NCBI RefSeq assembly: GCF_000972785.3
Contig: NZ_CP011253.3
Span: forward strand, 1,178,001 to 1,242,000
Length of the DNA: 64,000 bases
Source: Pandoraea oxalativorans
GTDB taxonomy: Bacteria > Pseudomonadota > Gammaproteobacteria > Burkholderiales > Burkholderiaceae
Reading direction: 5' to 3'
Shown: one piece after another, positions 1 through 64,000 of the stretch
How positions within the stretch are numbered: the first letter of the stretch is position 1
Layout of the letters: each line of letters opens with the position of its first letter
The notes under the pieces: model-generated
The model's database searches: none
What the model was told of the DNA's origin: nothing
The model's input: the letters and a program-made list of their open reading frames with translations, nothing else
Position numbers and translations under genes: made by a program

Positions 1-807
1 GAGCAGACGCTTGAGGCCGTGTGGCGGATCGATGCGCACCGTGGCAAGCGCCGCGTCTTCGTGACGCATCGACATGGCCGACACGAAGCCCACGCCCATA
101 CCGGCGCGAACGGCTTCCTTGATACTCTCCACCCCTGCGAGTTCGAGTGCCACGCGCGGCTCCAGTCCCGATACCGAGAAGGCGCGCGCCACCAGCGCTC
201 GCACGCCAGACCCGGGTTCTCGCATGATCAGAGGATAGGCCGCGATGCTCTGCAACGACGCGCCCGCCGGATGCTGTGCAAGCGGATGATCGGCGCGCGC
301 AATCGCCACGATCTCGTCGTCGCGCCACGGACGCACCGCAATCTCAGGAGCCAACCCCGGCGGCACCGCACCCTCGATAAAGGCGACGTCGAGCCGGTCG
401 AGCTGCGCCACGATCTCGCTCGTGTTGCCGTCGACGATATGCAGCGCGACTGCCGGGTAGCGCTGATGGAATTCCGCGATGACGTACGGCAACAGATAGC
501 TCGCGGGCGTCGTACTCGCGCCAATCCGCAACACGCCCGTCTCCAGTCCCCGCAAGCTGTCGCGCAACGCCATCGCCTGACGGTAGTCCTGACGTAGTTT
601 GTTTGCGTAGACGGCCACCTGTTCGCCTACCGCGGTCAAACGGATACCGCGACCGTCACGCCGGTAAAGCGGCTCGCCGAACGACTCCTGCAACAGCCGC
701 AACTGGCCGGAAACGGCAGGCTGCGACAGGTGCAACGCTTGCGCCGCATGGCTGATGTTGCCCAGTTCGGCCACCGTCGCGAAGGTCAGCAATTGGTCGG
801 GCGTCAT
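1..807 (-). CDS. LysR-family transcriptional regulator (3' end outside window)
   Basis: A LysR-type regulator; about 269 residues are visible and the C-terminus runs off the left edge of the window. It starts at the ATG at 807-805 (MTPDQLLTFATVAELG). The winged helix-turn-helix follows at once, with recognition helix NISHAAQALHLSQPAVSGQL at about residues 17-36. The rest is the periplasmic-binding-protein-like effector domain (for example GVLRIGASTTPASYLLP). It lies 95 bp downstream of a sugar kinase gene on the same strand, so it may be cotranscribed with it or regulate it. No effector can be read from the sequence. The family call is firm; the target is unknown. Confidence 0.9.
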   Translation of the reverse strand, partial: MTPDQLLTFATVAELGNISHAAQALHLSQPAVSGQLRLLQESFGEPLYRRDGRGIRLTAVGEQVAVYANKLRQDYRQAMALRDSLRGLETGVLRIGASTTPASYLLPYVIAEFHQRYPAVALHIVDGNTSEIVAQLDRLDVAFIEGAVPPGLAPEIAVRPWRDDEIVAIARADHPLAQHPAGASLQSIAAYPLIMREPGSGVRALVARAFSVSGLEPRVALELAGVESIKEAVRAGMGVGFVSAMSMRHEDAALATVRIDPPHGLKRLL

Positions 808-902
808 GTCGTGGAATGTATCGGCTGAAGTGATGATTGGCTCTCATCATAGCCAGTATTCGGATGATTGACTGGGCGATTGTGTCTGCATCGCGCCGGA
901 AG

Positions 903-1820
903 TCAGGTCCGGGCGAGCGCTTCGACGTCGTCCCAGGCGGGCGCGTGGGCGCCGGTGCGGGTGCAGGCCAGCGCGGCGGCTGCCGCAGCACGGCGCAAAT
1001 GCATGGCGAGCGGTGCGTCCGGCATCCGGGATAGGCTGGCCAGCCAGCCACCGATCGCGGCGTCGCCTGCGCCCACGGTGTCGGCGACTTCGACGTTGAA
1101 TGCAGGATGGGTGAGGGCACCGCCGTCCGGCAGCAGTAAACGCACGCCGCGCACCCCATCCGTCAACAGAATCTGGGCCTGCGGGGCGATGCGACGCACG
1201 TCGGCGAGGGCGTCGTCATCGGTATGCGTCGGGTAGAGGCCGCGCAAATCTTCCACCGATAGCTTGAGCCACGTCGAGAGTCCCGCCATGCGACTGAACG
1301 TGGCGAAGTACGCCGGTCCCATCAGATTTCGAAGATTCGGATCGAAGCTGATTGCGACACCGGTGTCGTGCAACGTTTGTGCGATGGTGAGCAGCGTGCT
1401 CGCCAGCGGCTCCCGCACGAGACTGATGCAGCCGAAATGTGCGACGCGTGCGGCACGCTGCCAGCCGACGGGCAAAGCCGCCGGATCGAATGCCAGATCG
1501 GCTGCGCCTTCACCGAGAAAGAAGTAGGCGGGCGGATCGTGCCGGTGCACGACGGCCACGAGCGGCGGGGCATCGACGGCTTGCCAGTAGCGCTCGTCCA
1601 GCCCGGCCTCGCGGGAGAGCGCGAGCAATTCGGTGCCGAACGGGGCATGCGTGCTGATCGCGCCGCCGTAGCCCGTCGCCACGCCCATGGCCGCCGTCAC
1701 CCGGGCGACGTTCCAACACGCACCGCCCGCACGGCTGATCCATTGACGAGCGTCGCGATCCGGTTGACGGATCAGATCGGTGAGGGCTTCGCCAAAGACG
1801 AGCAGGGCGGGCAGGGACAT
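903..1820 (-). CDS. PfkB-family sugar kinase (fructokinase-like)
   Basis: A 305-residue carbohydrate kinase of the ribokinase/PfkB family, a cytoplasmic enzyme that phosphorylates a sugar with ATP. The N-terminal GGAxxN signature is at residues 32-37 (AGGACWNVAR). The C-terminal signature DTVGAGD is at residues 247-253, where the last Asp is the catalytic base. The residues after it are AAIGG rather than the usual AFVGG. The length is normal for the family. Gene order suggests a unit with the TauE-like permease gene 63 bp upstream on the same strand. Fructokinase is the likeliest activity, but 2-keto-3-deoxygluconate or another sugar cannot be excluded. Confidence 0.85.
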   Translation of the reverse strand: MSLPALLVFGEALTDLIRQPDRDARQWISRAGGACWNVARVTAAMGVATGYGGAISTHAPFGTELLALSREAGLDERYWQAVDAPPLVAVVHRHDPPAYFFLGEGAADLAFDPAALPVGWQRAARVAHFGCISLVREPLASTLLTIAQTLHDTGVAISFDPNLRNLMGPAYFATFSRMAGLSTWLKLSVEDLRGLYPTHTDDDALADVRRIAPQAQILLTDGVRGVRLLLPDGGALTHPAFNVEVADTVGAGDAAIGGWLASLSRMPDAPLAMHLRRAAAAAALACTRTGAHAPAWDDVEALART

Positions 1821-1883
1821 GAGCGGCGCGTCGCGTAAGAATGGCCGTCAGCATACCCGCATACCCGCTTGTTGGCGCGACGT

Positions 1884-2675
1884 TTACCGACTGCGTATCA
1901 GCAACGCGATGCCTGCGGCCAACACCACGAGACTCACTGCGCGAACGAACTGCTGGCGCGAGAGCCGCAGCGTGATGTGTTTGCCGAGCCACATGCCGAC
2001 CACCATCGCGGGGACGAGCGAGACGGCCGTCACCAGCATCGACACGTTGGCGTAGACGCCCGCGAGCAGGAACAGCACAGCGCGCGCGAGCGTGCTGAAG
2101 CCGATGAGCGTCGCCTGCGTCACGCGCATCGCCTCCACGCGCTCCAGTCGACTCGTCAGATAGATGGCGAAGACGAAGCCCCCACTGCCGAACATCGCCC
2201 CGAACATCCCCCCCACCGCGCCGAACGGAATCGCCCAGGCCTGTGACAGACGCGATTTCGCGCGCGGCCCGATCAGCGAAAACACCGCATAAGCGCACAC
2301 AAACCACGCTAGCGCCCTGAGCGGCACTTCCGGTTGCAGTCGCAACAGCAGCGCACCGCCCGCGAGGCTGCCGATCACGATGGCGGGCAGCAGACGTCGC
2401 AACTCGCTCATATCGCCGGCGTGGGCATTGCGCATGACATTGCCCGACGCCGCACTGAAGTCGAGCAGTGCGAGCATCGGCACGATCTGCGCGACAGGCA
2501 TTGCGTAAGCCAGGATGGGACTGGCGACGAGCGCCGTGCCGAAGCCAGCGACGCCGAAAATCACATAGGCGACGACGAGCGCTGCGCTCATGAGCAGCCA
2601 GTGGCCGGGCGTGGGAAGGGCCGCAGTGACTGAGCCGAGTGCGTCGAGCGGTGAGGTGGCGAGCGTTGCGAGCAT
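1884..2675 (-). CDS. TauE/SafE-family sulfite exporter-like permease
   Basis: A 263-residue integral inner-membrane protein of the TauE/SafE (DUF81) family, whose members move sulfite, sulfoacetate or related organic anions. It has about seven or eight hydrophobic segments. The family-type GFGTALVASPIL stretch lies near residue 45 and GAVGGMFGAMFGSGGFVFAIY near residues 150-170. It is divergent from a LysR gene that starts 140 bp away, the usual arrangement for a regulator and its target. The PfkB kinase gene follows on the same strand. The substrate cannot be assigned. Confidence 0.85.
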   Translation of the reverse strand: MLATLATSPLDALGSVTAALPTPGHWLLMSAALVVAYVIFGVAGFGTALVASPILAYAMPVAQIVPMLALLDFSAASGNVMRNAHAGDMSELRRLLPAIVIGSLAGGALLLRLQPEVPLRALAWFVCAYAVFSLIGPRAKSRLSQAWAIPFGAVGGMFGAMFGSGGFVFAIYLTSRLERVEAMRVTQATLIGFSTLARAVLFLLAGVYANVSMLVTAVSLVPAMVVGMWLGKHITLRLSRQQFVRAVSLVVLAAGIALLIRSR

Positions 2676-2815
2676 GGTGGCGGCGTTCGGATTCGATGCG
2701 CAATGTGCTCGGGAACAGGCCGGGGAGCACGTGGGATTTCCGTCAGCATAGGGCCGCGTGCAGGCGTCGCGCCAATATAGAATGTGGCGATGTTCGATCT
2801 CGAAACGGCATAGTC

Positions 2816-3712
2816 ATGGTGTCGCTGCGGCAGTTGCGTTATTTCCTGGAAGTGGTCGATGCGGGCGGGTTCAGCGCGGCGGCGGAGCGTCTGTTCGTCG
2901 CGCAGTCGGCGTTGAGCCGCCAGATCTCCGAGCTTGAGAAGGCGTTGCAGGCGGTGTTGCTCGAGCGCTCGTCCAAAGGTGTGACGCTCACCCCGGCAGG
3001 ACGCACGTTCGTCACTGAGGCGAGACGCGTGCTGACCGAACTCGAAGGCTCCATCGCGCTCACGCGCAGCGTCGCGCGCGGCGAGCAAGGCAGCGTGCGG
3101 GTCGCCCATTCCAGTTCCGTGCCGTTCGCCGGAGGACTGCCCGTGGCGTTGCGTGCCCACCTGCAGGCGAACTCGGGCGTCACCGTCGAGGTCTCGACGC
3201 TGTCTTCAGAACAACAACAGGACGAAGTCGAAGCCGGGCGCATCGACCTGGGGCTGGTGCGATTGCCTGTGCTGCGCCCCGCGCCGTCGCTCGTTTGCGA
3301 GACGATTGCCCGCGAGCGCTTGTTGCTGCTGGTGGCGAGCGATCATGCGCTGGCAGGCGTGGCATCGGTGAGCGTGGCGGCGCTCGCTGCCGAGCCGTTC
3401 GTGTCGTTGCCGCATCGCGAGCGCGGTGGACTGAGCTACCGGGTCGCGCAACTGTGTCAGCAACACGGCTTCTTTCCAAGGGCGGCGGCGGCAACGTCGC
3501 GAAAGGCAACCCTCGTCAATCTGGTCGCGGCTGGCTTCGGTGTAGCGATCGTGCCCGAGAGCCTCGCGGCGCTTGCCGGGCCGGACGTGCGCCGGGTTGC
3601 GCTCGACGACGCGAATGCCGAGAGCGAAGTCGCGTTGCTACGCCGCCGTGACGCGGGCGGGCTGGTCGTGGCGCTGGCCGATGCGCTGGCGGGGGCGTTG
3701 AAAGCGCCTTGA
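2816..3712 (+). CDS. LysR-family transcriptional regulator (NAC/CynR-like)
   Basis: A LysR-type regulator of 298 residues. The ATG at 2816 (MVSLRQLRYFLEVVDAGG) was chosen over upstream in-frame codons because the LysR N-terminus begins exactly there. The HTH is FSAAAERLFVAQSALSRQIS at about residues 18-37. An effector-binding domain follows, with typical segments GSVRVAHSSSVPF and LVNLVAAGFGVAIVPESL. It is transcribed divergently from the TauE-like permease, with 140 bp between the starts, so it most likely controls that gene and itself. Family membership is certain; the ligand is unknown. Confidence 0.92.
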   Translation: MVSLRQLRYFLEVVDAGGFSAAAERLFVAQSALSRQISELEKALQAVLLERSSKGVTLTPAGRTFVTEARRVLTELEGSIALTRSVARGEQGSVRVAHSSSVPFAGGLPVALRAHLQANSGVTVEVSTLSSEQQQDEVEAGRIDLGLVRLPVLRPAPSLVCETIARERLLLLVASDHALAGVASVSVAALAAEPFVSLPHRERGGLSYRVAQLCQQHGFFPRAAAATSRKATLVNLVAAGFGVAIVPESLAALAGPDVRRVALDDANAESEVALLRRRDAGGLVVALADALAGALKAP

Positions 3713-3982
3713 CGGCATGTCGTGCCCGGCAGTAAGTCCCGCGTAAGCCGTGCGTGAGAGGGTGCCCGTATAAACGTCGAAAAGTAAAGAAACCGGGGGC
3801 GAATCGCGCGAAGAAACTCTCAAGTCCGCCGTTTTTTCTCCCGTTATACTTTCGGACACCGGGTAAAAAGAATACCCATACGTGTGGCGCAGACGTCGAT
3901 CCGGCGTTTTACGTTTTGGCAGTTCCGGCGACCGTCTCGCCCTCGTCATAACAAGCAGATCAGAGATGCGAGGAGACTGACG

Positions 3983-5395
3983 ATGGGGCTATTCACGCGC
4001 TCAAGGGGAGCGGGGCAGACCGTCAACATCATGAACGAGGTGGCGGCCAACGCCGGCACCCTCGGTGTGGAGTTGTGCGATATCGCGGGCAACGTCGACG
4101 AAATCGCCGTTCGCATCAAGCGTCAGGCCGAAGTGTTTCAGGAGCTTCGCCGCGCCGCGACCGATACCAGCGAAGGGAATCAGCGTATTGCCGAAGCGGC
4201 GCGCGAAGCCCGCGACGTGGCCGATCGCGCCAGTGCGGAAATCTCGGCATCGCGCAGCACGGCCGACGCGTCGCTCGCGTCGATTCACGGGCTTGTGGAA
4301 GGCGTTTCCGGGATGGCGGACGAAATCTCCGGCCTGCGCGAAGCGCTCGATCACGTCGGCAAGGTCGCCGAAGGCATCTCCGTCATCGCGCGCCAGACCA
4401 ATCTGCTCGCCCTGAATGCCGCTATCGAAGCCGCGCGGGCCGGTGCGGCCGGACGCAGCTTCGCCGTCGTGGCGACCGAGGTCAAGCTGCTCGCGAGCAA
4501 GACGGCCGAGGCCACGCAGCAAATCGAACACACGCTGGCGGCGCTCAGCGAGCGCACCCAGCGTCTCATGCGTGAGAGCAACGCCAACGTTGCGCGTGCC
4601 AACGACGCGCGAGAAGGCACCCGGGCCATCGCCAGCGTCATCGAGACGGCTGGCACGGCGCTCGATACGTTCGACCGGCAGGCCGGACAGATCGCACAAG
4701 CGAGCGAAGCCATCGAAAACGAATGCAACACGCTCGCCGCACACGTCGACGAAATGGCGGATGGTGTGACGCATTCCGCCGAACACGTCGAGCGCGCGCG
4801 CGAGCGGATCAACGGTCTGCTGTCGGTGTCGGAGCATCTGATCGGTCTCATTGCGGAAGCCGATGTCGAGACGGAGGACACACCGTTCATTCGAGCCGTG
4901 CGTCGCGCGGCCAAGCAGGTCGGCGAAAGCTTCGAAGCGGCCCTTGCGAAGGGCAAGATCAGCGAGCAGGAATTGTTCGACCGTCGCTACGAACCGATTC
5001 CGGGCTCTAATCCGCAGCAGTTGATGGCGCGCTTTACACGCTTTACGGACGAGACGCTGCCTGCGATTCAGGAACCGTTGCTCGGCATGAACGAGCGCAT
5101 CACGTTCTGTGCGGCGGTCGATGAAAACGGCTATCTGCCGACACACAACCGCAAGTTCTCGCAAGCGCCGACGAACGATCCCGTGTGGAACGCCGCGCAC
5201 TGTCGCAATCGACGGCTGTTCAACGATCGCACCGGCGCTGCGGCAGGGCGCAACACCAAGCCGCTGTTGCTGCAAACGTATCGTCGCGATATGGGGGGCG
5301 GGGAGTTCGTGGTGATGAAGGATGCGTCCGCGCCAATTTATGTGAACGGGCGTCACTGGGGCGGCTTCCGGATCGCGTACCGGGTGGCACGCTAG
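3983..5395 (+). CDS. Soluble methyl-accepting chemotaxis protein with C-terminal sensor-like domain
   Basis: A 470-residue chemoreceptor. The start ATG at 3983 has a Shine-Dalgarno AGGAGA at 3971-3976. No signal peptide or membrane segment is seen, so it should be cytoplasmic. The coiled-coil signalling domain covers about residues 15-310. Its conserved hairpin tip is at about residues 135-170 ([14 protein letters not shown], then [11 protein letters not shown]) and should contact CheA and CheW. A separate C-terminal domain, about residues 330-470, contains [15 protein letters not shown] and ends in [12 protein letters not shown]. This resembles the Cache-like or cytoplasmic sensor tails of some Burkholderia receptors. 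No che or flagellar genes are adjacent. A 20-bp palindromic terminator follows the gene. Confidence 0.9.
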
Positions 5396-5422
5396 ACATT
5401 GCTGGGGACTTTCCTTCCTCAT

Positions 5423-5468
5423 AAACGAAACGCGCCGCCGACTTCTCAGTCGGCGGCGCGTTTCGTTT
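5423..5468. terminator. Bidirectional terminator, perfect 20-bp stem
   Basis: Arms 5423-5442 and 5449-5468 are exact reverse complements around the 6-nt loop TTCTCA. A-rich and T-rich ends lie on each side. The hairpin sits between two convergent genes, the chemoreceptor and the YXWGXW-like protein, and can terminate both. Confidence 0.85.
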
Positions 5469-5493
5469 CGGCGTTCGGACGGGGCGCCGTCGA

Positions 5494-5802
5494 TCAATAC
5501 CCGTACCAGCGGCCATGACGCCAGTAACCGCGGCCGTAGCCGCCGTAACCGTACGGACGACCGTAGTATGCCGGGGGCGGACCATAGTAGACGGGGGCCG
5601 GGGCGACATAAACGGGCGGCGGTGCAACGTAGACCGGCGGAGGCGGCGCAACGTAGACCGGTGCCGGTGCATAGACCGGCGCCGGTGCGATCAGCGGTAC
5701 GCCAATACCGATACCGACCGAAACGTGTGCCTGCGCCGTCCCGATCGCACCCGCGGCGAGCGCGACCCCGGCGATAGCAAGGGCGGCAAACTTGGTTTTC
5801 AT
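5494..5802 (-). CDS. Exported Pro/Tyr-rich YXWGXW-like protein
   Basis: A small secreted protein of 102 residues. The start ATG at 5802-5800 has AGGAGA just upstream and begins a clean signal peptide (MKTKFAALAIAGVALAAGAI, cleavage near AQA-HV at about residue 25). The mature part carries about six copies of a P-V-Y-x-A-P-P repeat and ends in a Tyr/Gly/Trp-rich tail (GRGYWRHGRWYGY). Such short proteins are common in Burkholderiales and are presumed to be envelope-associated, with no defined role. An in-frame upstream extension exists but would bury the signal peptide, so it was rejected. Confidence 0.8.
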   Translation of the reverse strand: MKTKFAALAIAGVALAAGAIGTAQAHVSVGIGIGVPLIAPAPVYAPAPVYVAPPPPVYVAPPPVYVAPAPVYYGPPPAYYGRPYGYGGYGRGYWRHGRWYGY

Positions 5803-6299
5803 GACATTTCTCCTGCGGACTTGGCAGCGTACTGATGACAGCGCCCGAGCGGCACCATGCCGTTCGACGCGCCTGGTGCCCGCCGGCACCCTGGTTCGTC
5901 AGATTCTCTGGCTTTACTTTACTGAAGTTCCGAAACGCGGGCGCGACGCAATTGTTGCAAAGTATGCGAAGCCATCCGGTGTGGGGAACGTTCGGGCGTA
6001 GAAAAGCGGCCGCCAAACGTGAAAATCAGGCCTCTATTCTATTCAAAATCAACGCTTTGCGCTCGTTTCGGTTGACATCGCTCCAAGCGGCGGAAGACGG
6101 TGCGCCGCGCGTGTCGCGCGACACTTGTTACATTCATTTACATGCGACGCCCCGGCCTGTGGCGCAAAAACACCGGGCGAATGCCGCTTGCGCAACATTC
6201 GCCCGGTGCCGACGTCCGGCGCACACCCGTAGTGACGGTCCGTGACGCCTCCTCCTCCCTGCTAAACCTGCTGTCGTTCCAATCGATATCGACGGTGCC
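5803..6299. other. Intergenic region, 497 bp
   Basis: This lies upstream of the YXWGXW-like gene (minus strand) and downstream of the Cys-repeat gene (minus strand). Apart from the terminator hairpin at 6171-6208 nothing coding was found. The stretch is less GC-rich than its surroundings around 6030-6160. Confidence 0.6.
6171..6208 (-). terminator. Rho-independent terminator of the Cys-repeat protein gene
   Basis: A perfect 13-bp stem (6171-6183 with 6196-6208) around a 12-nt loop. On the minus strand it is followed by a run of five T (AAAAA at 6166-6170 on the plus strand). It lies about 90 bp past the stop of the gene at 6300-6884. Confidence 0.85.
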
Positions 6300-6884
6300 T
6301 TACTGGTGGTAGCGCGACTTGGCGTCCGCCACACAGCTGTCCTTGCTATTGCCCGTCAGGCTGTCGCAACGCTCGATCGCGGCCTTGTACTGGGCCTTGT
6401 TGGCATCGGCGTTGGCGTCCTGACGCGCCTCCACGGTGTCCTTGGACGATTCGCGGCTCGTACGCATGACCTTGGCATCACCGTAGGCCTTGGTCTTGGC
6501 GGCGTCGGCGTCCTTCACGCACACATCCTTGTCGTTGCCCTTCTTGTCGTCGCAACGCAGCTTGGCGACGCTGTAATCGGCGTCGGCCTTGGCGATGGCG
6601 GCATCGTAACGGGCCTTCGGCGTTTGCTTGTAGTCGGCTTCCGCGTTGGCCTTGGCGATCTTCTCCTTGCCCTTCGCATCTTCCACACAAATCTTCTTCG
6701 CGTTGTCCTTCATGTCGTCGCAACGCGCAGCGGAGGCCTTGTAGTCGGCTTCGGCCGATTTCTGGGCGGCGTCGTAACGGTCCTTGGCCGCGGCATCGGC
6801 GGCGCTGGCCGCCGTTGTGCCGAACATGCCTGCCGCCGCGATGCAGGCGCAGGTCAGGACGTTCATAGCGATTCGATGTGACAT
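6300..6884 (-). CDS. Exported protein with three Cys-pair repeats, function unknown
   Basis: A 194-residue protein. ATG 6884-6882 is preceded by a strong AGGAGG. The signal peptide is about residues 1-28 (ends ASAAD). The mature part is Ala/Lys/Asp-rich and helical, and holds three copies of a module of about 40 residues. Each module reads roughly Y-x-A-A-x(3)-A-x-A-D-Y-x(4)-RCD-x(3)-x-N-x-K-x-x-CV-x-DA. Each therefore has one Cys pair 11 residues apart (RCDDMKDNAKKICVEDA, RCDDKKGNDKDVCVKDA, RCDSLTGNSKDSCVADA). Periplasmic disulfides are likely. Similar Burkholderiales proteins are often labelled TolA-like or cell-envelope biogenesis protein because of their Ala/Lys content. No function is known to me. 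Confidence 0.82.
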   Translation of the reverse strand: MSHRIAMNVLTCACIAAAGMFGTTAASAADAAAKDRYDAAQKSAEADYKASAARCDDMKDNAKKICVEDAKGKEKIAKANAEADYKQTPKARYDAAIAKADADYSVAKLRCDDKKGNDKDVCVKDADAAKTKAYGDAKVMRTSRESSKDTVEARQDANADANKAQYKAAIERCDSLTGNSKDSCVADAKSRYHQ

Positions 6885-7038
6885 CTCAAAGTCCTCCTAG
6901 TCTGGGGATTGGGCGAGCGTTGGGGCGACGCCCGGACGGCATGGCGATTGCGTCATGCGCCGCGCGTCGCGTATCGGGGGGATGTCGATGCTGCCGGGTG
7001 CTGCGCGCCGGTGTGGGTGCGCACCGGCCGATGCCGCG

Positions 7039-7176
7039 TTACTTGTTGCGGTCGGCCGCGCCCTGAATGGCTTCGCCGCCCTTTTCAACGTCCTTGCCTG
7101 CGCCGTGAATAGTGTTGCAACCGGCCAGGCCCAGTGCGAAGCCCGAAAGCAGTGCGATGGCGATCAATCGTTTCAT
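7039..7176 (-). CDS. Entericidin A/B-family lipoprotein
   Basis: A 45-residue lipoprotein read from ATG 7176-7174 to TAA 7041-7039, with GGAGAATT upstream. The sequence begins MKRLIAIALLSGFALGLAGC, a lipobox (LAGC) with Cys20. It continues NTIHGAGKDVEKGGEAIQGA, the typical entericidin core. In E. coli, entericidins are small envelope lipoproteins tied to stationary-phase stress and programmed lysis (EcnA/EcnB). It sits between the Cys-repeat protein and CsbD genes, all on one strand, consistent with a stress cluster. The gene is only 45 codons long but has clear family features. Confidence 0.88.
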   Translation of the reverse strand: MKRLIAIALLSGFALGLAGCNTIHGAGKDVEKGGEAIQGAADRNK

Positions 7177-7285
7177 TTTGAATTCTCCTTGGAGAGATGA
7201 TGTCGTCCGAAGCGCATAGGACGCGCGAGGGGGGAGGCGCCAGCCCGACCTCCCGGTCGGCCTGGCTCACGCGAGTGCCGTTGGC

Positions 7286-7492
7286 TTACCAGAGCTTGTG
7301 CTGGTTGTTCCAGGTGTCGACTTCCTTCTCGGCATCGGCCTTGGCCTTGCCGTAGCGCTCCTGAATCACACCGACGAACTTGTCGCGATTGCCTTCGATC
7401 TTCAGCAGATCGTCGTCGGTCAGATTGCCCCACTGCTTCTTCGCTTCGCCCTTGAGCTGGTTCCACTTGCCCTTGATCAGATCCGAGTTCAT
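7286..7492 (-). CDS. CsbD-family stress-response protein
   Basis: A 68-residue protein starting MNSDLIKGKWNQLKGEAKKQ, the diagnostic CsbD N-terminus, followed by WGNLTDDDLLKIEGN and a helical tail ending NNQHKLW. AGGAG lies six bases before the ATG. CsbD proteins are small, soluble and hydrophilic and are induced by general stress (sigma-B control in Bacillus). Their biochemical role is unknown. Its neighbours are entericidin and a two-component histidine kinase. Confidence 0.92.
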   Translation of the reverse strand: MNSDLIKGKWNQLKGEAKKQWGNLTDDDLLKIEGNRDKFVGVIQERYGKAKADAEKEVDTWNNQHKLW

Positions 7493-7558
7493 AAACCACT
7501 CCTCAGTGTTGGGTTAGTTCAGGTGCTTCTGCGGGGAGTCCGCGATTCCGTTATCTGG

Positions 7559-7578
7559 CGCACACCGCACGGTGTGCG
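7559..7578 (-). terminator. Hairpin between histidine kinase and csbD genes
   Basis: Arms CGCACACC and GGTGTGCG pair around the loop GCAC in the 208-bp gap downstream of the histidine kinase gene. No clear T-run follows, so termination is only probable. Confidence 0.4.
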
Positions 7579-7700
7579 CACGGAAGCCCACAATCCGCGC
7601 CCTTCGGGGCGTCGGCAGGTGATTCCATGGTAGGGAGTGCGAAGTGTTTGCGCTGTCAGCCGCGAGGGCAACGCGGTGTAGGCGGAGTCGGGTTGCGCTG

Positions 7701-9254
7701 TCAGTGCATTCCGACCGGGGGGCGGGGAGGCTGCGAGGCGTCAGTCGTGCCGGTAGTGCCGGCGCTGTCGCGCGAAGGTGTCGCGTTCGACGACTCGGTC
7801 GTCTTGCCGTCGGACGATGCCTCGCCCGATTGCGCGGAGACGGTGCTTTCGGTGACTTCGGTCGCGATATCCAGCGCATCGGCTGGATTGCACAAGGGCA
7901 GCACGACCTGAATCTCAGTCCCCAGACGCTGTGGCAGCGAGTGAATGTCGATACGTCCGCCCTTGGCCGAGACGCGCTGACGCATGCCGAACAGGCCGTG
8001 CGTTTTGGGCTTGTTGAACTGGTCCTGCGTGAGGCCGATGCCGTTGTCGATCACTTCGAGGCGCACGCGCTGCTCGTCGCACGCGAGGGCGACCCGTACG
8101 GTAGTCGCGCGCGCGTATTTGCCCGCGTTTGTCAGCGCTTCCTGTGCTACGCGGAACAGCACGATGGCGGTCGACTCGGGCAATGCGAAGTCTTCCTCGG
8201 GCAGATCGAGATCGAGTTGCCAGTGTTGCTGATCGGCCGTTTCTTCCGCGAGCGAGCGCAGCGCGGTGACGAGGCCGAAGTTGATCAGTACGGTCGGACG
8301 CAGGTTCTCGATGATGCGGCGCTTGGTCTGAATGCCGGAATCGAGATTGCGTTGCGCGCGCGCAAGTTTCTCGGAAATTACAGGATCGACGTTGCGCAGC
8401 TTGTGATGCGCCCACGTGACATCCATCTTGCAGGCGGTGAGAATCGCGCCGAGTTCGTCGTGCAATTCCCGTGACAGACGCGTCTTCTCGTCCTCGCTGA
8501 CGTTCTGCAAGTGGGTGGCCAGTTCGTCGAGTTGTTCGGTGCGCTCACGCACGAGCCTGTCAAGGTGAGCCTGCTGCTCGTGCAACTGGTCGCGGGCGAG
8601 TTGTTCCTGACGCATCTGCTTGCCGAGCAAGCGGAACAACAGGATGAAGAGCAGAATTGTCAGTACCGACAGTGCGCCGGCGCTGACCGCCGAGATCGCC
8701 TGATCGAAGCGGCCGTTGTCCTGCGCTGTGCGGGCGCGGGCCAGCTCGCGGTTATAGAGGTCGGTAATGCCGGTCTGGACCGATTCCATCGTCCCGAGGC
8801 CGAGATGGGCCGGTGACAACGCTTCCTCCATCGTCATCTGGCCCTGCGTCACGGCGGATCGTGCCGTGTCCATCGCCGTGATGCGCTCGGAGAACAGGGT
8901 CATGACGCGCGCGAAATCGCGCGTGGCCTGATCGTCGCCCACGTCCTGGTAGTGCTGGATGATGAGCGCCGAGAGATCGCGAATGCGTCGCACGGCCGAC
9001 AGATAGGGATCCAGATAGCCCACATCGTTTGTGAGCAGATAGCCACGCTGGCTTGCCACCACCGTCGAGGTGCGCGCGATGATCTCATTGAGTTCATTGG
9101 CGGCGGTCATGTTTTGCAGCGCCGCTTCGTAGGTGGACGCGAGGCGGTGGTGCGCCGATTCCAGACCGATCAGACTGCCAACCGTGATGACGATCGCAGC
9201 GATCATGGCGATGATCCAGCTTCGGCGACGCAACCAGGACGTAAATCGGGGCAT
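7701..9254 (-). CDS. CHASE3-domain sensor histidine kinase (NarL-type partner)
   Basis: A 517-residue membrane sensor kinase. Membrane segment 1 is about residues 12-32. A CHASE3-like extracytoplasmic sensor follows at about 35-180 (contains SQRGYLLTND). Membrane segment 2 is about 188-212. A coiled coil then leads to a HisKA_3 dimerisation box at about 255-285 (ELHDELGAILTACKMDV; His in RELHDE is the phosphoacceptor). The HATPase_c domain shows the N-box EALTNAGKYARAT, the G1 box DNGIGL and a G2 region HGLFGMRQR. The last 60 residues form a Ser/Thr/Ala-rich tail with no recognisable fold. HisKA_3 kinases phosphorylate LuxR-type regulators. Such a regulator is encoded at 10758-11399 on the opposite strand and is the probable partner. 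Confidence 0.92.
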   Translation of the reverse strand: MPRFTSWLRRRSWIIAMIAAIVITVGSLIGLESAHHRLASTYEAALQNMTAANELNEIIARTSTVVASQRGYLLTNDVGYLDPYLSAVRRIRDLSALIIQHYQDVGDDQATRDFARVMTLFSERITAMDTARSAVTQGQMTMEEALSPAHLGLGTMESVQTGITDLYNRELARARTAQDNGRFDQAISAVSAGALSVLTILLFILLFRLLGKQMRQEQLARDQLHEQQAHLDRLVRERTEQLDELATHLQNVSEDEKTRLSRELHDELGAILTACKMDVTWAHHKLRNVDPVISEKLARAQRNLDSGIQTKRRIIENLRPTVLINFGLVTALRSLAEETADQQHWQLDLDLPEEDFALPESTAIVLFRVAQEALTNAGKYARATTVRVALACDEQRVRLEVIDNGIGLTQDQFNKPKTHGLFGMRQRVSAKGGRIDIHSLPQRLGTEIQVVLPLCNPADALDIATEVTESTVSAQSGEASSDGKTTESSNATPSRDSAGTTGTTDASQPPRPPVGMH

Positions 9255-9500
9255 TGGCGGAGTGTGGATGACCGTTGATTGCGGGGAGTGCTTCGATCAT
9301 ACGGCGAAAATCGCACCATCCGGGCAATTGTCAGCAAATTCCTACGCAAAAACCAGCGCCGCGCGGGCATTCCTGCGAGCGGCGTTTTTCTACTATTCAT
9401 TCAGCGCCCCCGGGTTGGCGTACCGCCTGACAAGGCAGTGCGCCCGCCGCCGGGAGCCAGAAGTCTCCGGGAAACGACACATGAAACCAAGGAGAACGCC

Positions 9501-9677
9501 ATGCTGAAGTGGGCTTTGTTGTTCGCGCTGGTATCGATCGTGGCAGGCCTGTTGGGCTTTACCGGGATCGCCGCCGGCGCCGCCGGGATCGCGAAGATAC
9601 TGTTCGTGCTGTTCTTGGTGCTGTTCGTGATTTTCTTGCTGCTTGGCCTGACCGTCGCCAAGAAAATCGTCGACTAG
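9501..9677 (+). CDS. DUF1328 (UPF0391) small membrane protein
   Basis: A 58-residue, almost wholly hydrophobic protein ([20 protein letters not shown], then [15 protein letters not shown]). GGAGA lies about nine bases before the ATG at 9501. It has two predicted membrane helices joined by the conserved Gly/Ala-rich turn of the DUF1328 family. The function is unknown; family members commonly sit in stress-induced clusters. A paralogue follows 119 bp downstream, suggesting tandem duplication. Confidence 0.9.
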
Positions 9678-9796
9678 AAGCACGCTGCGGCGCAGTGGTG
9701 TCTCGCGCCGCAGCATCGTCATGTGGCTCGCGGCAAGGGGTTCGCGCTGCGCATGCCACATGCGCTAACGGGCCATCGACATTCAAGGAGGTTGCG

Positions 9797-9958
9797 ATGC
9801 TTCACTATGCCGTTGTTTTCTTCGTGATCGCGTTGATCGCCGCGGTTTTCGGTTTCACGGGAATCGTCGCTGGCGCGGCTGAAATCGCGAAGATTCTGTT
9901 CTTCATCTTCCTGGTGATCTTCCTGGTCACGCTGCTCTTCGGGGTGGTCCGACGATAG
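9797..9958 (+). CDS. DUF1328 (UPF0391) small membrane protein, second copy
   Basis: A 53-residue paralogue of the preceding gene. The ATG at 9797 has AAGGAGG immediately upstream. Two hydrophobic helices flank the family core [20 protein letters not shown]. It lacks the AKKIVD tail of the first copy and ends in GVVRR. Its separate ribosome-binding site and the 119-bp gap suggest it can be expressed independently. A ferritin-like gene follows. The role is unknown beyond the family association with envelope or stress responses. Confidence 0.9.
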
Positions 9959-10076
9959 AGACCGTCAGGGAACGCAGGGCGGCCCGAGCCGCCCTTCGCC
10001 ATATTCGGCGTGAGAAATGGCAATGACGTTCACCCAACCCGGCAAACGCGCCAAACCGCTACAGGAGAATTCGCAG

Positions 10077-10685
10077 ATGCACACCGCCAAGCAAGCTAAA
10101 CAGCACGCCAAGCAGTCCGAGCACGCGATGACCGGTAATGGTCATAGCCAGCACGCGGGAGAGGATTTCGAAATCGACGTTCGCGCCCTGCGCGAGCGTG
10201 CCCGTGAGCACCTGGACGAAGGAGCCGTCACGGAAGACTACCGGGCCGATCGCGACGCGGTCGTGCACATGCTCAACGATGCGCTCGCCACCGAACTGGT
10301 CTGCGTGCTGCGTTACAAACGCCATTTTTTCATGGCGACAGGCATCCATGCCGAGCCAGTGGCCGCCGAATTCGCCGAGCACGCCACGCAGGAGCAGGAT
10401 CACGCGGATCGCATCGCGGCGCGTATCGTGCAACTGGGCGGCGAGCCGGATTTCTCGCCGGATACGCTTACCTCGCGTAGCCACGCCGAGTACGTCACTT
10501 GTAACACCCTGCGCGACATGATTCGCGAAAACCTCGTCGCCGAGCGTATAGCGATTGAGAGTTACCGCGAGATGATTCATTATTTGGGCGACCGGGATAC
10601 CACAACCCGTCGCTTGCTCGAAGAAATCCTCGCGGTCGAGGAGGAGCATGCCGACGATATGCGGGATCTGCTCGACCGGGAGTGA
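10077..10685 (+). CDS. Ferritin-like (bacterioferritin-type) diiron protein
   Basis: A 202-residue four-helix-bundle protein. ATG 10077 has AGGAGAA at 10062-10068 and was preferred over an upstream codon 20 triplets earlier. A hydrophilic His/Gln/Lys-rich N-terminus (about residues 1-40) precedes the bundle. The diiron-type carboxylates are visible: E in LATELVCVLRYKRH, the E-x-x-H pair in FAEHATQEQDHADRI, E in NLVAERIAIESYREM, and E-x-x-H in EILAVEEEHADDM. Such proteins store iron or protect from peroxide. It is followed after 72 bp by a LuxR-type response regulator. The exact subfamily (bacterioferritin or Dps-like) is not settled from sequence alone. Confidence 0.85.
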   Translation: MHTAKQAKQHAKQSEHAMTGNGHSQHAGEDFEIDVRALRERAREHLDEGAVTEDYRADRDAVVHMLNDALATELVCVLRYKRHFFMATGIHAEPVAAEFAEHATQEQDHADRIAARIVQLGGEPDFSPDTLTSRSHAEYVTCNTLRDMIRENLVAERIAIESYREMIHYLGDRDTTTRRLLEEILAVEEEHADDMRDLLDRE

Positions 10686-10757
10686 AGGCCATGGCGCGCG
10701 CACCGAATTCATTCAAGCGCGGCCAGGAGGCCGACGGGGACAGTCTCTGGAGCTTAG

Positions 10758-11399
10758 ATGTCACTGACAATAAAAATCCTCATTGCCGACGACCACGCCA
10801 TCGTTCGTACCGGCTTCAAGCAATTCATTGCCGACGAGTCGGACATGGAGGTGCTGGGCGAAGCCGCGAGCGGGGACGAGGTGATTCGTGCCGTGCGCGA
10901 AACCGAATTCGATGTCGTGCTGCTGGATATCGCCATGCCTGACAAGAACGGCATCGACACCCTGCGCGTGATCAAACAGTTGCGACCCGAGCAGGGCGTG
11001 TTGTTCCTGTCCACGTATCCCGAAGCGCAATACGCAGTCAACCTGCTGCGCGCCGGTGCCGACGGCTATCTGATGAAGGATGCCGCGCCCGAGGAGATCA
11101 TTCGGGCGATCCGCACGGTGGCGCGCGGTCATCGCTATGTGAGCGAGGTGACGGCGGATCTGCTGGCGCAGAAGCTCGACAAGCCGGTTGACGAACCGAT
11201 GCACGAACAACTCTCGGAGCGCGAATTTCAGGTGTTCTGCAAGCTGGCGCAGGGCCGCACGCCGACCGAGATCGCCGACGAGTTGCATTTGTCGGTGAAG
11301 ACTGTCAGTACCTATCGCGCGCGCGTGCTGGAAAAGATGCACCTGAAAACCAATGCCGACCTGACGCTTTACGCGCTCAAGAATGGCTTGATCAGTTGA
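10758..11399 (+). CDS. NarL/FixJ-family response regulator
   Basis: A 213-residue two-domain regulator. The receiver domain is residues 1-120: acidic pair IADDHA near the N-terminus, phosphoacceptor Asp in VVLLDIAMPD, Lys in YLMKDAAPEE. The LuxR-type HTH is about residues 148-210 (LSEREFQVFCKLAQGRTPTE, then SVKTVSTYRARVLEKM). It is probably phosphorylated by the HisKA_3 kinase at 7701-9254, which lies on the other strand with only stress genes between. A second, single-domain receiver begins 11 bp downstream. Confidence 0.93.
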   Translation: MSLTIKILIADDHAIVRTGFKQFIADESDMEVLGEAASGDEVIRAVRETEFDVVLLDIAMPDKNGIDTLRVIKQLRPEQGVLFLSTYPEAQYAVNLLRAGADGYLMKDAAPEEIIRAIRTVARGHRYVSEVTADLLAQKLDKPVDEPMHEQLSEREFQVFCKLAQGRTPTEIADELHLSVKTVSTYRARVLEKMHLKTNADLTLYALKNGLIS

Positions 11400-11410
11400 G
11401 AGAGGCTTTC

Positions 11411-11833
11411 ATGTCAACCGAGAACGCAGCAACGCAGACAGGGACGCGTGCGCCCCTCAAGGTGCTGCTGATCGAAGATTCGGCGGTGATTCGCGAGAGT
11501 CTGTCCGAAGCGCTCGGATCGAGCGGGATGCTCGAAGTGACAGGCGTGGCGGAGACGGCCGACGACGCGGTCCGTACCCTTGAAAACGATTCCTTCGACG
11601 CGGTCATCGTCGATATCCAGTTGCGGCGCGGCTCGGGCATGGACGTGCTGTCGTACCTGCACAGTAAAGGCATGCTGGAAAAGCTGATGGCGATCGTGCT
11701 GACCAACTACGCGCTCGCGACCTACCGCAAGCGCTGCCAGCAACTGGGTGTACGGCACTTTTTCGACAAGTCCCTGGAGTTCGACGAAGTCATCAGGGTG
11801 CTCGACGATTTTGCCAACGAGCGGCGGGCCTGA
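11411..11833 (+). CDS. Single-domain response regulator (CheY-like receiver)
   Basis: A 140-residue receiver without an output domain. ATG 11411 has GAGAGAGG upstream. It starts with a polar tail of about 16 residues. Then come LLIEDSAVIRESL (acidic pocket), VIVDIQLRRGSG (phosphoacceptor Asp), a Thr/Ser switch position in IVLTNYA and the Lys in FFDKSLEF. It is cotranscribed with the NarL-type regulator (11-bp gap). It may act as a phosphate sink or as a relay in the same pathway. No DNA-binding segment is present. Confidence 0.88.
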   Translation: MSTENAATQTGTRAPLKVLLIEDSAVIRESLSEALGSSGMLEVTGVAETADDAVRTLENDSFDAVIVDIQLRRGSGMDVLSYLHSKGMLEKLMAIVLTNYALATYRKRCQQLGVRHFFDKSLEFDEVIRVLDDFANERRA

Positions 11834-11892
11834 GGCCTGCGCTCTCTATCTGCGAAAACCAGTATAAAGAGATCAAATTTTATTATTTTCAA

Positions 11893-11936
11893 CTATTTAG
11901 GCGCATGGGCTAGAATATTGCCTTTGCGCTAAATAG
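11893..11936 (+). promoter_or_regulatory. Imperfect inverted repeat in AT-rich metN upstream region
   Basis: CTATTTAGGCGCA (11893-11905) and TGCGCTAAATAG (11925-11936) are inverted repeats with one extra G. Between them lies TAGAAT (11911-11916), a possible -10 box. This sits in an unusually AT-rich stretch of about 90 bp immediately before metNIQ and may be an operator for that operon. No known regulator site was recognised. Confidence 0.4.
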
Positions 11937-11992
11937 AGTCTTGGCGGCGGCACTGTTCGGGAAATTTGGGCAGTGGGCTGCTATTTTTTTGC

Positions 11993-13027
11993 ATGATCGA
12001 ACTCCAGAACATTACCCAGCGCTTCGCTGGGCCCAAGGGGCCGATCGACGCGCTTTCCAATATCAGCCTGTCGATCGAGCGCGGCGAAGTTTTCGGCATT
12101 ATCGGCCGAAGCGGCGCCGGTAAGAGCACGCTCGTGCGTGTCATCAACCTGCTTAACCGTCCCAGCGACGGCTCGGTGCGGGTCGACGGTCAGGATCTGA
12201 CCTCGCTATCGTCCGACGAATTGCGTCAGGCGCGTCGTCGCATCGGCATGATCTTCCAGCACTTCAACCTGCTCAGCTCGCGCACCGTCTACCAGAACGT
12301 AGCGTTGCCGCTGGAACTCGCAGGCATGCCGGCCGCAGACATTCGTGCGAAGGTGCTGCCGTTGCTCGAACTCGTGGGCCTCACGGCGCAGAAGGATCGC
12401 TACCCGTCGCAGATTTCAGGCGGTCAGAAGCAGCGCGTGGGCATCGCCCGTGCGCTTGCGAGCGAGCCGCAAGTGCTGCTCTCGGACGAAGCCACCTCGG
12501 CGCTCGACCCCGAGACGACCCGCTCGATTCTCGAACTGCTCAAGCGCATCAACCGTGAACTCGGTCTGACGGTCGTGCTCATCACGCACCAGATGGAAGT
12601 CATCAAGCAGGTTTGCGACCGTGTGGCCGTACTCGACGCCGGCCGCGTGGTCGAGCAGGGGGCGGTGATCGACGTGTTCCTGCGTCCGCGCCATGAAGTC
12701 ACCCGCGCGCTGATCGGCGACGTGATTGCGCAGGAACTGCCCGAGGGCGTGCGCCAGCGTGTGGCCTCGCGCATCGGCAACGGTCACGACCATCTGTATC
12801 GTCTGGCGTTCTCCGGCGCGGGCGTGGACCAGCCGCTGCTCTCCGAGGCCATTCGCCGCTACGAACTCGATTTCAATATCCTGCATGGCCAGATCGACGA
12901 GATCCAGGGGCAGGCGTTCGGATCGCTCGCCGTGATGGCGGGCGGCACCCCGGCCCGCGTGGCCGAAGCCATGGCGTTCCTCGCCAGTCAGGGCGTTGTC
13001 GTTGAGGAGCTGAGCCATGTGGAGTGA
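11993..13027 (+). CDS. metN: Methionine ABC transporter ATP-binding protein MetN
   Basis: A 344-residue ATPase that powers D/L-methionine uptake through MetI; the E. coli protein has 343 residues. ATG 11993 ([14 protein letters not shown]) was chosen because the family begins there. There is no clear Shine-Dalgarno: the preceding bases are a run of T. Walker A is GRSGAGKST, the signature is [14 protein letters not shown] and Walker B is [12 protein letters not shown]. The C-terminal NIL ligand-sensing domain occupies about residues 265-340. In E. coli this domain binds methionine and inhibits transport. The gene overlaps metI by 11 bp. Confidence 0.95.
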
Positions 13028-13670
13028 AATGTTCGATCTGTTCGTCTCGTCGTTCTGGGAGACGCTGATCATGGTCGGCATCTCCGGCCTGATCGGTGCG
13101 GTCGTGGGCGTGCCGCTGGGCGTGCTGCTGTATCTGACGGACCGCAACGGCGTGTTGCAGAACCTGCCGACCAACCGGGTTGTCGGCATCCTCGTCAATG
13201 CCGTGCGCTCGACGCCGTTCATCATTCTGCTCGTCGCGGTGATTCCGTTCACGCGATTGATCGTCGGCTCGTCCATCGGCACGATGGCCGCCGTGGTGCC
13301 GCTCACCATCGCCGCAGCCCCGTTCGTGGCGCGGCTGGTGGAGACCGCGCTGCGTGAAGTGGACCGAGGCCTGATCGAGGCCGCCCAATCGATGGGCGCG
13401 ACGACTGGCCAGATCGTCATGAAGGTGCTGCTGCCCGAGGCGTTGCCCGGCATCGTCGCCGGTCTGACGATCACGTTCGTGAGCCTGGTCGGTTACTCGG
13501 CAATGGCCGGTGCGATTGGCGGCGGCGGGCTGGGCGACCTCGGCATCCGCTACGGTTATCAGCGCTTCCTACCGGAAGTGATGATCACCGTGGTGCTGAT
13601 TCTGATCGTTTTCGTGCAACTGGTGCAGACGTTCGGCGACTGGCTGGTGCGGCGTCTGAGCCACAAGTAA
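13017..13670 (+). CDS. metI: Methionine ABC transporter permease MetI
   Basis: A 217-residue inner-membrane permease with five predicted helices. The EAA-type coupling motif ([20 protein letters not shown], about residues 123-142) contacts MetN. The length matches the family. The start codon lies inside the end of metN (11-bp overlap), indicating translational coupling. The substrate-binding protein gene follows after 61 bp. Confidence 0.95.
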
Positions 13671-13731
13671 TTCCCACATAACAACGGTGGCCGGTCGAAC
13701 CGGCACTTCATTCACACACGCGAGGTTTTTC

Positions 13732-14544
13732 ATGCAACGTCGTACGATTTTCAAGCTGCTGGCCGGTGTTGGCGCCGCCACGGTTTTCGCAACGCAATTT
13801 GCGGCGCCTGCGGTTGCCGCTGACGCCATCAACCTGAAGGTGGGTGTGACGGGCGGCCCGCACGCTCAGATCTTCGACGAAGTGAAGAAGGTCGCAGCCA
13901 AGGACGGCCTGAACCTCAAGGTCATCGAGTTCAGCGATTACGTGCAGCCGAACGCCGCGCTGTCGTCGGGCGATCTGGACGTGAACAGCTACCAGCACCA
14001 GCCGTACCTCGACGCGCAGGTGAAGGACCGTGGCTACAAGCTCGAATCGATCGCCAAGACGGTGATCTTCCCGATGGGCATTTACTCGAAGAAGATCAAG
14101 TCGCTGGCCGATCTGAAGACGGGCGACAAGGTGTCCCTGCCGAACGATCCGACCAATGGCGGCCGTGCGCTGCTGTTGCTGCAAAAGCAGGGCCTGATCA
14201 AGCTGCGCGCCGACGCAGGTCTGAAGGCGACGCCCATCGACGTGGCTGAGAACCCGAAGAAGCTGAAGTTCGTGGAACTGGACGCTGCCCAACTGCCGCG
14301 CTCGCTCGACGACGTGGCCGTGGCCGTCATCAACACCAACTTCGCGATGGAAGCCGGTCTGAACCCGAAGAAGGATTCGATCGCGATCGAAGACGCGAAC
14401 GGCCCGTACGCCAACGTGCTGGTCATCCGCTCGGCCGACAAGAACAAGCCGTGGGTCGCCAAGCTGATCAAGGCCTACCACTCGCCGGAAGTGAAGGCAT
14501 TCATCGAGCAGAAGTTCGGCGGCTCGGTTGTGACGGCCTGGTAA
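13732..14544 (+). CDS. metQ: Methionine ABC transporter substrate-binding protein MetQ (NlpA family)
   Basis: A 270-residue periplasmic binding protein. The start at 13732 (MQRRTIFKLLAGVGAATVFA) gives a signal peptide cleaved near AVAAD at about residue 31. Unlike E. coli MetQ there is no lipobox Cys, so it should be a soluble periplasmic protein. Family features include VGVTGGPHAQIFDEV and DLDVNSYQHQPYLD. A strong terminator follows 48 bp after the stop, closing the metNIQ operon. Confidence 0.94.
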   Translation: MQRRTIFKLLAGVGAATVFATQFAAPAVAADAINLKVGVTGGPHAQIFDEVKKVAAKDGLNLKVIEFSDYVQPNAALSSGDLDVNSYQHQPYLDAQVKDRGYKLESIAKTVIFPMGIYSKKIKSLADLKTGDKVSLPNDPTNGGRALLLLQKQGLIKLRADAGLKATPIDVAENPKKLKFVELDAAQLPRSLDDVAVAVINTNFAMEAGLNPKKDSIAIEDANGPYANVLVIRSADKNKPWVAKLIKAYHSPEVKAFIEQKFGGSVVTAW

Positions 14545-14592
14545 GTTTCAGGACGATTCGGCGGCGCACCGCCCGGTTGCGCCTGACGAACG

Positions 14593-14625
14593 ACGGTAAC
14601 GCTTTGCGGCGTTGCCGTTTTTTTT
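14593..14625 (+). terminator. Rho-independent terminator of metNIQ
   Basis: A 10-bp stem (14593-14602 with 14609-14618, one G-T pair) around TTTGCG, followed by a run of eight T (14618-14625). Confidence 0.93.
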
Positions 14626-14973
14626 CGTCCTTGTGCGGCGCGAACCCCTCCGTCAGGCTACGGATTCCCGCGTAGCGGGAGACGGGCGCGGGCGTCGACA
14701 TTTGTTGCAATTCCGGTGCTGTCACGGTTTTGTCAAATAGCGGCGATAGCCTGAGTGCCAAGTAAAAGAGGGTGCCCACGGGCACCGTCACAAGACGCGG
14801 ATATGGGCCAGAGAGCAGCGACCGCACGTGAAACACGGGGAACGGGTGAGACTTCATCGGGGCACATCGAAGCAAAGATGCCCCGGTGCGTATGAGTGTG
14901 CCCGACACATGCCCGCATAACGTACAGCTGTTTGCATGATGCCGGCGCGCCGCACCGACTTACGGAGTCTCAG
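14626..14973 (+). promoter_or_regulatory. Upstream region of the EAL/GGDEF gene with two hairpins
   Basis: This is noncoding sequence of about 350 bp. GGTGCCC/GGGCACC (14771-14786) forms a perfect 7-bp stem with a 2-nt loop. CGGGGCA (14858-14864) pairs with TGCCCCG (14879-14885), with an inner TC/GA extension. Both may lie in the 5' leader. No c-di-GMP riboswitch consensus was recognised. No gene was seen. Confidence 0.4.
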
Positions 14974-16890
14974 TTGAACCCTCTCCCGCCTGCCGGAGTT
15001 GCCGGGATACGTCCGCAGGATCGCTTTGGCGCTCCCGCGACCGCGCGCGATGCGCAGCCAGCGTCCGCGCTCTCTACCTCGTCCTCCGCGTCCGCTCCTT
15101 ACGTCGAACCCGATGAAGCGTCGCTGCTCGCCGAGTTGTGCGAAGGCATCGGCCTGACCTGCGTGTTCCAGCCCATCGTCGATTTTCGGACGTCCGAAGT
15201 TGCGGGTTATGAGGGTCTGGTGCGTGGGCCTGCGGGCACGTCGATTCATTCGCCGATTGCGTTGTTCGCTGCGGCGCGGCGTCACGGCGTGAGCGGGCCG
15301 CTCGAACTTGCCTGTCGACGTACGGTGCTGCGCGAGTTCGTCGAGCAGGACTTGCCCGAACGCCTGTTCCTGAACATCGGTCCGGTCACGCGTGCACATC
15401 CTGGCGGCGGCGTGAGTGAATCGTTGGGGCTGGACGAGACATTCGCCATGCTTCAGTCGTTCCGGCTTGCGCCGGAGCGCGTGGTGCTGGAACTGACCGA
15501 ACACGCGCCAACGCTGGATCTGGCGAGCACACGCGCGTCGCTTGCCGCCTACCGTGCGCTGGGCTTCGAAGTGGCGCTGGACGACATGGGCGAGGGCTAT
15601 GCGAGCTTGCGTCTGTGGTCGGAGCTGCGGCCGGACTACGTCAAGATCGACCGGCATTTCGTCGACGGCATCGACACGGACACCGTCAAACTTCAGTTCG
15701 TGCGCTCGATGCGTCAGATCGCGGAGACGAGCGGCACTCGGGTCATTGCCGAAGGCATCGAGCATGCCGAGGAGCTTCAGGTCGTGCGCGATCTGGGCAT
15801 CTTCCTTGGACAGGGGTATTTCATTGCGCGGCCCGAAGCGCAGCCGCAGCGCGCCATCACCGCGAGTGTGCAGGAAGTGGTGAACGAGCGCCGTGCCTAC
15901 GTCCATCAGCAACCGAGTCAGTTGGGGGCGGGGAATGTCACGCTGGAGCGCATTGCGTCCTATGTCGCTCCCGTCTCGCCGGACACGCGCAGCGAGGATG
16001 TCATGGCGCGCTTCGAGAGCGATCCCGCGTTGGAAGTGCTGCCGGTGGTGGAGCGCGAGCGCGCGGTTGGGCTGATCGGGCGGGCGTCGCTGATCGGGCG
16101 CTTTGCACGACCGTTTACGCGCGAATTGTACGGGCGCAAGCCGTGCTCGGCCGTGATGGAGCCGCGACCGCTCACGTTCGACAAGGCGGCGCGCGTCGAG
16201 GATCTGAGCCGGATGATTGCGGAAGGGGCGAGCCGTCAGATCGCGGCCGGTTTCATCGTCACGGATCAGGGGCGTTATTTCGGCGTGGCGCAGGGGCATG
16301 CGCTCATGCGTCATATCACCGATATGCAGCTGGATGCGGCGCGCTATGCCAACCCGCTGACGCTGCTGCCGGGCAACGTGCCCATCGACGACTACATGGA
16401 TCGCATGATCGGGGAGCGTCAGTCGTTCCACGCCTGTTACGTCGATCTGGATAACTTCAAGCCGTTTAACGACGTGTTCGGCTATCGGCGCGGCGACGAC
16501 CTGATTCAACTGGTCGCGCGCGTGCTGATGGCGGTGCGCAATCCCGAGCGCGATTTCCTCGGGCACATCGGCGGCGACGACTTCCTGATTCTGTTCCGCA
16601 GCCCCGATTGGGAGGCCCGGTGCCGCGAAGCGCTTACGCGCTTCGGTGAAGCGGTGACGGAGTACTTTCACCCGGATCAGATCGCGGCGGGCGGGTTCGA
16701 GGCGGAGGATCGTCGCGGCATGGTCATCTTCCATCCGATCACGAGTCTGTCGATTGGCGTGGTTGCGGTCACGCCGGAGAGCTTTCCGTCACATGTGGAA
16801 GTCTCGGCCGCCGCTGCCGACGCCAAAAAGATGGCCAAGCGCGCGCTCGGCAACAGTCTGTTCATCGAACGGCGGCGGGCGCACCGGTAA
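14974..16890 (+). CDS. EAL-CBS-GGDEF c-di-GMP turnover/sensor protein
   Basis: A protein of about 638 residues without membrane segments. The TTG start at 14974 is preferred because GGAG lies eight bases upstream; an in-frame GTG at 14896 is an alternative. The EAL domain is about residues 50-290. Its signature is YEGLVRG (EGL instead of EAL), but the metal and catalytic set appears intact: N in LFLNIGP, E in VLELTEH, DDMGEGY, K in YVKIDRHF, E in IAEGIEH, Q in GQGYF. A CBS-like pair covers about 325-450. The GGDEF domain is about 465-638, with the active-site motif GGDDF near residue 533. Phosphodiesterase activity is likely; cyclase activity is uncertain. A terminator follows. Confidence 0.88.
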   Translation: MNPLPPAGVAGIRPQDRFGAPATARDAQPASALSTSSSASAPYVEPDEASLLAELCEGIGLTCVFQPIVDFRTSEVAGYEGLVRGPAGTSIHSPIALFAAARRHGVSGPLELACRRTVLREFVEQDLPERLFLNIGPVTRAHPGGGVSESLGLDETFAMLQSFRLAPERVVLELTEHAPTLDLASTRASLAAYRALGFEVALDDMGEGYASLRLWSELRPDYVKIDRHFVDGIDTDTVKLQFVRSMRQIAETSGTRVIAEGIEHAEELQVVRDLGIFLGQGYFIARPEAQPQRAITASVQEVVNERRAYVHQQPSQLGAGNVTLERIASYVAPVSPDTRSEDVMARFESDPALEVLPVVERERAVGLIGRASLIGRFARPFTRELYGRKPCSAVMEPRPLTFDKAARVEDLSRMIAEGASRQIAAGFIVTDQGRYFGVAQGHALMRHITDMQLDAARYANPLTLLPGNVPIDDYMDRMIGERQSFHACYVDLDNFKPFNDVFGYRRGDDLIQLVARVLMAVRNPERDFLGHIGGDDFLILFRSPDWEARCREALTRFGEAVTEYFHPDQIAAGGFEAEDRRGMVIFHPITSLSIGVVAVTPESFPSHVEVSAAAADAKKMAKRALGNSLFIERRRAHR

Positions 16891-16919
16891 GCCGGTTGAC
16901 GGCGCTTCGTCACAATGAA

Positions 16920-16945
16920 AAAAGCCCGCCGATTGGCGGGCTTTT
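16920..16945. terminator. Bidirectional terminator
   Basis: AAAAGCCCGCC (16920-16930) pairs perfectly with GGCGGGCTTTT (16935-16945) around GATT, between the convergent EAL/GGDEF and APC permease genes. Confidence 0.92.
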
Positions 16946-16965
16946 CGTGTGAAGCATTCTAACGC

Positions 16966-18582
16966 TTAGTGCGACAGCGTCGGCATACCTTCCATGCTGG
17001 CGGCGTCGTTCTCACGCTCTTCCGACAGGTACGGCGTGCGCCAGCCAGCCTTCACGCCCCACTGGTAAAACGCGAGCGACAGCACCGCGACGATGACCAT
17101 GTCCCAGCCATAGGGCAGCAGACCGAGACCGCCGAATTCCTTGCTGCCGATATACGAGCAAAGCGCCATGCACGGCAGATACCCGATCAGCCACCACGAG
17201 GCCTTGAGGTCGCGCCCGAAGCCTTGCCACTTGTCCTTTGCCTGATAGTAGAAGTACACCGGCAGCGCCACGACCACCAGCACGATGATCTGGCCGGTCA
17301 GCGGCCAGCGGGCCCAGTACAGGATCAGCGAGGCGCAGACGAACGCGAACGGCGCGATCAGCGGCAGACCCGGCAGGCGCAGCGGACGGTGCATCTCCGG
17401 TGCCGAACGACGCAGCGACATCACGCTGATCGGGCCGGTGAGGTACGAAATCACGGTCGCCACCGAGATCACGGCGGCCAGCGAATCCCAGCCGCGGAAG
17501 AAGAACATGAAGATGAACGAGATGGCGAGGTTGAACCACATCGCCTGGCGCGGTACACCGTACAGCGGGTGTACACGACCGAAGATGGCGGGCAACGTGC
17601 GGTTGCGCTCCATCGCGTAGATCATTCGGCTGGTGGTGGCCATGTACGTCGTGCCTGTGCCGCTCGGGCTGAGGAACGCGTCGAAGTACAGCACGATCGC
17701 CAGCCAGTTCAGACCCAGTGCGATCGCCAGTTCGGCGAACGGCGAACTGAAGCTCACCATGTGCCAGCCGCCCGCCAGTTGCTCCGGCGAGAGCGCGCCG
17801 ATGTATGCGACTTGCAGCAATAGATAGATGACGGTCGCGAGCAGGATCGAGCCGACGACCGCAAACGGAATGCTGCGGCCCGGATCGCGCGCTTCACCGG
17901 CGAGGTTCACGGGACTTTGGAAGCCATTGAACGCGAACACGATACCGGATGTGGCAACGGCGGTCAGCACCGCCGACATGCCGTTCGGCGCGAAGCCGCC
18001 ATGCTCGGCGATGTTGAAGTTGCCCGGATGGAAGCCGGCAATTATCAGACCGGCGATGGTCAGCGCAGGAATCGCGAACTTGAAGAGCGTGATCGCCGTG
18101 TTGGCACGTGCGAACAGCTTCACGCCCCAGTAGTTCAGCATGAAGTAGACGATCACGAGCAGAGCGGATAGCACCAGCCCGCTCGTGGTGAGCGTACCGT
18201 CCACGAACAAGGCGTGCGCCCAGTCGTACGGCCACGTGCTCATGTACTGGATCGACGCTTCGGCTTCGATCGGAATGACCGACACGATGGCGATCCAGTT
18301 GGCCCAGGCGGCGATAAAGCCGACGAGACTGCCGTGCGAGTAACGGGAGTAGCGGACCATGCCGCCCGACTCGGGGAACATCGCGCCGAGCTCGGCGTAC
18401 GTCAGGGCAATGGCGAGGATCACGACGGCGCCGATAAGCCAGGCGAAAAGGGCGGCCGGTCCGGCGATCTTGGCGGCTTTCCAGGCGCCGAACAGCCAGC
18501 CGGAGCCGATGATCGAGCCGAGACCGGTCAACATCAGGGCGAACGGCCCGATGTTGCGCATGAGAGATTGATTGTTATCCAT
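16966..18582 (-). CDS. APC-superfamily amino acid permease
   Basis: A 538-residue integral membrane transporter with about 12-14 helices. The N-terminal APC signature is in helix 1 (LTGLGSIIGSGWLFGAWKAA, about residues 18-37). The unwound-helix GSGW motif and GEARDPGRSIP (about 230) are family features. It resembles the aspartate/proton symporter-like branch (YveA type) of the superfamily. The long C-terminal tail (about 515-538) is polar. A gene for succinate-semialdehyde dehydrogenase lies upstream on the same strand, so GABA or a related amino acid is a reasonable but unproven substrate. Confidence 0.88.
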   Translation of the reverse strand: MDNNQSLMRNIGPFALMLTGLGSIIGSGWLFGAWKAAKIAGPAALFAWLIGAVVILAIALTYAELGAMFPESGGMVRYSRYSHGSLVGFIAAWANWIAIVSVIPIEAEASIQYMSTWPYDWAHALFVDGTLTTSGLVLSALLVIVYFMLNYWGVKLFARANTAITLFKFAIPALTIAGLIIAGFHPGNFNIAEHGGFAPNGMSAVLTAVATSGIVFAFNGFQSPVNLAGEARDPGRSIPFAVVGSILLATVIYLLLQVAYIGALSPEQLAGGWHMVSFSSPFAELAIALGLNWLAIVLYFDAFLSPSGTGTTYMATTSRMIYAMERNRTLPAIFGRVHPLYGVPRQAMWFNLAISFIFMFFFRGWDSLAAVISVATVISYLTGPISVMSLRRSAPEMHRPLRLPGLPLIAPFAFVCASLILYWARWPLTGQIIVLVVVALPVYFYYQAKDKWQGFGRDLKASWWLIGYLPCMALCSYIGSKEFGGLGLLPYGWDMVIVAVLSLAFYQWGVKAGWRTPYLSEERENDAASMEGMPTLSH

Positions 18583-18990
18583 AGATGTCTACTCCACGCC
18601 CGGGAGGTGACAAGCAGACGCCCGCAGAGAGCGAGCGACGCATTGCGCGAGGGCGGACACGGCCGTCAGGCCGTCGCCATCACAAGGAGCATGACGGCGG
18701 GGGGAGGCGCTGACGGACGCGACTTCTGTTGATCGGCTTCGCGACACTGCACCGGCCTCCGACGTCACACCGCAATTGGCCCTTGTGTCGGACGAATTGG
18801 GGTCGGAGTCGCGGTTCGCGAAAAAAGCGCGATTCTACCCGAGCCGGACCCCATCTGTGGGACTTTGTAACGTTTCCACGATGGCGTCCGGTTCGGCGAC
18901 GTTAGGTCGAAATGCGCGCGACCCAGTGAGAGCGTGGCTCACGCCGTGGGAAAAGCAACTTTTACCAATTGTTAAGGGGTCAGATGTTTT
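18583..18990 (-). other. Intergenic region, 408 bp, upstream of the APC permease
   Basis: No reading frame with coding character was found. A minus-strand TAGAAT box is visible at 18837-18832 without a good -35 partner. It should hold the permease promoter and leader. Confidence 0.5.
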
Positions 18991-20499
18991 TCACATCCCC
19001 GCGAGGCAGAGATACTTCATCTCAAGGTACTCATCGATGCCGTATTTCGACCCCTCACGGCCCAAGCCGGATTGCTTGACCCCGCCGAATGGCGCGACTT
19101 CGTTCGAGATGAGGCCTGTGTTGATGCCGACCATGCCGGCCTCGATGCCCTCGGCCACGCGCCATACGCGGCCTACGTCGCGCGCGAAGAAATACGACGC
19201 CAGTCCGAAGTCGGATGCATTCGCCAGCCGGATGCCGTCGCCTTCGTCCTTGAAGCGGAAGACGGGCGCGACCGGGCCGAACGTCTCCTCCTGTGCCACG
19301 AGCATGTCGGCGCTGGCGTCGGCCACGACGGTCGGTTCGAAGAAGCGGCCGTGCAGCACCTTGCCGCCGACGGTGACGCGTCCGCCCTTGGCGACTGCGT
19401 CCTCGACGTGACGCTCGACCTTGGCGATGGCGGCATCCTCGATGAGCGGGCCGATCGCCACCCCCGGCTCGAAGCCATTTCCCACGCGCAGGCGGCTCAC
19501 CGCAGCAGTGAGCTTTTCGACGAAGGCGTCGTAAATCCCGTCCTGTGCGTAGATGCGGTTGGCGCAGACGCACGTTTGTCCTGCGTTGCGGAATTTGGAT
19601 GCGATGCAACCTTCGACGGCGGCATCGACGTCGGCGTCGTCGAATACCAGAAACGGCGCGAGACCGCCGAGCTCGAGCGCCACCTTCTTGATGGTGGACG
19701 CGCATTGCTCCATCAACTTCGCGCCGACCGGCGTCGAGCCGGTGAAGGAGAGGTGACGCACGCGCGGGCTGGACGTCAGCGCGTTACCCACGTCCGACGA
19801 GTTTTTCGACGTCACGACATTGAACACACCCTTGGGCAACCCGGCCCGGTCGGCCAACTCGGCGAGAGCCAACGCAGACAGCGGGGTGAGGCGCGCCGGT
19901 TTGACCACGATGGTGCAGCCCGCCGCGATGGCTGGCGCGATCTTGCGCGTGATCATCGCGATGGGGAAGTTCCACGGCGTGATCGACGCGCACACGCCGA
20001 TGGGTTGTTTGAGCACCAGCAGGCGCTTGCCGCCTTCGGGCGAGGCGAGTACGTCGCCGTCGATGCGTTTGGCTTCCTCGGCGAACCACTCGATGAACGA
20101 CGCACCATACGCGACCTCACCCTTGGATTCGGACAGCGGCTTGCCTTGTTCTGCCGTCATGATGGCGCCGAGGTCGTCCTGTGCCGCCATGATGAGATCG
20201 AACCAGAGACGCATGATGCGGGCGCGCTCCTTGCCGGTTTTGCGGCGCCACTCGGGCAGGGCGGTTTCGGCGGCGACGAGTGCGCGCTCGGTTTCCTTCG
20301 CGCCGAGATCGGCAACTTGCGCGATTTCGGCGTCGGTGGCCGGGTCGTTGACCGCGAAGGTGGCGTGGGAGTCGGCTTGCGTCCAGTCGCCGTCGATGTA
20401 GGCGCTGGACTTGAGCAGGTCGGGATCTTTGAGGCGAGCCAGCGCGGGATGTGACTTGGCCGACGCGTGGGCGGTGTGGGAGGCGCGGGATGAGGACAC
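18991..20499 (-). CDS. gabD: NAD(P)-dependent succinate-semialdehyde dehydrogenase
   Basis: A 502-residue aldehyde dehydrogenase converting succinate semialdehyde to succinate at the end of GABA degradation. The start is GTG 20499-20497 with AGGAGC upstream. Catalytic residues are present: Asn177 (TPWNFP), Glu276 in the ELGG motif and the nucleophile Cys310 (GQTCVCANR). The motif normally read ELGGN is ELGGL here (residues 276-280), and the KPA motif is followed by RLT instead of xQT. The extended N-terminus (about 25 residues) is Ser/His/Ala-rich. The neighbouring amino acid permease fits GABA use. Another semialdehyde substrate, such as glutarate semialdehyde, remains possible. Confidence 0.88.
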   Translation of the reverse strand: MSSSRASHTAHASAKSHPALARLKDPDLLKSSAYIDGDWTQADSHATFAVNDPATDAEIAQVADLGAKETERALVAAETALPEWRRKTGKERARIMRLWFDLIMAAQDDLGAIMTAEQGKPLSESKGEVAYGASFIEWFAEEAKRIDGDVLASPEGGKRLLVLKQPIGVCASITPWNFPIAMITRKIAPAIAAGCTIVVKPARLTPLSALALAELADRAGLPKGVFNVVTSKNSSDVGNALTSSPRVRHLSFTGSTPVGAKLMEQCASTIKKVALELGGLAPFLVFDDADVDAAVEGCIASKFRNAGQTCVCANRIYAQDGIYDAFVEKLTAAVSRLRVGNGFEPGVAIGPLIEDAAIAKVERHVEDAVAKGGRVTVGGKVLHGRFFEPTVVADASADMLVAQEETFGPVAPVFRFKDEGDGIRLANASDFGLASYFFARDVGRVWRVAEGIEAGMVGINTGLISNEVAPFGGVKQSGLGREGSKYGIDEYLEMKYLCLAGM

Positions 20500-20713
20500 G
20501 ATTAGCTCCTTTCGATGACCGGCCGGTGCGCTCGGGGGGAGTTCGCGCCGACCCGGGGGACGGAAACGGATACGGCTTATCTGTCTTTCGGATGCCAGCT
20601 TACTCTATTGATGGAGAGGGTTCGTGACGTGCAGCGTGCATTGCGCGCAAACACAAACGCCGACAGCCTGATGGCCGCCGGCGTTGGGCATGACGCGGAG
20701 TCGGTGGCCGGTT

Positions 20714-22264
20714 TTACAGGCCGAGATCCTTATATAGAGCAGCCATGCGCGCGTCGACGTCGGCGGTCATTTCGATCGGACGCCCCCACTCGCGCGAAGT
20801 TTCGCCCGGCCACTTGTTGGTCGCGTCGATCCCCATCTTCGAGCCCAGCCCGGCCTTGGGCGAGGCGAAATCGAGATAGTCGATAGGGGTCTGGTCGACG
20901 AGCGTGGTGTCGCGCGTCGGGTCGACACGTGTCGTGATCGCCCAGATGACCTCCTTCCAGTCACGGATATCGACGTCTTCGTCCACCACGACGATGAACT
21001 TCGTATACATGAACTGGCGCAGGAAGCTCCACACCCCGAACATCACGCGCTTGGCATGGCCCGGATACGCCTTCTTCATCTGGACGATGGCCATTCGGTA
21101 GCTGCAACCCTCGGGCGGCAGATAGAAGTCGGTGATTTCCGGGAACTGCTTTTGCAGCAGCGGCACGAAGACTTCGTTCAAGGCCACACCCAGGACAGCC
21201 GGCTCATCGGGCGGCTTGCCCGTGTAAGTCGAGTGATAGACGGCGTTGCGGCGCATCGTAATACGCTCGATCTTGAACACCGGGAACCACTCCTGCTCGT
21301 TGTAGTAGCCGGTGTGATCGCCGTAAGGGCCTTCGAGCGCATGTTCGTAACCGGCGGTCGCACCCCGCGAGGGCGGCGGCGGTGCGCATTCGGGGACGAT
21401 AGGCGGTTGTTCGGACGGATAAATAAAGCCTTCGAGCACGATCTCGGCGCGGGCAGGCACGCGTAGCGACTCCAGTCCGGGCGTCACGCACTTCGCCAGT
21501 TCCGTGCGGCTGCCGCGCAGCAAGCCAGCAAATTGATACTCGGAGAGTGTGTCGGGCACGGGGGTGACCGCGCCGAGCATGGTCGCCGGGTCGGCCCCGA
21601 GGGCGACGGCAATCGGGAATGGCTTGCCCGGATTCGCCTGTGCGAACTCGCGGAAATCCAGCGCACCGCCGCGATGCGCGAGCCAGCGCATGATGACTTC
21701 GTTGCGGCTGATGACCTGCTGACGATAGATGCCGAGATTCTGACGCTTACGGTGCGGGCCCTTGGTGATGACCAGTCCCCACGTAATCAGCGGCGCTGCG
21801 TCGCCGGGCCAGCAGGTTTGGATCGGCAGACGGGAGAGGTCGACGTCGTCGCCCTCCCAGACGATCTCCTGACACACCGGGCTACTGACTTCTTTCGGGG
21901 CCATGTCCCACACGGCCTTGGCCATGCCGAACAACTTGCCTGCGTCCTTCAGCCCGCGCGGCGGCTCGGGTTCCTTTAACGTCGAGAGAAGACGGCCGAT
22001 ATCGCGCAGCGAGCCGAGGGCGTTCTCGCCCTGCTCGACCCCCATTCCCAGTGCCACTCGTTCAGGGGTGCCAAACAAGTTGGCCAGCACGGGCATGTCA
22101 TGACCGGTCGGCTGCTCGAACCACAGGGCCGGACCACCGGCTTTGAGCACGCGGTCGGCCAGCGCTGTCATCTCAAGCACCGGCGAGACCGGCACGTCTA
22201 CGCGACGAAGCTGGCCGGATCGCTCCAGTTGCGCGGTGAAGTCACGAAGATCGAGATATTTCAT
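20714..22264 (-). CDS. ubiD: UbiD-family decarboxylase (4-hydroxy-3-polyprenylbenzoate decarboxylase)
   Basis: A 516-residue prenylated-FMN-dependent decarboxylase of ubiquinone synthesis. The start at 22264-22262 ([20 protein letters not shown]) matches the family N-terminus; a codon six triplets upstream is less likely. Family features are [34 protein letters not shown], the [13 protein letters not shown] segment with active-site acidic residues, and [15 protein letters not shown]. Length is close to E. coli UbiD (497). No ubiX, the flavin prenyltransferase gene, is adjacent. It is divergent from the transglycosylase unit. Confidence 0.94.
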
Positions 22265-22461
22265 GAAACAAACCGTTACCAAAAATTTTTACGAAATTCA
22301 TACGCCTGGATCGAACGGGCGTTTGAATCGCGTGAAAGTCGGGGTGACACCCTTGTAAACGCGGGGTGGGGCAGGGCATTTTACCGGCCAAGGCAGTAAA
22401 ACGTCACGGCAAAACAGGCGTTACAAATTACTTTTGGTAATGATTTTGACTGTTAATAGTA

Positions 22462-22489
22462 TTGACGGATTATATATCACTGCTACAAT
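22462..22489 (+). promoter_or_regulatory. Sigma-70 promoter of the transglycosylase unit
   Basis: TTGACG (22462-22467), a 16-bp AT-rich spacer and TACAAT (22484-22489) lie in a markedly AT-rich stretch. Predicted transcription starts near 22496, giving a 5' leader of about 337 nt before the ATG at 22833. Confidence 0.75.
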
Positions 22490-22495
22490 CCGCCC

Positions 22496-22832
22496 GTTGA
22501 ATCCAGAAAGGCGGCTTCGATGACGGGTAGGCCGACCCGCTCGAGCTTAGCGACAACTACAACATCGACGTGGATTTTCAGTGGCTGGTTTTCTCACTGA
22601 GGTTGGGAAACCAGTGTTTTAGGAAGCAGCGCGAGCGATAGCTCGTCAGCGCCAGAGACCTGAACAGGTCGGCGCGCTGCGGCGGTAGCGGCATCGTCCA
22701 TGACAACACGATGCACCGCCTCTTTCCATATGCCGTAAGTAAGCGCTTAACGGGATGCCTGGCGGGCATACCGGCTTACTTCCTTACGCCCCGGGGCCAC
22801 CCCGTGGTGACGGCGTAACCGGAGTACGTAGT
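22496..22832 (+). promoter_or_regulatory. Long, strongly structured 5' leader (candidate cis-regulatory RNA)
   Basis: No coding frame was found; instead there are nested inverted repeats. H1: CTGGTTT 22585-22591 with AAACCAG 22608-22614. A three-way junction is closed by GCAGCGC 22626-22632 with GCGCTGC 22674-22680. It encloses GAGC/GCTC (22633-22644, loop GATA) and GACCT/AGGTC (22657-22670, loop GAAC). H4: GGCGGT plus GCATCGT (22681-22697, AGCG bulge) with ACGATGC plus ACCGCC (22708-22720). Near the start codon, TTACGCC 22784-22790 pairs with GGCGTAA 22812-22818 around an inner CGGGG/CCCCG. The Shine-Dalgarno GGAG is at 22821-22824. The segment 22774-22787 could instead pair with 22735-22744, so a switch is conceivable. 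I do not recognise the RNA class. Confidence 0.6.
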
Positions 22833-23888
22833 ATGAAGAAGTCTGGTTTATCACCCTGGCTACTGGCCGTGTTCGGTGCGCTTCGCGCGCGCGGCGCGGC
22901 AACGGTAGCCGTGGCTCGCCGCGATTGGCGTCGCCTGGCCTGGCACGGCGGTCGTTTTGGACTGTACACGTCCAGCGCGCTTGGCCTCGTTGCCGTGGTT
23001 GGTACGCTGGCGCTGTGGGCTCGACCGACGTGGCGCGCCGATATGGCGTCGCGCGTGGGTCCGCTGCTTGAAGCAGCCACCGGTACGGCCAGCGCGGCTG
23101 GCCAGGGCGCCAACGGCGGCATCGTCGCACAAGGCACGGCGTCGGATTCGACGATGATGGCGCAAGCGGCGCAGCACGTGCCGTCGGCCGCTGTCCTCGC
23201 GGCGTATATTCCGAACCAACGTGTGGCGGCCGATGCGCGCGCCACCAAGGTGCTCGATACGCGTGAACAGATTGCCGTTGCCGACTATCTCGCGCGCCGC
23301 TATCGCGTGGCGGGCGACGTGACGGGTAACCTCGTGCGCGCGGCTTACTCGACGGGCAACGAAGTCGGACTCGATCCGTTGCTGCTGCTCGCCGTGATGG
23401 CCATCGAATCGGGTTTCAACCCGTATGCCGAGAGCACCGTCGGTGCGCAAGGCCTCATGCAGGTCATGTCGAAAGTGCATCAGGACAAGCTTGAATACTT
23501 CGGCGGTCCGGAAGCTGCACTGCACCCGCTGGCCAATATCAAGGTCGGTGCACTGATCCTGAAGGAATGCATCGCACGTGGCGGTTCGCTCGCGGGCGGT
23601 CTGCGTCTGTATGTCGGGTCGACCAGCACCGGTGACGGTGGCTATGGTGCAAAGGTGCTCGCCGAGCGCGATCGACTGCGTGGCGTGTCCATGGGACGCA
23701 AGGTCTCGCCGAACGAGCCGCAAGCGCCGGTGATCGTCAGCTCGGCCAAACCGGTGGCGAAGCCGGTCTCGGCTGGCAAGTCGATTGATTCGACGGAGTC
23801 GGCTCCCGCACCGGCAGCGTCGACCTCGAACGGCAAGGCGGCTTCGGCTGCCAAGCCGCTCGAAGCGGACGATAGCACGGCAGCCTGA
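22833..23888 (+). CDS. Lytic transglycosylase, membrane-anchored (SLT domain)
   Basis: A 351-residue peptidoglycan-cleaving enzyme. ATG 22833 has GGAG eight bases upstream; an in-frame codon 26 triplets earlier lies inside the structured leader and was rejected. A cytoplasmic basic N-terminus of about 50 residues precedes one membrane segment (LYTSSALGLVAVVGTLALWA), leaving the rest in the periplasm. The SLT/goose-lysozyme-like fold covers about residues 150-270. Its catalytic Glu is in LLAVMAIESGFNPYAES, followed by GAQGLMQVM. The C-terminal 75 residues are an Ala/Ser/Pro-rich low-complexity tail. The gene stands alone under its own promoter. Confidence 0.9.
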   Translation: MKKSGLSPWLLAVFGALRARGAATVAVARRDWRRLAWHGGRFGLYTSSALGLVAVVGTLALWARPTWRADMASRVGPLLEAATGTASAAGQGANGGIVAQGTASDSTMMAQAAQHVPSAAVLAAYIPNQRVAADARATKVLDTREQIAVADYLARRYRVAGDVTGNLVRAAYSTGNEVGLDPLLLLAVMAIESGFNPYAESTVGAQGLMQVMSKVHQDKLEYFGGPEAALHPLANIKVGALILKECIARGGSLAGGLRLYVGSTSTGDGGYGAKVLAERDRLRGVSMGRKVSPNEPQAPVIVSSAKPVAKPVSAGKSIDSTESAPAPAASTSNGKAASAAKPLEADDSTAA

Positions 23889-23946
23889 GCGGTCGGCACT
23901 TGCCGACGACCTCGCGATGCGCCACGGCCGGCGCATCCTTCGGCCT

Positions 23947-23975
23947 GCGAGGTTATCTATATAGATAGCCTTCGC
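23947..23975. terminator. AT-rich near-palindrome between convergent genes
   Basis: GGTTATCTAT and ATAGATAGCC (23951-23970) are inverted repeats with one G-T pair, extended by GCGA and TCGC on the outside. It lies between the convergent transglycosylase and FAD-protein genes. Termination is the simplest role; there is no classical T-run. Confidence 0.45.
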
Positions 23976-24046
23976 AACCGCCGATAAATTCCCCTTCAGA
24001 TGACCCCGGTTTCCGCAAGCCGTCAGGTCTCCCACTGTTCCAAACT

Positions 24047-25732
24047 TCATTCGAGTCTTCCGAATCGCGCCTTTGCGATCTGCCGGGCGAGATTTGTCCC
24101 GGTTTCCGGTGAATAGGCCCCCATGGAGCGCATGATGGTGCTCTGTCTACCATGAGCGACGTCGGCGATGCGGGAAATTTCCTCGTTGTACGTAGCCATC
24201 AGGGCTTTCGGGATCACGCCGTTTGAGCCACCGAATTGCGGATGCGTGACCAGACGCTCGATGGCTTCGGGGTACGCGGACACCGCAAACGACGCGCCGG
24301 TTGCTCCGGCAGGAGATCCGCAGGCAGCGGCGTCGCCGACAATCACCGCGTTCCCCTTTCCGGCGATTTTCGCGCGCATCAGTTTCACGTTGATTTCACC
24401 CGACGCAAACTGGCGTGTCGCTTCGCCGACTTGAAAAGGCGTAGTACGTCGCGCGACGATATGCGCTTGTGCGCACGCCAGCTCGGCGCGCATCGCCGCT
24501 TCGTTCGGTCTCGCGTCTGCGGGCGTGCAGACTGAGACGAGGGCGACCGACTGACGGGGCTGCTCGACGTAATCGACGACGGTTATCCGGAACGGATCGT
24601 GGCGGACGTCGATGACGTCGAAGTTGTCCGGACGGTATGCGCCGGTTGTGGGCTGTACGTAAACACTTTGGTGCCAGCTTTCATTCGGATCGACCGCAGC
24701 CGGTGCGCCGCCGATGACTTCCCGATTCGCGCTGTGCGCGCCTTCCGCGATGCAAATCAGATCGATCGGGAAGTTTGGGCGGATGGATTCTTCCCCTATC
24801 TTGAGCACAGGTATGAAGCGATCGTCTGCGCTCCTGTTTTCCTGCAGATGCACCTCCGCATGGACGATGTCGATGCCCGGTTGCGCGGCGCAATAGTCGT
24901 TCAGACTCCGCTCGAGGTCCATCAGGCTCGTAAGCACGAGCGTTTCGGTGCGCATACGCTCCGGTGGGCCGAGGCGCCAGTCGTTCAGGTCCGTCGATCC
25001 GATAAATTGATCGTCGGGAAATGCCGGGTCGAGGTACGGCGAGCTGATCGTCGCTTCCCGCTCATGTTGCGCGATGATGCGCCTGGTCGAGCTGGGCTCG
25101 TGCACGTCGAGATAGGCAGAAACCCCTCCGATGGGCCGTTTCAGTTGCGGAAGCCGGGCGGGAAGGCCGTCGGACGGTGCCATCCATTCCATGAATCGGC
25201 AGTGTTTCTGAAGTTGCCGACGCAGCGCCATGCCGTCCCGCTCAATCCTGATCTCGGTGACAGTCTGCCGCTCGTTGTTGCGTATGGTGCGCGCGATGCC
25301 ATCGACGGTGGGCATGTTGCCTGCGACGCCGCGATCCGGCGCCAGGCGTGCAAGCGAGAAGACGGCGTCCTGCTTCAGATTGACGATGTTTTGACGGCTG
25401 TAGGCGCCTCGTTTTTCCACAACGAGCACGTTGAAGCCTTGTTTGACGAGGATAAGCGATGTGGCGTAGCCACTGAGACTGCCACCGGAGACGATGGCCA
25501 CGGGCGTACCCGACACTGTCTTGCTGGCCTCGAACTTTGCCAAGAGCGCTTGAACCGCTGCGGGTGTCGCATCGACGGTCGATATCAGCGGGAAGGGCGG
25601 CAGTTCCGGCGGTGGTGTGGTCGTCGATGCCGACAGCGGCTCGTCGCCCACTTCTGACGACACGCCGGGGGCAGGCTGCGACGTTGCCACGAGATGGGCA
25701 TAGGTGGATGAAGACGCCAAAGCCGGAATCAT
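24047..25732 (-). CDS. Solitary FAD-binding monooxygenase-like protein (MICAL-like nucleotide fold)
   Basis: A 561-residue protein; ATG 25732-25730 has GGGAG upstream. The first 50 residues are Ser/Thr/Pro-rich (contains TTTPPPELPPFP) and look disordered. The FAD Rossmann segment follows at about residues 77-105 (VAIVSGGSLSGYATSLILVK then VLVVEKR). The glycine motif is degenerate: GGSLSG, not GxGxxG. The stretch VVEKRGAYSRQNIV resembles the VVEKRxxFSRxNV segment of eukaryotic MICAL flavoenzymes. A second FAD motif is NAVIVGDAAACGSPAGATGA (about 465-485). Composition is visibly less GC-rich than its neighbours and no partner gene is adjacent, suggesting acquisition. Substrate unknown; a generic PHBH-type hydroxylase is the alternative. 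Confidence 0.65.
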   Translation of the reverse strand: MIPALASSSTYAHLVATSQPAPGVSSEVGDEPLSASTTTPPPELPPFPLISTVDATPAAVQALLAKFEASKTVSGTPVAIVSGGSLSGYATSLILVKQGFNVLVVEKRGAYSRQNIVNLKQDAVFSLARLAPDRGVAGNMPTVDGIARTIRNNERQTVTEIRIERDGMALRRQLQKHCRFMEWMAPSDGLPARLPQLKRPIGGVSAYLDVHEPSSTRRIIAQHEREATISSPYLDPAFPDDQFIGSTDLNDWRLGPPERMRTETLVLTSLMDLERSLNDYCAAQPGIDIVHAEVHLQENRSADDRFIPVLKIGEESIRPNFPIDLICIAEGAHSANREVIGGAPAAVDPNESWHQSVYVQPTTGAYRPDNFDVIDVRHDPFRITVVDYVEQPRQSVALVSVCTPADARPNEAAMRAELACAQAHIVARRTTPFQVGEATRQFASGEINVKLMRAKIAGKGNAVIVGDAAACGSPAGATGASFAVSAYPEAIERLVTHPQFGGSNGVIPKALMATYNEEISRIADVAHGRQSTIMRSMGAYSPETGTNLARQIAKARFGRLE

Positions 25733-25976
25733 GATTCATCTCCCAAGGGATGCGTAAGAACGTTCCAAATGGACCGAGCACGCGTTCGACGACGTGACGG
25801 CCGATTCTGCATCACAGATGGCTCAGACTTATGATGCCGCTGACGGAATGGGATCGTGCTGCACGATTCCGCCAATTTTCGACGGAAGGAGGGCGCAACT
25901 CAGGGCGCGGCAACGCGCCCATTCGGCGATGGCTGGGGCGCCACGCAAGGATTCGCGTCGCGTACCGCGCGCTAGC

Positions 25977-27179
25977 TCAGCCTGCGGAAAAGACCTTGCC
26001 GATCCGGTCCATCGCTTCGTGCAACTGTTCGAGCGACGTGGCGTACGACAAACGGATGTACTGACGCGGCTCGGCGAACCCGAAGTCGAGGCCGGGCACC
26101 AGTACGACGTCGGCCTGTTGGAGCAGCGCTTGCGTGAGACGGTCGCTATCGGCAGCGTCCGCATGCGGGACACCGGTGCAGTCGGCGTAGACGTAGAACG
26201 CGCCGTCCGGCATCACCGGCACCTTGAAGCCCAGACGCTCCAACGCGGGCACGACGTAATCGCGACGTTGGCGGAACGCTTCCTTGCGGGTTTCGTAAAT
26301 CGCCAGCGTTTCGGGGAGGAAACATGCCGTCGCTGCGTGCTGCGCCACCGCCGACGGGCAGATGAACAGATTCTGCGAAAGCTTCTCGAACGTCGGCACC
26401 AGCGACGGCGGCACCACCAGCCAGCCCAGGCGCCAGCCCGTCATGTTGAAGTACTTCGAGAAGCTGCTCACGACCAGCACGTCATCGCCGAAGCTCAGCG
26501 CGGTCGTCGGCTTGCCGTCATACGACAGCCCCTGATAGATCTCGTCCACGAGCGTGAAGCCGCCACGCGCGCGCACCGTCTTCACGATGCGTGCAAGTTC
26601 GTCGGTCTCGATGGAAGTGCCCGTCGGATTCGACGGCGACGCCAGCAGCACGCCCTTCGTCTTCGGCCCCCAATGGGATTCGATGCGCTCGGCCGTAAGC
26701 TGGAAGCGCTCCGCCGGACCCGACGGAATCAGCACCGGCTTGCCGTCGAACGTCGACACGAAGTGACGGTTGCACGGATAGCAGGGATCCGGCATTAGCA
26801 CTTCGTCGCCCACACCCACGAGCGCTGCACAGGCCAGCACGAGCGCAGCCGATGCTCCGGCCGTCACAACGATGCGCGACGGATCGACGTCCACCCCGTA
26901 AAAACTACGGTAGTAGCCGGAGATGGCTTCGCGCAGCGCGGGAACGCCCATCGCGCTGGTGTATTGCGTCCGGCCGTCGCGCATGGCTTTTGCCGCAGCT
27001 TCGATGACCGCTTCGGGGGCCGTGAAATCCGGCTCCCCGATCCCCATGTGGATCACACGGTGCCCCGCCTTCTCGCGCAACGCGGCCTGCTTGGCCAACT
27101 CCATCACGTGAAAAGGGGCGATGTCGTCGACACGTTGCGCCAGTGTCAGCGCGGAGGCGAGGTTGGGCATGCGGTCCAT
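25977..27179 (-). CDS. PLP-dependent class I/II aminotransferase
   Basis: A 400-residue fold-type I aminotransferase (AspC/AlaT-like). The PLP lysine is Lys242 in SSFSKYFNMTGWRLGWLV, with Asp212 (LVDEIYQG) and the substrate-carboxylate Arg near the C-terminus (QYIRLSYA). The N-terminal motif HMGIGEPDFTAP is typical of the aspartate/alanine/valine-pyruvate group. The start may be ATG 27179 or the second Met at 27170. It is the last gene of the ribB-ribH-nusB unit, 39 bp after nusB. The amino acid specificity cannot be fixed from sequence. Confidence 0.9.
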   Translation of the reverse strand: MDRMPNLASALTLAQRVDDIAPFHVMELAKQAALREKAGHRVIHMGIGEPDFTAPEAVIEAAAKAMRDGRTQYTSAMGVPALREAISGYYRSFYGVDVDPSRIVVTAGASAALVLACAALVGVGDEVLMPDPCYPCNRHFVSTFDGKPVLIPSGPAERFQLTAERIESHWGPKTKGVLLASPSNPTGTSIETDELARIVKTVRARGGFTLVDEIYQGLSYDGKPTTALSFGDDVLVVSSFSKYFNMTGWRLGWLVVPPSLVPTFEKLSQNLFICPSAVAQHAATACFLPETLAIYETRKEAFRQRRDYVVPALERLGFKVPVMPDGAFYVYADCTGVPHADAADSDRLTQALLQQADVVLVPGLDFGFAEPRQYIRLSYATSLEQLHEAMDRIGKVFSAG

Positions 27180-27218
27180 AGCGGGGGGAGGACGGGGGGG
27201 CTTAAGTACGTTGGAACG

Positions 27219-27680
27219 TCAGGCGCTCTTGCCGCGACCGCCGTTGCCGCCATTGCGGTTGGCTGCGACTTCCGCCGGGCGAACCTCGGCGGCGAACTTG
27301 TCGAGCACGCCGTTCACGAAACGGTGACCGTCCGGTCCGCCGAACGTCTTCACGACCTCGACCGCTTCGTTGATCACCACACGGTACGGCACGTCCTGAA
27401 GATGAATCAGTTCGTAAGCCCCCGCGATGAGCGCGGCATGTTCGATCGGCGACAGTTGTGCTGCCGGTCGGTCCAGATGCGGCTGGAGTTGCGCCGACAG
27501 GGCGTCGGCCTCGCGGATGCTGCCGTACAGGACAGCTTCCAGCAGGGCCTGATCCGCCTTGTCGTAGCCAGGGGTGGAGCGCAGGTGAGCATCGATCTCA
27601 CTCGCGTGGCCGCGCGAAATCAGCCATTGATACACTCCTTGCAGCGCAAATTCGCGCGCGCGGCGCCGTGCACTCTTCAT
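27219..27680 (-). CDS. nusB: Transcription antitermination factor NusB
   Basis: A 153-residue RNA-binding protein that joins NusE/S10 on boxA to promote rRNA antitermination. The N-terminus [20 protein letters not shown] and the core [34 protein letters not shown] and [11 protein letters not shown] are diagnostic. The C-terminal 20 residues are a Gly/Asn-rich tail. The start codon overlaps the ribH stop by one base (TAATG), so it is translationally coupled. ribH-nusB adjacency is widely conserved. Confidence 0.95.
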
Positions 27681-28195
27681 TACCGATCTTCCTCTTCTTC
27701 GTCTTCGTCTTCGTCCTCTGCATCGTCGCCACTCAACATGTCGATGGCTTCGAGCAGATTGGCCATTTCCACCGCCACGCGAGCCGCATCGCGGCCCTTC
27801 TCGGCGGCGCGCACTTCGGCCTGTTCGTCGTTTTCGGTCGTCAGCACCGCATTGGCGACGGGAATGCCGAAATCGAGACCGATGCGCGTAATACCGGCGC
27901 CGCTTTCGTTCGACACCAGTTCAAAGTGATACGTCTCGCCGCGGATCACCGCGCCGAGCGCGATGAGTGCGTCGAACTGGCCGCTTTCGGCCATCTTCTG
28001 CAATGCCAGCGGAATTTCCAGCGCGCCGGGCACCGTGACGAGCAGCACGTCTTCGCCATCAACGCCCAGGCGGTCGAGTTCGGCTACGGCCGCAGCGCGC
28101 AGTGCCGTGCAGACCGCGTCATTGAATCGTGCTTGCACGATGCCCACGCGCAGGCCTTCACCGTCGAGTTCCGGCTGGTATTGTCCGATTTCCAT
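27680..28195 (-). CDS. ribH: 6,7-dimethyl-8-ribityllumazine synthase RibH (internal start)
   Basis: A complete 171-residue lumazine synthase, the penultimate riboflavin enzyme, which condenses the RibB product with the pyrimidine intermediate made via RibD. It starts at ATG 28195-28193 ([20 protein letters not shown]) with GAGGAAG eight bases upstream. Motifs [14 protein letters not shown] (substrate loop), [12 protein letters not shown] with the catalytic His, and [14 protein letters not shown] are intact. The last 15 residues are almost entirely Asp/Glu, as in other Burkholderiales. Independent initiation seems likely even though the upstream ribB frame runs straight in. Confidence 0.93.
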
Positions 28196-29440
28196 AATGG
28201 GCTTCCTCAAAAAAGTACCGTCCAGGCGGTGCGGCCAAGATTGTGCCGGCATGCCCGAGACAGGCAATGCTCGGCAAGATGACGCCCCGCCGAAGACGGG
28301 ACGCCGATACAAGGTAACCCAGGCAGTCGCGGCGCCGGGCATCGGTTGGAAACCGGTGACCTCAAGGCCATAGCCTGCCATGTTGGGAATCTTGCGCGGG
28401 CTCGACAGGACTCGCATTTTACCGACACCCAGCTCACGCAGGATCTGTGCACCGACGCCATGCGTACGGAAGTCCACCGGGCGGCGCTTGGCGCGTGCGG
28501 CCTTCTCGGTTTCGTCGAGGGCTTCGAACTGGTTAAAGAGATGCTCGGGCGTCTCGACGCAGTTCAGCAGCACGACCACGCCTTTGCCCTCTTCGGCAAT
28601 GGCCTTCATCGCACCGGCCAGCGTCCACGAGTGGGTCGACACGCCGGTCTCCAGCAGGTCCATTACCGACAGCGGCTCGTGCACGCGCACCAGCGTCTCT
28701 TCGTCGGGCGCAGGCACGCCGCGCACGAGTGCCAGATGCGGATTGCCGCTCGGCTTGTCCCGATAGAGCGTGGCCTGGAAGGGGCCCCATGCCGTTTGCA
28801 TCTCACGCGACGAGACCGTCTCGATCATCGATTCGGTGCGGCTGCGATAGTGGATGAGATCGACGATGGTGCCGATCTTGATGTTGTGCTGCTCGGCGAA
28901 CTCCAGCAACTGAGGCAGACGCGCCATCGTGCCGTCGTCGTTCATGATTTCGCAGATGACGGCCGCGGGCGTGAGACCGGCCATTGCCGTCAGGTCGCAT
29001 CCGGCTTCGGTGTGACCGGCGCGCACCAGCACGCCGCCAGGCTGCGCCATGATCGGGAACACGTGACCCGGCTGGACGATGTCTTCGGGACGCGCATCAC
29101 GCGAAATCGCCGTCTGCACCGTATGGGCGCGGTCGGCGGCGGAAATGCCCGTGGTCACGCCTTCGGCGGCTTCGATCGACAGCGTGAACGCCGTGCCGTA
29201 TTGCGTGCCGTTGCGATACGTCATCAGCGGCAAGTTGAGCTGCTTGCAGCGCGCTTGCGTGAGCGTGAGGCAAATCAGGCCACGACCGTACTTCGCCATG
29301 AAGTTGATGGCTTCGGGCGTTGCGAATTCGGCTGCCATGACCAGGTCGCCTTCGTTTTCACGATCTTCCTCGTCAACGAGGACAACCATGCGGCCGGCCT
29401 TGAGCTCGGCAATGATTTCTTCTGTAGTGGCCAACGGCAT
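27680..29440 (-). CDS. ribB: RibB (RibBX-type) fused in frame to RibH
   Basis: This is one uninterrupted 586-codon frame. Residues 1-210 are 3,4-dihydroxy-2-butanone-4-phosphate synthase ([31 protein letters not shown]). Residues 215-364 look like a GTP cyclohydrolase II domain but lack its zinc cysteines: where RibA has CLTGD and RCDC, this reads PLSVMDL and THSW. That matches the RibBX variant known from proteobacteria. Residues 365-415 are a low-similarity linker (contains [14 protein letters not shown]). From residue 416 a complete lumazine synthase follows. No stop codon separates the two parts, so ribosomes should make a fusion unless the sequence has an error. ribH also has its own ribosome-binding site. 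Confidence 0.85.
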
Positions 29441-29549
29441 AGCGGCAACGCGGGGCTCAATTTGGAAAGGCTCTATTCTACGCCAAGCCGGTGCACGGCT
29501 GCGTCCGATCTAGCGCATCGGACAAAGGAAAAGCGTCAATACAAAGGTC

Positions 29550-29583
29550 TTGACCTAAGTAATCGCGGTGACTATAGTTAGGT
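29550..29583 (+). promoter_or_regulatory. Promoter with inverted-repeat operator for the arsR-type gene
   Basis: TTGACC (29550-29555), a 17-bp spacer and TATAGT (29573-29578) form a promoter. ACCTAA (29553-29558) and TTAGGT (29578-29583) are perfect inverted repeats touching both boxes, fitting autorepression by the ArsR-type product. Predicted +1 is about 29585, one base before the ATG at 29586, so the mRNA may be leaderless. Confidence 0.65.
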
Positions 29584-29585
29584 GC

Positions 29586-29918
29586 ATGGCTAACCAATCC
29601 ATCCCTCTCGACCGAATCTTTCAGGCGTTATCCGATCCCACACGCCGTGCGGTCGTCGAGCGCCTGACGTTGGGTCCGGCGTCGGTGAGTGAGCTGGCGC
29701 GTCCGTTTTCGATGGCGCTGCCGTCCTTCTCGCAGCATCTGAGCGTGCTCGAGGACAGCGGGTTGGTCGTCTCGCGCAAGGCCGGACGCGTGCGGACCTA
29801 CGCGCTGGAGACCGAAACGCTGGCGGGCGCACAGGATTGGCTCCAGTTGCAGCGCGACAAGTGGACGCGCCGCCTCGGCCAACTCGACAACTATCTGTCG
29901 CAGATGAAGGAGACGTGA
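29586..29918 (+). CDS. ArsR-family winged-helix transcriptional regulator
   Basis: A 110-residue regulator. ATG 29586 ([20 protein letters not shown]) was chosen because the upstream in-frame GTG at 29568 lies inside the promoter. The wHTH reads [20 protein letters not shown] then [10 protein letters not shown]. It lacks the CxC metal motif, so it belongs to the metal-independent branch that is typically paired with an AHSA1/SRPBCC gene. That gene follows after a 2-bp gap (TGA-AG-ATG), so the two are one unit, probably autoregulated. Confidence 0.92.
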
Positions 29919-29920
29919 AG

Positions 29921-30418
29921 ATGAGCCAACCCAACCTGTTCTCGGTAGACCCGAAGCTGGACCTGGTGCTGGAGCGCTATGTCGACGTGCCGTGCGAGCG
30001 CGTCTGGGCGGCGTGGACGCAGCCGGAGCATCTCAAGAAGTGGTTCACGCCTGCGCCCTGGCAAACGGTCGAGTGCGAAATCGATCTGCGTCCGGGTGGC
30101 TTGTTTCACACCGTCATGCGTTCGCCGGAAGGGCAGCAGTTTCCGAACGTCGGCTGCTATCTGGAAGTGGTCGAGAACTCGCGACTCGTGTGGACGAACG
30201 CCGTGCTGCCCGGTTTCCGTCCCGCGCCCGCGCCGGTGGCCGAACATGGCGGCTTTCAGTTCACCGCAGCCGTGCTGATGGAGACGCAAGGCAAGGGCAC
30301 GCGCTACACGGCCATTGCCATTCACGGCAACGAAGCCACGCGTGCGCAGCACGAGGCCATGGGCTTCCACGACGGCTGGGGCAAGGCGCTGGATCAACTG
30401 GTCGATCTGATGAAGTGA
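29921..30418 (+). CDS. SRPBCC/AHSA1 (START-like) domain protein
   Basis: A 165-residue protein of the Aha1/YndB ligand-binding fold. ATG 29921 has AAGGAGA upstream, within the end of the arsR-type gene. Family marks are [41 protein letters not shown] and the C-terminal [12 protein letters not shown]. These proteins bind hydrophobic ligands in a central cavity; no enzymatic residues are evident. The ArsR-AHSA1 pairing is widespread, with no agreed function. A terminator follows 33 bp after the stop and was later entered by an insertion sequence. Confidence 0.92.
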
Positions 30419-30451
30419 CCCGGCTGAAGTCACCGACCGCAAACGTATGAA

Positions 30452-30489
30452 AAAAGGGGATGTGCCCGAGAGCACATCCCCTTTTCTTT
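30452..30489 (+). terminator. Rho-independent terminator interrupted by the IS insertion
   Basis: AAAAGGGGATGTGC (30452-30465) pairs perfectly with GCACATCCCCTTTT (30472-30485) around CCGAGA. The T-tract TTTTCTTT (30482-30489) is also the left target duplication of the adjoining ISL3 element, so the IS went into the tail of this terminator. Confidence 0.9.
30482..30489. repeat. 8-bp target-site duplication, left copy
   Basis: TTTTCTTT directly abuts the left inverted repeat of the IS and is identical to 31797-31804 on the right. An 8-bp duplication is characteristic of ISL3-family elements. Confidence 0.92.
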
Positions 30490-31796
30490 GGTTCATCGCG
30501 CAATAGCGTGGAGGGATTTGACAAGTTTTCGTACTCTTGATGGCAGGAATTTGCCATCAGGAGTGCGTGGAGATGCTGGATCGCAAGCTGCTGGAGTCGC
30601 TGGGAGGCTGGCAGGGCTATGCCGTCGAACGCGTGGAGTGGCCCGAGGGCACAGGGCGCACGCTGTCGATCTATTTGAAGCCAACCGCCAAGGTGATGCT
30701 GTGCGAGCAGTGCGGCGCACGATGTCGCCAGGTCCATGAGACCACGGTGCGCCGGGTGCGAGATCTGCCGTTATTTGAGTACCGGGTTGTTCTTCATGTT
30801 CCACGCCGGCGCTTGTTGTGTGAGCAATGCGGTGGCCCGCGCCTGGAGCGGCTTACTTGGCTGGGTCGCTACCAGCGGGTGACGGATCGGCTTGCGGCGG
30901 CCTGCAGCCAATTGCTGCAATCGAGCAACGTGCAGGCGGTGGCGAGGTTCTTCGAGCTGGGTTGGCATACCGTCAAGACGCTGGACAAGGCCCGGCTCCG
31001 AGCGTCAGTGCGCGAACCGGATTGGTCCAGGATCGAGTATTTAGCGATGGACGAGTTCGCCCTGCATAAAGGGCATCGGTACGCGACGGTAGTCGTCGAT
31101 CCGATCAGCAGGCAGGTGCTGTGGATCGGCCCAGGACGCTCACGCGAGACGGCTCGGGCGTTCTTCGAGCAATTGCCGCGTGGGGTCGCCCAACGCATCA
31201 AGGCCGTAGCCATCGACATGACTACGGCCTACGAGTTAGAAATCCAGGCCCACTGCCCACGGGCGGAGATCGTCTATGACTTGTTCCATGTCGTGGCCAA
31301 GTACGGACGAGAGGTCATTGATCGGGTGCGCGTGGATCAGGCCAACCAACTGCGCCAGGACCGTCCCGCGCGCCGGGTCATCAAATCGAGCCGCTGGCTG
31401 TTATTGCGCAACCGCGACAAGCTAGACCGGCAGCAGGCCGTCCGGCTCGACGAATTGCTGCAAGCCAACCAGCCGCTGCTGACGGTCTATGTCCTGAGGG
31501 ACGAACTCAAGCGGCTCTGGTTCTACCGAAGACCTGCCTGGGCAAAACAAGCCTGGCACCACTGGTGCGAGCAGGCCGAGCAAAGCGGAATAGCCCCCTT
31601 GAACACCTTCGCTCAGCGTCTGAAAGGCTATCTGCATGGCATCCTGGCCAGATGCCGACATCGTCTAAACACCAGCATCGTTGAGGGCATTAACAACACT
31701 ATCAAGGTCATTAAGCGGCGCGCCTACGGCTACCGAGACCAGGAATACTTCTTCCTCAAAATCCGCGCCGCCTTCCCCGGTAATGCTCAATGAACC
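30490..31796 (+). mobile_element. Complete ISL3-family insertion sequence, 1307 bp
   Basis: The ends are GGTTCATCGCGCAATAGCG (30490 inward) and its imperfect inverse at 31796 inward (GGTTCATTGAGCATTACCG). About 16 of the first 22 positions match, including the outer seven. 8-bp direct repeats flank the element. One transposase gene fills it and its stop codon lies in the right inverted repeat. Intact ends, intact gene and identical duplications point to a recent, probably still active insertion. Confidence 0.95.
30573..31793 (+). CDS. ISL3-family transposase
   Basis: A DDE transposase of 406 residues. ATG 30573 (MLDRKLLESLGGWQGYAV) has AGGAG at 30559-30563; an earlier in-frame codon at 30537 would give 418. 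The N-terminal zinc-binding region has two Cys pairs (CEQCGARC, CEQCGGPR). The HTH follows and the catalytic core begins with Asp in YLAMDEFALHKGHRY. The second Asp is in VAIDMTTAYE, and the Glu is in SIVEGINNTIKVIKRRAYGY. The sequence is uninterrupted. It is the only gene of the element. Confidence 0.95.
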   Translation: MLDRKLLESLGGWQGYAVERVEWPEGTGRTLSIYLKPTAKVMLCEQCGARCRQVHETTVRRVRDLPLFEYRVVLHVPRRRLLCEQCGGPRLERLTWLGRYQRVTDRLAAACSQLLQSSNVQAVARFFELGWHTVKTLDKARLRASVREPDWSRIEYLAMDEFALHKGHRYATVVVDPISRQVLWIGPGRSRETARAFFEQLPRGVAQRIKAVAIDMTTAYELEIQAHCPRAEIVYDLFHVVAKYGREVIDRVRVDQANQLRQDRPARRVIKSSRWLLLRNRDKLDRQQAVRLDELLQANQPLLTVYVLRDELKRLWFYRRPAWAKQAWHHWCEQAEQSGIAPLNTFAQRLKGYLHGILARCRHRLNTSIVEGINNTIKVIKRRAYGYRDQEYFFLKIRAAFPGNAQ

Positions 31797-31804
31797 TTTT
31801 CTTT
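31797..31804. repeat. 8-bp target-site duplication, right copy
   Basis: TTTTCTTT, identical to 30482-30489, immediately outside the right inverted repeat. Confidence 0.92.
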
Positions 31805-31846
31805 GCCCGTCACGCATGCCTGAGCGATGGCCGCGAGACCGAAGAC

Positions 31847-32548
31847 TCAAGCGCCCAGATAAGCGCGCTTGATGTCGTCGTTGGCGAGCAGGTTGTCGGC
31901 CGAATCGGCCAGCACGACGCGCCCGGTTTCGAGCACGTAACCACGGTCGGCCACATGCAGCGCCTTGTTCGCGTTTTGCTCCACCAGAAACACGGTCACG
32001 CCTTCTTCGCGAATCGCGCGAATGATGTCGAAGATCTGCGCGATCACGAGCGGTGCGAGGCCGAGCGTCGGTTCATCGAGCAACAACAGACGCGGACGGC
32101 TCATCAACGCGCGCCCGATGGCGAGCATCTGCTGTTCGCCGCCGGACATCGTGCCTGCGCGCTGTTTGCCACGCTGTGCGAGCCGGGGGAACAGCTTGAA
32201 GACGTGATCCATGCCGGCATCGATGTCGTCTTTGGATGCGAAGAAGCCGCCCATCTTCAGGTTCTCGATGACCGTCAGGCTCGGAAACACGCGACGGCCT
32301 TCGGGCGAAATCGCCATGCCCATGCGCATGATTTCGTGCGTCGGACGGCTGGTGATGTCGTTGCCCTCGAACATCACGCGACCGCTCGATGCACGGGGCG
32401 TGCCGCACACCGTCATCATCAGCGTGGTCTTGCCTGCGCCGTTGCTGCCGATGAGCGTGACAATCTCGCCCTTGTTCACTTCGATGGACACGCCTGCAAG
32501 CGCCTCGACGGCCCCGTAGTGGGTGTGGATCTGTTCCAGCTTGAGCAT
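31847..32548 (-). CDS. livF: Branched-chain amino acid ABC transporter ATPase LivF
   Basis: A 233-residue cytoplasmic ATPase, the usual LivF length. Walker A is GSNGAGKTT, the signature MSGGEQQMLAIGRALM, Walker B LLLLDEPTLGLAP, and the switch region VFLVEQNANKAL (Q-loop and H-loop variants typical of LivF). It is the last gene of livKHMGF. Its ATG overlaps the livG stop by one base (TAATG). It now ends only 43 bp from the IS on the downstream side. Confidence 0.95.
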   Translation of the reverse strand: MLKLEQIHTHYGAVEALAGVSIEVNKGEIVTLIGSNGAGKTTLMMTVCGTPRASSGRVMFEGNDITSRPTHEIMRMGMAISPEGRRVFPSLTVIENLKMGGFFASKDDIDAGMDHVFKLFPRLAQRGKQRAGTMSGGEQQMLAIGRALMSRPRLLLLDEPTLGLAPLVIAQIFDIIRAIREEGVTVFLVEQNANKALHVADRGYVLETGRVVLADSADNLLANDDIKRAYLGA

Positions 32549-33315
32549 TATTCCTCCCCGAGGTAGGCCTTGATGACGCGCGGATCGTTGCGCACCTCGT
32601 CGGGCTTGCCGGTCATGATCGGCTTGCCGTGTTCCATCACGAGAATCCGGTCGGAGACGCCCATCACGAGACTCATGTCGTGCTCGATGAGCAGTACCGA
32701 AATACCGAACTCGTTACGCAGGTTGTCCACAAGTTGCTGCAGCTCGACCTTCTCCTGCGGGTTTAGACCGGCCGCCGGTTCGTCGAGCATCAGCAGACGC
32801 GGCTCGGTGATCATGCATCGCGCGATCTCGAGGCGGCGCTGGTGGCCGTACGACAACGTACCGGCTTCGCGGTTGGCGACCGGCGTGAGGCCCAGACGAT
32901 CGAGCCACATTTTCGCGCGCTCGAGCGCCGTGCGCTCCGAGCGACGGAACGCGCCCGTCGAGAGCAGCCCTTGCAGAAAGCCGGTGTGCACCGTCATGTG
33001 CTGCGCGACGAGCAGGTTCTCTACCACCGTCAACTGACGGAATAGTCGGATGTTCTGGAACGTGCGCACCAGACCGCGACGCGCCACCATATGGCTCGGC
33101 AAGCCGGTGATGTCGTCGCCGTCGAGCACGATCGATCCACCCGTGGGGCGGTAGAAGCCCCCCACGCAGTTGAAGACGGTCGTCTTGCCAGCGCCGTTCG
33201 GACCGATGATCGCGAAGACTTCGTTCTTGCGGACGCCGAATTCGACGCCGTCGACAGCCAGCAGACCGCCGAAGCGCATCTGAAGGCCCGAGAGTTTCAA
33301 CAGTTCTGCACTCAT
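32548..33315 (-). CDS. livG: Branched-chain amino acid ABC transporter ATPase LivG
   Basis: A 255-residue ATPase. The start ATG 33315-33313 ([20 protein letters not shown]) overlaps the livM stop by four bases (ATGA); longer upstream codons run antisense-like through livM and were rejected. Walker A is GPNGAGKTT, the signature [13 protein letters not shown], Walker [14 protein letters not shown] and the H-loop [12 protein letters not shown]. It pairs with LivF beneath the LivHM channel. Confidence 0.95.
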
Positions 33316-34586
33316 TGCGGCAACTCCACATGCGGGCGGGTGGCGGGCAGCAAACCTTGCGGACGCCACATCATCATCAGCACCATCACCAGACCGAAGA
33401 TCAGCATGCGGTACTCGGCAAAGTCGCGTGCCACTTCCGGCAGAATCGTCAGCAGGATGGCCGCGAGAATCACACCGATCTGCGATCCCATGCCGCCGAG
33501 CACCACTACGGCGAGAATCAGCGCCGACTCGATGAAGGTGAACGACTCCGGCGTGACCAGCCCCTGACGCGCAGCGAAGAACGCCCCGGCCAGACCCGCG
33601 AACGAAGCGCCCAGCGTGAATGCCGAGAGCTTGATGCGCGTGGGGTTCAAACCGAGCGAGCGGCAGGCGATTTCGTCTTCGCGCAGGGCTTCCCACGCGC
33701 GACCGATCGGCATGCGGATCAGGCGGCTCGTGACGAACAGCGTGAAGCCGACCAGCGCGAACGCGAGCAGATACAGCCAGATCACCATATGCGAGCCGCT
33801 GTAGTCGAGACCGATCAGTTCATGAAATGTCTTCGCGCCTTCCACGCTCGACGAGCGCGCCATCTCGAAGCCGAACACGCTGGGCTTGGGAATGCCGGAC
33901 ACGCCGTCGGGACCGCCGGTCAGGCTCGTCAGGTTGTTGAGCAGCAGGCGAATGATTTCGCCGAAGCCCAGCGTCACGATGGCGAGATAGTCACCGCGCA
34001 GGCGCAGCACCGGGAAGCCCAGCAGGAAGCCGAACGTCGCCGACATCAGCGCGGCGAGCGGCAGGCATTCCCAGAAGGTCAGGCCGAAGTACTGATTGAG
34101 CAGCGCGTACGTGTACCCGCCGACGGCGTAGAAGCCGACGTAGCCCAGATCGAGCAGACCGGCGAAGCCCACGACGATGTTCAGGCCGAGACCCAGCACG
34201 CAGTAGATGAGCGCGAGCGTGGCTACGTCCACCGCACCGCGCGAGCCCACGAACGGCCACACGAGACCGACGGCGAGCAGCACCCACATGGCGGTCAGTT
34301 GCTGACGGCGTCCCGTCGTGGGCATCGTCGGCAGCTTCACCGCGCGCTTGCTGCGCAACAGGAACGGCTTGATCAGCTGGAATACGAACACGATGGCGGT
34401 CGCGATCCAGACCGGACGCCAATGCTGTTCGAGCACAACCTTGTAGCCGTCGAGCTTCAGTTGCAGGCCCAGGATCGGGGCCGTGAGGATGATCGTCACG
34501 ATTGCGGCGATGACCGCACCCTTGAGCGTCTCTCCTGCCGGCGCACGGTTGGCGGCGCCGGACTTCATGGTGAGTTGTTGTGTCAT
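33312..34586 (-). CDS. livM: Branched-chain amino acid ABC transporter permease LivM
   Basis: A 424-residue inner-membrane permease. It has an extra N-terminal portion of about 110 residues with two or three hydrophobic segments, as is common in Burkholderiales LivM. The conserved core follows: [71 protein letters not shown] (coupling helix). GAGGTCG lies upstream of the ATG. It sits 8 bp downstream of livH. Confidence 0.95.
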
Positions 34587-34594
34587 GGTCGACC

Positions 34595-35518
<924 letters not shown>

Positions 35519-35559
35519 GCGGGAAGCCTCGCGACTAGCGGGGGCCGAGCGCGAATGCG

Positions 35560-35587
35560 AGCCGCCCGCCGGGGTCGGCGGGCGGCT
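35560..35587 (-). promoter_or_regulatory. 12-bp perfect hairpin between livK and livH
   Basis: AGCCGCCCGCCG (35560-35571) pairs with CGGCGGGCGGCT (35576-35587) around GGGT. No T-run follows on the minus strand. Within a transport operon such a hairpin fits partial termination or protection of the livK 3' end, allowing more binding protein than membrane components. Confidence 0.7.
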
Positions 35588-35622
35588 GGGGGTGATTCGC
35601 TGGCCGGTAAAGCGTCAGGGAA

Positions 35623-36735
35623 TCAGTTGGCTGCGGTCTTGGTGGCGTCCTTGTGCCAGGTGAAGACCACGAACTTGAACGACTTCAGATCGCCGGCGGC
35701 GTCATACGCCACCTTGCCGATCGGCGTGTCGAACGTGTTGGCGTGGAGGTACTTCGCCACCTTTTCCGAGTCGGTGCTTTTCGCGCCGGCGATGCTCTTG
35801 GCGATCAGTTGCACACCCGTGTAGGCCGGCATCTGGAACGGACCGTTCGGATCGCGCTTGGCGTCGGCGAAGGCCTTCACCAGCTTGGCGTTTGCCGGGT
35901 CGGCAGCGAAGTCGGCCGGCAGCGTCACGAGCATGCCTTCCGACGCCGGGCCGGCGATAGCCGTCACGTCCTTGTTACCCACGCCTTCCGGTCCCATGAA
36001 CGTGGCCTTCACGCCTTGCTCACGCGCCTGACGCAGCAGCAGACCCATTTCCGGGTGGTAGCCGCCGAAGTAGACAAAGTCCACGCCTTGCGCCTTGAGC
36101 TTGGTGATGACAGCCGAGTAGTCCGAGTCGCCGGCGTTGATGCCTTCGAACAGCACGACCGGCACCTTGGCGGCGTCGAGGTCCTTCTTCACCGACGTGG
36201 CGATACCCTGACCGTACGACTGCTTGTCGTGCAGCACGGCAACCTTCTTCGGCTTGACCTTGTGGATGATGTACTGGGCGGCTGCCGGACCTTGCTGGTC
36301 GTCACGGCCGATCGTACGGAAGATGAAGTGGCGCTTCTTGCCTTCGGTCAGTTGCGGTGCGGTGGCCGACGGCGTGATCATCACGACGCCTTCGTTTTCG
36401 TAGATGTCCGATGCCGGGATCGTCGAGCCCGAGCACACGTGACCGATCACATACTTGATCTTCTGGCTGACAATTTTGTTGGCGACGGCGACAGCCTGCT
36501 TCGGCTCGCATGCGTCATCCATGAACACGGCTTCGAGCTTGTTGCCGTTCGCGCCGCCAGCTGCGTTCACTTCTTCAATCGCGGTCAGCGCACCGGCCTT
36601 GACCATGTCGCCGTACTGGGCAACCGAGCCGCTGTACGGGCCGGCGATGGCGATTTTGACGGTCTCTGCATTGGCAGCCGTTCCGAGGAGGGCGAGAGCA
36701 GCGGCAACGAACAGGGATTTGTGACGAAACTGCAT
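35623..36735 (-). CDS. livK: Branched-chain amino acid-binding periplasmic protein LivK
   Basis: A 370-residue periplasmic binding protein (peripla_BP_6 fold). The start ATG 36735-36733 is chosen over the ATG nine bases upstream, because AAGGAG abuts that first ATG directly but is nine bases from this one. The signal peptide (MQFRHKSLFVAAALALLGTA) is cleaved near ANAET. Conserved binding segments are VKIAIAGPYSGSVAQYG, GHVCSGSTIPASDIYENEGV and HDKQSYGQGIA. It is the first gene of livKHMGF and delivers Leu/Ile/Val-type ligands to LivHM. Confidence 0.95.
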   Translation of the reverse strand: MQFRHKSLFVAAALALLGTAANAETVKIAIAGPYSGSVAQYGDMVKAGALTAIEEVNAAGGANGNKLEAVFMDDACEPKQAVAVANKIVSQKIKYVIGHVCSGSTIPASDIYENEGVVMITPSATAPQLTEGKKRHFIFRTIGRDDQQGPAAAQYIIHKVKPKKVAVLHDKQSYGQGIATSVKKDLDAAKVPVVLFEGINAGDSDYSAVITKLKAQGVDFVYFGGYHPEMGLLLRQAREQGVKATFMGPEGVGNKDVTAIAGPASEGMLVTLPADFAADPANAKLVKAFADAKRDPNGPFQMPAYTGVQLIAKSIAGAKSTDSEKVAKYLHANTFDTPIGKVAYDAAGDLKSFKFVVFTWHKDATKTAAN

Positions 36736-37193
36736 TATGGACATCTCCTTGATTTGTATTTTTTGACTACCCCGTGGTGCGGTAGCCTTAAACGACTGCT
36801 AAACCTGATCGGTATTGGATCCTTCAAACCGCTGGCGGCCTGAACGATGCGCCATAGTAGCGTAATACGCTCTTTAATAGAAACAGGTATCCTGAGCTGC
36901 CCGAAAACCCGCATGGATAAAGGGTTTAAAAGGGGTCATAAGAAAAAAATAAGAGTCGTCACAGCGATTCTCCGTAATACTACGCAGATTGGAAAATCGG
37001 CGAATGTGATGTGAAGCGACAAATGAGGGCCATGTTGAATGGATGAGACGAAATAGGCATCAGGACATTTTGGATACAATCCGGCGTGCATTGAAATCCA
37101 ATCATTGGCACTTTGCATTCAGATGAACCGATTCGTCGGGCGACATCTTGCGTTGCCTATCCGTGCGCATATAGCCATGCATAGACGCCAGCC
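36736..37193. promoter_or_regulatory. Upstream region of livK, 458 bp
   Basis: This lies between the 5' end of livK and the 3' end of a LysR gene. It is comparatively AT-rich (36780-37100). A 13-bp palindrome AGCGTAATACGCT (36859-36871) lies beside a minus-strand TACTAT box and could be an operator. No small gene was seen. Confidence 0.4.
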
Positions 37194-38099
37194 TTACATC
37201 GGTCGCGAATGACGTCGGGTGCGCGATGCGCGCATCAGGGCGAGAAATGCGGCGAGAATCGGCGAATCGTCGTCGCGCCGGTACATACAGTTCAGCTCGA
37301 TGGAGCGCAGCCGCTGCGATTTCAATGGCCGATACACGACGCCGGGCAATCGCAGGTTCGCGGCCGACTCGGTCGTCACACACACGCCGAAACGACTCGC
37401 CACGAGTGCAATCGACGTCACCACATCCTCCACCTCCTGCTCCACGCGCAGCGTCACACCCTCGGCGCGAAACGCGGCGGCCACTTCTTCTGCGAGTCCG
37501 GGCACCGGTGCGTTCGGGTAGAGAATCATTCGCTCGTTGTCGAGGTCGGCGAGCGTGAGCGATGCGCGCTTGCAAAGCGGGTGCCCTTCGTACAGGGCGA
37601 CGAGAAACGGCTCGCGGTGAATCCAGTCGACGACCAGGTCCGGTTCGTCCGGAATCAGACGGTTGAAGCCGATGGCGATACGCCGCTCGCGCAGCGCCGC
37701 GATCTGTTCCATCTTCGACAGGTTATGCAGGCCGATCTTCACTTCGGGACGTTCCGTATGGAAGTCTGCGAGCAGCCGCGGGATCACATCGAGAATGCCG
37801 GAGCTGAAGATGCCGACGTCGAGCCGCCCGATATAACCGTCGCCGGCCAGCCGCGTCTGTTCTTCCGCGCGGCGCGTGAGCGACAGGATGTTCGGCACCT
37901 CGGCGAGCAGCGTTTGCCCGGCGGCAGTCAGCGTCGCGCCTTTGGGCGTGCGCACAAAGAGCGCCGTGCCCAGTTGCGCCTCCAGTGCGTGGATGTGACG
38001 AGTGAGCGGTGGCTGCGCCATGTTCAGCCGCTCGGCAGCGCGTCCGAAATGGCCTTCCTGGGCCACGGCGAGGAAGTACCGCATTTGCTTGATATCCAT
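37194..38099 (-). CDS. LysR-family regulator of the meta-cleavage-type genes
   Basis: A 301-residue LysR regulator resembling the CatR/CbnR/BenM-type group that responds to aromatic intermediates. The N-terminus MDIKQMRYFLAVAQEGHFGR and HTH AAERLNMAQPPLTRHIHALE are characteristic. The effector domain includes GRLDVGIFSSGILDVIPRLL. It is divergent from the tautomerase-hydratase-decarboxylase genes (129 bp between starts), with an inverted repeat in that gap, so it probably activates them. Confidence 0.92.
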   Translation of the reverse strand: MDIKQMRYFLAVAQEGHFGRAAERLNMAQPPLTRHIHALEAQLGTALFVRTPKGATLTAAGQTLLAEVPNILSLTRRAEEQTRLAGDGYIGRLDVGIFSSGILDVIPRLLADFHTERPEVKIGLHNLSKMEQIAALRERRIAIGFNRLIPDEPDLVVDWIHREPFLVALYEGHPLCKRASLTLADLDNERMILYPNAPVPGLAEEVAAAFRAEGVTLRVEQEVEDVVTSIALVASRFGVCVTTESAANLRLPGVVYRPLKSQRLRSIELNCMYRRDDDSPILAAFLALMRASRTRRHSRPM

Positions 38100-38116
38100 G
38101 ATTCAGTGCCCCGTTT

Positions 38117-38156
38117 CAATACCGAAATAGTATCGGAATCTGGAAATTTGGTATTG
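38117..38156. promoter_or_regulatory. Candidate LysR operator in the divergent promoter region
   Basis: CAATACC (38117-38123) and GGTATTG (38150-38156) are perfect inverted repeats. Inside lies a second dyad CCGA/TCGG (38122-38125, 38133-38136). The position between the LysR gene and the catabolic genes fits regulator binding. Confidence 0.55.
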
Positions 38157-38228
38157 GACGGTATCTCGCCATGCGCGCATCATGCCTGCACGAAGCCGCT
38201 CTATCGAGCAATTTCAGGAGACAGCATC

Positions 38229-38438
38229 ATGCCAATCGTACATATCAATCTGATCGAAGGCCGCGACGACGCTGCCGTCAAGGCCTGTGTGAAGGCCGTG
38301 GCGCGCACCGTACACGAGACGCTCGGCGCGCCGCTCGAATCGATCCGCGTCTTCGCGACGCAGGTGCCGGCCGCCCACTGGGCCGTGGGCGAGCGCACGA
38401 AGGACGAGCCGGCAGCGCCGGCCAAGGCGGGCGCGTAA
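38229..38438 (+). CDS. 4-oxalocrotonate tautomerase-family protein
   Basis: A 69-residue tautomerase subunit. AGGAGA lies before ATG 38229. After Met removal the N-terminal Pro ([18 protein letters not shown]) is the catalytic base of the family. An Arg corresponding to the substrate-binding Arg occurs in LESIRVF. In meta-cleavage pathways it interconverts the 2-hydroxymuconate and 2-oxo-3-hexenedioate forms. The stop overlaps the start of the next gene by one base (TAATG), so all three enzymes form a tight operon. Confidence 0.9.
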
Positions 38439-39268
38439 TGAGCCACGTCATCCAACGCGACGCCGCCACGCAGGCGCGTCTCCAGCAGGCCGCCGATGCG
38501 CTGCTCGAAGCCGAACGCTCGCACCGCTTCATCGCCCCGCTGCGCGACACGTTCGCGCCGCTCACCATCGACGACGCTTACGCCATCCAGCGCATCAACA
38601 CCGAGCGACGCCTCGCTGCCGGCCGCCGTATCGTCGGTTGCAAGATCGGTCTGACGTCGGTCGCCGTGCAAAAGCAACTCGGCGTCGATCAGCCCGACTT
38701 CGGCCTGTTGTTCGACGACATGGGGTATGGCGACAGCGAACCGATTCCCGCCTCGATCCTCACGCAACCGAAGATCGAAGCGGAGATTGCGTTCGTGATC
38801 GGCCGCGATCTGAACGTCGAAAATCCGGGCCAGCTGGACGTTCTCAATGCCATCGAGTACGCATTGCCCGCGCTGGAAATCGTCGGCAGCCGCGTGGCCG
38901 ACTGGAATATCCGCATCACCGACACGATTGCCGACAACGCTTCGTCGTCGGCTTATGTGATCGGCAACACGCCGAAGAAGCTCTCGGAATTCGACGTCCG
39001 CATGTGCGGCATGGTGCTTGAGCGTCGCGGCGAGCCGGTCTCGGTCGGCGCAGGCGCGGCCTGTCTGGGCAGCCCGATCAACGCCGTGGTATGGCTCGCG
39101 CGCACGATGGCGGCGGTAGGCACGCCGCTCAAAGCGGGCGATCTGGTGCTCTCGGGCGCCCTCGGTCCGATGGCCGCCGTCACCCCGGGCGATATCTTCG
39201 AGACCCGCATCAATGGCCTGGGCTCGGTCCGCGCCGTCTTTGAACCTGCCAGCGAGGCTGCACGATGA
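38438..39268 (+). CDS. 2-keto-4-pentenoate hydratase-family enzyme (MhpD/DmpE-like)
   Basis: A 276-residue divalent-metal enzyme of the fumarylacetoacetase-like hydratase family, adding water to 2-oxopent-4-enoate-type intermediates. Features are [18 protein letters not shown], metal ligands in [11 protein letters not shown], the active-site region [11 protein letters not shown] and [14 protein letters not shown]. The start overlaps the tautomerase stop and its own stop overlaps the next ATG by four bases. In known pathways this enzyme forms a complex with the decarboxylase encoded next, which fits this arrangement. Confidence 0.9.
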
Positions 39269-40026
39269 GCCACATCAACGATTACGCCAAGCTGCTCGAC
39301 GACGCAGCGCATTTCGCCCACGAAGTCGAACAGTTCGACACCGATAACCGCCTGTCGCTCGACGACGCCTACGCCATTCAGGCCGCCTCGCTCGCGCGCC
39401 GTGCCGAGCGTGGCGAGACGCGCGTCGGCGTGAAGATGGGTTTCACCAGCCGCGCGAAGATGATTCAGATGGGGCTGTCCGATGTGATCTGGGGCCGTCT
39501 GACGTCAGGCATGCAGATCGAAGAGGGCACGTCCATCGACTTCAAGCGTTACGTGCATCCGCGCGTCGAGCCGGAAATCGCCTTCATTCTGAAGAAGCCG
39601 CTCGAAGGCAACGTCACCGGGCCGCAGGCGCTCGCCGCAGTCGAGGCCATCGCACCGGCCATCGAGATCATCGACTCGCGCTACAAGGACTTCAAGTTCA
39701 CGTTGCCGGAAGCGATTGCCGACAACGCGTCGTCCAGCGGTTTTGTGATCGGCGCGTGGCACAGCCCGCACGTCGACTTCTCGAATCTGGGGCTGGCGAT
39801 GTCGATCAACGGCCGCACCGTACAGGTAGGTTCGACGGCGGCGCTGCTGGGTCATCCGCTGCGCTCGCTCGTGGCGGCAGCGCGTCTGTCGGCGGCGGCC
39901 GGCGAACCGTTGCAGGCGGGCTGGATCGTGATGGCGGGCGGCGCGACACCGGCCGAGTACATCAAGCCGGGGCAATACGTGTCGGTCGAGATGGAATCGC
40001 TCGGTCGCGTGGGCTTCCACGTCTGA
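39265..40026 (+). CDS. 2-oxo-3-hexenedioate (4-oxalocrotonate) decarboxylase-like
   Basis: A 253-residue paralogue of the preceding hydratase (about the same fold). It carries the decarboxylase-type signatures [30 protein letters not shown] (metal ligands), [20 protein letters not shown] and [11 protein letters not shown]. It removes CO2 from 4-oxalocrotonate in the catechol meta pathway (DmpH/XylI type). The dioxygenase, the semialdehyde dehydrogenase and the lower-pathway aldolase are not encoded nearby. A strong terminator lies 62 bp downstream. Confidence 0.88.
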
Positions 40027-40088
40027 GGCATTGAACGACGGGGGCACGGCGGGCCGTTTGGCGTTGTCGACGCTTCGCCATGCCAAGC

Positions 40089-40122
40089 AAAACGGGGCGC
40101 GCCACACGGCACGCCCCGTTTT
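40089..40122. terminator. Bidirectional terminator
   Basis: AAAACGGGGCG (40089-40099) pairs with CGCCCCGTTTT (40112-40122), with a further GCC/GGC inside and TTTTT at the right end. It separates the convergent decarboxylase and ribD genes. Confidence 0.9.
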
Positions 40123-40155
40123 TGTTCCTGCCGTCCGACGCATGTCGGCGGTGTG

Positions 40156-41253
40156 TCAGTCCCGCGTCACCCGGGCCATCACACGCAGATCGGTCTCGAT
40201 CATGCGCACGTCGGTGAACGTCAGCGCGAGCTTGTCGTCGAGCGAAGTGAGGGCGGGCAGGTTGAACATGCCTTGCGCGTCGCCGACGATGCTCGGCGCG
40301 AAGTACGTCAGCAGTTCGTCAACGCAGCCTTCGCGCAGTAGCGAACCGTTGAGCTTGTAACCGGCTTCCACGTGGATCTCGTTGAACTGCCGCTCGCCCA
40401 GCGCACGCAGTAGCGCGGGCAGTTCGACCTTGCCGTCGGGGTTTGGCAGGTCGAGCACGTCGACACCCAGATCGCGCAACCGCGCGATACGATCCGCGTC
40501 GCCGTTGGCGCAGACGACGAGCGCGTTGCCGCCCGCGAGCACTTTTGCCGTTGGCGCGATGTCCAGGCGGGAGTCGACGACGATACGCAGCGGCTGACGT
40601 GTCGTTTCCACGTCGCGCACGGTCAGCGACGGATCGTCTTCGCGTACGGTGCCGATGCCCGTGAGAATCGCGCAGGCGCGTGCGCGCCATGCATGGCCGT
40701 CGGCGCGTGCGGCCGGGCCGGTCAGCCATTGACTCACGCCGTTGTGCAGCGCCGTCTTGCCGTCGAGACTCGCCGCCACCTTCATGCGCACCCACGGCGT
40801 GCCGCGCGTCATGCGGGCGATGAAGCCGATGTTCATCTCGCGCGCTTCGTTTTCCAGCAAACCGCAGCGCACGTCGATACCGGCGTCACGCAGCATACCC
40901 AGACCGCGTCCTGCGACGAGCGGGTTCGGATCTTCCATGGCGGCGATCACGCGCTTCACGCCCGCTTCGATGAGCCCTTTGGCGCACGGCGGCGTGCGGC
41001 CGTAATGACTGCACGGTTCCAGCGTGACGTAGGCCGTTGCGCCGCGCACCGATTCGCCGCGCACGCGCGCGTCCTTCATGGCCTGCACTTCGGCGTGATC
41101 CTGCCCGGCGGGCTGCGTGAAGCCTTCGCCGATGACACGACCGTCCTGCACGATGACGCAGCCCACGCGCGGGTTCGGCGTCGTAGTGAACATCGCGCGC
41201 TGGGCCAGTGCCAGCGCGCGGCGCATGTAGTCAAAATCCTGATCGGAAAACAT
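40156..41253 (-). CDS. ribD: Bifunctional riboflavin deaminase/reductase RibD
   Basis: A 365-residue two-domain enzyme. The N-terminal deaminase (about 1-145) holds the zinc site His53-Ala-Glu55 (QDHAEVQ) with Cys81 and Cys90 (PCSHYGRTPPC). The C-terminal reductase (about 150-365) has RMKVAASLDGKTAL, GIGTVREDDPSLTVR and the NADPH-loop region HVEAGYKLNGSLL. It provides the pyrimidine substrate for RibH, whose gene lies 12 kb away. No clear Shine-Dalgarno precedes the ATG at 41253. Confidence 0.95.
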   Translation of the reverse strand: MFSDQDFDYMRRALALAQRAMFTTTPNPRVGCVIVQDGRVIGEGFTQPAGQDHAEVQAMKDARVRGESVRGATAYVTLEPCSHYGRTPPCAKGLIEAGVKRVIAAMEDPNPLVAGRGLGMLRDAGIDVRCGLLENEAREMNIGFIARMTRGTPWVRMKVAASLDGKTALHNGVSQWLTGPAARADGHAWRARACAILTGIGTVREDDPSLTVRDVETTRQPLRIVVDSRLDIAPTAKVLAGGNALVVCANGDADRIARLRDLGVDVLDLPNPDGKVELPALLRALGERQFNEIHVEAGYKLNGSLLREGCVDELLTYFAPSIVGDAQGMFNLPALTSLDDKLALTFTDVRMIETDLRVMARVTRD

Positions 41254-41267
41254 GAGACGTAAAATCG

Positions 41268-41825
41268 TCAGAGCATCAGCGGCCGGTCGGTCAGTGCATT
41301 GTCCGGGGCTGCGCCAGCACGGGCCGGCAGGGATTCGCGCGCAATGCCGCGCAGGGTGTTCAGTGCGTCGAGCACGCTCTGGACGTAGCGTTCATCGCGA
41401 AACCCGGCGCTCATCTGCTTCACGACGGCTTCCCAACTGGCATCGTCCACCAGCGCATTGACGCCCTTGTCGGCGATCAGCTCGATATCGTGATCGGCGA
41501 TGTTGATGTACAGCAGTATGCCTGTGCGCTCGCTCGTGTGCGCGACACCCAGATGGTGAAACAGTTGAACGGCGCGTTGACGGCACGTCTGCCCGCGCCA
41601 CACGTTGACGAGCGGCATGGCGGCTTCGATCACCAGCCGGATTTCACAACGATGCTCCGATTCGGATTCTCGGATCGAGGCTTCCAGTGTGTCGAGTGCG
41701 TTGTCGGGAAATAGCCAGCGGGCGTGCGCCCGCCACGTGCCTGCGTGACGCAGCCAGCGCGACACGTCGTGCGGTTTCTGTTGCACTGCGATTGCCGGTT
41801 CGTGTGCTGTCGTCATCGTCTTCAC
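41268..41825 (-). CDS. TPM-domain protein without membrane anchor
   Basis: A protein of about 185 residues whose central 120 residues are a TPM phosphatase-like domain (ALDTLEASIRESESEHRCEI, TSERTGILLYINIADHDIEL, ASWEAVVKQM). The GTG at 41825 overlaps the stop of the upstream TPM gene by four bases (GTGA); ATG 41816 is an alternative. There is no signal peptide, so it should stay in the cytoplasm, unlike its neighbour. lemA-TPM-TPM gene trios are common in proteobacteria, with an uncertain envelope role. Confidence 0.82.
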   Translation of the reverse strand: MKTMTTAHEPAIAVQQKPHDVSRWLRHAGTWRAHARWLFPDNALDTLEASIRESESEHRCEIRLVIEAAMPLVNVWRGQTCRQRAVQLFHHLGVAHTSERTGILLYINIADHDIELIADKGVNALVDDASWEAVVKQMSAGFRDERYVQSVLDALNTLRGIARESLPARAGAAPDNALTDRPLML

Positions 41826-42736
41826 CAGTTGCCGGAGGAGCCGCCGCCGTCGAAACCGCCGCCGCCTCCGCCGCCAAATCCGCCCCCGCCGCCACCCCCG
41901 CCGCCGAAGCCACCGCCGTCGTTACGCCCCCAGCCACCGCCGAGTCCGCCGCCGAGTCCGCCGCCAATACCGCCGCCAATCCCACCGATGCCGCCGAAAC
42001 CACCCGGGCCGATGCGTCCGCGCTGTCCGGTGAGCACCCGCGAGCGCGGCTCGTTGGGGCTGCCCGGCAAACCGGGACCGCTGAAGCGCCGGCGACCTTC
42101 CATGATCACCACCATCGCGATGATGAAGACGATGAAGAGCAGCGGCAGAAAATCGGACAAATCGGAGTGTGGCGCGCGCGTGGACGGCAGATTCGGCGCG
42201 GGCAATGCCTCGTTGTTCATGGCTGCTTGTACGGCCGCCGTTCCCGCCGCGATGCCGCCGAAGAAGTCGCCATTGCGGAAGTACGGTGCCATGACGTCGC
42301 GCAGAATGCGGCCCGAAATGGCGTCGGTGAGCGAGCCTTGCACGCCGCGTCCAAGCTCGATGCGCATCTTGCGCAAGTCGTTCGGGTTGTCCTTTGCGAT
42401 GAGCATGATGACGCCATCGTCCACGCTCTTGCGGCCTGCTTTCCAGGCGTCGGCGACACGGATGCTGTACTGATCGATGGTCTCGGGCGCGGTGCTCGGC
42501 AGCATGAGCACGAAGATCTGGCTGCCGCGTTGCTGCTCGTATTGCGCGAGCTGCGCCTCAAGCGCGTTGCGCTGCTCGGCGGTGAGCGTGCCGGTCAGAT
42601 CGGTCACGCGCGCCGTCAGCGCGGGCACGGCCACCAGCGCTTGCGCGCTCGCTGGTAGCGCCAGCCAGCAAAGACTGGCCAGCGCGAGTGCCCACAACGC
42701 CCACACAAAGCGCTTCGGTTGCATGAGCGCTGTCAT
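41822..42736 (-). CDS. Membrane-anchored TPM-domain protein with Gly-rich tail (YgcG family)
   Basis: A 304-residue protein. Residues 1-32 are a signal peptide (ends PASAQA). The TPM domain is about 38-165 (ARVTDLTGTLTAEQRNALEA, GSQIFVLMLPSTAP, DDGVIMLIAKDN). One membrane helix lies at about 198-215 (PLLFIVFIIAMVVIME). The C-terminal 70 residues are almost pure Gly with Phe and Asn, ending SSGNW. The Gly-rich tail is standard for this family. It overlaps the next TPM gene and follows lemA by 10 bp. Confidence 0.9.
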   Translation of the reverse strand: MTALMQPKRFVWALWALALASLCWLALPASAQALVAVPALTARVTDLTGTLTAEQRNALEAQLAQYEQQRGSQIFVLMLPSTAPETIDQYSIRVADAWKAGRKSVDDGVIMLIAKDNPNDLRKMRIELGRGVQGSLTDAISGRILRDVMAPYFRNGDFFGGIAAGTAAVQAAMNNEALPAPNLPSTRAPHSDLSDFLPLLFIVFIIAMVVIMEGRRRFSGPGLPGSPNEPRSRVLTGQRGRIGPGGFGGIGGIGGGIGGGLGGGLGGGWGRNDGGGFGGGGGGGGGFGGGGGGGFDGGGSSGNW

Positions 42737-42746
42737 TGCCGCGACC

Positions 42747-43361
42747 TCAGAACTTGACGGCCGGTGCCGTGGAAATAGCCTTCTCGTTGTCCACCGTGAA
42801 GTTCGGCTTCGTGCCGTAACCGAACATCTTGGCCGTCAGATTGTTCGGGAACTGACGCACATACACGTTGTAGTCCTGCACGGACTGGATGTAACGATTG
42901 CGCGCGACTGTGATGCGGTTTTCGGTGCCTTCGAGCTGCGATTGCAGGTCGCGGAACAGACCGTCGGCCTTCAGGTTCGGATAGTTCTCCGAGACGGCCA
43001 TCAGGCGCGAGAGTGCGCCCGACAGTTCTCCCTGCGCTTGCTGGAAGCGCTTGAACGCTTCGGGATCGTTGAGCGTTTCCGGCGTGACCGTGATGCTCGT
43101 CGCCTTGGCGCGTGCGTTGATCACTTCGGTGAGCGTGGCCTGCTCGTGCGACGCGTAGCCCTTGACCGTGTTCACCAGGTTCGGCACCAGATCGGCACGT
43201 CGCTGATACTGGTTCACGACCTCGCTCCAGGACGCCTTGACCGCTTCGTCCTTGACCTGAATTTCGTTGTATCCGCAGGAGGAAAGCAACGACGCGAGAA
43301 GTCCCAGCGCGAGCCATCGCACCCAGGACTGACGACGAAGGACCGGCAGTAGCATTTGCAT
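42747..43361 (-). CDS. LemA-family lipoprotein
   Basis: A 204-residue protein. A hydrophobic N-terminus with lipobox LLSSC (Cys29) predicts lipidation. Family motifs are YNEIQVKDEAVKASWSEVVN, QYQRRADLVPNLVNTVKGYA, FQQAQGELSGALSRLMAVSE NYPNLKA and ENRITVARNRYIQSVQDYN. LemA proteins are helical and exposed outside the membrane; the molecular function is unsettled. It heads the lemA-TPM-TPM unit. Confidence 0.93.
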   Translation of the reverse strand: MQMLLPVLRRQSWVRWLALGLLASLLSSCGYNEIQVKDEAVKASWSEVVNQYQRRADLVPNLVNTVKGYASHEQATLTEVINARAKATSITVTPETLNDPEAFKRFQQAQGELSGALSRLMAVSENYPNLKADGLFRDLQSQLEGTENRITVARNRYIQSVQDYNVYVRQFPNNLTAKMFGYGTKPNFTVDNEKAISTAPAVKF

Positions 43362-43459
43362 GACGTTTTCCCCTTGTTATGACCGGACGGACATCCGGCA
43401 GACTGCGCAAAACGTGGCACGAACCACATTGCAAATGGTAAGCGAGGTCTCCGACGCGA

Positions 43460-44764
43460 TCATGCAATCGTCCCAAACGCGTCGCGCGCCGCGTCGATCG
43501 TCGCGTCGATGATCGTGTCGTCGTGCGTGGCCGAGACGAAGCCGGCTTCGAACGCGCTCGGCGCGAGGTAGACGCCCCGATCGAGCATGGCGTGGAAGAA
43601 CTTGTTGAAGCGGGCGACGTCCGACGTCGTCACTTCGGCAAAGCTTTGCGGCACGTTGGCGCGGAAGTACAGACCGAACATGCCGCCGACGCTGTCGCCG
43701 GAGAACGGCACACCGGCCGCCTGCGCGGCTTCGACGAGACCGCTTACGAGCTTCGACGTGCGCTTGGCCAGATCTTCGTAGAAGCCGGGCGCCTGAATCA
43801 GCTTGAGCGTGGCGAGCCCGGCGGCGACGGCCAGTGGGTTACCCGAGAGCGTGCCCGCCTGATAGACGCCACCGAGCGGTGCCAGATGCGACATGATGTC
43901 GCGGCGTCCGCCAAACGCAGCCGCGGGCATGCCGCCGCCGATCACCTTGCCCAGACACGTCAGGTCGGCCGTAATGCCGTAAAGCGCCTGCGCGCCACCC
44001 AGACCGACGCGGAAACCGCACATCACTTCGTCGAAGATCAGCACGGCGCCATGCGCCGTGCACAGCTCGCGCAGCGTCTGGAGGAAGTGACGCGAGCCCC
44101 GCACGAGATTCATGTTGCCCGCGACCGGCTCGACGATCACCGCCGCGATCTCGCCGCCCTGACCGGCGAATAGTTCACGCAGTTGTTCGACGTTGTTGTA
44201 TTCGAGAACGAGCGTGTCGCGCGTGACTTCGGGCGGCACACCGGCCGAGGAGGGCGCGTTGCGCGTGGAGTCGGCAAACGTCAGCAGACCCGAACCGGCC
44301 TTCACCAGCAGGCTGTCGGCATGACCGTGGTAGCAGCCTTCGAACTTGACGATCTTGTTGCGGCCCGTAAAGCCGCGCGCCAGACGCAACGCGCTCATCG
44401 TGGCTTCGGTGCCCGAGGACACCAGACGCACCTGCTCGATGGACGGTACGAGACGGCAGATTTCTTCGGCCATCACGACTTCGGCTTGCGTCGGCGCGCC
44501 GAAGCTGAAACCCTGCGACATCGCCGATTGCACGGCGGCGACGACTTCCGGATGCAGGTGGCCGACGATCATCGGGCCCCACGAACCGATGTAGTCGATG
44601 TAGCGCACGCCTTCGGCGTCCCACATGTAGGGGCCTTGTGCGCGGGCGATGAAGCGCGGCGTGCCGCCGACCGAGCGGAAGGCGCGCACGGGCGAGTTCA
44701 CACCGCCGGGAATGGTTTGCTGGGCGCGCTCGAACAGCGCGACATTCGTAGTGTTTTCGGACAT
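43460..44764 (-). CDS. hemL: Glutamate-1-semialdehyde 2,1-aminomutase HemL
   Basis: A 434-residue PLP enzyme making 5-aminolevulinate for haem. The start ATG 44764-44762 ([20 protein letters not shown]) matches the family; an in-frame ATG 11 codons upstream is unlikely. The catalytic Lys273 is in [18 protein letters not shown]. Other marks are the PLP pocket [20 protein letters not shown] and [14 protein letters not shown]. It is divergent from rnk. Confidence 0.96.
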
Positions 44765-44912
44765 GACTTCAGCTCTGCGGCGCATAGGCCTTTTCACCTC
44801 AATGCGTCGATTCTAGCGGATGGCGTCAAAGTCCGGGACTTCTCGCGGCCGGGGGCTTCTGTTAGATTGAAGGCAACTTTCTCAACGCCAAGGAAATTCA
44901 AGGCCCTTCGAC

Positions 44913-45338
44913 ATGTCCACCGTCAACGCACAACGTCCTTCGATCACTGTCTCGTCTCTCGACCTCGATCGTCTTTATTCGGTCATCGAGAATGCGCCGC
45001 GCACGGCCCTGCCGTATGTGGAGGCACTCGAAACAGAGCTCGCCCGGGCGAGCGTCGTCGAGCCGCAGCAAATGCCGCCCGATGTCGCCACGATGAATTC
45101 GGTGGTGCGCTATCGCGACCTGAGCACGCAGCAGGAGCACCGCGTGACGCTCGTGTATCCGCAGCATCTCGCCGCCACGGAAAACGGCATTTCGGTATTG
45201 GCGCCGGTAGGCAGCGCGCTGCTTGGCCTGCGCGTCGGCCAGTCGATTCACTGGCAAGTGCCGGGCGGTCATCTCATCGAGCTGGAATTGCTCGGCCTCG
45301 ACTACCAGCCTGAAGCCGCTGGCGAATACCACCGTTAA
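44913..45338 (+). CDS. rnk: Regulator of nucleoside diphosphate kinase Rnk
   Basis: A 141-residue GreA/GreB-like protein with a short N-terminal coiled coil. The C-terminal FKBP-like fold is about residues 52-135 (MNSVVRYRDLSTQQEHRVTL, VYPQHLAATENGISVLAPVG, GLRVGQSIHWQVPGG). Rnk binds RNA polymerase in the secondary-channel region and in E. coli affects nucleoside diphosphate kinase levels. It stands alone, divergent from hemL. A 7-bp hairpin follows 22 bp after the stop. Confidence 0.92.
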   Translation: MSTVNAQRPSITVSSLDLDRLYSVIENAPRTALPYVEALETELARASVVEPQQMPPDVATMNSVVRYRDLSTQQEHRVTLVYPQHLAATENGISVLAPVGSALLGLRVGQSIHWQVPGGHLIELELLGLDYQPEAAGEYHR

Positions 45339-45360
45339 TTCCCTTCTCCGCAGCACCATT

Positions 45361-45378
45361 GGGAGATTCGGATCTCCC
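45361..45378 (+). terminator. Hairpin downstream of rnk
   Basis: GGGAGAT (45361-45367) pairs with ATCTCCC (45372-45378) around TCGG. The sequence after it is C/T-rich without a true T-run, so termination is possible rather than certain. Confidence 0.5.
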
Positions 45379-45403
45379 GAGTCTCCCCTTCATCTTCCCC
45401 GCC

Positions 45404-45475
45404 ATTCCCGAAATTCCCGAAATTCCCGAAATTCCCGAAATTCCCGAAATTCCCGAAATTCCCGAAATTCCCGCA
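45404..45475. repeat. 9-bp tandem repeat, seven perfect copies plus one variant
   Basis: The unit ATTCCCGAA is repeated head to tail from 45404 to 45466, followed by ATTCCCGCA to 45475. The unit length is divisible by three, so reading frames stay open on both strands. It lies in the gap between rnk and the PAP2 gene, only 9 bp past the PAP2 stop. It is a likely variable-number repeat. Confidence 0.95.
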
Positions 45476-45484
45476 ACTTGCCGC

Positions 45485-46087
45485 TCAGCGACGTAGCCAC
45501 CCGCGTGAAATCGGCCATGCCATCAGGCGACGATAGATACCTTCGAGAATCGCCGCGACGATACGACTCGTCTCGCGCGCGCTCGCCGTGCGCATGATGA
45601 GCGCGACGACCAGCGACACCGCCAGCGCGCCCACCATATCGACCGGCCAGTGCACGCCGAGGTAGATGCGCGCCCAGCACACCGGCAGCGCGCAAATCAG
45701 AAGGAGCTTGCCGAGTAGGCGCGGCGTGCGGGCCACCGTACCCATCAGCACGAACGCCGAGGTGAACATGATCGAGCCGTGGTTGCTCGGAAAAGCGCTC
45801 GTTGGCGCGTGCGCGAGCAGCTGCGTGCCGAGGCCGACGACGAATGGCCGCGGCTCGAACCAGGCGAATCCGACGACGAAGTTGATCAGCAGCACGAGCC
45901 CCACCCCCAGCAGGCCGTGCACCGCGCCTTCGCGGTCGCGTCCGCCCGCGAGCCACAGCGTGACGAGGCCCACCGGCAGCAGCAGGATCAGATACTTGGC
46001 AATGAAGACGGCGATGGCCAGTTCGCCTTCGCTCACATTGGGCGAGGCGTTGATCGCGAGAAAGAGGGCGCGGTTGAGCGAATCCAT
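45485..46087 (-). CDS. PAP2-family phosphatase (undecaprenyl-diphosphatase-like, BcrC type)
   Basis: A 200-residue membrane phosphatase with about five helices. The three PAP2 signature blocks are RPFVVG (in FEPRPFVVGLG), PSNHGS and ARIYLGVHWPVDMVG, with His in PSNH and GVHW as the catalytic pair. The segment order matches BcrC-type enzymes that recycle undecaprenyl pyrophosphate for cell-wall synthesis. Lipid A or other isoprenoid phosphates are alternative substrates. A 9-bp tandem repeat begins just past its stop codon. Confidence 0.9.
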   Translation of the reverse strand: MDSLNRALFLAINASPNVSEGELAIAVFIAKYLILLLPVGLVTLWLAGGRDREGAVHGLLGVGLVLLINFVVGFAWFEPRPFVVGLGTQLLAHAPTSAFPSNHGSIMFTSAFVLMGTVARTPRLLGKLLLICALPVCWARIYLGVHWPVDMVGALAVSLVVALIMRTASARETSRIVAAILEGIYRRLMAWPISRGWLRR

Positions 46088-46327
46088 GAACTCCGGGGGG
46101 ACGAATGTCTGCCGGAGGTTGAGCGGGCGCCCGGGCGCGTGAGCGGTGCCGGCGCCTCAACGGCCGCCGGCCGACGGTTTGTGACGATTGCGTGACAGAT
46201 TCTGAACGACCCGTCGCCGCGAGGAAAGTGCCATTTGTCATCATTTTGTAACACGTTGAATTGTCACTTTTCTTTCGACGCTCTCGGAGGTAGAATCGCG
46301 CCGTCATAGCTCTCAGGAGGTCCTTCC
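46088..46327 (+). promoter_or_regulatory. Promoter region of the mgtA leader
   Basis: A 240-bp noncoding stretch with an AT-rich portion (46225-46275). TAGAAT at 46291-46296 is a plausible -10 box; no good -35 partner was seen, so an activator may be needed. AGGAGG (46315-46320) is the ribosome-binding site of the leader peptide. Confidence 0.5.
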
Positions 46328-46390
46328 GTGGACAGTAGTTCTAGTGGTAGTTGCCGGTCGACCGAAGTCGACACCATCACCGCGAGTTAG
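46328..46390 (+). CDS. mgtA leader peptide, 20 residues
   Basis: GTG 46328 is preceded seven bases upstream by a perfect AGGAGG. The frame reads MDSSSSGSCRSTEVDTITAS and stops at TAG 46388-46390. It is Ser-rich (seven Ser), with three acidic residues. Its last codons and stop form the left arm of a 9-bp stem (46382-46390 with 46412-46420). Ribosome position would therefore decide whether that stem forms. By analogy with MgtL in Salmonella, it is proposed to control mgtA, but the sequence is not homologous to MgtL. Confidence 0.7.
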   Translation: MDSSSSGSCRSTEVDTITAS

Positions 46391-46503
46391 TCCCCGGGAT
46401 CTTCCCAGCCGCTAACTCGCACAGTCGGGTTGGCGCGCACCTCGGATGTACCTGTCGAATGCCTTCACCCTTTAGCCGCAGCGCTCGCGCGACGAAGGGT
46501 TTT
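46382..46503 (+). promoter_or_regulatory. Attenuator-like hairpins in the mgtA leader
   Basis: Stem A: GCGAGTTAG (46382-46390) with CTAACTCGC (46412-46420), perfect 9 bp, containing the leader-peptide stop. Stem B: ACCCTT (46467-46472) with AAGGGT (46495-46500), an inner GCGC/GCGC, and TTTT then GTT after it, resembling a weak intrinsic terminator. The order peptide, stem A, terminator-like stem B fits transcription attenuation. Confidence 0.65.
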
Positions 46504-46667
46504 GTTGGGCCGTACCGATAGCGTCCGTCTCTCGTAGCACGCTCCCTTATTAAGTTTTACGTCTGCCGTTCGGGCTGTCCCGTCGTATGCGTGCGTTCGC
46601 CTGTTTTGCATGAAACGCGAACCCGCCGCTCACGTCGGACGGATACCGTGCGGCCGGGAGATTCATC
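46391..46667 (+). other. Remaining mgtA leader, 277 bp
   Basis: Noncoding apart from the hairpins listed. A frame beginning at 46610 lacks a good ribosome-binding site. Nothing else was recognised. Confidence 0.4.
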
Positions 46668-46868
46668 GTGTTTCGTTACTCCATGACCCTGCGCGGAGGC
46701 AATCCGCAAGCCCTGATGCTGCCGTCCCAGTGTCTGCATCACTATCACGTCGATCCGCATGCCGACGCGGCACCTGCCCAAGAGGCGGCGCGCACCGGTG
46801 TGCTCACGCGTGCCGGGCAATGGCTACGTGCGTTCGTGCGTGATCGCAAGCCGCGCCAGCACGGCTGA
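46668..46868 (+). CDS. Small protein upstream of mgtA, 66 residues, unknown
   Basis: The GTG at 46668 has GGGAG seven bases upstream and begins MFRYSMTLRGGNPQALMLPS. The protein is soluble, with a His-rich middle (CLHHYHVDPHADA) and a basic C-terminus (VRDRKPRQHG). It ends 74 bp before mgtA, so the two are probably cotranscribed. The His/Cys/Asp cluster might bind a divalent cation, which is inference only. I do not recognise a family. An ATG at 46683 is an alternative start. Confidence 0.5.
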   Translation: MFRYSMTLRGGNPQALMLPSQCLHHYHVDPHADAAPAQEAARTGVLTRAGQWLRAFVRDRKPRQHG

Positions 46869-46942
46869 CCCCGCGTCGTTCCGTTGTTACGCGAGGCGCC
46901 GGGGATTCTCCGCCGCCTCGCAAACTATTTCAGGATGTATCC

Positions 46943-49684
46943 ATGCAACAAGCTCTCACGCTCAGCGAGCGACTGATTGCGGTGCTTGGCGCGCGCCTCG
47001 GCCTGCGCTTCTTCCGTCGCCGCGACATGCTCGAAACCCTCGATGCGCCAGCACATGGCCACGAGGCACCACCGGGTCTGCTCGAAGCCGCACGCGGCGC
47101 CGGGCCGGACCTGCTTGCGCGTCTGTGCACCACCCGCGACGGGCTGTCCGACGACGAAGCCGCCACGGTGCGCGCGCACGTCGGCCCCAATGAGGTCGAG
47201 CACGAAAAGCCGCTGCCCTGGTGGCGTCATCTCATTAACTGCTACCGCAATCCGTTCAACCTGTTGCTCACTGCACTGGCCGCTGTGTCTTACGCGACCG
47301 ACGACACCGAGGGAACGATCATCATCGCGTCGATGGTGATCATTTCCACGGTGTTGCGATTTGTGCAGGAAGCCCGCTCCAACAAGGCGGCGGAGAAGCT
47401 CAAGGCGATGGTGAGCACCACGGCGAGCGTGCTGCGTCGTGGACCGTTGACGCAAGGCGTGGCCGAGCCGGAGAACGTGCGCCGCCTCGGCCGCATGGGG
47501 CGAGAAATCGCCCTCGCGGACCTCGTGCCCGGCGATATCGTGCTGCTCGCGGCGGGCGACATGATTCCGGCGGACGTGCGCATCCTGACCGCCAAGGACC
47601 TGTTCGTCTCGCAGTCCGCGCTCACGGGTGAAGCGTTGCCGGTCGAGAAATTCGCGCATCCGTGCGAGTCTGGCGGCAGCAACCCGCTCGCTTACGACAA
47701 CCTCGCTTTCATGGGGACGAATGTGGTGAGCGGTTCGGCCACGGCCGTCGTCGTTGCCACGGGCGGTCGCACCTTCTTCGGCTCGCTGGCGCAGCGCGTG
47801 AGCGCGCAGCAACCGAGCGTCACGTCGTTCCAGCAAGGCGTGAACCGCGTGTCGTGGGTGCTCATCCGCTTCATGCTGGTCATGACGCCCATCGTCCTGC
47901 TCATCAACGGCTTCACGAAGCACGACTGGCTCGAAGCGTCGCTCTTCGCGCTGTCGGTGGCGGTCGGCCTCACGCCCGAAATGCTGCCGATGATCGTGAC
48001 GGCCACCCTCGCCAAGGGCGCAGTCGTGCTCTCGCGCAAGAAGGTCATCGTCAAACGGCTCGACGCGATCCAGAACTTCGGCGCGATGGACGTACTGTGC
48101 ACCGACAAGACCGGCACGCTCACGCAGGACAAGATCTGTCTGGAGCGTCACACCGACGTGTGGGGCAATTTCTCCGAAGACGTCCTCGAATACGCGTATC
48201 TCAACAGCTTCTACCAGACCGGTCTGAAGAACCTGCTCGACGTTGCCGTGCTCGATCACGCCGAGTTGCATCAGCGTCTGGACGTGGTCAATCGTTACCG
48301 CAAGATCGACGAAATCCCGTTCGATTTCCAGCGCCGTCGCATGTCGGTGGTGGTGAGCGAGAACGGCGATCACCACGAGCTGATCTGCAAAGGCGCAGTG
48401 GAAGAAGTGATGGCGGTGTGCAACCGCGTGCAGCATGGCGCGAACGTCGAACCGCTCACGCCGGACGTGCTGGCGCAATTGCGGCGCGTGACGGCACATC
48501 TGAACGCCGAAGGGCTGCGTGTGGTGGCGGTGGCGACGCGGCATCTGCCGCCGGTACGCGAGCGCTACAGCATCGCAGATGAAAGCGAACTCATCCTCGT
48601 TGGCTACATCGCCTTCCTCGATCCGCCCAAGGAGTCGACGGCACCGGCCCTCAAGGCGTTGGCGTCGGCAGGCGTGGACGTGAAGGTGCTCACGGGCGAC
48701 AACGATCTCGTGACGGCGAAAGTCTGCCGAGAAGTCGGTTTGCCGGTAACTGCCTGCGTGCTGGGCGACGACATCGAAGCGATGAGCGATACCGAACTGG
48801 CCGGGATCGTCGAGCGCGCCAACGTCTTCGCGAAGCTCACGCCGGCGCACAAGGAGCGTCTGGTGCGCATGCTGCGCGCGAACGGTCACGTCGTGGGCTT
48901 CATGGGCGACGGCATCAACGACGCCCCGGCACTGCGTGCGGCCGACATCGGCATTTCGGTGGATACGGCGGTCGACATCGCCAAGGAAGCGGCCGATCTG
49001 ATCCTGCTGGAGAAGAGCCTGATGGTGCTGGAGCAGGGCGTGGTCGAGGGACGCCGCACGTTCGCGAACATGCTCAAGTACATCAAGATGACGGCCAGCT
49101 CGAACTTCGGGAATGTCTTCTCGGTGCTGATCGCGAGCGCCTTCCTGCCGTTCCTGCCCATGCTGCCGTTGCAGTTGCTCACGCAGAATCTGCTGTACGA
49201 CCTGTCGCAGACGACGATTCCGTTCGATCATGTCGACGCCGAACAACTGACGAAGCCGCAGCAGTGGAATCCGTCCGATCTGTCGCGGTTCATGGTGTTC
49301 TTCGGCCCGATCAGTTCGATTTTCGACGTGCTGACGTTCGTCGCCATGTGGCATCTTTTCGGTGCGAACAGCGCCGAGCATCAGACGTTGTTCCAGTCCG
49401 GCTGGTTCGTCGAAGGCCTGCTTTCGCAGACGCTGATCGTGCACCTGATCCGCACGCGCCGTCTGCCGTTCATCCAGAGCCGCGCCGCATGGCCGTTGCT
49501 GCTGATGACGGGCGCGGTGATGCTGATCGGCATCATGCTGCCGATGTCGCCGTTCGCCGAGACCTTCAAGATGCAGGCGCTGCCGCTTGCGTACTTCCCG
49601 ATGCTCGCCGCGATTCTGCTGGCGTATGCGGTGCTCACGCAGTGGATGAAGGGCGTGTTCGCGCGACGCTTCGGGTGGCAGTGA
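46943..49684 (+). CDS. mgtA: Magnesium-translocating P-type ATPase MgtA
   Basis: A 913-residue P3B-type ATPase importing Mg2+ across the inner membrane. The phosphorylated Asp is in MDVLCTDKTGTLTQDKI. Other marks are the actuator loop SALTGEALPVEK, the hinge TGDNDLVTAKVC and MGDGINDAPALRAADIGISV. The membrane motif GLTPEMLPMIV in helix 4 is MgtA-specific. About ten transmembrane helices are expected. The first 30 residues are basic and amphipathic. It is preceded by a leader peptide, hairpins and a small gene, as expected for Mg2+-controlled expression. Confidence 0.96.
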   Translation: MQQALTLSERLIAVLGARLGLRFFRRRDMLETLDAPAHGHEAPPGLLEAARGAGPDLLARLCTTRDGLSDDEAATVRAHVGPNEVEHEKPLPWWRHLINCYRNPFNLLLTALAAVSYATDDTEGTIIIASMVIISTVLRFVQEARSNKAAEKLKAMVSTTASVLRRGPLTQGVAEPENVRRLGRMGREIALADLVPGDIVLLAAGDMIPADVRILTAKDLFVSQSALTGEALPVEKFAHPCESGGSNPLAYDNLAFMGTNVVSGSATAVVVATGGRTFFGSLAQRVSAQQPSVTSFQQGVNRVSWVLIRFMLVMTPIVLLINGFTKHDWLEASLFALSVAVGLTPEMLPMIVTATLAKGAVVLSRKKVIVKRLDAIQNFGAMDVLCTDKTGTLTQDKICLERHTDVWGNFSEDVLEYAYLNSFYQTGLKNLLDVAVLDHAELHQRLDVVNRYRKIDEIPFDFQRRRMSVVVSENGDHHELICKGAVEEVMAVCNRVQHGANVEPLTPDVLAQLRRVTAHLNAEGLRVVAVATRHLPPVRERYSIADESELILVGYIAFLDPPKESTAPALKALASAGVDVKVLTGDNDLVTAKVCREVGLPVTACVLGDDIEAMSDTELAGIVERANVFAKLTPAHKERLVRMLRANGHVVGFMGDGINDAPALRAADIGISVDTAVDIAKEAADLILLEKSLMVLEQGVVEGRRTFANMLKYIKMTASSNFGNVFSVLIASAFLPFLPMLPLQLLTQNLLYDLSQTTIPFDHVDAEQLTKPQQWNPSDLSRFMVFFGPISSIFDVLTFVAMWHLFGANSAEHQTLFQSGWFVEGLLSQTLIVHLIRTRRLPFIQSRAAWPLLLMTGAVMLIGIMLPMSPFAETFKMQALPLAYFPMLAAILLAYAVLTQWMKGVFARRFGWQ

Positions 49685-49713
49685 CTCCATAGTTGACGGG
49701 GGGCCAAGAATGG

Positions 49714-49739
49714 AGCGCCGACGGGTTGCCATCGGCGCT
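49714..49739. terminator. Hairpin between convergent mgtA and HTH genes
   Basis: AGCGCCGA (49714-49721) pairs with TCGGCGCT (49732-49739), with two more G-C pairs inside after one mismatch. It is followed by TTTG. Confidence 0.6.
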
Positions 49740-49757
49740 TTGCGATGCAATCGGCTG

Positions 49758-50285
49758 TCAGTTCGAGTGTAGACGCATCGCCTTGTCCGTCACCCCATAA
49801 GGACGGAGGCCTGCCTCCAAACGGCGATTGGGCGAGAGCGCGATGCCAAGCTCGGCGTACAACTCGTCGAATGCCTCGCGGGTGCCGACGAGCAACGCGG
49901 TGGTCTGCCCGCTGATGTCTGTCACCACGCTCACCAGCGTCTTGCCCTGAGAGGTCTCGCGCGCCGCGACAAACTGCGTCGACGTGAGCGCGGCGAGCGT
50001 GGCGAAGCGCTCGGCTTGCACCAGACCGCTGATCCGGAAGACGGGTTGCGCCGCGCCCGTCGAACGCGGCGCAAAACGGATGTTCACGCCGTCGCTATGC
50101 ACGCCCAATGCGGCGAAGAGCTTATCCCTGCCGTGTGGGCCGAGCGCGCAGTGATCGCCATGCACCCAGCGCGATATCGTGTTGCCGGTGATGCCGGTCG
50201 CGTAAGCGAGCCTTGCCAGGGTGGTGCCCGAGAGCTTGATCAGCAGACGGGCGACGGTGCGGTGACGCCGTTCGATCTCATCCAT
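49758..50285 (-). CDS. Helix-turn-helix protein of unknown role
   Basis: A 175-residue protein. ATG 50285-50283 (MDEIERRHRTVARLLIKLSG) has AGGA eight bases upstream; ATG 50312 is a longer alternative (184). Residues 10-60 form an XRE-like HTH (LARLAYATGITGNTISRWVH). The remaining 110 residues are mixed alpha/beta (FVAARETSQGKTLVSVVTDI, then SGQTTALLVGTREAFDEL) and were not recognised. It lies 57 bp downstream of the DapA-like gene on the same strand. It may be a regulator of that unit. Confidence 0.65.
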   Translation of the reverse strand: MDEIERRHRTVARLLIKLSGTTLARLAYATGITGNTISRWVHGDHCALGPHGRDKLFAALGVHSDGVNIRFAPRSTGAAQPVFRISGLVQAERFATLAALTSTQFVAARETSQGKTLVSVVTDISGQTTALLVGTREAFDELYAELGIALSPNRRLEAGLRPYGVTDKAMRLHSN

Positions 50286-50342
50286 TGCGAGTGTCCTGTC
50301 AGGTGCGGTCATGAACCACGTCGGGGCGGCATGCGGTCGATA

Positions 50343-51224
50343 TCAGAACGCCATCGTGACTTCCAGTTGTGCGTCGATATCCTTGCGAAGCGCGGCGGTG
50401 CACGGTATGAGTGGGCGGCGCACCGTGTCCTGGCAAAAGCCCAGCGACGCGAGGGCCGCCTTGATCGCCACCGGATTCGGCTCGGCGAAGAGTCGGCGGA
50501 TCAGCGGCTTCATGCCGTTGAACAGCGTGTTCGCATGATCCATGTCGCCTTCGCGCACGTAGCGCATCAGCTTGAGATAGAGGTCCGGGCGCACATGCGC
50601 GGCCGCCGAGATGCACCCGACGGCACCGGCGCGCAGCGCGGGCAGGATCTGCATGTCGTCGCCGCACAGCACACGCATCGTCACTTGCGCGGGCAAGTGG
50701 GTGAGCGGGTGCGCATCGCACTCCTTGATGGCGGCGAACGACTCGTGCGACGCCAACTCGCGGATCGTCTCCACGCCGAGCGTGACACCTGTGCGCAGCG
50801 GCACGTTGTACAGCACCAGCGGCTTGCGCGTACCGGCGGCCAGTGTGCGGTAGTGCCAGAGAATGCCTTCCTGCGAGGGGCGCAGGTAATACGGTGGCGG
50901 GACGAGATAACCGGCGAGCGGCAGGTCGTCGAGACTGCGGATCTGACGCGCGGCATTGGTCGTGTCGGCTGCGCCGACACCGGCGAGTACCGGAGCGTGT
51001 CCGTGCGCGAGGTGAGCGGCTGTCTCCACGAGCCGGCGGCGCTCTTCATCGGTGAGCAGCGTGCCTTCGCCGGTGGTGCCTGCGACCACGAGGCCGTTCA
51101 CGCCCGCCGCGAGGTAATAGTCGACCAGACGTGCAAACGCGTTGTAGTCGATCTGAGCGCCATTGGCGCCGGACATGGGCGTGACGAGCGGAACCCACGC
51201 GCCTTCGAAGATGGCTGTGTTCAT
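50343..51224 (-). CDS. dapA: DapA-family (dihydrodipicolinate synthase-like) class I aldolase
   Basis: A 293-residue TIM-barrel enzyme. The start ATG 51224-51222 (MNTAIFEGAWVPLVTPMSGA) fits the family. The Schiff-base Lys is in SFAAIKECD, the Tyr in LYNVPLRTGVT, the Thr pair in VVAGTTGEGTLLTDE and the carboxylate-binding Arg in PLRTG. These match 4-hydroxy-tetrahydrodipicolinate synthase of lysine synthesis. A related keto-acid lyase cannot be excluded, since it lies downstream of edd and no separate eda is visible in the window. Confidence 0.85.
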   Translation of the reverse strand: MNTAIFEGAWVPLVTPMSGANGAQIDYNAFARLVDYYLAAGVNGLVVAGTTGEGTLLTDEERRRLVETAAHLAHGHAPVLAGVGAADTTNAARQIRSLDDLPLAGYLVPPPYYLRPSQEGILWHYRTLAAGTRKPLVLYNVPLRTGVTLGVETIRELASHESFAAIKECDAHPLTHLPAQVTMRVLCGDDMQILPALRAGAVGCISAAAHVRPDLYLKLMRYVREGDMDHANTLFNGMKPLIRRLFAEPNPVAIKAALASLGFCQDTVRRPLIPCTAALRKDIDAQLEVTMAF

Positions 51225-51265
51225 AACCTGAAGCATCGGTATTGGCGAGGATCGCCGGGAGAGTC

Positions 51266-51736
51266 TCAGACGGCCGGACGCAGGCGCAGCGCGCCGAATT
51301 CGGCCTCAGGCAGCGACTGCATGACGACGTCCATCGCACGCGCCGCTTCGACGCGCGGCAAGGCAATCGACACCACCGCCGCCGTATCGCGGCGGATCGG
51401 GCGAATCGTCTCGACACGCCACGGCAGCGGCAGGCTCATCGCCAGCGTGACAGCCAGCGACGAGACGGCTGCGCGGCTGAGGGTGATGTCGAGCGTCGCG
51501 TCGAGGCGCGCGCGCGGGTTGTATCGATTGCGTTGACGCGCCACAGACACGGTCTCGGCGGGCGGCGCGCCTGGCGTGGTCAGCGTGCTGGCAGGCGTTG
51601 CGGCGAAGGCGTTGTTGGCAGATGTGACCGATGCGCGGGCGGCCGCCGGTGTCGCGCTGTAAGCGCGCGAGGGATCGGCCGGGGTGGCGTTCGCACCGGG
51701 AGGTTCAAGGCTGACGCGTTGGGCGAGGGAAGGCAT
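51266..51736 (-). CDS. Hypothetical protein upstream of dapA-like gene
   Basis: A protein of 156 residues from ATG 51736-51734 (MPSLAQRVSLEPPGANATPA), or 167 from a TTG at 51769. The first 75 residues are Ala/Thr/Pro-rich and probably disordered. The C-terminal half (RARLDATLDITLSRAAVSSL, PWRVETIRPIRRDTAAVVSI) looks folded. There is no signal peptide or convincing ribosome-binding site. It lies 41 bp before the dapA-like gene on the same strand. I do not recognise a family, and it could be a spurious frame in GC-rich DNA. Confidence 0.45.
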   Translation of the reverse strand: MPSLAQRVSLEPPGANATPADPSRAYSATPAAARASVTSANNAFAATPASTLTTPGAPPAETVSVARQRNRYNPRARLDATLDITLSRAAVSSLAVTLAMSLPLPWRVETIRPIRRDTAAVVSIALPRVEAARAMDVVMQSLPEAEFGALRLRPAV

Positions 51737-51848
51737 GGCGACGTGTCGTTTTGACGACTGAAGTGACAACGAGGCCAGTCTAGGGACGCGCAGGTAAAAA
51801 AGGCGTCAAGATTTCGACGCCTTGCTTGCCTGAGGTTGAGCGATGAGA

Positions 51849-53696
51849 TCAGTCGTGCTTCGGGTACTGCGTGTCGTTGAACAGCACGCTTGCGCCATGC
51901 GGCGCGGCACCGACGTTGTTGCGGAACAGCGCGAACATATTGCGCCACGGATCGAACGGCCGTTGCGGCACCGGCTCGGGCGCGCGCGCGGCGAGCGTCG
52001 CGTCATCCACTTCGCAGTGCAGGGTATTCGTCTCGCAATCGATCTCGATGATGTCGCCATCCTGCACCCGTGCGAGCATGCCGCCTTCCTCTGCTTCGGG
52101 CGAGAGATGGATGGCGGCGGGCACCTTACCCGATGCCCCGGACATCCGACCGTCCGTGACCAGCGCGACGTGGTGCCCCTCGTCCTGCAATAGCCCCAGC
52201 ATCGGCATGAGCTTGTGCAGTTCGGGCATGCCGTTGGCACGCGGGCCCTGGAAGCGCACCACGACGATCACGTCGCGCGTCAGTTCGCCCGCCTTGAAGG
52301 CCGCCTGCGCCGACTCCTGATCGGAAAACACGCGCGCCGGTGCGCGCACCTTCTGGTGTTCGGGCTTGACGGCGGACGACTTGATAACGGCGCGTCCCAG
52401 ATTGCCTGCGAGCATGCGCAGGCCGCCTTCGGGCGCGAACGGTCGCGACGCCGGACGCACGATGTTCTCGTCGAGGCTTGCGGTCGGCGCTTCCTGCCAC
52501 GACAGCACGTCGTCGCGCAGGAAGGCCTCCTGCGTGTAGGCACGCAGACCGTGTCCCATGACGGTCGTCACGTCGTTGTGTAAAAAGCCTGCATCGAGCA
52601 GTTCGCGGATGAGAAAACTCAGGCCACCGGCCGCATGAAACTGGTTCACGTCGGCCTTGCCGCTCGGGTAGACGTGCGCGAGCAGCGGCGTGACGTCCGA
52701 CAGCTCCGCGAAGTCCTGCCAGTCGAGCAGAATGCCGCCAGCGTGGGCCATCGCCACCAGATGCAACGTGTGATTCGTCGACCCGCCGGTCGCAAGCAGT
52801 CCGACCACGCCGTTGACGAACGCGCGCTCGTCCAGAATCTGCGACGTATTGATGCCCGACTTCGCGAGTGCGACCGCACGGGCCGTGGCGGCCTGCGTGA
52901 GCGCATGGCGCAACGGCGTATGCGGATTGACGAACGACGATCCGGGAAGATGCAGGCCCATGAACTCCATGAGCATCTGGTTGCTGTTCGCCGTGCCGTA
53001 GAACGTGCAGGTGCCTTCGGCGTGATAGGCGGCGAGTTCGGCGTCGAGCAGGGCGGTGCGCGTGACGCGGCCCGCAGCGTACTCCTGCCGGATGCGCGAC
53101 TTCTCGTCGCTGGGCAACCCCGACGGCATCGGGCCGGCCGGGCTGAACACGGCGGGCAGATGCCCGAATGCCTGCGCGGCGATCACCAGCCCCGGCACGA
53201 TCTTGTCGCACACGCCGAGGAACATGGCGGCATCGAACATCTGATGCGAGAGCGCGACGATGGAGGCCAGCGCGATCACGTCGCGCGAGAACAGCGACAG
53301 CTCCATGCCCGCATAGCCTTGCGTCACGCCATCGCACATGGCGGGCACGCCACCGGCGACCTGCGCGCTTGCGCCATGCGCGCGCGCGGCGGACTTGATG
53401 ATGTCGGGGAATTCGGCGAAGGGCGCGTGCGCCGAGAGCATGTCGTTGTACGCGGTGACGATGCCGATGTTGGGCGTACGCTCGGCGCGGATTTTCAGAC
53501 GGTCATCTGCGGGGGCTGCGGCGAGTGCGTGGGCCAGATTCGCGCATCCGATCTTCTCGCGCCCGGGTTGCCCCTGCGTGGCGCGCGCGACGCCGTCGAG
53601 ATAGGCCTGACGGGACGACCGGCTGCGCGCGATGAGGCGCTCGGTCACGCGTTGTACCACCGGATGCAGCGACACGTTATGCGAAGACTGAGTCAT
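51849..53696 (-). CDS. edd: Phosphogluconate dehydratase Edd
   Basis: A 615-residue enzyme converting 6-phosphogluconate to 2-keto-3-deoxy-6-phosphogluconate. It belongs to the IlvD/Edd iron-sulfur family. Cluster-ligand Cys motifs are [10 protein letters not shown] and [11 protein letters not shown]. Other marks are [41 protein letters not shown] and [14 protein letters not shown]. Length agrees with E. coli Edd (603). It is divergent from zwf, with HexR-type sites between. Confidence 0.96.
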
Positions 53697-53778
53697 GGGG
53701 GATCCCGGGACGGACGTTGTGGGGCGGGAGCAAGCGCGGAATGCGTGCGTGCTGTCGTAACCCGCACACCGCTTGGCG

Positions 53779-53829
53779 TGTAGTTAAAGCACGATATTTT
53801 GTTGAATTGCAGTGTAGTTAAACTACAAT
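53779..53829. promoter_or_regulatory. HexR-type operator and zwf promoter
   Basis: TGTAGTTAAACTACA (53813-53827) is a near-perfect palindrome matching the HexR consensus known from proteobacteria. It lies between the zwf -35 TTGAAT (53802-53807) and overlaps the -10 TACAAT (53824-53829; spacer 16). A second, degraded copy TGTAGTTAAAGCACG is at 53779-53793 on the edd side. HexR releases such sites on binding KDPG. Confidence 0.85.
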
Positions 53830-53876
53830 GCAGTGTCAAAAGTTGCGCTTTTCCAGTGACACGTGGACGTCTTGTC

Positions 53877-55373
53877 ATGAACACGCCTTCACCCTATACC
53901 TTTGTGATGTTCGGCGCTACCGGCGATTTGTCGCTGCGCAAAGTCCTTCCCGCGCTGTTCCGCGCGTTCCGCACCGGCCAGCTCGGTGCGGACGATGCGA
54001 AGGACGGAGGGGCGAGCGCTAACGACGCGGGCCGCATCCTCGCCGTCGCCCGAAAACCGATGGACGCCGCCGAGTACCACGCGTGGTGCGAGCAGCATGT
54101 GCGTGGACACATCAAGCCCGACGTGTGGGACGAGAGCGCCTGGCAGCGCTTTCTCGCCACCATCGACTACATGCCGCTCGATCTTGGCCGCGAAGACGAG
54201 TTCGGCGTACTGGCCGAGCGGCTGTCGAAGCGACCCGGCGTGCGCATTTTCTATCTGGCGACCGGGCCGTCGCTGTTCATCCCCATTTGCGAAGGGCTTC
54301 GCAGCGCGAAGCTCAACGAGAACAGCCGCATCGTGCTCGAAAAGCCGCTGGGTCACGATCTGGCGTCCTCGGAGGCGATCAACGACGCCGTCGGCGCGAT
54401 CTTCCGCGAAGACCAGATTTACCGCATCGACCATTACCTCGGAAAGGAGGCGGTGCAGAACCTGCTCGCCCTGCGCTTCGGTAATGCGATCTTCGAGCCG
54501 CTGTGGCGGCGCGAGCTGATCGACAACATCCAGATCACGATTGCCGAGGAAATCGGCGTCGAGGGACGTGGCGAGTTCTACGAGCAGACCGGCGCGCTGC
54601 GCGACATGGTGCAGAACCATTTGTTGCAACTGCTGGCCATCGTCGCCATGGAGCCGCCGCTGTCGATGGACGCCGATGCCGTGCGCGACGAAAAGCTGCG
54701 TGTGTTGCGCTCGCTGCGTCAGTTGGACGATGAGAGCGTGTCGCGCAATGTCGTGCGCGGGCAATACGGCGGCGGCGCGATCCGCAATTCGGCCGTGCCC
54801 GCGTACATCGAGGAGCCGGGGGTGCCGCCGGACAGCCAGACGGAAACGTTCGTCGCGCTCAAGGCCGACATCGACAACTGGCGCTGGGCCGGCGTGCCGT
54901 TCTTCCTGCGCACCGGCAAGCGGCTCGGTGAGCGTGTGGCGGAGATCGTCGTCAACTACCGCGCGACGCCGTATCCGCTGCTGGGCGAAGCGACCGCGCA
55001 ACCGGGCGTCAACCGTCTCGTCATTCGTCTGCAACCGAACGAATCGATTCGTCTGTACTGCCTCGCGAAGCAGCCGGGCGAGGGCATGAATCTGCAATCC
55101 GTCCACCTCGATCTGGCGTTCGACCAGTTCTTCAAGGGACACCGGATGGATGCGTACGAGCGTCTGTTGCTCGACGTCATCAACGGTCGTCTGGCGCTGT
55201 TCGTGCGACGCGACGAGCAGGAGCAGGCCTGGCGCTGGGTCGCACCGATTCAGGCGTACTGGTCGCGACAGCACAAGGGCCCGAAGCGTTACGCCGCAGG
55301 CACGTGGGGACCGCCCGCCGCCAGCGCGCTGCTCACGCAGTACGGATCGAGCTGGGTGGAAGAAGACAACTGA
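53877..55373 (+). CDS. zwf: Glucose-6-phosphate 1-dehydrogenase Zwf
   Basis: A 498-residue NADP-dependent dehydrogenase, first step from glucose-6-phosphate to 6-phosphogluconolactone. The start at 53877 (MNTPSPYTFVMFGATGDLSL) was chosen because in-frame codons from 53799 lie in the promoter. Marks are the Rossmann GATGDLSLRKVLPALF, substrate motif RIDHYLGKEAVQNLLALRF with the catalytic His, and GPKRYAAGTWGP. It is first in zwf-pgl-glk/hexR. Confidence 0.96.
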   Translation: MNTPSPYTFVMFGATGDLSLRKVLPALFRAFRTGQLGADDAKDGGASANDAGRILAVARKPMDAAEYHAWCEQHVRGHIKPDVWDESAWQRFLATIDYMPLDLGREDEFGVLAERLSKRPGVRIFYLATGPSLFIPICEGLRSAKLNENSRIVLEKPLGHDLASSEAINDAVGAIFREDQIYRIDHYLGKEAVQNLLALRFGNAIFEPLWRRELIDNIQITIAEEIGVEGRGEFYEQTGALRDMVQNHLLQLLAIVAMEPPLSMDADAVRDEKLRVLRSLRQLDDESVSRNVVRGQYGGGAIRNSAVPAYIEEPGVPPDSQTETFVALKADIDNWRWAGVPFFLRTGKRLGERVAEIVVNYRATPYPLLGEATAQPGVNRLVIRLQPNESIRLYCLAKQPGEGMNLQSVHLDLAFDQFFKGHRMDAYERLLLDVINGRLALFVRRDEQEQAWRWVAPIQAYWSRQHKGPKRYAAGTWGPPAASALLTQYGSSWVEEDN

Positions 55374-55384
55374 CGGTGGCGCGC

Positions 55385-56062
55385 ATGATCCATTGGCGAA
55401 CCTTTCCCACGCGAGAAGCGCAGGCACAAGCGCTGGCTAACGCCGTCGTGGCGGGTATCGACGAAGCACTGACGATTCGCAAGCGCGCGTTGCTGGCCGT
55501 CTCCGGCGGCACCAGCCCCCGGGCGTTTCTCGCGCAGCTCGCGCGCCTGCCCGTGGCGTGGCGCGACGTCGATATCACACTGGTGGACGATCGCTGGCTG
55601 CCGCCCGATCACGCCGACAGCAACGCGCGACTCGTGACCGAGACGCTGTTGCCAGGTGCGACCGGCGCGCGCTGGTTACCGCTTGTCGACACCGCGACGG
55701 CCACGGCATTGCACGTGCGCACGCTCAACGACACGTGGACGCACGGCGTGCCGCAAGTCTGCGTGCTGGGCATGGGCGAGGACGGGCACACCGCGTCGCT
55801 CTTCGCCGACGCCCCGCAATGGCCCTACGCCACCACCACCCACGACAAGTTCGTCTTCGTGCAGCCGCAGCACGCGCCGTATCAGCGCGTGTCGTGGTCG
55901 CTCGCCGCGCTCGCAGCCTGCGACCGGCTCATCCTGCAAATACAGGGCCCGGCCAAACGCGCCGTGCTCGAAGCCGCGCAGGCGAACGAACAGGACAACG
56001 CCATCTCCCGGCTGATCCACCGTGAAGGAGTCAAGCTCGATGTCTTCTGGAGTGAGGAATAA
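55385..56062 (+). CDS. pgl: 6-phosphogluconolactonase
   Basis: A 225-residue hydrolase of the NagB/SOL fold. The ATG at 55385 lies 11 bp past zwf; a GTG at 55376 is an alternative. Family motifs are [37 protein letters not shown] and [17 protein letters not shown]. It opens the lactone made by Zwf. Its last 23 bp overlap the start of the glucokinase/HexR gene, so translation is coupled. Confidence 0.93.
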
Positions 56063-57911
56063 CCCGCCCCACCTGAGCGGCCCGCGACTGCTGGCCGACA
56101 TCGGGGGCACCAATGCCCGCTTTGCGCTGGAGATCTCGCCGGGCGATCTCGTTGAAATCCGGGACTACGCTTGCGACGACTATGCGGGCGTGCCCGAGGT
56201 CATTCGCGCTTATCTCGACGAGGCGGATCACGCCGAGCCGGTGCAGCACGCTGCCATCGCCATCGCCAATCCCATCGAAGGCGATGAGATTCGGATGACG
56301 AATCGCGACTGGCACTTCTCCATCGAGGCGACGCGCCGTGCGCTGCGTTTCGAGACGCTGCTGGTCGTCAACGATTTCACCGCGCTGGCGATGGCGTTGC
56401 CGTATCTGACGGACGCACAGAAGCACAAGATCGGCGGCGGCGAACCGCGTCCGAACGGTGTGCTGGGGTTGCTCGGGCCTGGCACCGGCGTGGGCGTGTC
56501 GGGCCTCATTCCAGCGGGAGACCGATGGATCGCGCTGGGCAGCGAGGGCGGCCACACGACGTTTTCTCCGGCGGACGAGCGTGAGATCGACGTGCTGCGC
56601 TACGCGTGGAAGCACTTCCCGCACGTGTCGTTCGAGCGGCTGGTGGCGGGCCCCGGCATGGCGCTCGTCTATCAGGCGCTGGCAGCGCGGGCGGGACGTC
56701 GCGTGGAGCCGCTTGAAACACCTGCCATCGTCAGGCTCGCGCAATCGGGCGACGCGCTCGCACGCGAGACCGTCGATTGCTTCTGCGCGATGCTGGGCAC
56801 GCTCGCGGGCAACGTGGCGGTATCGCTCGGCGCGGTCGGTGGTGTCTATCTCGGCGGCGGGGTGATTCCGAAGCTCGGCAAGCTGTTCGAGGATTCGCCG
56901 TTTCGTCGGCGCTTCGAGGCGAAGGGACGTTTCGAAGCGTATCTGAAGAGGATCCCGACTTACCTCATCACGGCCGATCATCCGGCGTTTCTGGGGACAT
57001 CGGCGATTCTTGCCGAGCAACTGGGCACGCACGCGGCCGGGGCGGGAGCGCTCATCGACCGTCTGCATCGTCTGCGTGACCGGCTGAGTCCCGCCGAGCA
57101 GCGCGTCGCGGAACTCACGCTCAAACAACCGCGCGCGCTGCTGGCCGAGCCGGTGGCGGAGATCGCGCGTCTGGCGCGCGTGAGTCAGCCGACGGTGATC
57201 CGCTTCTGCCGCAAGCTCGGCTGTCAGGGACTGTCGGATTTCAAGCTCAAGCTCGCGAGCGCGCTGACGGGCACGTTGCCGGTGCGTCACGGGCAGGTGC
57301 ACGTGGGCGACACGGCCGCCGAGTTCAGCGCCAAGGTGCTCGACAACACCGTGTCGTCGATTCTTCAAATGCGCGAGCATCTCGACGCCCGCACCGTCGA
57401 GGCGGCCGTGACGCTGCTCGACGGCGCGCGCCGCATCGAGTTCTACGGTCTGGGCAATTCCGGTGTGATCGCGCAGGACGCGCACTACAAGTTCTTCCGT
57501 TTCGGCAAGCCAACTATCGCGTACGGGGATCCGTACCTGTTGCAGGCATCGGCCGGGTTGTTGGGGGAGGGCGACGTGGTCGTCGCGATTTCCGCATCGG
57601 GACGCTCGACCGACCTGAACCGCGCTGTCGATATCGCACTCACGCGCGGTGCCAGGGTGATCGCGCTCACTGCACGCAATTCGCCGCTCGCCCGCAAGGC
57701 GACGCTGGTGTTGCCCAACGATCATGTGGAGACGATGGGCGCACACGTCACGATGATTGCGCGGATTCTGCATCTCGCGGCGATCGACGTGCTGGCCGTG
57801 GGTGTGGCGATTCGGCGGGCCGGTCCGGGAGGCGAAACGGCAGGCGAGGGTGCGCTCGACTGGTTGGGACACGGTAGCGGACAGGGCGACGGAACACCGG
57901 CTGCCGCCTGA
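56040..57911 (+). CDS. glk: Bifunctional glucokinase / HexR (RpiR-family) regulator
   Basis: A 623-residue fusion. The start ATG 56040 has AAGGAG nine bases upstream and lies inside pgl. Residues about 15-335 are glucokinase ([52 protein letters not shown]). Residues about 338-415 are the RpiR HTH ([20 protein letters not shown]). Residues about 463-600 are a SIS sugar-phosphate sensor ([37 protein letters not shown]). This joins the first kinase of the pathway to its own repressor. The fusion is known from Burkholderiales. Probable targets are the HexR boxes at 53779-53827. Confidence 0.95.
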
Positions 57912-57987
57912 CGCACGCCGGGCGGGGAGGATCGGGGCAGGGACACCGGGGATGTGGGGATGCGCCGGACGCCGAAGTGTCGTCGGC

Positions 57988-58016
57988 TTGATATCCCTAA
58001 ACATGTTTAGCATAAT
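57988..58016 (+). promoter_or_regulatory. MarR-gene promoter with palindromic operator in the spacer
   Basis: TTGATA (57988-57993), a 17-bp spacer and CATAAT (58011-58016) form a promoter. The perfect 14-bp palindrome CTAAACATGTTTAG (57997-58010) fills the spacer, ideal for autorepression. Predicted +1 is about 58023, one base before the ATG at 58024, implying a leaderless mRNA. Confidence 0.75.
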
Positions 58017-58023
58017 GCGGCAT

Positions 58024-58611
58024 ATGAAAGTGACCGATTCCGCCCAACGTTTCGGCTTTCTCGTCGCAGACATCCAACGTCTCTTCGGGCGCCGCTTCGA
58101 GCAGTTTGCACAGCGCACGCTGCCGATGACGCGCGCGCAATGCCGCTTGCTCGCTTATCTTTCCGTCAATCGCGGCGTGAGCCCGACGGTGCTCGCCGAC
58201 ATTCTGGAAACGCCGGTACAGACGCTCGCCCGCACGCTGGAGCGCATGGAGGAGGAGGGTTGGGTGCGACGCCGCCCCGATGCGCGCGATCCTCGCATCG
58301 AACGCCTGTTCGTCACGCGGGCGGCCGTTGCGCAATTGCAGGTCGCGCGCCGCCTTTCCGACGAAGTGCGCGATGAAGCGCTGCACGGCCTGACCGCGTT
58401 CGAAGCGGTGCAGCTCACGCAGTTGCTGCAAAAAGTGCGTCGAAATCTCACGCACGTCGTCCCCACGCCGCTCGATACCGTCGTGCCCGCCGTGCTGCGC
58501 CGCGCGCAGGCGGAAAATGCGGCGAACGCCAGCGCGCGTGCGTCTGCCGTCGACGTGCTCGACGAGGCTGGCGACGACCTGTCGGAATACACCGACTTGC
58601 GGCCTCAGTAG
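58024..58611 (+). CDS. MarR-family transcriptional regulator
   Basis: A 195-residue regulator with one winged-helix domain (VNRGVSPTVLADILETPVQT, LARTLERMEEEGWVRRRPDA, RDPRIERLFVTRAAV). ATG 58024 is preferred to ATG 58003 and 58015, because both lie in the operator or -10 box. The C-terminal 50 residues are a polar Ala/Asp-rich extension. It is not adjacent to an obvious target, so it may act at a distance as well as on itself. The ligand is unknown. Confidence 0.9.
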   Translation: MKVTDSAQRFGFLVADIQRLFGRRFEQFAQRTLPMTRAQCRLLAYLSVNRGVSPTVLADILETPVQTLARTLERMEEEGWVRRRPDARDPRIERLFVTRAAVAQLQVARRLSDEVRDEALHGLTAFEAVQLTQLLQKVRRNLTHVVPTPLDTVVPAVLRRAQAENAANASARASAVDVLDEAGDDLSEYTDLRPQ

Positions 58612-58656
58612 CACACGCCTAGGATGGGAAGTCTCCAAACCCATCCGGAGGCTGAC

Positions 58657-58866
58657 ATGACGAATCATGTGTACAAGCAAATCGAGCTGACCGGCTCGTC
58701 GACCCAGTCCATCGAGGACGCGGTCAAATGCGCCATCGAACGCGCGAGCAAGACGCTGCGCAATCTGAACTGGTTCGAGATCACCGAAACACGCGGCCAT
58801 ATCGAAGACGGCAAGGTCGCGCACTGGCAGGTCACGCTCAAGGTCGGCGTGCGGCTCGAAGACTGA
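58657..58866 (+). CDS. Dodecin-family flavin-binding protein
   Basis: A 69-residue protein. GGAGG lies five bases before ATG 58657. The family pattern is clear: [40 protein letters not shown] (Trp stacks on the flavin), and the last strand [14 protein letters not shown]. Dodecins assemble as hollow dodecamers storing riboflavin, FMN or FAD. It is a single gene 45 bp after the MarR gene and may share its transcript. Confidence 0.93.
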
Positions 58867-59127
58867 GCGCACGCACCCGGCACCAGCCGGCACTATCCGG
58901 CAGCATCCGCAAGAACACGCTCGGCCGGGGACGAACCTCCCCGGCCGACGTCGCGCCAAATCGCCTTCGCATCCCTGCGCATCTCCTCCTGAATCCCGAG
59001 AAAACCCGGCCGTCCGCCCCTTCTGCCGAACGAAAATCGACCTGCTTCACTGTCCCGCAGATGTCTTACAGTCGTGTCACAATAGGCGCATATTCGAGAT
59101 CACGAAGAAGACAGAAGAGGTTTGCGC

Positions 59128-60627
59128 ATGTCCGAACAAGAACCGGTCCATGCCACCCGATCGATCGCAGATCCGGTGGAAGCCGTCGCCTATCTGAAGA
59201 CGATTTACGACGCCAATACGGCCTATCTGCGCGCGGCATTCGAGCGCTTCTCGAAGCAGAAGGATCAGGCGCGCCGCGTGAGCGCCCATTACCCGTTCGT
59301 TCGCATCACCACGGAAGACATCACCCAGCTCGACAAGCGCCTGTCCTACGGTTTTGTTTCGGGCCCGGGCAGCTACCAGACCACCGTCACGCGTCCCGAT
59401 CTGTTCGAAAACTACTACATCGAGCAATTGCGTCGACTCGCGCATAACCACGGCGCAGCATTCGAGGTCGGCGTCTCGGACGAGCCGATTCCCGTGCACT
59501 TCGCCTATCAGGACGGCGTGTACCTCGAAGGCGATCTCGATCAGACGCACCTGCGCGCCATGCGCACGGTGTTCGACGTGCCCGATCTTGCGAAGATGGA
59601 CGACAGCATCGTCAACGGCACGCGCGATCCGCTGCCAGGCGAGATTCTGCCGCTGGCGCTGTTTACTGCGCCGCGCGTCGATTATTCGCTGCACCGCTTG
59701 CGTCATTACACGGCAACGACGCCCGAGAACTTCCAGAATTACGTGCTGTTCACCAACTACCAGTTCTATATCGACGAGTTCGTCGAGCTCGGACGCGAGT
59801 TGATGAGCGCGACGGATGACCCGGCGCTGCGCGAGTATCGCAGTCAATACACGGCGTTCGTCGAACCGGGCAACGTGACGCACTGGAACCAGAACATCGA
59901 GGTGCGTAGCGAGGAGGGCACGTCGCCCCCGCGTCTGCCGCAGATGCCCGCGTACCACCTCGTGCGTCCGGACAACACCGGCATCACGATGGTGAACATT
60001 GGTGTCGGGCCGTCGAACGCCAAGACCATCACCGACCACATTGCCGTGTTGCGGCCGCACGCGTGGATCATGCTGGGACACTGCGCCGGACTGCGCAATT
60101 CGCAACGTCTGGGCGACTACTGCCTCGCGCACGGTTACGTGCGGGAAGACCACGTGCTCGACGACGACCTGCCGCTATGGGTGCCGGTACCGCCACTGGC
60201 CGAAGTGCAGGTGGCGCTGGAGCGCGCGGTGGCGGACGTCACGCAACTGGACGACTTCGAGCTCAAGCGTGTGATGCGCACGGGCACGGTGGTGACGGTC
60301 GATAACCGGAACTGGGAGTTGCGCGATCACCGCGAACCGGTGCAGCGCATGAGCCAGAGCCGCGCGATTGCGCTCGATATGGAGAGTGCGACGATTGCGG
60401 CCAATGGCTTCCGTTTCCGCGTGCCGTACGGCACGTTGCTGTGCGTGAGCGACAAGCCGCTGCATGGCGAACTGAAGTTGCCGGGCATGGCGGACCGCTT
60501 CTATCGCGAGCGTGTCGACCAGCATCTGAAGATCGGCGTGAAGGCCATGGAGTTGTTGCGCGATAACGGTCTGGACCGTCTGCACAGTCGCAAGCTGCGC
60601 AGTTTCAACGAAGTCGCGTTCCAGTAA
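59128..60627 (+). CDS. amn: AMP nucleosidase
   Basis: A 499-residue enzyme hydrolysing AMP to adenine and ribose-5-phosphate. ATG 59128 has AGAGG seven bases upstream. The N-terminal regulatory domain is about 1-180. The C-terminal nucleoside-phosphorylase fold holds MVNIGVGPSNAKTITDHIAV, WIMLGHCAGLRNSQRLGDYC, LAHGYVREDHVLDDDLP and LDMESATIAANGFRFRVPYG (the Glu/Asp purine pocket). Length is close to E. coli Amn (484). A strong terminator follows. Confidence 0.95.
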   Translation: MSEQEPVHATRSIADPVEAVAYLKTIYDANTAYLRAAFERFSKQKDQARRVSAHYPFVRITTEDITQLDKRLSYGFVSGPGSYQTTVTRPDLFENYYIEQLRRLAHNHGAAFEVGVSDEPIPVHFAYQDGVYLEGDLDQTHLRAMRTVFDVPDLAKMDDSIVNGTRDPLPGEILPLALFTAPRVDYSLHRLRHYTATTPENFQNYVLFTNYQFYIDEFVELGRELMSATDDPALREYRSQYTAFVEPGNVTHWNQNIEVRSEEGTSPPRLPQMPAYHLVRPDNTGITMVNIGVGPSNAKTITDHIAVLRPHAWIMLGHCAGLRNSQRLGDYCLAHGYVREDHVLDDDLPLWVPVPPLAEVQVALERAVADVTQLDDFELKRVMRTGTVVTVDNRNWELRDHREPVQRMSQSRAIALDMESATIAANGFRFRVPYGTLLCVSDKPLHGELKLPGMADRFYRERVDQHLKIGVKAMELLRDNGLDRLHSRKLRSFNEVAFQ

Positions 60628-60750
60628 CGCGACTCGCAGCGGCGATGTTTTGTCGATCGAAACTTGCCGCTGCCTCCCGCCTGCCCCGTCCCACGGGGCG
60701 TTGCGGTCCATGCGTGCATGTGGCCGTCTCCAGTAGCACAATCCCTGCAC

Positions 60751-60781
60751 ACACCGGCCGCGCGCTGCGCGCCGGTGTTTT
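60751..60781 (+). terminator. Rho-independent terminator of amn
   Basis: ACACCGGC (60751-60758) pairs with GCCGGTGT (60771-60778), with an inner GCGC/GCGC, followed by TTTTCGTTT. Confidence 0.85.
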
Positions 60782-60805
60782 CGTTTCTCGTCATCAAGGA
60801 TCATC

Positions 60806-62182
60806 GTGGAGATAGTCAACCACGTCGTGCCTTGGGCAGCGCACGACACTCGCCTTCTGCTGTCCTGTCTCGTCGGCCTCGTGGCCATCATCGTTTTTAT
60901 CAGTGCACTCAAGCTATCCCCGTTCCTGTCGATTCTCATCGGCACATTCATCGCCGGGCTGGGCGCCGGGTTGCCGCTCGAAGCAGTGGCCAGTTCCTTC
61001 AGCAAGGGCGCAGGCAGTCTGCTCGGTGATGCGGGCATGATCATCGCGCTCGGCGCTATGCTTGGGGCGTTGATGGCCGACACCGGCGCAGCCGACCGGA
61101 TCGTCACGGTACTGCTGAAGTTTGCGAAAGGCGCGGCGTTGCCGTGGATGATGGCGCTCGTGGCCATGATCATCGGCCTGCCGCTGTTCTTTGAAGTCGG
61201 TCTGGTCATGATGGTGCCGATCATCTTCGTGATGGCGCGTCGCGCGAACACGCCGATTCTGCGCGTGGCGATTCCCGCGCTTGCCGGCATGACGACGCTG
61301 CACGCGCTCGTGCCGCCGCATCCGGGACCGCTGATCGCTGTGTCCGCGCTGCACGCGGATCTGGGCATGACGATGGGGCTCGGGCTGATCATCGCCATCC
61401 CGGCGGTGATTCTCGCGGGGCCGCTGTATGGCATGTGGCTTGCGCCGCGTTTGCAGGTGCAGGCGCCGCAGCAAATGGGCGAGCTATTCACCAAGCGTGA
61501 CGACGACGCGTCGCAGCCACCGTGTGCGGCGGCGCTGCTGGTGATTTTGCTGCCGGTCGTGCTGATGCTGGGGCGCACGCTTGCGAAGGTGGCGCTGACG
61601 CCGGAGACGCCGCTATTCGACGCGCTCAACTTCCTGGGCGAGCCGATCATTGCGCTGGCGCTGACGGTCATCGTGGCCATCGTCGTGCTGGGCTGGGGAC
61701 GCGGTCTGCCGCGCGCCCGCGTGGGCGAGACGCTGCGTCGTGCGCTGCCGCCGATTGCCGGGCTGCTGCTCACCATCGGTGCGGGCGGCGGGCTGAAGCA
61801 GGCGCTGGTGACGGCGGGCATTGCCACGACCATCGGCAAGGTGGCGGTGGGCACGCATATGCCGCTGATTCTGCTGGCGTGGTTGATCGCCGTGGCGCTG
61901 CGTCAGGCGACGGGGTCGGCAACGGTTGCCACGACGACGACGGCCGGTATCGTCGCGCCGCTCGTGACGCATCTGCCGCCAGTGCAGGGCTCGCTCATTG
62001 CGCTTGCGATCGGTGCGGGGTCGGTGTTCTTTTGCCACGTCAACGACGCGGGCTTCTGGATGGTGCGCGAGTATTTCGGCCTCAAGCTCAAGGAGACGCT
62101 GTGGGTGTGGTCGGTGTTACAGACCATCGTGTCTCTGGTCGGGCTGGCAATGACGTTGCTGCTCTGGCAGTTCCTTGCGTGA
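60806..62182 (+). CDS. GntP-family gluconate:H+ symporter
   Basis: A 458-residue permease with about 12-14 helices. The start is GTG 60806 with AAGGA seven bases upstream. Family signatures are LSILIGTFIAGLGAGLPLEA, GLPLFFEVGLVMMVPIIFVM, HALVPPHPGPLIAVSALHAD and the C-terminal ATGSATVATTTTAGIVAPLV with HVNDAGFWMVREYF. GntP members import gluconate or other sugar acids. Given the nearby Entner-Doudoroff genes gluconate is likely, though no gluconate kinase gene is adjacent. Confidence 0.93.
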   Translation: MEIVNHVVPWAAHDTRLLLSCLVGLVAIIVFISALKLSPFLSILIGTFIAGLGAGLPLEAVASSFSKGAGSLLGDAGMIIALGAMLGALMADTGAADRIVTVLLKFAKGAALPWMMALVAMIIGLPLFFEVGLVMMVPIIFVMARRANTPILRVAIPALAGMTTLHALVPPHPGPLIAVSALHADLGMTMGLGLIIAIPAVILAGPLYGMWLAPRLQVQAPQQMGELFTKRDDDASQPPCAAALLVILLPVVLMLGRTLAKVALTPETPLFDALNFLGEPIIALALTVIVAIVVLGWGRGLPRARVGETLRRALPPIAGLLLTIGAGGGLKQALVTAGIATTIGKVAVGTHMPLILLAWLIAVALRQATGSATVATTTTAGIVAPLVTHLPPVQGSLIALAIGAGSVFFCHVNDAGFWMVREYFGLKLKETLWVWSVLQTIVSLVGLAMTLLLWQFLA

Positions 62183-62218
62183 AAGCTCTGAACCTCATAT
62201 AACTTGCGAAGTTGCTTG

Positions 62219-62239
62219 CCCGCCGTCGATGACGGCGGG
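62219..62239 (+). terminator. Hairpin after the gluconate permease gene
   Basis: CCCGCCGTC (62219-62227) pairs perfectly with GACGGCGGG (62231-62239) around GAT, 37 bp past the stop. There is no T-run, so it may be a weak or Rho-assisted terminator. It also marks the left edge of the cassette with different composition. Confidence 0.6.
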
Positions 62240-62357
62240 ACGCTTGCCTTGGGTATGAGGTGCGTCGCAGGGTCGAGCTGCCGATACCTTTCACGTGACG
62301 TAGCAAGGTACAATCTCGGCCATTCCGTTCGTCCTCCTTTTCTCATTGGAGCATGCA

Positions 62358-63566
62358 TTGGCAAAGGCGAAATCCCCTCGTTTGCAACTCAGCCAATTCG
62401 GCCCTATTCAGTCGGCAGACGTCTCCTTTGGCGATTTGACCGTCATCGTCGGTCCTCAGGCGACCGGCAAGAGTATTTTTCTCCAGACGCTCAAGCTGCT
62501 GATCGATCGCGATCAGATTCACGACATGTTCAAGCATCACAGCATGTCGTTTGATGGCGATGAGGACGCCTTTCTCGACGCTTTCTATGGTCGTGGGATC
62601 GCGGGTGGCTGGTCCGAACGATCCGCCATTTCGTTCGATGGGAAGGCTTGGAATCTGAGAGATTTGGCGCGTCCGAGCAAAGGTAAGACCCGCTATGAGC
62701 GCTTGTTCTACATTCCGGCCCAACGCGTGATGAGCCTGCCGAACGGCGTATCGCAGAACTTCGGTACCTTCAATTTCGGCGATCCGTATGTGCTTCGATC
62801 CTTCAGTGACGCTGTGCACGATCTGATCCAGAACGACTTCGCGACAATGCGCGAGTTGTTCCCTGCGCCGAACCGCTTGAACGAATCGCTTCGCGAGCCC
62901 ATCGCGGAGCAGTTGTTTGGCAGAACGAGCCTCGTTGTCGACAACAGTGAGTTCACCAAGCGCCTGGCACTTCAGGTGCCGGGGCAGGAGAAGCCGCTTG
63001 GGTTTCTTTCATGGTCGGCGGGGCAACGAGAATTCACGCCGATGTTGATGGGCTTGTATTGGCTGTGTACGTCCAAGACTAAACGAAAGTCGGGCAAGAC
63101 GGTGACGCAGACGATCGATTGGGTCGTCATCGAAGAGCCGGAGATGGGGCTGCACCCGAAGGGCATTCAAGCCGTACTGTTGCTGGTACTGGAGCTGCTG
63201 CGTCGCAACTATCGGGTCGTTCTGTCGACCCACACACCGGTTGTTCTGGAAATGGTGTGGGCGCTGCAAGAGCTCAAGAAAAATCAGGCAAGCGAAGCAA
63301 GCGTTCGAAAGCTGTTTGACTTGAGGTCTGTTCCGTACACGAAGGAACTTGCGACCAGTACTCTGGAAAAGGACTTCAAGGTCTACTACTTCGACCGGAA
63401 TTCGTCTGCGCGCGATATTTCGAATCTGGACCCGATGGCGGATGCCATCGAGGAGTCGGAGTGGGGCGGTGTGGTGGGTTTTGCGTCGAAGGCAAATGCG
63501 GCGGTTACAAATGCGGTTCACGCTGCACCCACCAAACAGACTCGCAAGAAGCGCGAGAATCAATGA
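62358..63566 (+). CDS. AAA/ABC-type ATPase (AAA15/OLD-like), candidate defence component
   Basis: A 402-residue ATPase. The TTG at 62358 has GGAG six bases upstream; another TTG at 62346 would add four residues. Walker A is GPQATGKS (residues 32-39). An ABC-type signature lies in LSWSAGQREFTP. Walker B is WVVIEEPEMGLHP. The switch His is in VVLSTHTPVVLEMV. No TOPRIM or other nuclease domain is seen, so it is not a full OLD nuclease or GajA. The stretch from 62358 on is clearly less GC-rich than the preceding genes. The downstream gene follows after 21 bp. Such ATPase-plus-effector pairs are typical of anti-phage systems; the function here is inference. Confidence 0.85.
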   Translation: MAKAKSPRLQLSQFGPIQSADVSFGDLTVIVGPQATGKSIFLQTLKLLIDRDQIHDMFKHHSMSFDGDEDAFLDAFYGRGIAGGWSERSAISFDGKAWNLRDLARPSKGKTRYERLFYIPAQRVMSLPNGVSQNFGTFNFGDPYVLRSFSDAVHDLIQNDFATMRELFPAPNRLNESLREPIAEQLFGRTSLVVDNSEFTKRLALQVPGQEKPLGFLSWSAGQREFTPMLMGLYWLCTSKTKRKSGKTVTQTIDWVVIEEPEMGLHPKGIQAVLLLVLELLRRNYRVVLSTHTPVVLEMVWALQELKKNQASEASVRKLFDLRSVPYTKELATSTLEKDFKVYYFDRNSSARDISNLDPMADAIEESEWGGVVGFASKANAAVTNAVHAAPTKQTRKKRENQ

Positions 63567-63587
63567 CACGCGACGCCGACTGATTCG

Positions 63588-64000
63588 ATGGCCAAGACAA
63601 AGAAAGCTGCTGAAAAGGTATCCGAAGCAACCGCCTTTTCCAAAGCGGCGAATGATGCTGACGTGACGCATCATCCAGGGAAGAATGCGCTGGAAGGCAA
63701 ATATCGGGACCTGGTGAGTTTGCATCCTCAGTGCAAACACACAGGGAGCGTGGACCTCGATGGTCACTTTCGCGAAGCTGAGCCAAACTCGCCGAGATGG
63801 GACTATGGTTTAGGGATCGCTACAGGCGGTCAAGAGTATGTTTTCTGGCTTGAGCCGCACCCCGCTTCCAGTACTGGCGAAGTTGCCAGCATGGTGCGCA
63901 AGGCGAAGTGGTTGCAAGCTAAGCTGGCCGAGCCGCCTTTCCGCAGGCTGAAAGAGATGACAAGAATGACGGCCGTTGGCGGGTATAAGCCGCTTCAATG
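63588..64000 (+). CDS. Partner of the ATPase, unknown family (3' end outside window)
   Basis: ATG 63588 opens a frame that runs off the right edge; 137 residues are visible. The first 45 are Lys/Ala-rich and probably unstructured (MAKTKKAAEKVSEATAFSKA). A folded part then begins (NALEGKYRDLVSLHPQCKHT, NSPRWDYGLGIATGGQEYVF, WLEPHPASSTGEVASMVRKA, KWLQAKLAEPPF). The spacing of Asp in WDYG and Glu in WLEPH loosely recalls a PD-(D/E)xK nuclease core, with His in place of Lys; this is a weak inference. It follows the ATPase by 21 bp, so they form one operon. I do not recognise the family. Confidence 0.7.
   Translation, partial: MAKTKKAAEKVSEATAFSKAANDADVTHHPGKNALEGKYRDLVSLHPQCKHTGSVDLDGHFREAEPNSPRWDYGLGIATGGQEYVFWLEPHPASSTGEVASMVRKAKWLQAKLAEPPFRRLKEMTRMTAVGGYKPLQ

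Follow-up and report, generated by a model that had tools for sequence, protein, structure and literature searches.

A two-gene defence candidate of the PDC-M56 type, an ABC-type ATPase with a probable nuclease, as a compact inserted cassette in Pandoraea oxalativorans

Pairs of an ABC ATPase and a nuclease have been described as a large family of bacterial immune systems that is still uncharacterised (PMC12137116). One of them, WonAB, needs both genes, the ATP motifs and a nuclease lysine; infected cells cease growth and lyse only hours later, and the authors place the system in a wider family of ATPase sensors with nucleases and describe it as similar to PD-T4-4 (PMC12137116). PD-T4-4 was identified by functional selection for anti-phage genes (PMC9519451), and one Septu is described as cleaving tRNA-Tyr (PMC13096335). 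The PDC entries of defence catalogues are described as candidates obtained by 'guilt-by-embedding' that for the most part lack experimental validation (PMC12988326); PMC12629846 cites the preprint from which they stem. Here we report a pair of adjacent genes, A and B, at the right edge of a stretch of 64,000 nucleotides of Pandoraea oxalativorans (contig NZ_CP011253.3, positions 1,178,001 to 1,242,000; hereafter the window), which an earlier note, made from the letters alone, had proposed as a possible defence system. Gene A and its motifs are located as follows.

62358..63566, + strand: gene A, ABC-type ATPase (PDC-M56A), 402 aa counted from the TTG at 62358
62451..62474, + strand: GPQATGKS, Walker A; nearly invariant (at least 90%) in 40 aligned sequences
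63015..63035, + strand: SAGQREF, the ABC signature-like motif; 7 of 7 columns invariant in 40 aligned sequences
63123..63143, + strand: VVIEEPE, Walker B; 6 of 7 columns invariant, the I variable
63225..63233, + strand: STH, the H-loop; H invariant, S and T nearly invariant

The start codon is preceded by GGAG at 62348-62351; an in-frame TTG at 62346 is an alternative start, yet several relatives start with M-A/P-K-x-K. Gene A matches the Pfam families AAA_21 (2.3e-14) and AAA_15 (1.2e-12), and among the matches listed at E ≤ 1 there are AAA-type families and DUF2813 only. TOPRIM is absent from the five Pfam families listed, in agreement with the earlier description of an ATPase that lacks this domain. 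In PADLOC-DB 2.0.0, the protein matches PDC-M56A at 2.3e-134 (446.2 bits, residues 8-388 of 402), and the best structural match of its predicted model is PtuA; the fold is thus closest to PtuA, while the sequence is far closer to PDC-M56A. The model suggests that gene A encodes an ABC-type ATPase of the PtuA/OLD kind.

Gene B starts on the same strand at 63588, after the end of gene A at 63566, which leaves the gap of 21 bp that had been noted before. It is cut by the window edge; extension of the sequence beyond 64000 showed that it is complete in the genome, where it ends at window-equivalent position 64106, 106 bp beyond the window, and encodes 172 aa (L002:2588-3106, L002 being the window locus). 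Its features within the window are the following.

63588..64000, + strand: window part of gene B, probable PD-(D/E)xK-like nuclease (PDC-M56B), from the PADLOC match and the predicted model
63801..63803, + strand: codon of D72 (in WDYG), just ahead of predicted strand 73-79
63852..63860, + strand: codons of E89-x-H91, within predicted strand 82-92
63900..63902, + strand: codon of K105, within predicted helix 96-113

Pfam has no match for full-length B at E ≤ 1, and PDC-M56B (5.7e-26, residues 17-166 of 172; 7.9e-20 for the window part alone) is its sole match among 5027 PADLOC models at E ≤ 1. As the note had judged from the visible part, the partner shows neither an HNH nor a TOPRIM family in Pfam or PADLOC; nor does it match a housekeeping family, a finding that the note had named as counting against its reading, since full B matches no Pfam family at all. 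The predicted model of B has a mean pLDDT of 91.3, and residues D72, E89, H91 and K105 are invariant in 38 aligned rows, as they are in those distant rows whose alignment spans them. D72 and E89, at predicted strands 73-79 and 82-92, correspond to the acidic pair of PD-(D/E)xK nucleases, and the lysine two positions past the glutamate is absent, an H91 invariant in the 38 rows standing in its place. There are other families of the PD-(D/E)xK superfamily that likewise lack the lysine of E-x-K. A comparison of the B profile with solved chains by sequence gave nothing meaningful (best E 0.4), and Foldseek returned no matches to the model at E ≤ 0.001. Gene B probably encodes a small nuclease, PD-(D/E)xK-like (of a restriction-endonuclease-like fold) by its predicted model, its assignment to the beta-beta-beta-alpha-beta core fold of that superfamily being tentative; its probable active site comprises D72, E89, H91 and perhaps K105. 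The E-x-H motif makes it simple to test whether B has a variant nuclease site.

By sequence, the pair is a member of the catalogued defence candidate PDC-M56, so that the suggestion in the earlier note of an undescribed pair falls. We found no literature naming PDC-M56 in a search that did not cover bioRxiv; the pair is catalogued yet, as far as could be found, uncharacterised, and is a known kind of defence candidate. What is added here to the catalogue entry are the predicted folds, the probable nuclease motif, the empty insertion site and an exchangeable slot in type III-like restriction operons. Membership was rejected for several other systems. PARIS was set aside for want of an AriB match (full B matches PDC-M56B only among the 5027 models, E ≤ 1), and OLD and Gabija GajA because gene A, of 402 aa, has no C-terminal TOPRIM among the families listed at E ≤ 1. 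Septu fails on the partner, as no HNH or PtuB model matches full B at E ≤ 1, and for PD-T4-4 there is no match of full B to PD-T4-4_B at E ≤ 1 and a probability of 0.2% in hhalign against the partner in the slot of locus L123 (see below).

The pair has been inserted between two Pandoraea genes that are otherwise neighbours. The inserted stretch and an insertion sequence beside it have these coordinates.

62183..64000, + strand: window part of the inserted stretch, from just past the permease stop
64170-65476, window-equivalent (L002:3170-4476): ISL3-family insertion sequence with the 8 bp ATAAAAAA on both sides

The two genes are less G + C-rich (A 55.4%, B 56.1%) than the upstream permease (65.7%), as had been noticed, and than the downstream Hsp70-family gene (65.7%) and the window (63.3%). 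Within the genus, B occurs in 2 of 32 genomes, and proteins under the name Pandoraea sputorum in the database match A at 96% and B at 88%. The neighbouring permease was found at an identity of at least 85% in 18 of the 32 genomes, in two of which (the window's genome, G000, and G406) the pair separates the permease from the Hsp70-family gene; G406 and the Pandoraea commovens locus L011 are probably one genome. In all of the other 16 of these 18 Pandoraea genomes, the Hsp70-family gene comes next after the permease with aligned ends 91-142 bp apart, and tblastn detected neither A nor B between them (0 of 16). The horizontal acquisition proposed in the earlier note is supported. The boundaries of the insert were read against three of these 16 genomes: it ends near window-equivalent position 64150, ahead of an inverted repeat located where the Hsp70-family gene ends, and contains A, B and a leader of less than 200 bp, with no recombinase gene in it. 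Downstream of B, an ISL3-family transposase on the opposite strand precedes the Hsp70-family gene. This insertion sequence is absent from the Pandoraea commovens copy and, because of this and the flanking ATAAAAAA, looks like a later insertion in G000. We regard the pair as probably a compact mobile cassette that in Pandoraea is flanked by housekeeping genes.

A genome collection scanned for B yielded 27 loci. In 25 of them, the gene directly upstream of B, in the same orientation, is A, so that the pairing is more than chance. The other two loci (L016 and L034) carry B without A, the B of L034 being a fragment; among the paired loci, L019 has an A broken into three pieces, and L023 and L033 each have a B in two. 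Searches with A, limited to at most four scored candidates per genome, recovered it in 4 of 398 genomes of a phylum sample (E ≤ 1e-20) and in 3 of 399 genomes of an order sample (E ≤ 1e-40), and B adjoins it in 4 of 4 and 3 of 3 cases, respectively. Since the two samples share the window's genome, the hits come from six different genomes (G000, G041, G101, G245, G689, G700), and the frequency of the pair, own genome counted, is about 1% of either sample. Homologues of the ATPase unlinked to the partner, the other finding that the note had set against its reading, did not appear, B adjoining every A found in both samples. The only match among plasmid records was to an Opitutaceae plasmid, with identities of 33% for B (E ≤ 1e-3) and 46% for A (E ≤ 1e-30). 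Among viral contigs, 18 stretches fit the pattern for B and none of the 18 encodes a B relative; phage records contained no B at E ≤ 0.01.

Single loci showed further features. The B-type gene of L016 (L016:9950-10510) has an intact frame and lies downstream of a gene that by eye resembles a LysR-type regulator; it is possibly a remnant. In L019 (8717-9968), A is split over three frames beside an intact B, probably a decaying copy. On the Opitutaceae plasmid (CP007054.1), the B homologue beside A (L038:8240-8740) falls where the record has no annotated gene, and in G689, outside the 27 loci, an HNH_2 protein is encoded downstream of a distant A-B pair (L094:6128-6886).

Restriction genes are found near the pair in 10 of the 27 loci, a figure that is descriptive only since the loci were found through B; two of the 27 (L020, L024) are on short contigs and say little. 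In five of the 27 (L012, L014, L021, L022, L029), A and B are preceded by a type III-like methyltransferase (mod) and followed by a helicase-type res subunit. Four of these five methyltransferases were scanned (L012, L021, L022, L029); they match one type III model and are 1103-1135 aa long, and that of L014 is in two pieces. Two res proteins were scanned: the one from L029 hits a type III restriction model (9.3e-16), and the one from L021 has no such match at 1e-10 but matches Pfam ResIII at 1.5e-8. By longest-ORF coordinates, the methyltransferase stop of L029 and the start of A share 4 bp, and B ends on the base with which res begins. L023 has just the end of a type III-like methyltransferase ahead of A. 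Type I hsdR, hsdM and hsdS lie upstream in three of the 27 loci (L013, L018 and L026, the last with two ORFs between), and in L037 a PLD-helicase and an Eco57I-type methylase lie upstream, one ORF away. Around 15 loci without adjacent restriction genes, 93 ORF products, delimited by an ORF heuristic rather than a gene finder, were scanned over up to three positions upstream and four downstream, with L002, L011, L016 and L034 left out. The best 25 of 35 PADLOC families included PtuA models once, a type IV restriction model once and mad3 with four products (best 3.3e-30), and the best 25 of 79 Pfam families were mostly glycosyltransferases and metabolism.

A tree of A was built from 31 proteins, namely L002, 25 of the 28 of L011-L038, and L003, L004, L005, L089 and L090; it omits L016 and L034, which have no A, and L019, because of its broken A, and its rows labelled 'alone' include the short contigs L020, L024 and L005. 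In this tree the three type I loci group together. For the type III-like loci, of which there are five, 3 changes are needed versus 3.9 for shuffled labels (131 of 500 shuffles as low); these 3 may represent one gain and two losses.

The gap between mod and res also exists without the pair. With the res of L021 as query, matches occurred in 23 of the 369 genomes searched within the class (27 loci); B is absent from these 27 res-found loci, and a weak A-like match (1.1e-5) occurs in L098 only. Comparison of the slot covered eight loci whose res has at least 46% identity over nearly the whole length. One of them (L129) has mod and res adjacent and the slot empty. Three have a PD-T4-4-type ATPase in it, accompanied in L123 by a PD-T4-4_B-type partner (1.3e-9), in L125 by a 192 aa protein (4977-5555) with no PADLOC or Pfam match at the cut-offs used, and in L127 (1150-5425) by a second, OLD/AriA-like ATPase, with about 1.2 kb of unassigned sequence between the two. 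The slot of L124 holds HEC-01A and HEC-01B. In two loci the contig ends before mod: L128 has an AAA_21 ATPase and a 195 aa protein without family, and L126 carries, ahead of res, genes for one ThiF/JAB and one DUF6527 protein. In L096, the space from the end of mod to res is occupied by genes for BrnT and PIN proteins. Profile comparison of B with the slot partners of L123 and L124 gave a probability of 0.2% each. Since different genomes have different cargoes in this gap, the PDC-M56 pair is one cargo among several.

The genes travel together and sit inside restriction operons in some relatives, and the pair is therefore probably an antiviral defence. We hold it reasonably likely that A and B form a two-gene system against phages or mobile elements, with A as ATPase sensor and B as nuclease effector. 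The best reading, by analogy, is a working mode like that of WonAB or Septu: A would sense infection and hold or activate B, and a change in the state of the ATPase upon infection would let B cut nucleic acid, which may be phage DNA, host DNA or tRNA, so that phage growth is stopped, probably via abortive infection. The formation of a dimer or complex, the trigger, the substrate and the outcome of defence are elements that we infer. The observations of the earlier note are thus confirmed and its interpretation is partly supported: defence is the probable function, and the role itself remains as inferred there.

An alternative that we consider possible, though rather doubtful, is a role as restriction guard: like PrrC in its type I locus, the pair would monitor a restriction-modification system and be triggered once phage proteins block or evade it. 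In its favour, 5 of the 27 loci have the pair between mod and res and 3 of the 27 have it downstream of hsdRMS, and a guardian role for restriction is described for PrrC and PARIS (PMC12707154). However, the window copy is flanked by the permease and the IS/Hsp70-family genes and is outside any restriction locus, no homologue of eight mod, res and hsd queries was detected in the 20 kb of L002, and 17 of the 27 loci, some on short contigs, showed no restriction neighbours. Because the window pair is outside a restriction operon, guarding would be at most one of its modes. A tentative, and on present evidence unlikely, extension takes the mod-res gap as a docking slot for interchangeable second-line immune cassettes, among them the PDC-M56 pair, which would watch the restriction machinery, release its E-x-H nuclease and also live free as in Pandoraea. 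No literature linking mod/res insertion with WonAB was found.

That the pair is a toxin-antitoxin or addiction module with no antiviral role is improbable. The mod-res slot does accept toxin genes, since a BrnT and PIN pair is one of its cargoes, but A is an ATPase with full motifs, unlike the usual antitoxin, and other cargoes of the slot match defence models. Still less probable is a housekeeping DNA repair pair of a RecF/Rad50-like ATPase and a nuclease moved by chance, as the genes have a sparse and scattered distribution (4 of 398 genomes in the phylum sample and 2 of 32 in the genus) and part of the family is inside restriction operons. Septu proper, with A as PtuA and B as an unrecognised form of the HNH protein PtuB, is the least likely of all: the predicted model of A is closest to PtuA, but full B has no HNH family at E ≤ 1 in Pfam or PADLOC, its predicted topology shows no HNH-like arrangement, and A scores 446.2 bits for PDC-M56A versus 31.5 for the top PtuA model (among the best 25 of 105 matches).

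The two-gene defence system that we prefer is small and cleanly inserted, and it occurs both free-standing and within restriction operons. The presence of both kinds of copies therefore makes a direct test possible of whether such cassettes act alone, as restriction guards, or both.

Compared with known systems, the pair shares with WonAB and with operons of an OLD-type ABC ATPase and a novel REase the combination of two genes, an ABC ATPase and a small predicted nuclease of a PD-(D/E)xK variant (PMC12137116). For WonAB a nuclease-site lysine, K71, is reported (PMC12137116), and in B the lysine position of E-x-K is a histidine; the likeness between the two is one of described features. PD-T4-4 likewise combines an ATPase with a partner, and its ATPase type occupies the same mod-res slot (L123, L125, L127), but A matches PD-T4-4_A only at 4.1e-11. 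In Septu (PtuAB), PtuB is an HNH protein, whereas B has no HNH family, and unlike PARIS (AriAB), Gabija and OLD, neither A nor B has a TOPRIM family. PrrC is a single-gene anticodon nuclease (PMC12707154) as opposed to a two-gene pair; embedding in restriction loci is common to PrrC and part of the PDC-M56 family, but the window copy is not embedded. From PDC-M56 itself no difference was found: the window pair matches both models over nearly their full length and has the same gene order, with A directly followed by B.
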